Origin: a bacterium
Lineage (GTDB): Bacteria; Bacillota; Limnochordia; DTU080; RSA5
Length of the DNA: 36,433 bases
Direction: 5' to 3'
Assembly (NCBI GenBank): GCA_002919195.1
Contig: PKEU01000051.1
Location: forward strand, 1-36,433
Shown here: positions 1 through 36,433 of the stretch, one piece after another
Layout of the letters: every line of letters starts with the position of its first letter
Position numbering within the stretch: the stretch's first letter is position 1
The notes under the pieces: model-generated
What the model was told of the DNA's origin: nothing
The model's database searches: none
The model's input: only the letters and a program-made list of their open reading frames with translations
Translations under genes and position numbers: made by a program

Positions 1-972
1 GAAGTCGATGCGGGCGCTGCCCCACTCAGGGTGACGGATGGCGCCGCTTGGTCCGTAGTGCTCGTGATCGTAATGGGTGAGGGCCCGCTCGATGGCCGCT
101 AGAGGCTGGGGCAGGTACCCTTCCGCCGAGAGCAGGCGGGCCGCTTCTTCGCGATTTTCCCTCATCCAAAGCTGCGCTTTGACCAGCGCGTTGATGACGC
201 TCTGGGCCCATGCCGGCCGCCGCTCGAGGTCGTCCTCCTTCATCACGACGACACAGCAGGCATGCCTCAGCCAGACATCCCCCGTAAAGCGCAGGATCTT
301 GCCGACTTCCATCACCTCGGCGGCCGCGTTAAAGGGCTCTGCTACGATGTACCCGGCGATCGAACCGTTGGCCAGGGCCGCGGGCATATCGGACGGGGCC
401 ATGACGACCAACCGGACCTCGTCGGCCGCCAAGCGCTCCCCCGTGTGCTCTGCCGGCCGCAGCCCGTGATGGCGGAGCAGCTGCTGCAGCACCACGTTGT
501 GGATCGAGTACCAGTAGGGGATCGCGACCGTTTGGCCCGCAAGGTCCAAGACGCGGTCGATGCCGGGGTGGACGGTGAACGCCGAGCCGTCGGTATGATT
601 CCAAGCCACGATGCGCACGGGAACCTCCTGGGCAAACCGCATCCAGACGGCCGTCGGCATCAGGACGTGGATCACGTCGACCTGCCCGGCGACAAAGGCC
701 TCGACGATCTGCGACCAGCCGCGAAAAAGGTAGGGCCGCTCCGCCTCCACACCTTCGGCCTCATAAAACCCCTTGGCGTGAGCGATCAAGAGAGGGCTTG
801 CGTCGGTGATGGGCAGGTACCCGGTCTTGAGGGGTTTTGCCGCGCTGGAGCGAGCCTGGGTCGAAGCCTGTTGGGACCGGGCACCGCACCCGCTCAACGC
901 AGCACCCAGCAAGAGCCCGCTCGCGCTGAGGCCCAAGAAGCGGAGGAACTCCCTGCGGCTCCACTCCCTCAT
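1..972 (-). CDS. NitT/TauT-family ABC transporter substrate-binding protein, Tat-type lipoprotein signal (partial, runs off left edge)
   Basis: The minus frame is open from ATG at 972 to the window edge: MREWSRREFLRFLGLSASGLLLGAALSGCGARSQQ...LKTGYLPITDASPLLIAHAKGFYEAEGVEAE...GWSQIVEAFVAGQVDVIHVLMPTAVWM... SsuA/ThiY-like fold motifs. Start overlaps the ATPase stop by 4 bp (ATGA). Missing from the ORF track because no stop lies in the window. Confidence 0.9.
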   Translation of the reverse strand, partial: MREWSRREFLRFLGLSASGLLLGAALSGCGARSQQASTQARSSAAKPLKTGYLPITDASPLLIAHAKGFYEAEGVEAERPYLFRGWSQIVEAFVAGQVDVIHVLMPTAVWMRFAQEVPVRIVAWNHTDGSAFTVHPGIDRVLDLAGQTVAIPYWYSIHNVVLQQLLRHHGLRPAEHTGERLAADEVRLVVMAPSDMPAALANGSIAGYIVAEPFNAAAEVMEVGKILRFTGDVWLRHACCVVVMKEDDLERRPAWAQSVINALVKAQLWMRENREEAARLLSAEGYLPQPLAAIERALTHYDHEHYGPSGAIRHPEWGSARIDF

Positions 973-1754
973 GAGACCAACGCCCCTCTCAAGCCGCCCG
1001 TCGCGGCAAGGTCCTTCAAGATGCTGCTTTTCAACTCCCAAAACTCAAGGGGCGGGCTTGAAAGATCCACCGGCTCGGCTGCACCCGCCGGCCGGGGAAC
1101 GTCGTACAAACGGCAAATCCGGCCGGGCCGCCCGGTCATCACGGCCACCCGGTCTCCCATGACCAGCGCCTCGTCCAGGTCGTGGGTGACAAAGAGCGCC
1201 CCGGTCCCATCCTCTTTGAGCATGCGAAAGAGCCACCCCTGGAGCTCCATCCGGCGGAGGGCGTCCAACGAGGCAAAGGGCTCGTCAAAGAGGATCAAGG
1301 CCGGACGCTGTAGGAGAGTGCGGGCCAACGCCGCCCGCTGGGCCATACCCCCGGAAACCTGGGACGGGTAAGCGCTGGCAAAACCGTCGAGGCCGACCCG
1401 GAAAAGGAGCTCGTCGACCCGGTGAGGATCCACAAGACCCCGGTGGGCCGAAAACCGCGCGGCCAGCGCGGCGTTTTCGCGGATGGTGAGCCACGGCAAA
1501 AGGCGCGCCTCTTGAAACACCACGCCGATCCGGGGATTGGGACCTTTGACGGGTTGTCCTTGAAACCGCACCTCGCCGCGGGTTAAAGGTTCGAGGCCCG
1601 CCACCGCTTTCAACAAGGATGATTTGCCGCAACCGCTCGGCCCCACGATCGAGACGATCTCGCCAGGATCAAGTTTAAGGTCAACGCCGTCAAAAGCCGT
1701 CACGATCCTGCCATCGAGGACATAATCCTTGCCGGCGCCCAAGATCTCGATCAC
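969..1754 (-). CDS. ABC transporter ATP-binding protein, nitrate/sulfonate/taurine (SsuB/TauB) type
   Basis: Walker A GPSGCGKSS, Q-loop VVFQEARLLPWLTIREN, signature VSGGMAQRAALARTL, Walker B LILFDEPFASLD, H-loop VTHDLDEAL. Confidence 0.95.
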   Translation of the reverse strand: MIEILGAGKDYVLDGRIVTAFDGVDLKLDPGEIVSIVGPSGCGKSSLLKAVAGLEPLTRGEVRFQGQPVKGPNPRIGVVFQEARLLPWLTIRENAALAARFSAHRGLVDPHRVDELLFRVGLDGFASAYPSQVSGGMAQRAALARTLLQRPALILFDEPFASLDALRRMELQGWLFRMLKEDGTGALFVTHDLDEALVMGDRVAVMTGRPGRICRLYDVPRPAGAAEPVDLSSPPLEFWELKSSILKDLAATGGLRGALVS

Positions 1755-2917
1755 AGGGCATCCCCTCCGCCCGAAAGGTGCGCTCCCGCCTCGATCGCTT
1801 GATCCTTTTCATACTGGGCGAGTTCCAACCGGAGTTGGGCCAGGCTCGGGCTTTGCACTGGGAAAAAGGCCGCCTCGCGCAGGCGGCGGGCTGTGTCGCT
1901 GTCGGAGAGGTACCCGGCGCCCCCGGCCGTCTCCAGTTCGAGCCAGGCGGCTTGCACCGCGAGCTCCGCCAGCTCCTTTCGCACCTTGAGCGCCCGGTAC
2001 ATTTCGGGGCGCTCCCAGCGGGAGGTTTCTTGGGCCAGGGTCCTGAGCTCTCCCACGAGGCGATCGAGCGCTCGCGCAAGGCGCGCCACCTCCGCTTTGA
2101 GGACGAGGCGAGGGCCCATGGCTTTGGCGGCGGCGCTTTCCAGGGCGCTTTCCGCCAGCCCCCACGCCAGCGCTGATTGCAGCACGAGAAAGACGGGCCG
2201 CACCTTGGCCAAAAACGCCCCTCCGTCGTGGGAGATCACCCAGCGGGTGTCAAGGGCCACCTCATCCAACACCAGCGAGGCCGAAGCAGTGCCTTCAAGG
2301 CCAAAGAGAGGAAAACGCGGGCCAGAGAGCACGCCTTGCGCGTCGCCGGGGACCGCGAACAGCATGATCCGCTCTCCAAAACCTTCTCCTGCGCCGGCCA
2401 AGGTCCGGGCAGCCACCGCCACGACGAAGCGCCGGTCTACCAGATTGGAAACCCAGGGGAGCTTGCCCGACAAGACATAACCTTTCGCGAACCGCCGTGC
2501 CGACACCCGGAGCTCCTCCAAAAAAGCCGCGTGCTTCATCGCGTTAGCGAGCCCCGTGGCGCCAAAGCGCTGGAGGCGCAAGAGCTCTGGCAGCACCTGC
2601 TCAATCAGATAGGGATTGCCGCTGGTGACGACGTACTCTACAAACATGCGGTGGCACCACAGGACGAACGCGGAGGTCAAGCAGCTGCCGGCTACGGTCG
2701 CGATCACTTCGGCCATCTCCGCGAGCGTGCCGCCGTCACCCCCCAGCGCTTGAGGCACCCCTTTCGCGAGCAGGCCTCGCTCCGCCAGCATGCCAAGACC
2801 CTCTTGGGCAGACACCTGGCAGCGGTCGACCGACGGCGCGCGGGCCGCAAACCAACCGGCGATGTCGAGCCGCTCCTCGTGGGGGATGAGCCACCCTTTC
2901 CTTTGGTCCGCGCTCAC
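1751..2917 (-). CDS. Acyl-CoA dehydrogenase-fold flavoprotein (possible SfnB/DszC-like desulfurising or oxygenase relative)
   Basis: 388 aa with an acyl-CoA dehydrogenase-like layout (AERGLLAKGVPQALGGDGGTLAEMAEVIATVAGSCLTSAFVLWCHRM; LSGKLPWVSNL; FGLEGTASASLVLDEVALD). 4-bp overlap with the downstream ABC ATPase. Confidence 0.8.
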   Translation of the reverse strand: MSADQRKGWLIPHEERLDIAGWFAARAPSVDRCQVSAQEGLGMLAERGLLAKGVPQALGGDGGTLAEMAEVIATVAGSCLTSAFVLWCHRMFVEYVVTSGNPYLIEQVLPELLRLQRFGATGLANAMKHAAFLEELRVSARRFAKGYVLSGKLPWVSNLVDRRFVVAVAARTLAGAGEGFGERIMLFAVPGDAQGVLSGPRFPLFGLEGTASASLVLDEVALDTRWVISHDGGAFLAKVRPVFLVLQSALAWGLAESALESAAAKAMGPRLVLKAEVARLARALDRLVGELRTLAQETSRWERPEMYRALKVRKELAELAVQAAWLELETAGGAGYLSDSDTARRLREAAFFPVQSPSLAQLRLELAQYEKDQAIEAGAHLSGGGDAL

Positions 2918-2919
2918 CT

Positions 2920-3447
2920 TTACGCACCCACTTGCTTGACGGTGGTCAGGGAGTCGATGGGCGCTTCCACCAGCTCCCGCGCCTTTTTCACCAGCTCCTC
3001 ACTGGGCGATTGGTAAAAGCAGAGGCACTTGCTCATATCCGTGCAGACGTACGTCCGTTCAAATTGCACCTCAGGGAGCTCGGCGTAACGGACCGACTTC
3101 TCTTTCTTGCGCTGGAGGTATTGCTCCATGGTCAGGTTGGCAGGAAGGTTCCACTCTACCAGGTAGTTGGCGGCGCCCGCTTTACCCTTCACCTCATCCA
3201 GCTCCGCCCCGACGAGACGCACCTCCTTGACCTGACTTGCGGTAAGCCCGGCTGCTTGCAGGGCCGCTCTCAACTGATCCGCTCCGTCCGCCTGCGCCAC
3301 GAGAAAGGCCCTGCCGGCCTCGATGCCGATCTGAGCTTCGACCAGCTCACCCCCTGCGCCCAAAGCGCTCGCGATCGTTTGCAGCGCCGCCTCGATTTCC
3401 GCTTCACTGCGCCCCTCGAGGGGCACCTCTGCGAGATAAAGTGACAT
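2920..3447 (-). CDS. DUF4242 (SCO4226 nickel-binding-like) domain protein, 175 aa
   Basis: C-terminal half NYLVEWNLPANLTMEQYLQRKKEKSVRYAELPEVQFERTYVCTDMSKCLCFYQSPSEELVKKARELVEAPIDSL resembles DUF4242. First gene of the minus-strand operon. Confidence 0.65.
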   Translation of the reverse strand: MSLYLAEVPLEGRSEAEIEAALQTIASALGAGGELVEAQIGIEAGRAFLVAQADGADQLRAALQAAGLTASQVKEVRLVGAELDEVKGKAGAANYLVEWNLPANLTMEQYLQRKKEKSVRYAELPEVQFERTYVCTDMSKCLCFYQSPSEELVKKARELVEAPIDSLTTVKQVGA

Positions 3448-3521
3448 GGGCCATCCTCCTCGTAGATCCCTGTTTTATGTCGACTTTACCGATGGGAAAT
3501 CATCGCTTTGATCGTAGCCTT

Positions 3522-3551
3522 AATTTACCAAATCGCACCCGCGAAAGTCAA
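3522..3551 (-). promoter_or_regulatory. Sigma-A-type promoter for the DUF4242/flavoprotein/ABC operon
   Basis: Minus strand: TTGACT (3551-3546), 18-bp spacer, TAAATT (3527-3522), about 75 bp upstream of the 3447 start codon. Confidence 0.6.
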
Positions 3552-3634
3552 CAAAAGAATATGGGTTTACTGGGAATTACAGAATTGGAAAGCCAGGTTT
3601 TCGCCGAGCCGGAGTGCACTGACCCAGGCACGCC

Positions 3635-3662
3635 TTGACAGCCTTAGCGCGGATGTGATAAG
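3635..3662 (+). promoter_or_regulatory. Promoter of the tandem-HTH tetR gene
   Basis: TTGACA (3635-3640), 16 bp, extended -10 TGTGATAAG with hexamer at 3657-3662. Confidence 0.55.
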
Positions 3663-3666
3663 AGCC

Positions 3667-3678
3667 TACTCAAGAGTA
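3667..3678. promoter_or_regulatory. Putative TetR operator 1: TACTC-AA-GAGTA
   Basis: Perfect 5-2-5 inverted repeat directly downstream of the -10. The same half-sites recur at 4539-4550. Confidence 0.6.
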
Positions 3679-3720
3679 TGTCTATCGCGCAAGCGAGCCA
3701 CTTCCGGGAGGGGACAGACA

Positions 3721-4500
3721 ATGGGCACCCGGAGGAAAATCGTCGAGGCGATACGCGCCTTGGCGCAAACAAAGGCGCCGGAGGAGCTGACGTTTGCCGA
3801 CGTCGCCCGTTTGGCGGGCGTCCACTGGACGACCGTCCGGAGGCACGTGGGAAGCCGGGAGGCTTTGAGGAAACTCGCCTCCGAGAGTCAGCCTCCCCGT
3901 GGAACGGAACACCTTGACACGCGGGCGCGGCTCCTTTTGGCCGCGGCTCGCCTTACGGAAAAGAAAGGTTTTCAGACGACGAGCCTCGACGAGGTGGCAG
4001 CGGAAGCTGGCTTGACCAAAGGCGCGATCTACTGGCACTTCGCCAGCAAGCACGATCTTCTCTTGGAGTTGATGCACCAGACGATCCGCCAAGAGATGCA
4101 AGGCCGGCCCAGCGAGGTCTCAGCGATCATGGCCGCAGACGACCCCGTTCAAGCGCTCGCGGCTTGGTTGGAAAAGGAGCTCCCCGATCAGGATTCGCCG
4201 GCGGCGATAGCGGCCTTGTTTGTCGAGTGCAGCGTCCACCCGGATTCCCAGGTGCGTGAGAAGCTACGGGAGATCGTGCGCGAGGTCATCCAGCAGACGA
4301 CAGAGCTCGTCCAAGCCTTGCAAGCCCGGGGCGATATCACCGGCCTCGATCCCCGGGTCGTCTCCGTCTACCTGCAAGCGGTGTTAAACGGGCTGATGCT
4401 CAACTGGCTGATCGATCCGGAGAGGATACGGCCGGCGCTTTGGTCTCGCCAGCTCGCTGAGCTTATCCTCTACGGCTTACAGCCGGGTGGGCGCAAGTAA
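3721..4500 (+). CDS. TetR/AcrR-family regulator with two tandem TetR_N-like HTH segments
   Basis: ATG 3721 preceded by GGGAGGGGACAGACA. First HTH LTFADVARLAGVHWTTVRRHVGSREALRKL, second HTH TSLDEVAAEAGLTKGAIYWHFASKHDLLLELM, then a helical C-terminal domain. The ORF-track start at 3508 is probably too early. Confidence 0.85.
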   Translation: MGTRRKIVEAIRALAQTKAPEELTFADVARLAGVHWTTVRRHVGSREALRKLASESQPPRGTEHLDTRARLLLAAARLTEKKGFQTTSLDEVAAEAGLTKGAIYWHFASKHDLLLELMHQTIRQEMQGRPSEVSAIMAADDPVQALAAWLEKELPDQDSPAAIAALFVECSVHPDSQVREKLREIVREVIQQTTELVQALQARGDITGLDPRVVSVYLQAVLNGLMLNWLIDPERIRPALWSRQLAELILYGLQPGGRK

Positions 4501-4536
4501 ATAACCCGGAAGGCGCGCTCTCTTTTTTGCCCACGA

Positions 4537-4552
4537 CATACTCTCGAGTATG
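4537..4552. promoter_or_regulatory. Putative TetR operator 2: CATACTC-TC-GAGTATG
   Basis: Perfect 7-2-7 inverted repeat upstream of the alpha/beta hydrolase. Core TACTC-N2-GAGTA is shared with 3667-3678. Confidence 0.65.
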
Positions 4553-4600
4553 CTAATCGCGTATCCACTGAGTCCATCCGTGTTCAAGGAGGTTTTTCCG

Positions 4601-5584
4601 ATGCGCATCGCACTCGGCGTCGCCGCATGGGTACTGATCGCCGCTGGCCTACTCACCCTCTATTCGCACTGGCGTGTCCGGCAGTGGGAGAATGCATCTA
4701 GGCCGGCCGGAAAGATGGTCCAAGTAGGCGACCTCTCCCTCCACTACATTGAGGAGGGCCAGGGCCAACCCGTGGTCTTTCTTCACGGAGGGATCTTGTC
4801 CAGTATCGACTTTGCCCAGGCGGTCGACATCGCCGCACGGCGGGGATATCGGGCCATCGCCTTTGACCGGCCGGGCTACGGCCACAGCCAGCGCCCCGCC
4901 GCGCCGGCGACGCCCATAGTACAGGCCCGCCTGCTGCGCCAGGCCCTTGAGGTCTTGGGAGCGGAGCGGCCGATCATCGTCGCTCATTCGTACAGCGGTT
5001 CGCTCGCGATGGCGTACGCTTTGGAGTATCCCCGGGAGCTAGCAGGCCTTGTGCTCGTCAGCGCGGCCGTCTACGGCGGCTCTATGTACCCTGCGGGCTA
5101 CGGCGATCCCCTCTCCCGGTTGGTTGCCGCCCCGATCGCCGGCGACCTTTTCCTCAACACTCTCTTCGTGCCTCTCGCGACGGTGGCCATCCCCAAAATG
5201 GTCGAGCAGACTTTCGCTCCCGATCCGGCGCCCCGGGAGTACGTTGAGAGAGCCCTGGCCTTGTGGGGCCGCCCGGGCCAGTTTAGAGCGAACCGGGAGG
5301 ACATTTTGTACTTCAGTCCCACGATGGACGCGCTAAAGGATCGCTTCCCCCAAATCGAGACTCCTATCGTCTTTATCTACGGCGAGCGCGACCCGTTCGG
5401 CGTCGACCAACACGCCCGAAAGCTCAGCCGCACCCTGTCGCAGGTGAAAACGATCGTCGTGCCGGGCGCAGGCCACATGTTGCCGGTCGTTCATCCCCAA
5501 GCGGTCGTCGACGCGATCGACGAACTCAAGAACGCCGACGCCAACCACGATGAAAGGTCCTGCACTTCTTGTAACGAATCATAG
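4601..5584 (+). CDS. Alpha/beta hydrolase with N-terminal transmembrane anchor
   Basis: AAGGAGG upstream of ATG 4601; MRIALGVAAWVLIAAGLLTLYSHWRV anchor; HGGILSS, nucleophile motif AHSYSGS, GERDPFGVD, GAGHMLPVVHP. Confidence 0.85.
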   Translation: MRIALGVAAWVLIAAGLLTLYSHWRVRQWENASRPAGKMVQVGDLSLHYIEEGQGQPVVFLHGGILSSIDFAQAVDIAARRGYRAIAFDRPGYGHSQRPAAPATPIVQARLLRQALEVLGAERPIIVAHSYSGSLAMAYALEYPRELAGLVLVSAAVYGGSMYPAGYGDPLSRLVAAPIAGDLFLNTLFVPLATVAIPKMVEQTFAPDPAPREYVERALALWGRPGQFRANREDILYFSPTMDALKDRFPQIETPIVFIYGERDPFGVDQHARKLSRTLSQVKTIVVPGAGHMLPVVHPQAVVDAIDELKNADANHDERSCTSCNES

Positions 5585-5643
5585 AGATCGAATTCATCAA
5601 ATTGTCTCGTCAAGAGCAAGCATCCTTGAAGGAGGTCGCCCCA

Positions 5644-6921
5644 GTGTCAAAGCGCCTTGGCGTAGGCATCATCGGAACCGGGTTTATGACGCGTTTTCAC
5701 GTTCAAAGCTGGAGAGGCGTACGGGACGCCGACATCGTTGCGATCTACAGCCAAAACGCACAGCGGGCCAACGAGGTCGCGGCAATGTGCCGCGAGCTCC
5801 GGGTGGGCGATCCCAAGATCTACCACGACATCCGGAGCATGGTCCAGGACCCCGAGGTGGACGCGATCTGGGTCGTCGGCACCAACGACCGCCGGGTCGA
5901 GATGATCGAGACCATCTGCGAAGAGGTGGCTTCCGGCCGGGCGACGCTGCGGGGGATCGCCTGCGAAAAGCCCTTGGGACGCAACGTGGCCGAAGCCAAA
6001 CGCATCACCGAGTGCGTCGAGCAGGCGGGCCTCCTAAACGGCTATCTCGAAAACCAAGTCTTTTGCCCCGCCTTGGTCAAAGGGCGCGAGATCATCTGGC
6101 GCAGAGGGGCGGCCATCAGCGGGGCGCCGCACCTTGCCCGCTGCGCCGAAGAACATTCGGGCCCTCACCGCCCATGGTTTTGGCAAGGGGCGCTCCAGGG
6201 TGGCGGCGTGCTCAACGATATGATGTGCCACAGCGTGGAGGCAGGCCGGTTTCTCCTCTCCAACCCCGACGTGGGCTATGGCTGGCTCACGCCCAAAGCA
6301 GTGACGGCCCGCATCGCCTCGCTCAAATGGAGCCGGCCCCAATACGCCAAGCGCCTCCGGGAAGAGATGGGACCCGAGGTGGACTACCTCCAACATCCTG
6401 CGGAAGATTACGCGACGGCCGAGATCGTCTACGAGACCCAAGACGGCGACCTCGTGATCGCCCAGGCCAGCACCTCGTGGTCCTTTGTCGGCGCTGGCCT
6501 GCGGCTTACTTATGAAGTCCTCGGCCCCGAGTACTCGCTCTCCGTCAACACCCTCGACAGCGAGTCCAAGGTGTTTTTCAGCCGCCGCATCCAAGGTCCC
6601 GCCGGCGAAGACCTGGTGGAAAAGCAAAACGCCGAACAGGGCCTGATGCCCTTCTTGGCCGACGAAGCCGTCACCTACGGCTACACCGACGAAAACCGCC
6701 ACATGGTCCAGTCCTTTTTGGACGGCACTCCGCCGCGCGAGACGTTTCGCGACGGGCTGTTGGTCACCGAGTTGCTCATGGCCTGTTACCTCTCGGCCGA
6801 AGAAGGGTGCACACTGCAGTTTCCCGTCGCTGGGCTCGAATCGTACGTGCCCCAGGTGGCCCAGGGCACATGGTCGCCCACGTCGCTCGTCAAGGCGGCC
6901 AAGTCCAGCCCTCTTGCATAA
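5644..6921 (+). CDS. Gfo/Idh/MocA-family oxidoreductase
   Basis: AAGGAGGT then GTG 5644: MSKRLGVGIIGTGFMTRFHVQSWRGVRDADIVAIYSQ...; CEKPLGRNVAEAKRI. In-frame upstream start at 5602 is possible. Confidence 0.9.
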   Translation: MSKRLGVGIIGTGFMTRFHVQSWRGVRDADIVAIYSQNAQRANEVAAMCRELRVGDPKIYHDIRSMVQDPEVDAIWVVGTNDRRVEMIETICEEVASGRATLRGIACEKPLGRNVAEAKRITECVEQAGLLNGYLENQVFCPALVKGREIIWRRGAAISGAPHLARCAEEHSGPHRPWFWQGALQGGGVLNDMMCHSVEAGRFLLSNPDVGYGWLTPKAVTARIASLKWSRPQYAKRLREEMGPEVDYLQHPAEDYATAEIVYETQDGDLVIAQASTSWSFVGAGLRLTYEVLGPEYSLSVNTLDSESKVFFSRRIQGPAGEDLVEKQNAEQGLMPFLADEAVTYGYTDENRHMVQSFLDGTPPRETFRDGLLVTELLMACYLSAEEGCTLQFPVAGLESYVPQVAQGTWSPTSLVKAAKSSPLA

Positions 6922-6941
6922 CTCCTTGCCAAGAAAGAGCC

Positions 6942-6975
6942 GAGCGCCGCAAGGCCCGGTGGGCTTGCGGCGCTC
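6942..6975. terminator. Strong hairpin between convergent genes
   Basis: GAGCGCCGCAAG / CTTGCGGCGCTC, perfect 12-bp stem with a 10-nt loop, in a 70-bp convergent gap. No U-tract. Confidence 0.5.
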
Positions 6976-6994
6976 ACCCTTGGCAGGATGCTTC

Positions 6995-7789
6995 TTAAGG
7001 GGATTTCCGCGGCGTTCCTGAGTAGCGCCGGCGCCCCGCGAGCTGCACTTTGAGCGGGGCCAGCTGGGCGATCCGCCCAAGCCACAGCGTCCTCCGGGGA
7101 AAGATCACGCGGCGCCGCCCCCGCTCGATGCCTCGCCGGATCAAGAAAGCCGCCTCGTCCGGCTCGAGCGCAAAGGGCATCCACTTGTGGCCCGAGGTCA
7201 TCTCGGTGCGGACAAACCCTGGATACACCACGGTGACGAAGATGCCCTCAGCCCGGAGCTCCCGCCCTAGACCTTCGAAATAGCGGCCCATCGCCATCTT
7301 GCTGGAAGCGTACGTGGGGCTTGCGGCCAGCCGAGGTAAGAGAGCGGTGCCGCTAGAGATGGCCGCGACGTGCCCTCGCCCTTGCCGGCGCATCCAGGGT
7401 AAGACAGCCTCCAGCGCGTTGACCGCGCCGAGAAAATTGACGCTGTACACGTGACGGACGGCCTCGGCGTCGGTTTCAGCCGCCCCGTGCATGCCGCGCC
7501 CCGCGTTGGCGATCAGGACGTCCACCGTTCGCCAGTGGGCGACCATCTGCTCCACCGCCCTGTGGACGTCTTGGCGGATGGCGACATCTCCCGGCAAAAC
7601 GAGGGCGCTTCCACCGTCGTGCTCAATCCTGGCGGCGAGGCGCTTAAGGCGGTCAGCGCGCCTTGCAAAGAGCCCTACCCGCGCCCCAAGGCGCGCCAGT
7701 TCCACAGCCAAAGCTTCGCCGATCCCCGACGAGGCGCCGGTGATCAACACGCACTTTCCTTGCCAGAAACTTCGTCCTTGCACGGGCAC
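6995..7789 (-). CDS. SDR-family NAD(P)-dependent oxidoreductase
   Basis: TGASSGIGEALA, NAG motif (LIANAGRG), SSGTALLP...YASSKMAMGRY (YxxxK). Confidence 0.92.
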   Translation of the reverse strand: MPVQGRSFWQGKCVLITGASSGIGEALAVELARLGARVGLFARRADRLKRLAARIEHDGGSALVLPGDVAIRQDVHRAVEQMVAHWRTVDVLIANAGRGMHGAAETDAEAVRHVYSVNFLGAVNALEAVLPWMRRQGRGHVAAISSGTALLPRLAASPTYASSKMAMGRYFEGLGRELRAEGIFVTVVYPGFVRTEMTSGHKWMPFALEPDEAAFLIRRGIERGRRRVIFPRRTLWLGRIAQLAPLKVQLAGRRRYSGTPRKSP

Positions 7790-7814
7790 CGCACCCCGCT
7801 GCTTGATAAGGTCC

Positions 7815-7823
7815 TGTTATAAT
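7815..7823 (+). promoter_or_regulatory. Extended -10 promoter for the BtuF-like gene
   Basis: TGTTATAAT, a perfect TGnTATAAT, 30 bp upstream of ATG 7853. Confidence 0.45.
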
Positions 7824-7852
7824 GACACAAGACCCCGAAAGGTCGTGAGTCG

Positions 7853-8737
7853 ATGCGGATCGTCTCCCTCTGTCCGAGCAACACGGATCTGATCTTAGCG
7901 CTGGGAAAAGAAGAGCTCCTGGTCGGGGTCGACCGGTGGAGCTTGAAGGATCCTGCTTTGTCCCAGCGTCTATCCAGGAAAGGAAGACCCGCCGCGGACG
8001 TCGGCACGGATCTCGCGATCGATATGGATGTCATTGTGTCGCTGCGGCCCGATCTTGTGCTGGCCTCCTTGAGCGTTCCCGGGATGGAAGCCAACATCGA
8101 GGCTCTAGAGCGGCACAAGCTTCCCTACATCATCGTCGACGGGCACACGCTGGCCGGCGTCCGCAGAGCGATCCTGCAGGTGGCCCAGGCGCTCAATTGC
8201 CAAGAGCGCGGGCAAACCTTGTTGGCACTGTTTGACGCCCGCATCGACGCGGTCCGGGCCAACGTTTCGGCGGCTTGTCAAGAGAGGCCTGCCGCCAAGA
8301 AGCCCCGGGTCGTCTGGGAATGGTGGCCCAATCCCATCATCGTCGCGGGCAAGAACAGCTGGATTGCGGACCTTTTTGAGATCTTGCAGGTGGAAAACGT
8401 CTTTGCCGACCTTGAAAAAGAGAGCGCTCCGGTCGAGGCGCGCGAAGTCGCCCGCCGGGCCCCCGACGTGATCTGCGCCTCCTGGTGCGGCACCCTCGAG
8501 CCCCGCATGACCGCATATAAAATCGCCGGCCGCCCCGGGTGGAACCAGGTGCCCGCCGTGAGAAACCGGCAGATCTTTTTGCTTCCCGAAAAGCTTTTTG
8601 GACGTCCCGGGCCCCGTCTTGCGACGGGTTTGGAGGAGCTGTACGAGCTCCTTTACGGCGATCGGGACGGGTCGGCAAGGCGGATGGCCAAAGCCGCCCG
8701 CCTCAGCCCAGCTGCCCTGCAATTTCCCCAGGTTTAA
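7853..8737 (+). CDS. BtuF-like cobalamin-binding/periplasmic-binding-fold protein lacking a signal peptide
   Basis: MRIVSLCPSNTDLILALGKEELLVGVDRWS...; DLVLAS; NSWIADLFEILQVENVFADL; typical of the BtuF-like cobalamin-binding family. Confidence 0.82.
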   Translation: MRIVSLCPSNTDLILALGKEELLVGVDRWSLKDPALSQRLSRKGRPAADVGTDLAIDMDVIVSLRPDLVLASLSVPGMEANIEALERHKLPYIIVDGHTLAGVRRAILQVAQALNCQERGQTLLALFDARIDAVRANVSAACQERPAAKKPRVVWEWWPNPIIVAGKNSWIADLFEILQVENVFADLEKESAPVEAREVARRAPDVICASWCGTLEPRMTAYKIAGRPGWNQVPAVRNRQIFLLPEKLFGRPGPRLATGLEELYELLYGDRDGSARRMAKAARLSPAALQFPQV

Positions 8738-9789
8738 ACGCCGGGAACCTGCTGTTTCAGCGGGGCGCATCGGCTTTGGGGGTCCACCTGGATCTTCATC
8801 GGCGCTCGCCCGCTCCGGATGAGGTCGAGGGCGGCCGGGAACTCTTCCAGGTTGACCGTCGCGCCGATGAGGGGGTTGATGTCCACGGCTCCCGCCTGCA
8901 ACAGATCGCGCGCCGCAGCAAAGCTTTTCCGGAGGGCAAAAGCGCCGATGATCTCCAGATCCCGCCGGAAGATCTCGTAGGGTTTGACCCGGATCTCGCT
9001 CTCGTTAGGGGAGACGCCAAAGACCAGGAGTTTGCCGCCCTTGGACACATAGCTCAGCGCCTCCTGGACCACCTCTGGCACGCCTGTGGCCTCGATGACG
9101 AGATCAAATCCGTAAGGCGAGATCCCAAAAAGCGCGTCCGCCAGCGGCTCCTCCTGGCCCGAGACCACGATCGCGTCCGCGCCCAGCTGCTCCGCGATGC
9201 GAAGCCGCTCGGGTTTGAGGTCGACGACCACCACCCGGCTCGCGCCCGCCCTCTTCGCCAGCTGCAAGTGAAGGAGACCGATGGGGCCCGCGCCGATGAT
9301 AAGGACGGAGTCGCCCAAGCGGATCCTCGCCCGTTGTTGACCGTAGACGACGCAGGCTAGGGGTTCGATAAACGCCCCTGCCGCGAAAGAGAGCGACCCG
9401 ATGGAGTAGACGCTCTGCTGGGGAGCGATGACATACTCCGCGAACGCCCCAGCCCTGGTGACGCCGATAGCCTCCCACGCTTCGCAATGGTTTTGGCGAT
9501 CACGCTGGCAGTAATGGCACCTGTCGCAATAGAGATTGGGGTCGGCGGCCACCCTGTCCCCCGGACGAAAACCCGTCACGTCTTTCCCCACATCGACCAC
9601 GACCCCGGAAAACTCGTGGCCGGGCACCAGGGGATAGCGCGGATCATGCTCGCCTGCATAGAGGCTGAGATCGGTGCCGCAGATGCCGGCGGCTTCCACG
9701 CGGATCAAGACGTCTTGAGGCCCAGGCGCCGGAGGAGGCATCTCGACGATCGCAACGCGAAAGGGAGCTTCAAAACACACGGCTTTCAT
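8734..9789 (-). CDS. Zinc-dependent medium-chain alcohol/sorbitol dehydrogenase
   Basis: CGTDLSLYAGEHDPRYPLVPGHEFSGVV; structural zinc CDRCHYCQRDRQNHC; IIGAGPIGLLHLQLAKRAGASRVVVVD. Confidence 0.92.
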   Translation of the reverse strand: MKAVCFEAPFRVAIVEMPPPAPGPQDVLIRVEAAGICGTDLSLYAGEHDPRYPLVPGHEFSGVVVDVGKDVTGFRPGDRVAADPNLYCDRCHYCQRDRQNHCEAWEAIGVTRAGAFAEYVIAPQQSVYSIGSLSFAAGAFIEPLACVVYGQQRARIRLGDSVLIIGAGPIGLLHLQLAKRAGASRVVVVDLKPERLRIAEQLGADAIVVSGQEEPLADALFGISPYGFDLVIEATGVPEVVQEALSYVSKGGKLLVFGVSPNESEIRVKPYEIFRRDLEIIGAFALRKSFAAARDLLQAGAVDINPLIGATVNLEEFPAALDLIRSGRAPMKIQVDPQSRCAPLKQQVPGV

Positions 9790-9799
9790 GCAGCGTCAC

Positions 9800-10003
9800 C
9801 TACCCGTCCGTTAACCCAAGCTGCTTGTTGGAGTTTGCTTCGGCGATCACGTTGTCCCGCGGCTTGCTCAGGATGAGCACCAACTGGGGCGCCGGGAAGC
9901 TTTTCCCGTCGATGATCCCTGGGTAGAGCCCTTCGTCCGGTGCTTTCACTTCGATGTTGACCTGTATCTTGCCTCCAAAGGTTTCAAACGCCTACCAACC
10001 CAA
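9800..10003 (-). pseudogene. Small ORF of unknown family interrupted by an in-frame TAG (possible pseudogene or mis-started small gene)
   Basis: Minus-frame translation from TTG 10003: LGW*AFETFGGKIQVNIEVKAPDEGLYPGIIDGKSFPAPQLVLILSKPRDNVIAEANSNKQLGLTDG*. In-frame TAG at 9994-9992. AAAGGAGGA Shine-Dalgarno-like sequence at 10026-10018. Confidence 0.4.
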
Positions 10004-10035
10004 GGTAAAATTGACGCTCCTCCTTTGCAAAAGCA

Positions 10036-10064
10036 TTGACACGACCATCGCCGTGTGCTACCAT
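10036..10064 (+). promoter_or_regulatory. Promoter of the T-box leader/ilvB
   Basis: TTGACA (10036-10041), 17 bp, TACCAT (10059-10064). Confidence 0.6.
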
Positions 10065-10079
10065 GTGAACCAAATTAGA

Positions 10080-10358
10080 CCGCAAAGGCCATGATGGGGA
10101 GTAGTAAGCTCAAGGCGAGACCCCAGAGAGCCGGTGGGTGGTGCAAACCGGTGTCGTCGCCCAGCCGAAGTCGCCCCGGAGCCGCCGGCTGAAGGTGTAT
10201 GTAGGCTTTGGACGGCTTGCGCCCGTTACCGCGCACTCCGATTGATCGCTGCGAGCGTGCGTCGGAAGCAGAGGCCGTCTCCGCAAGGGGGCGGCGAAGT
10301 AGGGTGGTACCACGGAAGGCTTTGTGCCTCTCGTCCCTTCGAGGATGAGAGGTTTTTT
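10080..10358 (+). ncRNA. T-box riboswitch leader upstream of ilvB, specifier probably GTC (valine)
   Basis: AGTA-type specifier-loop element (GGGGAGTAGTA), distal-loop AGAGAGCCGGTGGGTGGTGCAAACCGG, GAA-GTC-G-CCCCGGAGC (specifier candidate 10170-10172), canonical T-box AGGGTGGTACCACGG (10301-10315), then a terminator. Confidence 0.93.
10327..10358 (+). terminator. T-box attenuator terminator
   Basis: CCTCTCgTCC-cttcga-GGAtGAGAGG followed by TTTTTT. Confidence 0.85.
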
Positions 10359-10435
10359 ATTTGCCTGCGTCGTTTGTTTATTAGGTGATCCCGTCGAGAG
10401 ATTGCCGGATGATCGCATCAAAAGGAGGCAGACCG

Positions 10436-12214
10436 ATGACCGCCTTGCCCGCGTCGAAACATCAACAAAGCTCACAGCGGATGAGTCATCCTCCTCGCAT
10501 CAACGCTTCAAAGCTCGTGGTCGAGCGGCTCGTAGCGCACGGGGTGAAGGTCGTCTTCGGCTATCCCGGCGGCGCCATCCTGCCCGTGTACGACGCCTTG
10601 TACGATTCTCCCATCCGCCATGTGCTCGTCCGTCACGAGCAGGCGGCCGCGCACATGGCCGACGGGTACGCCCGGGTCACGGGCCGCCCCGGAGTCTGCC
10701 TTGCCACCTCGGGTCCGGGCGCGATCAATCTGGCGACGGGCATCGCCACGGCTCATATGGATTCGATCCCTTTGATCGCCATCACGGGCAACGTGCCGAC
10801 GAGCCTCATCGGCACCGACGCCTTTCAAGAAGCAGACGTCACCGGCATCACGCGGCCGATCACCAAGCACAACTATCTGGTAAAAGATGCGCACGATCTC
10901 GTTCGCATTATCGACGAAGCCTTTCACATCGCGACCAGCGGGCGGCCCGGACCAGTGTTGATCGACATCCCGAAAGACGTGGCGCTGGCTGAAGTCGATG
11001 TGGCGGAAGCTTTCCGGCGGGCCGAGCGCGCCTCTTTGCCTGTGGAGACGTCCCCGAGCGACGGGCCGACCGGGCTGACGCGCGGCACTTACCGCCAGCT
11101 CCAGCGGATCGCTGAGGCTATCGCCCAGGCCCAGCGGCCGGTGCTCTACATCGGAGGCGGCGTGATCACCTCCGGCGCCCACGCCGAGGTCCTGGCGCTG
11201 GCCGAGAAGGCCCAGATCCCGGCGACGTACACCCTTATGGGCATCGGCGCATTTCCCGGGGATCACCCGCTGGCTTTGGGCATGCTGGGCCTCCACGGCA
11301 CGGCCTACGCGAACTACGCGGTGGCAAAGGCCGACCTCCTCATCGCGGTCGGCGCCCGCTTCGACGACCGCGTCACTTGCCGCGTCGACGGCTTCGCCAA
11401 AGAGGCGACCATCGTCCACATCGACATCGACGCCGCCGAGATCGGCAAAGTCGTCCCGGCCGACATCCCAGCAGTCGGCGACGCCAAGGCGATCCTCTCG
11501 GCGCTGCTCCCCCTGGTGGCCGAAAAGCGCCACGACGAGTGGCTGGCCCAAATCGCCCAGTGGAAAGAGGAGTACCGCCTCCGCTACCACGCCCGGCCGG
11601 GAGTGATCGCGCCGCAACAGGTCATCGAGGAGCTCTATCACGTCACCCGGGGCGAAGCCATCTGCACGGCCGACGTGGGGCAACACCAAATGTGGCTGGC
11701 GCAGTATTACCCCTTCCGCCAGCCTCGTTCGCACCTCTCGTCCGGAGGCCTGGGCACCATGGGCTTCGGCTTTCCCGCTGCCATCGGCGCCAAGATCGCC
11801 CTGCCGCACAGGAGCGTGTGGAGCATCGTAGGCGACGGCGGCATGCAGATGTCCTTGAGTGAGCTGGCCACTGTGGCCGCCCACCGCATCCCTGTCAAGA
11901 TCGCGGTGCTCAACAACAACAGCTTGGGAATGGTCCGCCAGATCCAGGAACTATCGTACCAGCGCCGGTACATTGCGGTGGATCTCGCGGGCAACCCCGA
12001 TTTCGTCGCCATCGCCCAAGCCTACGGGGTGGCTGCCCGGCGAGTGGACGACCCGGCAGAGCTCCGGCCCGCGCTGGAGTGGGCAGAGCGTTACGACGGG
12101 CCTATGCTCCTCGACATCCACATCGATCCCGCCGCCAACGTCTACCCCATGGTGCCCCCGGGCGCTGCGATCGATGAGATGATCGGGACCAAGGGGTACG
12201 AAGAAACCGTCTGA
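10436..12214 (+). CDS. ilvB: Acetolactate synthase large subunit
   Basis: AAAGGAGG upstream of ATG 10436; GYPGGAILPVYDAL, HEQAAAHMADGYAR, SGPGAINLATGIA, TPP motif GDGGMQMSLSELATVAAHRIPVKIAVLNNNSLGMVRQ. Confidence 0.95.
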   Translation: MTALPASKHQQSSQRMSHPPRINASKLVVERLVAHGVKVVFGYPGGAILPVYDALYDSPIRHVLVRHEQAAAHMADGYARVTGRPGVCLATSGPGAINLATGIATAHMDSIPLIAITGNVPTSLIGTDAFQEADVTGITRPITKHNYLVKDAHDLVRIIDEAFHIATSGRPGPVLIDIPKDVALAEVDVAEAFRRAERASLPVETSPSDGPTGLTRGTYRQLQRIAEAIAQAQRPVLYIGGGVITSGAHAEVLALAEKAQIPATYTLMGIGAFPGDHPLALGMLGLHGTAYANYAVAKADLLIAVGARFDDRVTCRVDGFAKEATIVHIDIDAAEIGKVVPADIPAVGDAKAILSALLPLVAEKRHDEWLAQIAQWKEEYRLRYHARPGVIAPQQVIEELYHVTRGEAICTADVGQHQMWLAQYYPFRQPRSHLSSGGLGTMGFGFPAAIGAKIALPHRSVWSIVGDGGMQMSLSELATVAAHRIPVKIAVLNNNSLGMVRQIQELSYQRRYIAVDLAGNPDFVAIAQAYGVAARRVDDPAELRPALEWAERYDGPMLLDIHIDPAANVYPMVPPGAAIDEMIGTKGYEETV

Positions 12215-12232
12215 TCGAAACCTGTCCTGGGA

Positions 12233-12272
12233 ACTGGGCCTCCTTTTTGCTCATGGCCGCCCGAGGCCCAGT
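12233..12272 (+). terminator. First of two tandem hairpins after ilvB
   Basis: ACTGGGCCTC ... GAGGCCCAGT, perfect 10-bp stem, 20-nt loop. Confidence 0.4.
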
Positions 12273-12288
12273 CCCCACGTCGCATCTC

Positions 12289-12318
12289 AGGGCCGGCGAT
12301 CGCGCCGGCCCTCTTTTT
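12289..12318 (+). terminator. Rho-independent terminator
   Basis: AGGGCCGGCG-ATCG-CGCCGGCCCT followed by CTTTTT. Confidence 0.85.
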
Positions 12319-12352
12319 CTCCCAGACCAAACAAAAACTGGACATTCCTCCC

Positions 12353-12381
12353 TTGACACCCCAGAGGCCACATAGTACCTT
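12353..12381 (+). promoter_or_regulatory. Promoter of the siderophore transporter operon
   Basis: TTGACA (12353-12358), 17 bp, TACCTT (12376-12381). Confidence 0.5.
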
Positions 12382-12391
12382 AAAGATGCGC

Positions 12392-12410
12392 TTAGGTTAC
12401 CCTAAATTGA
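12392..12410. promoter_or_regulatory. DtxR/IdeR-type iron box
   Basis: TTAGGTTACCCTAAATTGA matches 15 of 19 positions of the DtxR/IdeR consensus TTAGGTTAGCCTAACCTAA by manual alignment. Located just downstream of the putative -10. Confidence 0.6.
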
Positions 12411-12429
12411 TTGCAAAGGGTGTCCGCCC

Positions 12430-13419
12430 ATGGCTGTCGAGGCACACCATTCCCAGCCAGCAAGGGGCTACATGAGGACCAGCTACCTTTTGATCGCGCT
12501 GGTGGTCTTGAGCTTTGCCTCGCTCTTTGTCGGGGTGGTCAACCTTTCGCCGGCGGACCTCTTTGGGCTCACCACTAAGAAAGCTCAGGTGCTGATGATC
12601 AGCCGCATTCCCCGCTTGATCAGCATCTTGCTGTCGGGGATGAGCATGGGCCTTTGCGGCCTCATCATGCAGCAGCTTTCGCAAAACAGGTTTGTCTCGC
12701 CCACGACCGCGGGGACGCTGGATTCGGCTCGCCTTGGCATCTTGATCTCGCTCTTGTTGTTTTCCTCGGCGTCGCCCCTGGTCAAGATGGCGACCGCCTT
12801 CCTCTTTGCCCTGCTCGGCACGTACACGTTTACCCGGATTCTCGACAAGATCCGCTTTAAGGACGCGGTGTTTATTCCCCTCGTCGGCTTGATGTTTGGG
12901 GGCATCATCAACTCGATTTCCACGTTTATCGCGTACCGCTTTGACCTGATTCAAAACATCTCGTCGTGGTTGATGGGCGATTTTTCCATGATCATCCAGG
13001 GGCGCTACGAGCTCCTCTACGCTGTCATTCCATCGCTGTGCCTGGCTTATCTTTACGCCAACCGTTTCACCGTAGCAGGGATGGGGGAAGAGGTAGCTAC
13101 GACGTTGGGCCTCAACTACCGCCAGGTGGTCAACGTAGGCCTCGCGATCGTCGCCTTCGCCACCGCGGCCGTGGTGTTAACCGTGGGCACGCTGCCCTTT
13201 CTCGGCCTGATCGTCCCCAACCTGATCTCGATCTACCGGGGCGACCACCTGCGGAAAAACCTGTTTGCGACCGGGATTCTCGGTGCTATCGTCGTCTTGG
13301 TCTGCGACGTTTTGGGCCGCGTGTTGATTTACCCCTATGAAATTCCGATCAATGTCACCTTGGGCGTTGTGGGCAGCGCCACATTCCTATACTTGATTGC
13401 GAGGCATCAGAAGTCATGA
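12430..13419 (+). CDS. Siderophore (petrobactin/catecholate-type) ABC transporter permease, YclN/FatD-like
   Basis: FecCD-type permease: SRIPRLISILLSGMSMGLCGLIMQQLSQNRFVSPTTAGTLDSARLG; GTLPFLGLIVPNLIS. In-frame alternative ATG at 12472. Confidence 0.9.
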   Translation: MAVEAHHSQPARGYMRTSYLLIALVVLSFASLFVGVVNLSPADLFGLTTKKAQVLMISRIPRLISILLSGMSMGLCGLIMQQLSQNRFVSPTTAGTLDSARLGILISLLLFSSASPLVKMATAFLFALLGTYTFTRILDKIRFKDAVFIPLVGLMFGGIINSISTFIAYRFDLIQNISSWLMGDFSMIIQGRYELLYAVIPSLCLAYLYANRFTVAGMGEEVATTLGLNYRQVVNVGLAIVAFATAAVVLTVGTLPFLGLIVPNLISIYRGDHLRKNLFATGILGAIVVLVCDVLGRVLIYPYEIPINVTLGVVGSATFLYLIARHQKS

Positions 13420-14420
13420 AGGCGACCATCGCCGACGTCGAAGCGGCCCCAACCACCTCTTCTTCGATCGTGATCACCGACAAGGTCAAGCTGGCCGGTC
13501 TCGCTCTCCTCGCCGTAGCCTTGATCGCCGTTTTTATGCTCATCCAAGCGCAGGGAATGTGGGAGTTTGTCCTGCCCCGGAGGGCGGTCAAGATCCTCGC
13601 CATGGTGCTCGCCGGCGCGTCCATCGCCGCGTCGACCGTGATCTTTCAATCCGTCACCAACAACCGGATCCTCACGCCCAGCATCATCGGCGTCGACTCG
13701 CTTTACGTCCTGATCCAGACCGCGATCGTCTTTTTCCTGGGCTCGATGCACCCGATCGTCCTCAGTCCCAGCCTCAACTTCCTCGTCGCGGTCGGCGTGA
13801 TGATCCTCTTTTCCTTGATCATGCACCGGCTCTTTTTCACCGAGCTCAAGAGCAACATCTACGTCCTGCTGTTGATGGGCATCATCTTCGGCACGCTCTT
13901 TCAGAGCCTGTCGTCCTTTTTGTCCGTCTTGATCGATCCCAACGAGTTTCTGGTAGTCCAGCGCCGCATGTTTGCGAGCTTCAACCAGGTAAAGACAGAG
14001 CTCCTTACGCTCTCCTACGCCGCGGCGGCGGCGACCGCGCTGTATCTCTCCCGCTATGCCCGTTTTCTCGACGTCTTGGCGCTGGGAAAGGAACACGCCA
14101 TCAACTTGGGCGTTGACCATCACCGGGTGGTGCGCGGCCTTTTGGTCTCCGTCTTTATCCTGATCTCCATCTCCACGGCGCTGGTGGGCCCCATCACGTT
14201 TCTTGGCCTCATCGTGGCCAACGTGGCGTACGAGATGCTCTCGACCTACCGGCGCCTCCCGTTGATCGGAGCGGCGATTTTGGTCAGCATCGTCGCCCTC
14301 GTGGGCGGGCAGCTCATCGTCGAGCGGGTCTTCTCCTTTTCGACCACCTTGAGCGTCATCATCAATTTCATCGGAGGCATCTACTTCTTGTACCTCCTCC
14401 TTAAGGAGCGATCGGCATGA
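13416..14420 (+). CDS. Siderophore ABC transporter permease, YclO/FatC-like
   Basis: LPRRAVKILAMVLAGASIAASTVIFQSVTNNRILTPSIIGVDSLYVL; GPITFLGLIVANVAYEM; 4-bp overlaps with both neighbouring genes. Confidence 0.9.
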   Translation: MKATIADVEAAPTTSSSIVITDKVKLAGLALLAVALIAVFMLIQAQGMWEFVLPRRAVKILAMVLAGASIAASTVIFQSVTNNRILTPSIIGVDSLYVLIQTAIVFFLGSMHPIVLSPSLNFLVAVGVMILFSLIMHRLFFTELKSNIYVLLLMGIIFGTLFQSLSSFLSVLIDPNEFLVVQRRMFASFNQVKTELLTLSYAAAAATALYLSRYARFLDVLALGKEHAINLGVDHHRVVRGLLVSVFILISISTALVGPITFLGLIVANVAYEMLSTYRRLPLIGAAILVSIVALVGGQLIVERVFSFSTTLSVIINFIGGIYFLYLLLKERSA

Positions 14421-15193
14421 TCGAAGTGCGCAACATCTACAAGAGCTACGGCGCCAAAACGGTGCTCCAGGACGTCTCCTTGACGATGGAAAAGGGTAAG
14501 CTCACGTCGCTGATCGGCGGCAACGGCGCCGGCAAGAGCACCCTCCTTTCGATCGTGAGCCGGCTGATCCCGGCCGATCGCGGCGAAGTCTTCATCGACG
14601 GTCGCTCCCTCAAGGAGTACCACTCAAGCGAGCTGGCCAAGAAGCTCTCCTTCCTCAAGCAGAGCAACCACACCAACCTGCGGCTTACGGTTCGCGATCT
14701 GGTTTCCTTTGGCCGTTTCCCCCACTCGCAGGGGCGCCTCACCCCCAGCGATTGGGAGATTGTTGACCGGGCCATCGAGAGCATGGAGCTCGAGGAGATG
14801 CAGCACAAATACCTCGACCAGCTGAGCGGCGGCCAAAAGCAGCGGGCCTTCATCGCGATGGTCGTCGCCCAGGATACAGATTACATCCTGCTCGACGAGC
14901 CCCTCAACAACCTGGACATGAAGCACTCAGTCCAGATCATGAAATTGCTGCGCCGCCTCGTCGAGGAGTCGGGGAAAGGCATCGTGGTCGTCATGCACGA
15001 CATCAACTTCGCCTCGACCTACTCCGATCACATCGTGGCGTTTAAGGAGGGACGCATCCTCTACGATGGTATGACCGACGACGTCATCGAGCCCAATATC
15101 CTGCGCGAGGTGTTTGGCCTCGATATCCAGATCGGCCATGTCTGCAACCAGCGGGTCTGCGTGTACTTCGCTTCAAACGCATGGCCGTCTTGA
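14417..15193 (+). CDS. Siderophore ABC transporter ATP-binding protein, YclP-like
   Basis: GGNGAGKSTLLSIVSRL, LSGGQKQRAFIAMVVAQ, YILLDEPLNNLDMKH, VMHDINFAS. Confidence 0.93.
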   Translation: MIEVRNIYKSYGAKTVLQDVSLTMEKGKLTSLIGGNGAGKSTLLSIVSRLIPADRGEVFIDGRSLKEYHSSELAKKLSFLKQSNHTNLRLTVRDLVSFGRFPHSQGRLTPSDWEIVDRAIESMELEEMQHKYLDQLSGGQKQRAFIAMVVAQDTDYILLDEPLNNLDMKHSVQIMKLLRRLVEESGKGIVVVMHDINFASTYSDHIVAFKEGRILYDGMTDDVIEPNILREVFGLDIQIGHVCNQRVCVYFASNAWPS

Positions 15194-15234
15194 TCAATCT
15201 CAAATCCTCAAGCCGAGTAAGGAGAGATCGCGTT

Positions 15235-16164
15235 GTGAGCAGCTCACGACCGGCATCACGCAAGCCCATCTCGATGTTGCTTGTCACCCTCGTCCTGGGG
15301 TTAGGCGTTGCCCAGCTGGCTTTTGCCGCATACCCCATGACCATCTCCCATGAGCTGGGCGAAACCCGACTGGAGAAGCAACCTGAGCGGGTCATCGTCT
15401 TTGACTTTGGCGCTCTGGACACCTTGGACGCGTTGGGCGTCGAGGTGATCGGCCTTCCCAAGACCTTGGTCCCGGCCTACCTCAGCAAGTACAACGACGC
15501 CCGTTACGCCAACGTCGGCAGCCTCCAAGAGCCCGACTGGGAGCGCATCTACGCTCTCAAGCCCGACCTGATCCTCATCTCGTCTCGCCAGTCCAGCCTC
15601 TACGCCGAGTTTGAGGCGATCGCGCCCACGGTCTATGTAGGGGTCGACACCGCCCGTTACATGGAGTCCTTTGCGGAAAACGTGACGCTCCTCGGAAGGA
15701 TCTTTGGGAAAGAAGAAGAGGTCGAAGAAAAGCTGGCCGCGATCGAGGAAAAAGTGGCCCAGATCCGCGAAAAGGCCCCTGCGGCCGGCCGGGCGTTGGT
15801 CGTCCTCGCCAACGACGGCAAGGTGAGCGCCTACGGCCCTGGCTCACGCTACGGGCTCATCCACGATGATCTGGGCTTTGCCCCGGCCGATGCCAACATC
15901 GTCTCGTCGACCCACGGCCAGAGCATTTCGTTTGAGTACATCTTGCAGCAGGATCCCGACATTCTCTTTGTCATCGACCGGACGGCGGCCATCGGCGGCC
16001 AGTCGTCGGCCCAGGCGATCATCGAAAACCGCCTCGTCCAGCTGACCAAGGCCTACGAAAACGATAAGATCGTCTACCTCGAGCCCGAGGTGTGGTACCT
16101 GTCGGGAGGCGGGCTGGTCTCCGTCAGCCGCATGCTCGACCAGGTCAGCGCCGCGCTCGACTGA
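15235..16164 (+). CDS. Siderophore-binding protein, YclQ-like
   Basis: AAGGAGAGA then GTG 15235 (ATG 15181 is an in-frame alternative). N-terminal hydrophobic signal ...LGLGVAQLAFA-AYPMTI; PERVIVFDFGALDTLDALGVEVIGLPK; LLVQLTKAYENDKIVYLEPEVWYLSGGG-type C-terminus. Confidence 0.9.
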   Translation: MSSSRPASRKPISMLLVTLVLGLGVAQLAFAAYPMTISHELGETRLEKQPERVIVFDFGALDTLDALGVEVIGLPKTLVPAYLSKYNDARYANVGSLQEPDWERIYALKPDLILISSRQSSLYAEFEAIAPTVYVGVDTARYMESFAENVTLLGRIFGKEEEVEEKLAAIEEKVAQIREKAPAAGRALVVLANDGKVSAYGPGSRYGLIHDDLGFAPADANIVSSTHGQSISFEYILQQDPDILFVIDRTAAIGGQSSAQAIIENRLVQLTKAYENDKIVYLEPEVWYLSGGGLVSVSRMLDQVSAALD

Positions 16165-16206
16165 ACGCTGGACTGAAGGCTAAACGCGCTGGCCGCCACA
16201 AGTGTC

Positions 16207-16238
16207 AAAAGCTGCCCCTCGTTTTGGGGCAGCTTTTT
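16207..16238 (+). terminator. Rho-independent terminator of the siderophore operon
   Basis: AAAAGCTGCCCC-TCGTTTT-GGGGCAGCTTTTT. Confidence 0.9.
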
Positions 16239-16336
16239 CTTTCCTCAGAGGAAAAGGCGCGGCGTTTCACCAATCGTCAACGTACGTCGTGCGCATCTGG
16301 CCGTTGGCTCCACATTCGTAAGGAGGTCAGCGCGCT

Positions 16337-16834
16337 GTGCGCCCATCCTTTGGCAGGGAGGCATGCTTTGTGACCCAACCCAATTCTCATCCCTTTCCCA
16401 GCGCTCACATGACGCAAGTGGCGATCGTCGTCCGCGATATTGAGCGTTCCGCCGGCGCGTACGCGAGGCTCTTTGGCCTTCCAAAACCGCCGATCATCGA
16501 GACGGCAGGGTTTGACGAAGCCCGTACCCACTATCGCGGCCAGCCCACCGAGGCCCGGGCCAAGCTCGCCTTTTTCGACATGGGCTCCTTGAAGCTCGAG
16601 CTGATCCAGCCGATCGGAGGACCAAGCACCTGGCAGGAGTTCCTCGACCAACATGGTGAGGGGATCCATCACATCGCCTTTCACGTCAAAGGGATGGACG
16701 AAGTGCTGGCGCGTTTAGAAGCCAACGGAGTTTCGACGGTGCAACGAGGCGACTACAAGGGCGGCCGCTACGCCTATACGGACGGCCACCCTGTTGGGCT
16801 TGGTGCGGTGATCGAACTCCTCGAGGACTTTTGA
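16337..16834 (+). CDS. VOC/glyoxalase-family protein (methylmalonyl-CoA epimerase-like)
   Basis: AAGGAGGT then GTG 16337; HMTQVAIVVRDIERSAGAYARLFGL; GEGIHHIAFHVKGMDEVLARLEANGV. Confidence 0.85.
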   Translation: MRPSFGREACFVTQPNSHPFPSAHMTQVAIVVRDIERSAGAYARLFGLPKPPIIETAGFDEARTHYRGQPTEARAKLAFFDMGSLKLELIQPIGGPSTWQEFLDQHGEGIHHIAFHVKGMDEVLARLEANGVSTVQRGDYKGGRYAYTDGHPVGLGAVIELLEDF

Positions 16835-16839
16835 GCGGT

Positions 16840-17133
16840 TCACCGTGGGGCGGCGACGTCTTGGCCATCGATGGCGACGAGCTTGTCGAGGCGGATCTCG
16901 AGGCCGCTTGCAAGCCGCAGGTACTCGGCCCGGTCGCGAGCAAAGACATCGACGATCCGGTCGTGCACCCGTTGCTCGACACCCTTTTCGTCGATGTAGA
17001 CCAACTCGGTGGGACGTGCCAGCGTCGCCCGGGCGAGCAGCTCGTCGTGGACTCCACAGTCGATGGGGTGATAGGGCTCCAGGTCCTTCATCATTACGGG
17101 CACCCCGCTTTTGTTGACTTCCCGCGCGCTCAT
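16840..17133 (-). CDS. Rof/YaeO-like Rho-binding antiterminator family small protein
   Basis: YHPIDCGVHDELLARATLARPTELVYIDEKGVEQRVHDRIVDVFARDRAEYLRLASGLEIRLDKLVAIDG has the Rof layout (Y-x-PI-x-C ... D-x-L-x-x-A ... EYL ... LRLDK/I). AAGGAGC upstream of ATG 17133. Confidence 0.65.
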   Translation of the reverse strand: MSAREVNKSGVPVMMKDLEPYHPIDCGVHDELLARATLARPTELVYIDEKGVEQRVHDRIVDVFARDRAEYLRLASGLEIRLDKLVAIDGQDVAAPR

Positions 17134-17235
17134 GGACGATTTGCTCCTTAGGATGCTCCTTTGCGGGCAAGACCACGCCGCGCCTCTACGGTGTGAATCG
17201 AGGCCGAGGTGGTGACACTACACCCGCAAGAGGTG

Positions 17236-17520
17236 ATGACCGTGTCGCTCGAGCGGTACCGGGAGCGGATCGCCCGGGTCGTGAGGGAGCAAATCGAAAC
17301 CAACGCTGTAAGCTCCCTCGCCACCCTGCAAGAGACGGTGACGGAAGCCCTGGATCTGGATCGCTCTCCCAAGGCGCAACGAGAGCTCAGCGCGCTCATC
17401 CGTGAGCTTTACCAACAATACCACGAGACCAACGAGTTTGACTACGACGACATCGTCGAGCAAAGCTTTCCGGGAAGCGACCCGCCCCCGCCGCCCACCC
17501 CGGGATCACCCGGCGGGTAA
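17236..17520 (+). CDS. Small hypothetical protein with C-terminal SFPxSDPP motif
   Basis: MTVSLERYRERIARVVREQIETNAVSSLATLQETVTEALDLDRSPKAQRELSALIRELYQQYHETNEFDYDDIVEQSFPGSDPPPPPTPGSPGG. GTG 17209 and GTG 17242 are alternative starts. Confidence 0.6.
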   Translation: MTVSLERYRERIARVVREQIETNAVSSLATLQETVTEALDLDRSPKAQRELSALIRELYQQYHETNEFDYDDIVEQSFPGSDPPPPPTPGSPGG

Positions 17521-17556
17521 CCCCGAAAAGGCGTAATCCCGCAACCCAAAGACTCA

Positions 17557-17581
17557 CCGAGGGGCGGATGCCGCCCCTCGG
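17557..17581. terminator. Hairpin between convergent genes
   Basis: CCGAGGGGCGG-ATG-CCGCCCCTCGG, perfect 11-bp stem. Confidence 0.6.
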
Positions 17582-17585
17582 TTCA

Positions 17586-18479
17586 TTAATCCGCCACCAG
17601 CAAGACGCCGATTTGCGATGGATCTTTTACCAAGACGCCCTCGTCCTGAGGCTCGTAGGGCAGCTGCGCCTCTTCGAGGCGGCCGATGAGGCGATCCAGC
17701 TCTTGCCGGCCGGGCACCACGATGGTGAAGGAGCGGAGCCCCGTGGCGTAAGGCGGCGCGGGTGGCGCTCCTTCGCCCAGCCAGATATTGGCGCCCACGT
17801 GGTGATGGTACCCGCCCGCGCTGACAAAGAGAGCGCCGAAATCGTCGCGATCGAGCGTCACGTCCAGGCCCAGCACGCCGTGATAGAAAGCGCGGCTCGC
17901 GTTCAGGCTGGAGACGTGAAGGTGCACGTGTCCCACCACGGTGGCGGGCGCAAGCCCCTCCCACGGCGAGGCATCCCTCTCCAGCTCCGCGAGGAGCTCC
18001 TCGAGGTCGATGCCGCTTCGCGGCGCCCGGGCGATATCGTACATCCCGTCTGGGGTCATCGGCCACTGGTCCCGGGGGAAATCCCACGCCAGCTCGATGC
18101 CGTTCCCTTCCGGGTCAGGCAAGTAAAAAGCCAAGTGGGTGCCGTGGTTGGAGTGCCCGTGGATGGGCGCGCCCGACACGAGGACGCGCTTGACGAGATG
18201 GGCCAAGTCCCACCGGGTCGGCAACAGAAAGGCGGTGTGGTAGAGCCCTGTCGTCCTCCGCACTCTCTTGGCGCCGTCGACCTGGGTAAGCCGCAAGAGT
18301 TCCCGCTCCCCGGCGCCCAGGCCGGCGCTGTCGCCCTCTTGCCAGAGGAGGCGAAAGCCCAATAAGTCGCGATAAAACGCGACCATCTTTTCTAGGCTCG
18401 CGACCGTGTAATGCACCCGTCCCAGGTGGGTACGGGGGTCGATCTGAAATGCCGGGAGTTCCCTGATCCGGTCCATCAA
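17586..18479 (-). CDS. VOC-family ring-cleavage dioxygenase, CatE (catechol 2,3-dioxygenase)-like
   Basis: LGRVHYTVASLEKMVAFYRDLLGF; YHTAFLLP; DPEGNGIELAWDFPRDQW; VGHVHLHVSSLNASRAFYHGVLGLDV; GGYHHHVGANIW. Confidence 0.85.
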   Translation of the reverse strand: MMDRIRELPAFQIDPRTHLGRVHYTVASLEKMVAFYRDLLGFRLLWQEGDSAGLGAGERELLRLTQVDGAKRVRRTTGLYHTAFLLPTRWDLAHLVKRVLVSGAPIHGHSNHGTHLAFYLPDPEGNGIELAWDFPRDQWPMTPDGMYDIARAPRSGIDLEELLAELERDASPWEGLAPATVVGHVHLHVSSLNASRAFYHGVLGLDVTLDRDDFGALFVSAGGYHHHVGANIWLGEGAPPAPPYATGLRSFTIVVPGRQELDRLIGRLEEAQLPYEPQDEGVLVKDPSQIGVLLVAD

Positions 18480-18524
18480 CCGATCCGCCCTTTGCTCACC
18501 GCGGCGGCGGAAAGAGCGCCTGCC

Positions 18525-19781
18525 CTAATCCTCGCGGTAGATTTCATCCAGCGTGATTTGGATCATCCTTAAACCTTGCTCCGGGTCGACGTTTCCCGAA
18601 AGGATGGCCCCCAGGGAGGCGACGAGGCGGTTGACTTCGGCGTCGGAGACTTGCGGAAAAGCAAAGAACGTCCACTCCTGGATGGCCTGCGCGAAAGCGG
18701 CCCGGTTGTTGGGCGGTCCCGGAGCGTAGAGCATCGCCGCCTCCCAAAGGAGCGGCGACGCCGGAAAGGCGTATCCAGACCGCGCGACCGCCTGCTGCCC
18801 CTCGACCGACGCGGCCATCTCGAGGAAGCCTACCAGGTCGGGCGTGACCACGGCCCCCTGTCCAACGACGAGGCCGCTCCCCTCGCCAAAGGCCGGACGG
18901 CGATACGTGTAGGGAGACAACGGCAGCGGCACGACATCCCACTCAAAAGCGAGCTGCAGCCCGTCGCGATCCAGCGTTCCAGGGAGCATTTGGGAGATGT
19001 TGCGACGCCGCATGCCCAAAACACCCCGGCGAAACCTCCCCGAGCTGTCGCTCTGCTGGGTCAAGGGGGGCGAGATGCGCTCTTCGTTGATCGCACGGCT
19101 CGCAAGGTCAAGGAACTGGGCATTAAACTGGTTGAGCAGGTCGGGCTTGCCTTCAGGATCGATCACATCGCCGTGCGCGAGGAAGTACACCGCGACAAAC
19201 TCAAAGTCGATATCGACCAAGTACCGCCGTTGCTCAGGCACGGAGACCCGGCGCCCTACTTCGATCATGTCGTGCCACGTCCACGTCTCGCCCAGCCGGC
19301 TGAGGGGCGGGAGCCCCGCATTTTGCATCATGCTCTCGTTATACTGGAAGAGGGCGACGTCCGCCGTGACAGGCACGCCCACAGGGCCGCGCTCCTCCGA
19401 GTAGGCCTGGCGCATCCCGGGAGGGAAATTGTAAAGGGCCTGCTCCAAGCCGTGCCAGCGAGAGCCTGCCAGCGTCATGAGGGCGCCGGTCCGTTTGAGA
19501 GCGGCAATCGTCTGCACCGGCAGCAAAAAGACGTCGGCCTTGGAGCCCGTGACCAGCCACTCTAAGAGCTGCTGCGGGTTAGTGGAGTCAAGAGGCACAA
19601 GCTCGACTTGGGCTCCAGGCACCGCCGACTCGTAGGCCCGTTTGAGCTTTGTAAGGAGCGCGAGCTCTGCCTGCGATCCCGAACGATACCCTACTCGGAC
19701 CTGCGCGTCGCTTTCCGCGCGGGACGCCAAAAGGATGATGATCACCAGCGCGACGACCCTCAGAGCCTGTTTTCCCCTCAC
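18525..19781 (-). CDS. Extracellular solute-binding protein (family 1-like), orphan
   Basis: Signal MRGKQALRVVALVIIILLASRAESDAQ; VRVGYRSGSQAELALLTKLKRAYESAVPGAQVELVPLDS; GPVGVPVTADVALFQYNESMMQNAGLPPL...TWHDMIEVGRR; GQQAVARSGYAFPA. Confidence 0.8.
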   Translation of the reverse strand: MRGKQALRVVALVIIILLASRAESDAQVRVGYRSGSQAELALLTKLKRAYESAVPGAQVELVPLDSTNPQQLLEWLVTGSKADVFLLPVQTIAALKRTGALMTLAGSRWHGLEQALYNFPPGMRQAYSEERGPVGVPVTADVALFQYNESMMQNAGLPPLSRLGETWTWHDMIEVGRRVSVPEQRRYLVDIDFEFVAVYFLAHGDVIDPEGKPDLLNQFNAQFLDLASRAINEERISPPLTQQSDSSGRFRRGVLGMRRRNISQMLPGTLDRDGLQLAFEWDVVPLPLSPYTYRRPAFGEGSGLVVGQGAVVTPDLVGFLEMAASVEGQQAVARSGYAFPASPLLWEAAMLYAPGPPNNRAAFAQAIQEWTFFAFPQVSDAEVNRLVASLGAILSGNVDPEQGLRMIQITLDEIYRED

Positions 19782-19823
19782 CGTAGGCCCCCTCTCCCTC
19801 TAACCTTTCCGGGACGCGACGAC

Positions 19824-20456
19824 TTACCCTGCTAACGTCTTGGCGCACACGGCGCGAAGGATCCTTTTCGCCTCTTGATACTCCTTAGACAAGGGAGAAC
19901 GCCGCGCGGCGATGCGTGCCGCCCGGGGGCGTAAACTTACCGCCCGGACGGCCCCCTCCAAGGCGCCAAAGAGCACCCGCGCCATCATCGTAGAATCCCA
20001 CCGGTCTCCCACGATCTCCCGCACCCGGGCCTCGATGTCGGCCTCAAACGCTTCACGCGCCTGGTCGATCTGAGTTTTCACATCGCGGGCGACGCCTTCA
20101 CACCCGCCGAGGAGCGCAAAGCGAGCGATCTCCTGGTACTCCATGATCACGTCGAAGGTGGTGTCGAGGACGATCAAGAGGCGCTCCAGCGGGTCGGTCA
20201 CTCCCTCCTGCCGCTCTTCGACCGTCTCTTGGATCAGGCGAACTCCCTCTTGAATCACCGAGACCAAGAGCTGGTCTTTTCCCGGGAAGTGGTAATAGAC
20301 GCTCCCCTTTGCGACGCCCGCCTCCTGGGCGATTTCATCGATCGAAGTCAGGTGAAACCCCTTCGTGGCGAAAAGGCGAGCCGCCGCGTCAAGGATGCGG
20401 GCCCGGGTCGTCCGGATGGCGTGAACCTTGGGCGTCGCCACCGTTTCCCCCTTCAC
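19824..20456 (-). CDS. TetR/AcrR-family transcriptional regulator
   Basis: TRARILDAAARLFATKGFHLTSIDEIAQEAGVAKGSVYYHFPGKDQLLVSVIQ. Confidence 0.92.
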   Translation of the reverse strand: MKGETVATPKVHAIRTTRARILDAAARLFATKGFHLTSIDEIAQEAGVAKGSVYYHFPGKDQLLVSVIQEGVRLIQETVEERQEGVTDPLERLLIVLDTTFDVIMEYQEIARFALLGGCEGVARDVKTQIDQAREAFEADIEARVREIVGDRWDSTMMARVLFGALEGAVRAVSLRPRAARIAARRSPLSKEYQEAKRILRAVCAKTLAG

Positions 20457-20755
20457 GACTCCACCGTCACCTGGGACCAGACGTCAGGGCCTCGGTTTCC
20501 CTGGGCGTCCGTCGCGTAAAAGTAGACGCTATATGTCCCCGGCGGCGCATCCCAAGGCACCATGCTGGTGACGACGTAGGTGCCTTCACCTTGCGGGCGT
20601 AGCGTCTCGACGATACCACCCTGGGGCACGACCGCGTAGACAGACGAAACCTCACCCTGCACGTCCGACAGCCTCACCTCGACATCGACGGCTTGTCCGG
20701 GACGGGCGACTTCAGGCGAAAAACGCACTTCCATCCGGTAAGACAACGCTGGCAC
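20453..20755 (-). CDS. Small Ig-like/beta-sandwich domain protein
   Basis: MEVRFSPEVARPGQAVDVEVRLSDVQGEVSSVYAVVPQGGIVETLRPQGEGTYVVTSMVPWDAPPGTYSVYFYATDAQGNRGPDVWSQVTV. 4-bp overlap with the tetR start. Confidence 0.65.
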   Translation of the reverse strand: MPALSYRMEVRFSPEVARPGQAVDVEVRLSDVQGEVSSVYAVVPQGGIVETLRPQGEGTYVVTSMVPWDAPPGTYSVYFYATDAQGNRGPDVWSQVTVES

Positions 20756-20791
20756 AAACCTTGCCCCCTCGCACGCAAAAAGCGGGTTTAG

Positions 20792-20805
20792 ACCGACCGG
20801 TCAGT
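20792..20805. promoter_or_regulatory. TetR-family operator ACCGACCGGTCAGT
   Basis: 14-bp inverted repeat with one mismatched pair (minus: ACTGAC-CG-GTCGGT), just downstream of the -10 of the minus-strand promoter. Confidence 0.7.
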
Positions 20806-20808
20806 ATA

Positions 20809-20838
20809 ATTGTAGCCTCTTTTTCCCTCTCTTGTCAA
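20809..20838 (-). promoter_or_regulatory. Promoter of the Ig-like/TetR/SBP operon
   Basis: Minus: TTGACA (20838-20833), 18 bp, TACAAT (20814-20809). Confidence 0.7.
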
Positions 20839-20869
20839 ACTTTCAGTCGTCCAAACGCCTTTTCGGAAG

Positions 20870-21661
20870 CTACCAGCGGGCGATCTGCGTGACAGGCAGA
20901 TCGGGGTGAGGCAGGCTGACCTTCTCCAGGGAGGCGCCCATAGCAGCGCTCCCCGGCTGCGACGCGAGGGTGGGCCGAGCGACCGTCATGATGTAGTCAT
21001 CCTCCAGCGTGATGGTGGCAAGACGCCAAAGGCTCGGAGGCTCCCCCTCCGAGCCGGGAAACGACGCGACGGTGTAGCGATCGGCGCCAAAGGAGACCTC
21101 CACCTTGCCGATCGCTCGAGGGAGGCTCGTACCCACCGCCTTGATCAATGCTTCTTTTCTCGTCCACCAGCGAAAAAAAGCGATCCGCTGTTGGTCCACC
21201 GGTTGGCGAGAAAACTCCGCTCGCTCACGCTCCGTAGCAAACCGGCGGACAAGCCCTTCCACGTCGCGCCGGCGCGCCATCCACTCAAGGTCCACGCCGA
21301 TGCGGGCATCGACTTCACTGAAACGCCCTTCCCTCTGCGAAAAAAAGAGCGCGATGGCGATCCGGTCCCCGGAGTGGGAAAGGTTAAAGGCAACAGAACG
21401 CCCGGTTTCGCTGGCTTGCGCAGGGTCGAGCAAAGGTTTGCCTGAGGCGTTGTAGATCAATCGCACAGCGGCCGGAGCCAGGCCGATCCGCTCGGCGACC
21501 AGCGAGCGCAAAAGCCCCCGGCCGATGATGTATCGCCGGCGGACGGATTCCCGGCGCATGTTCTCGGCCCGCTGGATTTCGTCCGGGGAGAGCGCCGGTT
21601 CAAACCGGCGCCATTGATCCTTGAGCTCCGAGAGCTTGGCCTGCCACACTTCAAGGCCCAC
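20870..21661 (-). CDS. 4'-phosphopantetheinyl transferase, Sfp/Gsp type
   Basis: GRGLLRSLV, NASGKPLLDP, FNLSHSGDRIAIAL, IGVDLEWM, FFRWWTRKEALIKAVG. Confidence 0.92.
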   Translation of the reverse strand: MGLEVWQAKLSELKDQWRRFEPALSPDEIQRAENMRRESVRRRYIIGRGLLRSLVAERIGLAPAAVRLIYNASGKPLLDPAQASETGRSVAFNLSHSGDRIAIALFFSQREGRFSEVDARIGVDLEWMARRRDVEGLVRRFATERERAEFSRQPVDQQRIAFFRWWTRKEALIKAVGTSLPRAIGKVEVSFGADRYTVASFPGSEGEPPSLWRLATITLEDDYIMTVARPTLASQPGSAAMGASLEKVSLPHPDLPVTQIARW

Positions 21662-21685
21662 CGGCGACGCTCCCTTTAGGCGTTT

Positions 21686-21820
21686 TCAAGCCTTGCGCTC
21701 CCGCCGGCGCTGCGCGTCTTGCATCTCTCGTTGGCGTTGCTTTGCCTCAGCGACAAGCCCCCATACCGCCATGATCGCAAAGGCCGCCAGCAGGACGACA
21801 ACGACGACCGTCTCCACCAT
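21686..21820 (-). CDS. 44-aa single-pass membrane microprotein (absent from the ORF track)
   Basis: Minus translation from ATG 21820: MVETVVVVVLLAAFAIMAVWGLVAEAKQRQREMQDAQRRRERKA*. GAGGGGAGAGAG Shine-Dalgarno-like sequence upstream. Confidence 0.5.
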   Translation of the reverse strand: MVETVVVVVLLAAFAIMAVWGLVAEAKQRQREMQDAQRRRERKA

Positions 21821-21857
21821 GGTGCTCTCTCCCCTCGATCTATTTTCGGTACCGCCT

Positions 21858-22220
21858 TCATGCCGGCTTGATCGAGGGGAAACGCAGGTATTTGGTCAAG
21901 CGGCGGGCTAGTAGGAAAAGCTCCCGCCAACTTTGCTCCGAGGCTTGGAGGCGTTCAGCTACCGGTCGCGGCAATGGTCGATCTTCGACGATCACAAGGG
22001 CCGATTCCCGCTGTTCCACCGCTGCCTCGGGCGCTCTTAAGCCCTCCATCACCCAGGCGGCCTCGGCCTTTTGATATTGAGTCCAGGCCGGCAGCAGCCG
22101 GGACGGCGCGTCGACAGGGATCGCGACCGCAGGCTGCACGAGCCCCGCCGCCGCGATGATGACAACCAACCAAAGCGAAACGAGCCTCACGAAAACCTCC
22201 AGAGAGGGTGGTACTCTCAT
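21858..22220 (-). CDS. Secreted/membrane-anchored hypothetical protein
   Basis: From ATG 22220: MRVPPSLEVFVRLVSLWLVVIIAAAGLVQPAVAIPVDAPSRLLPAWTQYQKAEAAWVMEGLRAPEAAVEQRESALVIVEDRPLPRPVAERLQASEQSWRELFLLARRLTKYLRFPSIKPA. The upstream start at 22271 would overlap the palindrome at 22227-22264. Confidence 0.5.
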   Translation of the reverse strand: MRVPPSLEVFVRLVSLWLVVIIAAAGLVQPAVAIPVDAPSRLLPAWTQYQKAEAAWVMEGLRAPEAAVEQRESALVIVEDRPLPRPVAERLQASEQSWRELFLLARRLTKYLRFPSIKPA

Positions 22221-22226
22221 TGTCGC

Positions 22227-22264
22227 GCCAACTCCCGGCGGTGTCCATACCGCCGGGAGTTGGC
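22227..22264. terminator. Perfect 15-bp inverted repeat downstream of the NhaD-like gene
   Basis: GCCAACTCCCGGCGG-TGTCCATA-CCGCCGGGAGTTGGC; no U-tract. Confidence 0.5.
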
Positions 22265-22315
22265 AACGCAAGCGGCTGATTTGCGACGGGCGGGCGACCG
22301 TCGAGCAACTAGGAC

Positions 22316-23722
22316 TTAGTTAGCCAGGAGCAGCGGCAGCTGCGCGAGCAAGAGCAGCAAGGCGGCGAGGAGCGATGGCACTGCCGTCACAAGGCCGGGC
22401 CAAAACCACTCCATAAACGAGATGCCTTTCCCCTCCCTGCGCTCGAGCAGCCCGACGGCGATGATGTTGGCCGTCGAACCGATGACGGTGAGGTTGCCCA
22501 AGATCGTGCCGCCAAACAGCATCGCCCACCAGAGCGGAAAGACATTGATGCCGGCATCAACCATATCGCCCACGATGGGGATAAACGAGGCGACCGCCAA
22601 GACGTTATCCATAAACGCCGAAAGCAAGCCGATTCCCCACGTGACGATCCACATCAGCGGCACGATCTCGCCGCCCGTGAAATTGATCATCCCCTTGGCG
22701 ATGTGCTCAGTGACGCCCACGTAGCGGAGCGTGCCAGCGGAAGCAAACAGCAGCATGAAAAAGGCCAACGTCCACCAGTCGACTCGTTTTTCCACCAGTT
22801 CCCGGGCGCGGTTGCGCTCGATAAAGAGCACGATGCCTGCGCCGAGCAGCGCGGTGCCCACCAGCATCACGTTGTGCTCCAAGTTAAGCCACTGCTCGAT
22901 GTTTTTGTGGCTGAGCAGCCCCACGATGGTCCCGAGAAAGATAAGGGATGGCAAAAGAAGGTTACCGCTCTTGGCCGGGCGCTCCTCGCCGTCCTCCGCC
23001 CCGGCGGCCATCTCCTCACCGGCCTGGCGGCTGCGGTCGATGGCCTCTTGGAGGCGCGCCATCGGCTTTCTAAAGAAGACAAAGGAGAGGACGACGGTCA
23101 GCGCCCATGCGACCACCGCGATCGGCGTGGCCCACCGCAAAAAGTCGGGGAACGCGAGTCCAGCCCGCAGGGCGATCAACACGCCGATCGGATTCCCGAC
23201 GACCGTGGCGCCGCTGCCGATGTTGGTCGCAAAGACGACCATGATGATATACGGAATCGGGTCGAGCTTATAGTGCCGGCAAAGGCGCAACGTGATCGCC
23301 GCCATAAACAAGATCGACGTGACCTCGTCGACCAGAGCGGCGGAGATAAACGAAAGCGCCATCAGCGAAACCATCAGCTTCTTGGCCGAACCACCGATAA
23401 AGGGGAGGATCTTTTCCAACGCCGCCTCGAAGAAGTGGTTGTTTTCGAGGTAGCCGATGATGATCATCATGCCGATGAGAAAGAGGATCACGTCAAGGCT
23501 GGCGAACTCGATGAGGTGCGCGATGTCGAGAAGCCCTGACGCGAGCAACACCGCGATGCCCGTCAGCGCAAAGGCGAGGCGGAAGGGCCAGTACAATAGA
23601 GTTCCGACGATAAAGCTCACGAAGACCGCAACGGAAAGCACCTGGCTCCCGTTAAGGCCGCTCATCGCGGCGATCAGCGAAATCGCCAAGACGAGTGCGA
23701 CGTACAGAGCAGCTTTTTTCAT
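22316..23722 (-). CDS. NhaD/ArsB-type (ion transporter superfamily) permease
   Basis: 468 aa polytopic: LIEFASLDVILFLIGMMIIIGYLENNHFFE; ALVDEVTSILFMAAITL; ATNIGSGATVVGNPIGVLIA; LSAFMDNVLAVASFIPIV; GGTILGNLTVIGSTANIIAVGLLER. Confidence 0.88.
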   Translation of the reverse strand: MKKAALYVALVLAISLIAAMSGLNGSQVLSVAVFVSFIVGTLLYWPFRLAFALTGIAVLLASGLLDIAHLIEFASLDVILFLIGMMIIIGYLENNHFFEAALEKILPFIGGSAKKLMVSLMALSFISAALVDEVTSILFMAAITLRLCRHYKLDPIPYIIMVVFATNIGSGATVVGNPIGVLIALRAGLAFPDFLRWATPIAVVAWALTVVLSFVFFRKPMARLQEAIDRSRQAGEEMAAGAEDGEERPAKSGNLLLPSLIFLGTIVGLLSHKNIEQWLNLEHNVMLVGTALLGAGIVLFIERNRARELVEKRVDWWTLAFFMLLFASAGTLRYVGVTEHIAKGMINFTGGEIVPLMWIVTWGIGLLSAFMDNVLAVASFIPIVGDMVDAGINVFPLWWAMLFGGTILGNLTVIGSTANIIAVGLLERREGKGISFMEWFWPGLVTAVPSLLAALLLLLAQLPLLLAN

Positions 23723-23764
23723 GCGGATAGCACATCCCTTTCTGTTCGTGTAACACCAACTTCA

Positions 23765-23770
23765 ATTATA
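23765..23770 (-). promoter_or_regulatory. -10 element TATAAT upstream of the NhaD-like gene
   Basis: Minus strand GGTATATAATTG; the -35 is poor. Confidence 0.35.
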
Positions 23771-23864
23771 TACCTCGACAGGCGGGATAAAAGGCGTTAA
23801 CGCTCGAAGTCGAAATAGGAGCTTACTTAAATCTTTTCAATCTCCATTTGCCACCGAGAGAGGG

Positions 23865-24659
23865 ATGACGATGAACCTCTGGGAAGAGAATACGCCGGGC
23901 CTCGCGCCGGGCGATTCGCCACCCACCCTTGAGCCGTACATCATCGATGCTCCTTTGGGACGATCCACTGCCGCTGTGATCATCTGTCCCGGCGGCGGCT
24001 ACGCGAGAAGGGCCGACCACGAGGGCCGGCCCGTCGCCCAGTGGCTCAACTCCCTGGGCATCTCCGCTTTCGTCCTCCACTACCGGGTCGCGCCCTACCG
24101 CCATCCGTACCCCCTCCTCGACGCCAAGAGAGCCATCCGCCTCGTCCGCCACCGCGCAAGCCAGTGGAACATCGATCCTCACCGCATCGGCGTGCTGGGC
24201 TTTTCGGCAGGCGGACACCTCGCCGCCACGCTGGCGACCCATTTCGATGGCGGCGATCCCATGGCCGCGGATCCCATCGAACGCCAGAGCTCCCGCCCCG
24301 ACCTTGCCATCCTCTGCTACCCCGTCATCACCTTGCGAGGTCCCTTCGCCCACCAGGGGTCGGCGCGCAATCTCCTCGGCGAAGCCCCTGATCCCTCGCT
24401 TCTTGCCGCCCTGTCGTGCGACACCCAGGTGAGCCCCGAAACACCGCCGGCCTTTCTCTGGCACACTGCCGACGACGCGACCGTGCCGGTGGAAAACAGC
24501 CTCGCCTTTGCAGGAGCCCTCAGCCGGCACGGCGTGCCTTTCGCCTTGCACGTCTTTCCCCACGGCCGCCACGGGCTGGGCTTGGCCCATGAGGAGCCCG
24601 ATGTCGCCCAGTGGACCGCGCTCTTGGCCACGTGGTTGCGCAGCAGGGGATTTTGCTAG
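23865..24659 (+). CDS. Alpha/beta hydrolase (acetyl-xylan-esterase/BD-FAE-like)
   Basis: AAVIICPGGGYARRADHEGRPVAQWLNSLGISAFVLHYRVAPY; nucleophile motif GFSAGGHLAATLA; HTADDATVPVENSL; FPHGRHGLGLA. Confidence 0.88.
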   Translation: MTMNLWEENTPGLAPGDSPPTLEPYIIDAPLGRSTAAVIICPGGGYARRADHEGRPVAQWLNSLGISAFVLHYRVAPYRHPYPLLDAKRAIRLVRHRASQWNIDPHRIGVLGFSAGGHLAATLATHFDGGDPMAADPIERQSSRPDLAILCYPVITLRGPFAHQGSARNLLGEAPDPSLLAALSCDTQVSPETPPAFLWHTADDATVPVENSLAFAGALSRHGVPFALHVFPHGRHGLGLAHEEPDVAQWTALLATWLRSRGFC

Positions 24660-24788
24660 ACCGGCTGCCAACCGGCTCCACACAACTTGCGGCAAACCAG
24701 GGAACTTCTGGGACGCCGCCGAAAATGGTTTGATAGGCACGACAAGCCCTCGGCGGCACCAGGTCCTTGCGGACGAGGAGGGATCCCC

Positions 24789-25601
24789 GTGTTCCCCGGG
24801 TTGGTTCACGGAGGGACGCGTGCGCTCGCCGCGGCAAAGCGGGCTGAAAAGGGCGTCTCGCTCGCTCTTGCGGTCGTCATCGTCGGGTGGCTCTTTGCGC
24901 TCACGCCGGCATCGGCCCAAAGTTTTCTCGATCAGCTCCTCGTGGGTTTGGAAGTGTCGATCGGCGAGTCAGTCGCGGCGGACGTGATCGCCGAGTACGG
25001 CCCGCCCATTCGCCTCGAACCCCAACGACAGCGGCAAATTGACACTGCTTTTCAGCGCATCGTCGCCCAGGCGAGCCGCAAAGAGATCGAGTACAACCTC
25101 AAGATCCTCCAAAGCGACGTCGTTAACGCCTTTGCGGCGCCGGGCGGGCATATTTTCATCACCACGGGGCTTCTCAAATACATCGACGACGACATCGACG
25201 CCCTCGCCAACGTCTTGGGGCATGAGGTCGCCCACGTGGAGCTGAAGCACGGGATGAACGCCCTCGTCCGCCAACTGGGCATGGGCCTCGTCTTGCAGCT
25301 GCTCTTTGGCGGCTCCGACGCCGTCTTTCGCCGGGTCGTCGCCGTGGCCGCGGAGCTGACGCGCCGGGGCTGGAGCCGCGAGCAGGAGTACGAGTCAGAC
25401 GACCTGGGGCAGCGGCTGGCTGCCGCGGCCGGCTATGACCCCTATGGGATGGTGCGCTTTTTTGAGGTCCTCCGCGAGCTCGAGGGGCAAGAAGTGCCTT
25501 TCCTCGAGTTTTTGAGCACGCATCCGCTCACTTCGGAGCGCGCCGAGCGGGCCCGGGCGCGCGCTCGCTCGCTCGCCCCGGCCCGGGCGGCCGGCCAGTA
25601 A
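24789..25601 (+). CDS. M48-family metalloprotease, membrane-anchored/secreted
   Basis: GAGGAGGGATCCCC then GTG 24789; signal-like VSLALAVVIVGWLFALTPASAQS; zinc motif HEVAHVELKHG; REQEYESDDLGQRLAAAAGYDP; STHPLTSERAERA. Confidence 0.88.
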   Translation: MFPGLVHGGTRALAAAKRAEKGVSLALAVVIVGWLFALTPASAQSFLDQLLVGLEVSIGESVAADVIAEYGPPIRLEPQRQRQIDTAFQRIVAQASRKEIEYNLKILQSDVVNAFAAPGGHIFITTGLLKYIDDDIDALANVLGHEVAHVELKHGMNALVRQLGMGLVLQLLFGGSDAVFRRVVAVAAELTRRGWSREQEYESDDLGQRLAAAAGYDPYGMVRFFEVLRELEGQEVPFLEFLSTHPLTSERAERARARARSLAPARAAGQ

Positions 25602-25662
25602 ACCTTCCTTCGCCCCCGGCCGCGGCGAGCGCCCTCTCGTCAAAAAGCGCCCGTCGCGCCCG

Positions 25663-27561
25663 TCACCCGACGCGCTCGACCCGCGAGCCCAAAAACTGGC
25701 TGTTGTAAAGCTCGGCGTAAAAGCCGCCGGCGGCCAAGAGCTCGTCGTGCCGCCCCTGCTCCACGATACGCCCTTCGTTCATCACCAAGATGCGGTCGGC
25801 CTCCCGGATGGTCGACAGCCGGTGGGCGATCACAAAGCTGGTCCGTCCCTTCATCAGCTTTTCCATCGCCCGTTGCAGCTGGAGCTCGGTCCGGGTGTCG
25901 ACGCTGCTGGTGGCCTCGTCGAGGATGAGCATCGGCGGGTCGGCCAAAAAGGCCCGGGCGATGGTGAGAAGCTGCTTCTGCCCTTGCGAAAGGTTGGACG
26001 CCTCTTCGTTGAGGACGGTATCGTACCCGTCGGGCAATGTGCGGATAAAGTGATCGGCGTAGGCCGCTTTGGCCGCCGCGACGATCTCTTCCTCCGTGGC
26101 GCCGGGACGGGAGTAGGCGATGTTGTCGCGGATGGTCCCGTTGAAAAGCCACGTGTCCTGGAGCACCATCCCAAATTTGGAGCGCAGCTCCTGCCGGCTC
26201 ATCTCCCGGATGTCGACGCCGTCGATGAGAATGCGCCCTTTATCGATCTCGTAAAACCGCATCAACAGGTTGACCAGCGTCGTCTTGCCCGCGCCTGTGG
26301 GCCCGACGATGGCCACCACTTGGCCCGGTTCCACCGTGAGGTTGAGCCCCTCGTACAAGGGCTCATCGGGCGAGTAGCCAAAGTGGACATCCTCAAAGAC
26401 GACACGCCCCTTGGTCGGCACCGACCGGCTCCTTGGCGGATCGGGCGTCATCTCCTCTTCAGCCAAGAGCTCAAAGACCCGCTCGGCCGAGGCAATTGTC
26501 GACTGGATCACGTTGGCGACCGTAGCCAGCTGGGCGATGGGGTGGTTGAAGTGCCGGGCATATTGGATAAAGGCTTGCACGTCGCCGATGGGAATCACCC
26601 CTCGGGCGACCATAATGCCCCCAGCGACGCTCACCATCAAGTAGCCAAAGTTGCTGATGAAGCCCAGCATCGGCATGATGAGGCCCGAGATGAACTGCGC
26701 GCGCCAACCGGCCTGGTACAGTTCGTTGTTGATGGCGACAAACCGCTCAACCGACTCCTTTTCCCGCCCAAAGGCTTTGACGACCGCGTGGCCGGTAAAC
26801 ATCTCTTCCACGTGCCCGTTGAGCTCTCCCAGCGCTCTTTGGTGCGCCTTAAAATAGCGCTGCGACCTCTTGGCCACGACGGTGGTGACCAAGCCGGAAG
26901 CGGGCAAGGTGAGCATGACGATCAACGTCAGCCAGAGGTTCATGCTGAGCATCATCGCCAGCACCCCGGCAAAGGTGACGACGGACGTAATCGCCTGCGT
27001 CAGCGTTTGCTGCAGCGTGCCGGCAATGTTGTCGACGTCGTTGGTGACGCGGCTCAAAATTTCACCGTGGGGGTGGGCGTCGAAAAACTTGAGCGGCAAG
27101 CGGGAGAGCTTTTGGTTCACCTGCCGCCTCAGGTCGTAAGAGATCCTCTGAGCGACGCCGGCCATGATGTATTGCACGGAAAAGCCAAATGCCGAACTCA
27201 TGACGTAGAGCGCTGCGAGGATCGCGACCGTCCGCCTGATGGCGGCAAAATCGACGCCGCCCCCCGGCACGCCCTGCACCCGCTCCATGAAGCCTTCAAA
27301 GATGATCGTCGTCGCATGGCCCATCACGCGGGGGCTCACGATGCCAAAGACCGTGCTGGCGCATGCGAGCAGCGAGACCAAGGCCAAAGCCCCCATGTGC
27401 GGCCGGAGGTACCGCAAGAGCTGTTTAAACGTCCCCTTGAAATCCTTGGCCCGCTCGACGGGCATCGTCATGCCGTGGGGCCCGCCCCGGGGAGGACCGA
27501 AATGCGGCCCGCTGCGGCGCGCCTCTCGGTTTTGGGGCTGGTGGTTTCTCTCCTCGCTCAT
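25663..27561 (-). CDS. ABC exporter half-transporter (permease-ATPase), canonical-NBD subunit
   Basis: TM domain; GPTGAGKTTLVNLLMRFYEI; LSQGQKQLLTIARAFL; LILDEATSSVDTRTE; H-loop FVIAHRLSTI. Confidence 0.93.
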   Translation of the reverse strand: MSEERNHQPQNREARRSGPHFGPPRGGPHGMTMPVERAKDFKGTFKQLLRYLRPHMGALALVSLLACASTVFGIVSPRVMGHATTIIFEGFMERVQGVPGGGVDFAAIRRTVAILAALYVMSSAFGFSVQYIMAGVAQRISYDLRRQVNQKLSRLPLKFFDAHPHGEILSRVTNDVDNIAGTLQQTLTQAITSVVTFAGVLAMMLSMNLWLTLIVMLTLPASGLVTTVVAKRSQRYFKAHQRALGELNGHVEEMFTGHAVVKAFGREKESVERFVAINNELYQAGWRAQFISGLIMPMLGFISNFGYLMVSVAGGIMVARGVIPIGDVQAFIQYARHFNHPIAQLATVANVIQSTIASAERVFELLAEEEMTPDPPRSRSVPTKGRVVFEDVHFGYSPDEPLYEGLNLTVEPGQVVAIVGPTGAGKTTLVNLLMRFYEIDKGRILIDGVDIREMSRQELRSKFGMVLQDTWLFNGTIRDNIAYSRPGATEEEIVAAAKAAYADHFIRTLPDGYDTVLNEEASNLSQGQKQLLTIARAFLADPPMLILDEATSSVDTRTELQLQRAMEKLMKGRTSFVIAHRLSTIREADRILVMNEGRIVEQGRHDELLAAGGFYAELYNSQFLGSRVERVG

Positions 27562-29285
27562 GCGATCACCTCCTCAGCCAGCTGCGAGGCGACGATCTCG
27601 CGGTAGATCTGGCAGCTTGCCAAAAGCTCCCGATGGGTGCCGATCCCCACCACTTTCCCTTGGTCCAAAACGATGATCTGGTCCGCATCCATGATGGTGC
27701 TCACTCTCTGGGCCACGATGATCACCGTGGCGTCTTTCGTCTCGCGTTGCAGCGCCATCCGCACTTTGGCGTCGGTCTTAAAGTCCAGCGCCGAGAAATT
27801 GTCGTCGAAGATGTAGATCTTGGGCCGGCGGACCAGCGCCCGGGCGATGGTCAGCCGCTGCCTTTGCCCGCCAGAGAAGTTGGTACCCCCTTGAGCGATC
27901 AAGGCGTCGTACCCTTCGTCCAACCGCTCGATAAACTCCGCCGCTTGCGCCGACTCCGCGGCGTGGCGCACTTCCCCGTCGGTGGCGTCGGGCTTCCCGT
28001 AGCGCAAGTTCTCCGCGATGGTGCCGGTAAACAGCATCGCCCGCTGGGGAACGTACGCGAACCGCTGGCGCAGTTCTTTTTGCGACATCTGCCGGATGTC
28101 GACGCCGTCGACACGGATGCTGCCTTGGGTCACGTCGTAAAACCGAAGCAGGAGGGCGGCCAGCGTCGTTTTGCCGGAGCCAATGCCGCCGATGATCGCC
28201 GTCACCTCGCCGGGCCTGGCACTAAACGATACGTTTTGGAGCGCCGGCACCTCCGCGCCCGGGTAGTAAAAAGTGACGTCGTCAAACTCGACGATCCCAT
28301 TTTCCTCCGCTGGCGTGACCGGCTCGTCGGGGTCGGTGATCTCGGGTTGCAGGGCCAGCACCTCCCCGATCCGCGATGCCGAGACCGCGGCGCGAGGCAC
28401 CATGACCAGGATCATCGAGACCATCATCAAGGAAAACATGATCTGCATCGCGTACTGGATAAACGCCATCATCCGGCCCACTTGCAGCTCGCCCTGGTCG
28501 ATGCGCACGCCCCCAAACCACAGGATGGCGATGATGGTGAAGTTGAAGATCAGCGATGTCGAAGGTTCCATCGCGGCCATCAGCCGGCTCACCTTGATCG
28601 ACGTCCCCGTGAGCTCCCGGTTGGCGTCGTCAAACCGCTTCTCTTCGTAGTCCGTACGGTTGAACGCCCGGATCACCCGCACGCCGGACAGCGCTTCCCG
28701 GGTGACCAGGTTGAGCCGGTCGATCTTCTCCTGCACCGCTTTGAACAAGGGCATCCCCTTGGACGAGATCGCGTAAATGACCGCAGCGAGGAGCGGGATG
28801 CAGGCAAACAAGATCAGCGAAAGCCTCACGTCCTGCATCAACGCCATGATCATCCCGCCGATGGCCATCAGCGGCGCCCGGATCATCATGCGCAACGACA
28901 TGAAAGCCAACTGCTGCACCTGGCTGACGTCGTTGGTCGTCCGGGTGATCAGCGTCGCGGTGCCCACTTTGTCAAACTCTTGCAGCGAAAAACTGGAGAT
29001 GTGGGCAAAAAGGCGGTTGCGAAGATCCCGCGCGAAGCCGACGGCCACCAGCGACGCGAGCCTCGCGCCAAAGAAGGCCGCGATCATGCCGCTGGCCGCG
29101 ACGATCACCATGACGCCGCCCACCTTCAAGATGTGGCCGGTGTCGCCTTGGACCACACCGATGTCGACGATGCTCGCCATCAAAGTGGGCAGGGAGATTT
29201 CGGCGAGCGCTTGGACAAAGACCAAGACGGCGGCGGCGACCGCCATCCACCGGTAGGGCTTTAGGATCGGTAAGAGCTGTTTCAT
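27558..29285 (-). CDS. ABC exporter half-transporter (permease-ATPase), degenerate-NBD subunit
   Basis: GGIGSGKTTLAALLLRFYDV; FSGGQRQRLTIARAL; Walker B IYIFDDNFSALD; H-loop replaced by Q (IIVAQRVSTI). Confidence 0.93.
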   Translation of the reverse strand: MKQLLPILKPYRWMAVAAAVLVFVQALAEISLPTLMASIVDIGVVQGDTGHILKVGGVMVIVAASGMIAAFFGARLASLVAVGFARDLRNRLFAHISSFSLQEFDKVGTATLITRTTNDVSQVQQLAFMSLRMMIRAPLMAIGGMIMALMQDVRLSLILFACIPLLAAVIYAISSKGMPLFKAVQEKIDRLNLVTREALSGVRVIRAFNRTDYEEKRFDDANRELTGTSIKVSRLMAAMEPSTSLIFNFTIIAILWFGGVRIDQGELQVGRMMAFIQYAMQIMFSLMMVSMILVMVPRAAVSASRIGEVLALQPEITDPDEPVTPAEENGIVEFDDVTFYYPGAEVPALQNVSFSARPGEVTAIIGGIGSGKTTLAALLLRFYDVTQGSIRVDGVDIRQMSQKELRQRFAYVPQRAMLFTGTIAENLRYGKPDATDGEVRHAAESAQAAEFIERLDEGYDALIAQGGTNFSGGQRQRLTIARALVRRPKIYIFDDNFSALDFKTDAKVRMALQRETKDATVIIVAQRVSTIMDADQIIVLDQGKVVGIGTHRELLASCQIYREIVASQLAEEVIA

Positions 29286-29749
29286 GGGCTCGACACCCCT
29301 GTTGTCTCGCGCTCCATCCGGGCATTGGCCCGTTCCAGCGCGGTGAGCAAAGCTTTGAGAAACCGGGCCACTTCGTCGGTATCGCCCTCAAACTCCTCGA
29401 GGACGATCGCCCACACGCCTTGGGCCCGGTCGCCCATGCGCGCAAACATCCGCATCGCCGCTTCGGTCGCGTGAAGCCGGAGCACCCTTTGGTCGCTGGG
29501 GTCCGCCCGCTTTTCCACGTACCCCTCTTGGACCAGCTGTTCGATGGTCGTCGACGTGTGGCTCTTGGCGGCGCCGACCCGCCTGGCCAGCTCGCTCAAA
29601 GTGATTCCCGGCTCCTCCTTGATATGGCGAAGCAGCATAAAGGAGAAAGGGGGCATCTCAAATTCCCTCCCGGCCCGGTGCAAAAGCCCCCGCATCTCCC
29701 GGTTGACGTGCCGCCACAGAAGGCTGATTTCCAAAGGCGTGCTCGGCAT
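29282..29749 (-). CDS. MarR-family transcriptional regulator
   Basis: MPSTPLEISLLWRHVNREMRGLLHRAGREFEMPPFSFMLLRHIKEEPGITLSELARRVGAAKSHTSTTIEQLVQEGYVEKRADPSDQRVLRLHAT; 4-bp overlap with the exporter gene. Confidence 0.9.
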   Translation of the reverse strand: MPSTPLEISLLWRHVNREMRGLLHRAGREFEMPPFSFMLLRHIKEEPGITLSELARRVGAAKSHTSTTIEQLVQEGYVEKRADPSDQRVLRLHATEAAMRMFARMGDRAQGVWAIVLEEFEGDTDEVARFLKALLTALERANARMERETTGVSSP

Positions 29750-29765
29750 CTTGATCACCCGCCTA

Positions 29766-29787
29766 AACGTTCGCCAGAGAACGTTCG
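29766..29787. promoter_or_regulatory. Putative MarR operator: two CGAACGTT repeats
   Basis: AACGTTCG at 29766-29773 and 29780-29787, 14 bp apart, each with the palindromic core AACGTT, between the promoter and marR. Confidence 0.55.
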
Positions 29788-29798
29788 GTGCAGAACCA

Positions 29799-29827
29799 AT
29801 CCTACGCCTCCCCCGCCGTCTTGTCAA
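29799..29827 (-). promoter_or_regulatory. Promoter of the marR/ABC exporter operon
   Basis: Minus: TTGACA (29827-29822), 17 bp, TAGGAT (29804-29799). Confidence 0.65.
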
Positions 29828-29921
29828 GAGGCTGAGGAACGATTGCGGACAGGGTTTCGCGGCATATTCTCGAAATGGAACTTGCGCATTGATGTCAGTA
29901 TTTTCCCAAGGAGGAACCGTA

Positions 29922-31214
29922 GTGACATCCCCCGCTCCCCCATCCGTCGACGCGACCGCCTTGGCCCTCCGCCGCCGCAACGTCGCGCTGCTCTTGGCCG
30001 CAGTCGCTTTGGTCGGAGTGCACATCGGCATCTTTGAATCGACCTTTAACAACTACCTGGATGCCGTGCACCGCCTCGATGCCAGCTCTCGCGGCGTCCT
30101 GGAGTTCCCTCGCGAGCTGCCGGGTTTCCTCGTGGCGCTCCTTAGCGGGCTGCTCTTTCTCTTGCCGGACTCGAGGGCCGCCGCCGTCGCGATGGGCGCG
30201 TTGGCTTTAGGCCTGCTGGGCCTCGGCTATTTTTCGGACACCTTTGGCGTCATGGTCGCCTGGTTGATGTTGTGGAGCGCGGGGCACCACCTTTTCATGC
30301 CGCTGGAGCAGTCCCTCGCGGTCTCCTTGGCCGACGCTGGGCAAATGGGGCGCCGCCTGGGTCAAGTAGCCACCGCCTCGACCATCGCGACCATCGCCGG
30401 CGCGGCCATCGTTTGGGTCGGCGTCGACTACTTAAACCTCAGCTTTACGTCCCTCTTTACCATCGCCGCTGTGGCCGTCGCGGGAGCGGGCGCGGTGCTG
30501 TGGCGGATGCAGGTGGCAGAGAGCGGCGAGCCGGCCCCCCGTTCCTTTAAGAGCCGCTTTTTCTTCCGCAAGGAGTACGGGGTTTTCTACGCCATGTGCG
30601 TCCTTTTTGGAGCGCGCAAGCAAGTGTTTATCACCTTCGCGCCCTGGGTGTTGGTCCAGGTCTTTGGTGAACCCGCGTCGACCATCGCGAAGCTCTGGGT
30701 CGCTTCGTCCCTCTTGGGAATCGTCTTTAAACCGCTGCTCGGCCGCCTCATCGACCGCTGGGGCGAAAGGCCCATTCTCGTCGCCGACGCGGCGGTCTTG
30801 ACGCTCGTCTGCCTCGGGTACGGTTTTGGCCCGTCTTTGCCTATTGGGGTCTGGGGTGTGCGGCTCGCATATGCCTGCTTTGTGCTGGACCAGATGCTCT
30901 TTGCGGTCGGGATGGCCCGGACGTCCTACCTCAAACGGATCGCGGTCGACCCCAACGACCTGACGCCGACGCTGAGCTTGGGAGTGAGCATCGACCACGC
31001 CGTCTCGATGAGCTTACCGGCCTTAGGGGGCCTCCTTTGGATGCGCTACGGCTACCCGTATGTGTTTTTGGTCGCGGCGGCCATCAGCGTCGTCAACATC
31101 TTTGTCTGCAACCTGGCTCGAGCGCCTAAGGAGGAAGCGCCGCCGGCGCCGCCGGCAGAGCGGCGCACCCAGCCTGCGCCCGTTTTGAGCCACAACCCAG
31201 CGGCGTCGCAATAA
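29922..31214 (+). CDS. MFS-type transporter
   Basis: AAGGAGG then GTG 29922; about 12 hydrophobic segments; HIGIFESTFNNYLDAVHRLDASSRGVLEFPRELPGFL; KPLLGRLIDRWGERPILVADA. Confidence 0.85.
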   Translation: MTSPAPPSVDATALALRRRNVALLLAAVALVGVHIGIFESTFNNYLDAVHRLDASSRGVLEFPRELPGFLVALLSGLLFLLPDSRAAAVAMGALALGLLGLGYFSDTFGVMVAWLMLWSAGHHLFMPLEQSLAVSLADAGQMGRRLGQVATASTIATIAGAAIVWVGVDYLNLSFTSLFTIAAVAVAGAGAVLWRMQVAESGEPAPRSFKSRFFFRKEYGVFYAMCVLFGARKQVFITFAPWVLVQVFGEPASTIAKLWVASSLLGIVFKPLLGRLIDRWGERPILVADAAVLTLVCLGYGFGPSLPIGVWGVRLAYACFVLDQMLFAVGMARTSYLKRIAVDPNDLTPTLSLGVSIDHAVSMSLPALGGLLWMRYGYPYVFLVAAAISVVNIFVCNLARAPKEEAPPAPPAERRTQPAPVLSHNPAASQ

Positions 31215-31244
31215 TCCCAGGTCGCGGCGGACACGGCGTCCGGC

Positions 31245-31484
31245 TCAGATGTACCACTCCAGCCGGCCGGCAAGGCTCCTCAGCACCAAGAGCCCGACGC
31301 TGATGGCGAGGGCCAAGAGCGGCACGACCTCGATCAACCCCCGGGCGACTCGCTGCCGGGCCACTTCGTGCCGGAGTTCTTCGTAGTTGACCTCCCACCG
31401 CCGGATCAGATACGGTCCCAATTCGCAGAGGCGTACTTCTTTGGCGGGCCCTCTTCGTAGGAGCAGCGAGACGATGTAATCCAT
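31245..31484 (-). CDS. Small hypothetical protein with one C-terminal TM segment
   Basis: 79 aa: MDYIVSLLLRRGPAKEVRLCELGPYLIRRWEVNYEELRHEVARQRVARGLIEVVPLLALAISVGLLVLRSLAGRLEWYI. Confidence 0.5.
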   Translation of the reverse strand: MDYIVSLLLRRGPAKEVRLCELGPYLIRRWEVNYEELRHEVARQRVARGLIEVVPLLALAISVGLLVLRSLAGRLEWYI

Positions 31485-31603
31485 CGGCCGCGCTTTGGGC
31501 GTGTGAGGCGATAGGAAACGGTTCCTAGCACCCCTCTCCTAAGTCCCGATTACTGTGAGGAGGAGTCGACTCCACGAAATCCAGTGAAGGAGAGGGTTGA
31601 GCG

Positions 31604-32617
31604 ATGAAAACCCGTAGAAGGCAGAGAGCCACCGGCAGCCGGCGCTCGTTGACGAAGGAAAAGCAGCCCGCGGTCCTAACGGTACAGACGCAAGCATGGC
31701 CCATCATCACGTCGCGCGACGGCTGGCCGGATCCCCCCATGGGCAAAAGGCCGGATCGCCCGCCGCCCGAGCGAAGGCCCGACCGGGAGCGACCCGAAGA
31801 GCGACCTCCCGCAAGGCGCCCCCGAAACGGCTTGGATGAGATTCCCCCACCCCCCACGAGCTGCAGCGGCAGGCTGCATCAAGTCCGGGAAGGCGATACA
31901 CTCTTTCGTTTGTCCATGAAGTACGGCGTCAGCCTGGAAGCCATCTTGGATGCCAATCCCCAGATCACCGATCCCGACACGCTCGTCGTAGGCCAAGTCG
32001 TCTGCATTCCGAGGCCCGGCGAGAGCATGCTGGAGATCCTCAACGCCCTCTTGACCGCTGAAAAGGTCGAGACCGCCCTGTACGCTCGCGGGCTACAATC
32101 TCCCGCGCTCGCCGGTCTGCCTGCGGAGCAATTTGCCTACTTCCAGGCCGGACTCAGCCACGAGCTCGCGCACATCGACGCTCTGACGGAGCTCGGCGCT
32201 TCGGTCCCCTTCAACGAGTTTTTCTACCCGCCGGGCACGTTTGAAGATCTCACGACCTATGTCAACACCCTGTTGACCTTGGAGACGGCGGGCGTCTCGG
32301 CCTACATCCAGGCGAGCGACGAATTCGCCCGCATGGGCCGCTTTGACCTCGCGCGCCTAATGGACCGCATCATGGGCGTCGAAGCAGAGCACCGGGCGCT
32401 GCTGAGAGAGGTCCTCGACCTCGTCCCGGCATCTAATCTCTGCTTTGAGCGGGCGCCCAACCTCCCGGTCACCGAGATCTTGGCGGCGCTCTCGTCGTTT
32501 GTCCAGCCCAACCAGTTTGACGGCCAGTCGGTAGGACCCATCCCCTTGCCGACGCGGGAACTGGCCGAAGAGCTGATCGGCCCCCACGGATGCCCCAATC
32601 CCCGGCCTGATCAGTAA
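31604..32617 (+). CDS. LysM domain fused to a Ferritin_2-like diiron-type domain
   Basis: LysM: HQVREGDTLFRLSMKYGVSLEAILDANPQITDPDTLVVGQVVCIP. Ferritin-like: ILNALLTAEKVETALYARGL...GLSHELAHIDALTELGA...LLTLETAGVSAYIQASDEF...IMGVEAEHRALLREVL. Upstream GAAGGAGAGGGTTGAGCG. Confidence 0.8.
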   Translation: MKTRRRQRATGSRRSLTKEKQPAVLTVQTQAWPIITSRDGWPDPPMGKRPDRPPPERRPDRERPEERPPARRPRNGLDEIPPPPTSCSGRLHQVREGDTLFRLSMKYGVSLEAILDANPQITDPDTLVVGQVVCIPRPGESMLEILNALLTAEKVETALYARGLQSPALAGLPAEQFAYFQAGLSHELAHIDALTELGASVPFNEFFYPPGTFEDLTTYVNTLLTLETAGVSAYIQASDEFARMGRFDLARLMDRIMGVEAEHRALLREVLDLVPASNLCFERAPNLPVTEILAALSSFVQPNQFDGQSVGPIPLPTRELAEELIGPHGCPNPRPDQ

Positions 32618-32781
32618 CACTTTCAGCGCCGGCAACAGGCTTTGCCATCCACCGGTCTCACCCGGCCGCGTTGCGCCGGGGGCACGAAAGTTGCTACGAT
32701 AGTCTACGTACACTTCAACGTCGAAAGGTACGATCGACTGCCGCGGACGACAATAAGACCGGTGACGACGGAGGGATGGAG

Positions 32782-34845
32782 ATGGCTTCGGTTTTGGGCC
32801 GGCGCTGGATACAGGTCGCCGCCGCCTTGCTGGCCGTGGCGATCGTTGGAGCGGGAAGTGCTGTTTTGAAGGGTGGTTTGCTGCGCGCCATGGAAGACGT
32901 CCCGCTGATCCCGCGGGACGTCCTCTTTAGCGATCCCGATCGGACAAGCGTCCAGATCAGCCCCGACGGCCGGTGGATCAGTTTCCTCGCCCCCAGAAAC
33001 GGCGTCCTCAACGTGTGGGTCGCTCCCGCGAACGCCCCCGATGCCGCGGCGCCCGTCACCGATGCCCGCGACCGGGGAATTGCAGGTTACAGTTGGACCT
33101 ACCTCGATTCGCACCTGATCTACGTGCAAGATACGGCAGGCGACGAAAACTGGAGGCTCTACCGCCTCGATGTGACCACCGGCGAAAGCGTCCTCCTGAC
33201 CCCCGAAAGCGGCGTCAACGCTCAGATCGTGGCTATAAGCCCCAAACATCCCCAAGAGATCGTCGTCGGCCTCAACGACCGCCTGCCCGAGTGGCACGAC
33301 CTCTACCGGGTCGACCTGCGCACGGGCGAGCGCGCCTTGCTCCACGAAAACGAAGGGATGTTGCGCTACCTTTTGGACGACGACTACAACGTGCGTTTCG
33401 CCGAGACGATGACGCCCGACGGCGGCACCCTCGTCCTCGCCCGGACCGAAGAGGGTTGGGAGCCGTTTATGCAGATCTCGATGGAAGACGCTCTCACCAC
33501 CGCGGTGCTCGACCTCGACCCCACTGGCACCAAGCTCTACGCCATCGACAGCCGCGACCGCAACACCGCCGCACTGGTGATCCTTGACCTGGAGACGGGG
33601 GAAAAGACCGTCGTCTACGAGGACCCTAAAGCCGATGTGAGCCACGCGCTCATCCATCCGACCAAGAGGACGATTCAGGCGGCGGCCTCCACTTACGAAA
33701 GAACCGTTTGGAAAATCCTCGATCCCGAGATCGAAGGGGACTTCGCATACCTTAAGACGGTCGCCGACGGAGAGCTGGCAGGTTTTAGCCGCACGCTAGA
33801 CGACTCGGTCTGGATCGTCGCATACGTCGTCGACGACGGTCCCGTCCGCTATTACCGGTATGATCGCAAGAAGCGTCGCGCCGAGTTCCTCTTTACCAAC
33901 CGCTCCGCTCTGGAAGAGTACACGCTGGCCAGGATGCACCCTGTGATCATCCCCTCCCGGGACGGTCTTGAACTCGTAAGTTACCTCACCCTCCCTCCGT
34001 GGGTAAAGACCGACGGTCTCCGCCCCGAGCGTCCCCTTCCGATGGTCTTGGAAGTGCACGGCGGCCCCTGGTCCCGCGACACCTGGGGCTACAACACCCT
34101 TCACCAGTGGCTGGCCAACCGCGGCTACGCGGTGCTCAGCGTCAACTTCCGCGGGTCGGTTGGGTTTGGGAAACAGTTTCTCAACGCCGGCATCCGGGAA
34201 TGGGGCGGCAAGATGCACGACGACCTCATCGACGCCGTCCAATGGGCCATCGCCCAAGGCATCGCCGATCCCGACAAGATCTGCATCAGCGGGGGCAGCT
34301 ACGGCGGGTACGCGGCGCTGGTCGGCCTGACGATGACGCCCGATGTGTTTGCCTGCGGGGTGTCGATCGTCGGCCCGTCCAATCTGGTGACGCTGCTCGA
34401 GTCGATACCCCCGTACTGGACGCCTCAAATCGAGTTTTTCGCGACCCGCGTCGGCGATCACCGCACGCCCGAAGGACGGGAGTTTCTCCTCGAGCGCTCA
34501 CCCATCACCTATGTCGACCGGATCAAAAAACCCCTGTTGATCGGTCAAGGCGCCAACGATCCCCGGGTCAAGCAATCCGAGTCCGATCAGATCGTGGCGG
34601 CGATGCAGGAGGCGGGAATTCCCGTCACCTATGTCCTTTACCCCGACGAAGGCCACGGGTTTGCCCGGCCGCAAAACCGCCGTTCCTTTTACGCGATCCA
34701 GGAGGCCTTTTTCCACCAACACCTGGGCGGGCGCCTTGAGCCGATCGGCGACGACTTTGCCGGCTCCAGCCTGACCGTGCCCGAAGGGGCGTCAGAGATC
34801 CCAGGACTCCAAGAGGCGCTGGAACGCTTGCGGGGTGCGGAATAA
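32782..34845 (+). CDS. S9-family serine peptidase (prolyl oligopeptidase/acylaminoacyl-peptidase type)
   Basis: GGAGGG with 6-nt spacing to ATG 32782 (ATG 32776 also possible); beta-propeller repeats; LEVHGGPWSRD, GGSYGGYAALVGLT, GQGANDPRVKQSESDQIVAAMQ, PDEGHGFARPQNR. Confidence 0.93.
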   Translation: MASVLGRRWIQVAAALLAVAIVGAGSAVLKGGLLRAMEDVPLIPRDVLFSDPDRTSVQISPDGRWISFLAPRNGVLNVWVAPANAPDAAAPVTDARDRGIAGYSWTYLDSHLIYVQDTAGDENWRLYRLDVTTGESVLLTPESGVNAQIVAISPKHPQEIVVGLNDRLPEWHDLYRVDLRTGERALLHENEGMLRYLLDDDYNVRFAETMTPDGGTLVLARTEEGWEPFMQISMEDALTTAVLDLDPTGTKLYAIDSRDRNTAALVILDLETGEKTVVYEDPKADVSHALIHPTKRTIQAAASTYERTVWKILDPEIEGDFAYLKTVADGELAGFSRTLDDSVWIVAYVVDDGPVRYYRYDRKKRRAEFLFTNRSALEEYTLARMHPVIIPSRDGLELVSYLTLPPWVKTDGLRPERPLPMVLEVHGGPWSRDTWGYNTLHQWLANRGYAVLSVNFRGSVGFGKQFLNAGIREWGGKMHDDLIDAVQWAIAQGIADPDKICISGGSYGGYAALVGLTMTPDVFACGVSIVGPSNLVTLLESIPPYWTPQIEFFATRVGDHRTPEGREFLLERSPITYVDRIKKPLLIGQGANDPRVKQSESDQIVAAMQEAGIPVTYVLYPDEGHGFARPQNRRSFYAIQEAFFHQHLGGRLEPIGDDFAGSSLTVPEGASEIPGLQEALERLRGAE

Positions 34846-34907
34846 GCGAGATCCCGCAGGATACAAAGCCTCACCACTGGCCTTTTCCCGCGCGGGGATT
34901 GCTCAAG

Positions 34908-34952
34908 AAAAAGCCCGGCCTGCGCTCTTGATCAGAGCCGCCGGGCTTTTTT
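34908..34952 (+). terminator. Rho-independent terminator (possibly bidirectional)
   Basis: AAAAAGCCCGGC ... GCCGGGCTTTTTT, with 20-nt loop. Confidence 0.85.
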
Positions 34953-34968
34953 GCGCGACCAGAGACGG

Positions 34969-35370
34969 TTAAAAAGGCTCTCCTTTCACCGTATAGCCCC
35001 AAAGCAGCGACATCGAACGGGACGGGCTATCTCCGTGTTCTATGTCAGCTGTGATGTCGTCGACAAACAGGGTTTGGCAGTGCAGAGGGTAGCGCGCCTC
35101 TCCCACCACAGTCACGATCAGCGAGGGCGAATCCACCTTGAGGAGGATTTCGCAGTGGACGTCTTTGAGCCCGGCCTCGTTTAGGATCTCGGCCTCTTCC
35201 CGCGGCGGCACCTTGACCTGGCGCTCAAAGATCCCGGTCAGCCAGCTCCCCCGGTACTTCTTAAAGATGCACGCGACGTTGGCAGGCTGGATGCCGGCAT
35301 TGAGGACCGAAAGATGGACGCCGTACTGCTGGCGGTCTTCGACGGATCCTGTGGTGAACTGGAAGATCAT
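34969..35370 (-). CDS. Hypothetical protein
   Basis: MIFQFTTGSVEDRQQYGVHLSVLNAGIQPANVACIFKKYRGSWLTGIFERQVKVPPREEAEILNEAGLKDVHCEILLKVDSPSLIVTVVGEA.... The ORF-track start at 35379 is an alternative. Confidence 0.6.
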   Translation of the reverse strand: MIFQFTTGSVEDRQQYGVHLSVLNAGIQPANVACIFKKYRGSWLTGIFERQVKVPPREEAEILNEAGLKDVHCEILLKVDSPSLIVTVVGEARYPLHCQTLFVDDITADIEHGDSPSRSMSLLWGYTVKGEPF

Positions 35371-35620
35371 AGCGCACAACCTCCCGTGGGTGGGATACCA
35401 TCCATGCTACGTCTCCAGCCACCCGTAGACATAGGCGGACCTTACTGAATCGAAAAGGCGCGCGGTCCTGATTGACGCTTTTGGATCGACTCTTGGGATC
35501 AACTTAAAATCGGAAGTTTGGAGGAATCACGATTTCCAAAGACGGCATAGGCTTGCATCAAAATCGGTTTTCAATTTCAAAGTGTTTCCGGGTGCGAGGC
35601 ACAACGTGGAGGGTCGACGG

Positions 35621-36433
35621 GTGAAACCGTGGGTTGGTGTCCTCTTAAATCGAGGGATCTTACAAAAAGGCGTGCGCGGGCGGCCGGTGTTTGAGAAACT
35701 CCATCTTTATGCGCAGGCGGCGGCCGAGCTCGGGGTCCGGGTCGTGTTTTTCGAGCCAGGGGGCATCCGTCTCAAAAAGCGGGAAGTGATCGGCTTCATT
35801 CCCACAGCCAGCGGAGGCTTTCGTCGCTCTGCCGTGCCGCTGCCCCGGGCCGTGCACAAACGGGGCATCTTTCGAAGTCCAGCGTCGATTAAGAAAATCA
35901 AGGGGCTCCAGAAACTTGGAATCTGCGTCTTTAACCCCCAGATCTCCGCCGATAAATATCAATTTTACCAACTGCTCAATCAAAATCACAACCTGCGACC
36001 GTACCTTCCCGAGACGCGGTTAATTCGCAGGGAAAACTTCCAATGGTTTCAGCACAAACTCGCCCAGGGCGCGGAAATCTTTGTAAAGCCCAAGATGGGT
36101 TCGCTGGGACTTGGCATCGCCCGCGTCTTTCAAGACCGTCCCGGCCGGTACTGGTACCAGTCTCTGAAGCGGAGGAGGCTCGTCACGCTCAAAGGCGCCT
36201 GGCGAATGGCACGAAAGGGCGGCGCGCGCCGGCTGGTACAAGAGGGGATACCCTTGTTGACCGATCAAGGAAGGCGCGTCGACTTTCGGGTGCCGGTGCA
36301 AAAAGGGGGAGACAACCGCTGGCACATCGCCGGCATCGCCGCCAAGAGGGCGGAGAAGACGGCCTTTCTCACCAACCTGGCCCGAGGTGGATCGGTCCAC
36401 CCAGGGCCGGAGCTTTTGGCTCGCCATTTCGGC
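35621..36433 (+). CDS. YheC/YheD-family endospore coat-associated ATP-grasp protein (partial, runs off right edge)
   Basis: GGAGGG then GTG 35621: MKPWVGVLLNRGILQKGVRGRPVFEKLHLYAQAAAELGVRVVFFEPGGIRLKKREVIGFIPT...HKRGIFRSPASIKKIKGLQKLGICVFNPQISADKYQFYQLLNQNHNLRPYLPETRL...FVKPKMGSLGLGIARV...LVQEGIPLLTDQGRRVDFRVPVQKGGDNRWHIAGIAAKRA. The frame is open to the window end. Confidence 0.88.
   Translation, partial: MKPWVGVLLNRGILQKGVRGRPVFEKLHLYAQAAAELGVRVVFFEPGGIRLKKREVIGFIPTASGGFRRSAVPLPRAVHKRGIFRSPASIKKIKGLQKLGICVFNPQISADKYQFYQLLNQNHNLRPYLPETRLIRRENFQWFQHKLAQGAEIFVKPKMGSLGLGIARVFQDRPGRYWYQSLKRRRLVTLKGAWRMARKGGARRLVQEGIPLLTDQGRRVDFRVPVQKGGDNRWHIAGIAAKRAEKTAFLTNLARGGSVHPGPELLARHFG

Follow-up and report, generated by a model that had tools for sequence, protein, structure and literature searches.

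The locus described here lies in a window of 36,433 nucleotides (the whole stretch of DNA that was analysed) and comprises a gene for a predicted TetR-family repressor with two HTH domains, its promoter, two copies of a palindrome, and the genes for a membrane-anchored alpha/beta hydrolase and a Gfo/Idh protein. The features, in coordinates of the window, are as follows.

3635-3640, plus strand: -35 element TTGACA of the regulator promoter (from the sequence; the best promoter is TTGACA-N16-GATAAG)
3657-3662, plus strand: putative -10 element GATAAG of the regulator promoter (promoter scan; a weaker case in the window than in the relatives)
3665-3680, no strand: predicted operator 1, CCTACTCAAGAGTATG, where transcription of the regulator gene is expected to begin (palindrome, conservation)
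3721-4500, plus strand: predicted two-HTH TetR-family repressor of 259 amino acids (open reading frame, profiles, AlphaFold2, fold comparison)
3727-3888, plus strand: HTH1, the extra N-terminal TetR_N domain, residues 3-56 (profile, AlphaFold2, PDB matches)
3919-4071, plus strand: HTH2, the canonical TetR_N domain with LTKGAIYWHF, residues 67-117 approximately (Pfam, AlphaFold2)
4072-4479, plus strand: AcrR/NalD/MtrR-like ligand-binding and dimerisation domain, residues 118-253 (profiles, AlphaFold2)
4537-4552, no strand: predicted operator 2, CATACTCTCGAGTATG, upstream of the hydrolase gene (palindrome, conservation)
4601-5584, plus strand: alpha/beta hydrolase with a membrane anchor (hydrophobic helix at the N-terminus; motifs HGG, AHSYSG, GERDPF and GAGHM)
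5644-6921: Gfo/Idh gene, starting 60 bp past the hydrolase gene

TetR regulators belong to the most widespread sensors of bacteria, and the usual picture shows a single DNA-binding head in each chain. One HTH per protomer is the usual TetR/AcrR layout, although the family is not strictly defined by it, and the regulator, which departs from that layout in having two TetR_N domains, is a TetR/AcrR-family member of variant layout. Pfam TetR_N (PF00440) finds two stretches within it (5.8e-21, the best stretch being residues 71-117), and its C-terminal part matches TetR_C_6 above the cut-off (8e-8). None of the named NCBI TetR equivalogs (MtrR, AcrR, ScbR-type and others) scored above its curated cut-off, the best being MtrR with 74.4 bits against a cut-off of 280. 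In the AlphaFold2 model (mean pLDDT 89, block values mostly 90-98), in which both HTHs have high confidence, HTH1 (block values 81-98) is built of helices 3-15, 25-32, 36-43 and 46-56, and after a short linker (residues 57-66) HTH2 follows with helices 67-82, 89-95 and 100-106, in front of an all-helical ligand-binding and dimerisation domain whose helices run to residue 253. The first-pass annotation had proposed two tandem TetR-type HTHs, the second of them canonical, and this is borne out by the Pfam matches (the canonical domain lying at about residues 67-117, where TetR_N is found), by the two separate HTH folds of the model, by the fold of HTH1 alone and by its PDB matches.

Taken by itself, HTH1 of the window protein matches TetR_N at 3.1e-4, below the gathering score, and the same segment (residues 1-62) matches TetR_N in 16 of 16 Bacilli-type homologs, the best at 1.9e-11. 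In isolation it was predicted to adopt the same fold as within the full regulator; all 50 of its best PDB fold matches belong to the TetR family (for most of them 1.1-2.3 Angstrom over some 47-57 columns), and the PDB chains matched by a profile built from HTH1 likewise all belong to the TetR family. Assignment to another HTH type, suggested by Pfam matches to transposase ISL3, IclR and LacI, was rejected because with the homologs TetR_N is the best match and the profile and best fold matches in the PDB are all TetR.

The closest structures are those of NalD, MtrR, TtgR and AcrR, with which HTH2 and the ligand domain align end to end and share the recognition segment GAIYWHF; NalD is the best PDB match both by sequence (1.5e-17) and by fold (Foldseek). 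These proteins carry one HTH per chain, whereas the window regulator has an extra TetR_N in front, and the window system differs from theirs also in its compact 16-bp palindrome and in its usual partner, a hydrolase and not a pump. Two TetR HTHs in one polypeptide are likewise present in Mce3R of Mycobacterium tuberculosis, a double TFR of a rare subfamily in which two whole TetR proteins are fused, with HTHs at 36-55 and 240-259 and a non-palindromic site (PMC11667970). In the window regulator, in contrast, only the HTH is doubled, the two copies stand side by side at the N-terminus, there is one ligand domain and the operator is palindromic; the single ligand domain and the succession of HTH1, short linker and HTH2 led us to reject a Mce3R-type double TFR. 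QacR brings more than two HTHs to one operator region through two dimers with one HTH per chain (PMC6018408), that is, it multiplies HTHs by a dimer of dimers, whereas the window regulator doubles them within the chain. The open-access text searched yielded papers on Mce3R-type double TFRs only and none on TetR HTHs in tandem at the N-terminus, which is weak evidence of absence.

Operator 1 (CCTACTC-N2-GAGTATG) and operator 2 (CATACTC-N2-GAGTATG) are copies of one 16-bp unit, CATACT-N4-AGTATG, to which operator 1 has one mismatch (CCTACT). The palindrome named in the first-pass annotation, TACTC-N2-GAGTA, is indeed exact at 3667-3678 and 4539-4550, and the unit is corrected to the 16-bp one. 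By shuffling, 0.16 sites for TACTC-N2-GAGTA are expected at up to one mismatch, and the whole 3.13-Mb genome holds three copies, the third of which lies inside a phage-capsid-like open reading frame on another contig. The window half-site resembles PmeR operator DNA, which contains CATACTTACATT (PMC4538802), and this partial likeness is all that a literature search for the operator sequence returned. The -10 element GATAAG ends two bases before operator 1. On the other side, a divergent gene (2920-3447, minus strand) encodes a protein with a SCO4226-like nickel-responsive domain; it probably falls outside the control of operator 1, since its promoter-like site on the minus strand (3551-3522) is more than 110 bp away.

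Homologs were sought from the protein sequence only, and full-length two-HTH relatives occur in Paenactinomyces, one Bacillaceae strain and many Moraxellaceae. When operators are counted at up to two mismatches to the 16-bp unit, the palindrome is found upstream of the regulator in 16 and downstream in 11 of 17 Bacilli-type loci, the window included (L119 and L121 are near-copies, and the picture stays the same), and upstream in 13 of 13 Moraxellaceae loci. The expectation that the motif would accompany proteins with two TetR_N domains has thus held up in both groups. Chance palindromes are ruled out by the counts in the Bacilli-type loci, 28 sites in the flanks (5.1 kb) against none in the 105.7 kb elsewhere, and by dinucleotide shuffles, which give about 0.1 loci with an operator. 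A -10-like hexamer starts exactly 11 bp before the palindrome at 13 of the 15 Bacilli-type operators that lie upstream, so that the operator would cover the transcription start, and most relatives have a TTGACA-like -35 and a -10 at a constant distance upstream of it; the downstream operators overlap less regular promoter-like sequence.

The exact pattern CATACY-N4-RGTATG occurs at 22 sites in 16 genomes, 12 of them at the regulator locus, and the 10 off-locus sites compare with 6 for a reversed control pattern. Off-locus sites being near background, a wider regulon was ruled out and the regulon appears to be local. It is very improbable that the palindrome is the site of a different regulator and stands close to the TetR gene by coincidence, given these near-background copies and the fact that the site tracks the regulator family across phyla and beside varied neighbours (hydrolase, RND pump and others). 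In seven loci (L016, L017, L019, L023, L027, L005 and L015, mostly of Moraxellaceae) tandem palindromes lie upstream of the regulator with centres 18-21 bp apart; they are not linked to the second HTH, because they are present also in the single-HTH relative L015.

The palindrome is kept in relatives that have HTH2 only (L011, L018, L020 and L022; it is weaker in L015), which indicates that HTH2 suffices to define it and that HTH1 is not needed for the operator core. This is what would be expected if HTH1 were vestigial or purely structural, with no DNA role, and the protein an ordinary TetR repressor with one HTH per protomer. This main rival explanation is consistent also with HTH1 of the Moraxellaceae, which is acidic and drifting (in the measurable pairs its dN/dS reaches about 0.5, whereas that of HTH2 is 0.03-0.09), and with comparison of the flanks across loci, which revealed no further half-site conserved next to the 16-bp operator. 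It is at odds with the Bacilli-type members, in which helices 2-3 of HTH1 exceed the ligand domain in conservation (0.77 vs 0.52), H35, W36, V39, R41 and G44 are invariant and the surface is basic (mean charge of residues 33-50 +2.5, against -1.6 in Moraxellaceae), and on balance we regard it as possible but doubtful. Among these members the dN/dS of HTH1 is 0.09 in one informative pair and 0.57 in the closest Bacilli pair; the latter value, which rests on few changes, speaks against a DNA role and the former for it.

Alternatively, HTH1 could read a second, different DNA sequence, with a four-HTH dimer placed on an extended operator or bridging the operators about 870 bp apart. If true, this would be a DNA-binding mode undescribed for TetR proteins in the open-access literature searched. 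The invariant H35-W36 pair, where the recognition helix begins, speaks for such reading, as does weak extra dyad symmetry around the upstream operators (p=0.003), to which the AT content, not corrected for, may contribute; AT-rich promoters may account for it. No extra motif is common to the downstream operators (p=0.93) or shared across loci, and the Moraxellaceae flanks gave p=0.22, so that the symmetry test was not convincing for an extended operator and we hold this reading to be unlikely. A longer and striking dyad, GATAAAAG-CATACTGATGAGTATG-CTTTTATC, with the operator in the middle, is present in L009 (Bacillaceae JMAK1) upstream of 5001 and speaks for such reading in that locus.

As the sequence flanking the 16 bp is not conserved, HTH1 could serve another purpose. 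The first-pass annotation had also suggested that the layout may change the stoichiometry of DNA binding, which the operator shared with HTH2-only relatives and the lack of an outer half-site leave as a conjecture. In the alignment to TetR_N, HTH1 residue r corresponds to HTH2 residue r+64. Arg, Gln or Lys stands in HTH1 in place of the conserved TetR tyrosine, and Trp36 falls at position Y-4, which is said to reach deepest into the major groove (PMC6018408). The missing tyrosine, and a Trp of such bulk at a place that usually has a short base-reading residue, speak against a DNA role. We infer that HTH1 is an accessory DNA contact in the Bacilli-type members, where it would most likely make non-specific or weakly specific contacts beside the palindrome, adding affinity and lengthening the footprint; in Moraxellaceae this role may have been largely lost.

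The downstream gene encodes a protein of the alpha/beta hydrolase superfamily, with an Abhydrolase_1/6 domain (6.9e-27 to PF00561), and the motifs AHSYSG, GERDPF and GAGHM of a Ser-Asp-His triad. C-C bond hydrolases, esterases and epoxide hydrolases are among its PDB relatives. The hydrolase start is most likely at 4601 and not at the ATG at 4550, which overlaps operator 2. An orthologous anchored hydrolase (40-56% identity) is next to the regulator in 12 of 16 relatives, and a thirteenth (L120) has a decayed remnant, with a methyltransferase-like gene intervening. The hydrolase reading frame of L121 is broken. Moraxellaceae loci have genes for an HlyD-type membrane-fusion protein and an AcrB-type protein (an RND pump) in place of the hydrolase; among the Bacilli members, an AcrB-like gene is present in one and an MMPL transporter in another. 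The conserved operators upstream and downstream of the regulator, together with the shared hydrolase partner, argue strongly for local repression of both genes, and support, as predictions, the autoregulation and hydrolase control proposed in the first reading. The control of the Gfo/Idh gene that it had added is unsupported by conservation: none of the related loci examined has a counterpart, and the gene was rejected as a part of the module. No terminator-like site was found between the hydrolase and Gfo/Idh genes, so read-through or co-transcription is possible.

Taking the comparative evidence as a whole, we think it probable that the regulator is a local repressor of the AcrR/TtgR/NalD/MtrR type that responds to a ligand, carries an accessory second head and represses itself and the hydrolase. 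A homodimer would grip CATACT-N4-AGTATG through its two canonical HTH2 domains, both at the start of its own promoter and at the promoter of the anchored hydrolase, and would repress both genes. NalD, MtrR, TtgR and AcrR respond to hydrophobic compounds, and by analogy a hydrophobic inducer, probably a toxic compound containing an ester or lactone, may bind the C-terminal domain and release the repressor, whereupon the hydrolase would destroy it. In Moraxellaceae the same switch would face an RND pump and the inducer would be expelled. Partner genes that are either hydrolases or pumps fit a chemical-stress switch. The locus offers a compact operator-repressor pair, in which the two-headed layout persists in distant lineages alongside a 16-bp operator that hardly varies, whereas the gene controlled switches between hydrolase and drug pump; the operator is a ready target sequence for asking what the second head does, and the locus points to an uncharacterised hydrolase that is likely to degrade whatever the repressor senses.

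A sampled search yielded 14 more two-HTH relatives in 400 genomes from the class to which the Paenactinomyces genome belongs, and in 399 genomes of the window's own phylum only the regulator described here. In a tree of 16 rows it groups with the Bacilli-type proteins (98/96 support) on a long branch, which makes horizontal acquisition plausible. Another two-HTH TetR protein (L129), with canonical residues in HTH1 (GVSRQSVYRYAG), adjoins a uracil-DNA-glycosylase-like gene and has neither an operator within two mismatches nor a hydrolase; it may represent a separate two-HTH lineage, possibly an independent doubling. Elsewhere in the window (19824-20456, minus strand) there is a second, ordinary single-HTH TetR regulator, which shows 50% identity over 60 residues to HTH2 of the two-HTH protein and lies near genes for a glyoxalase-family protein and a solute-binding protein.
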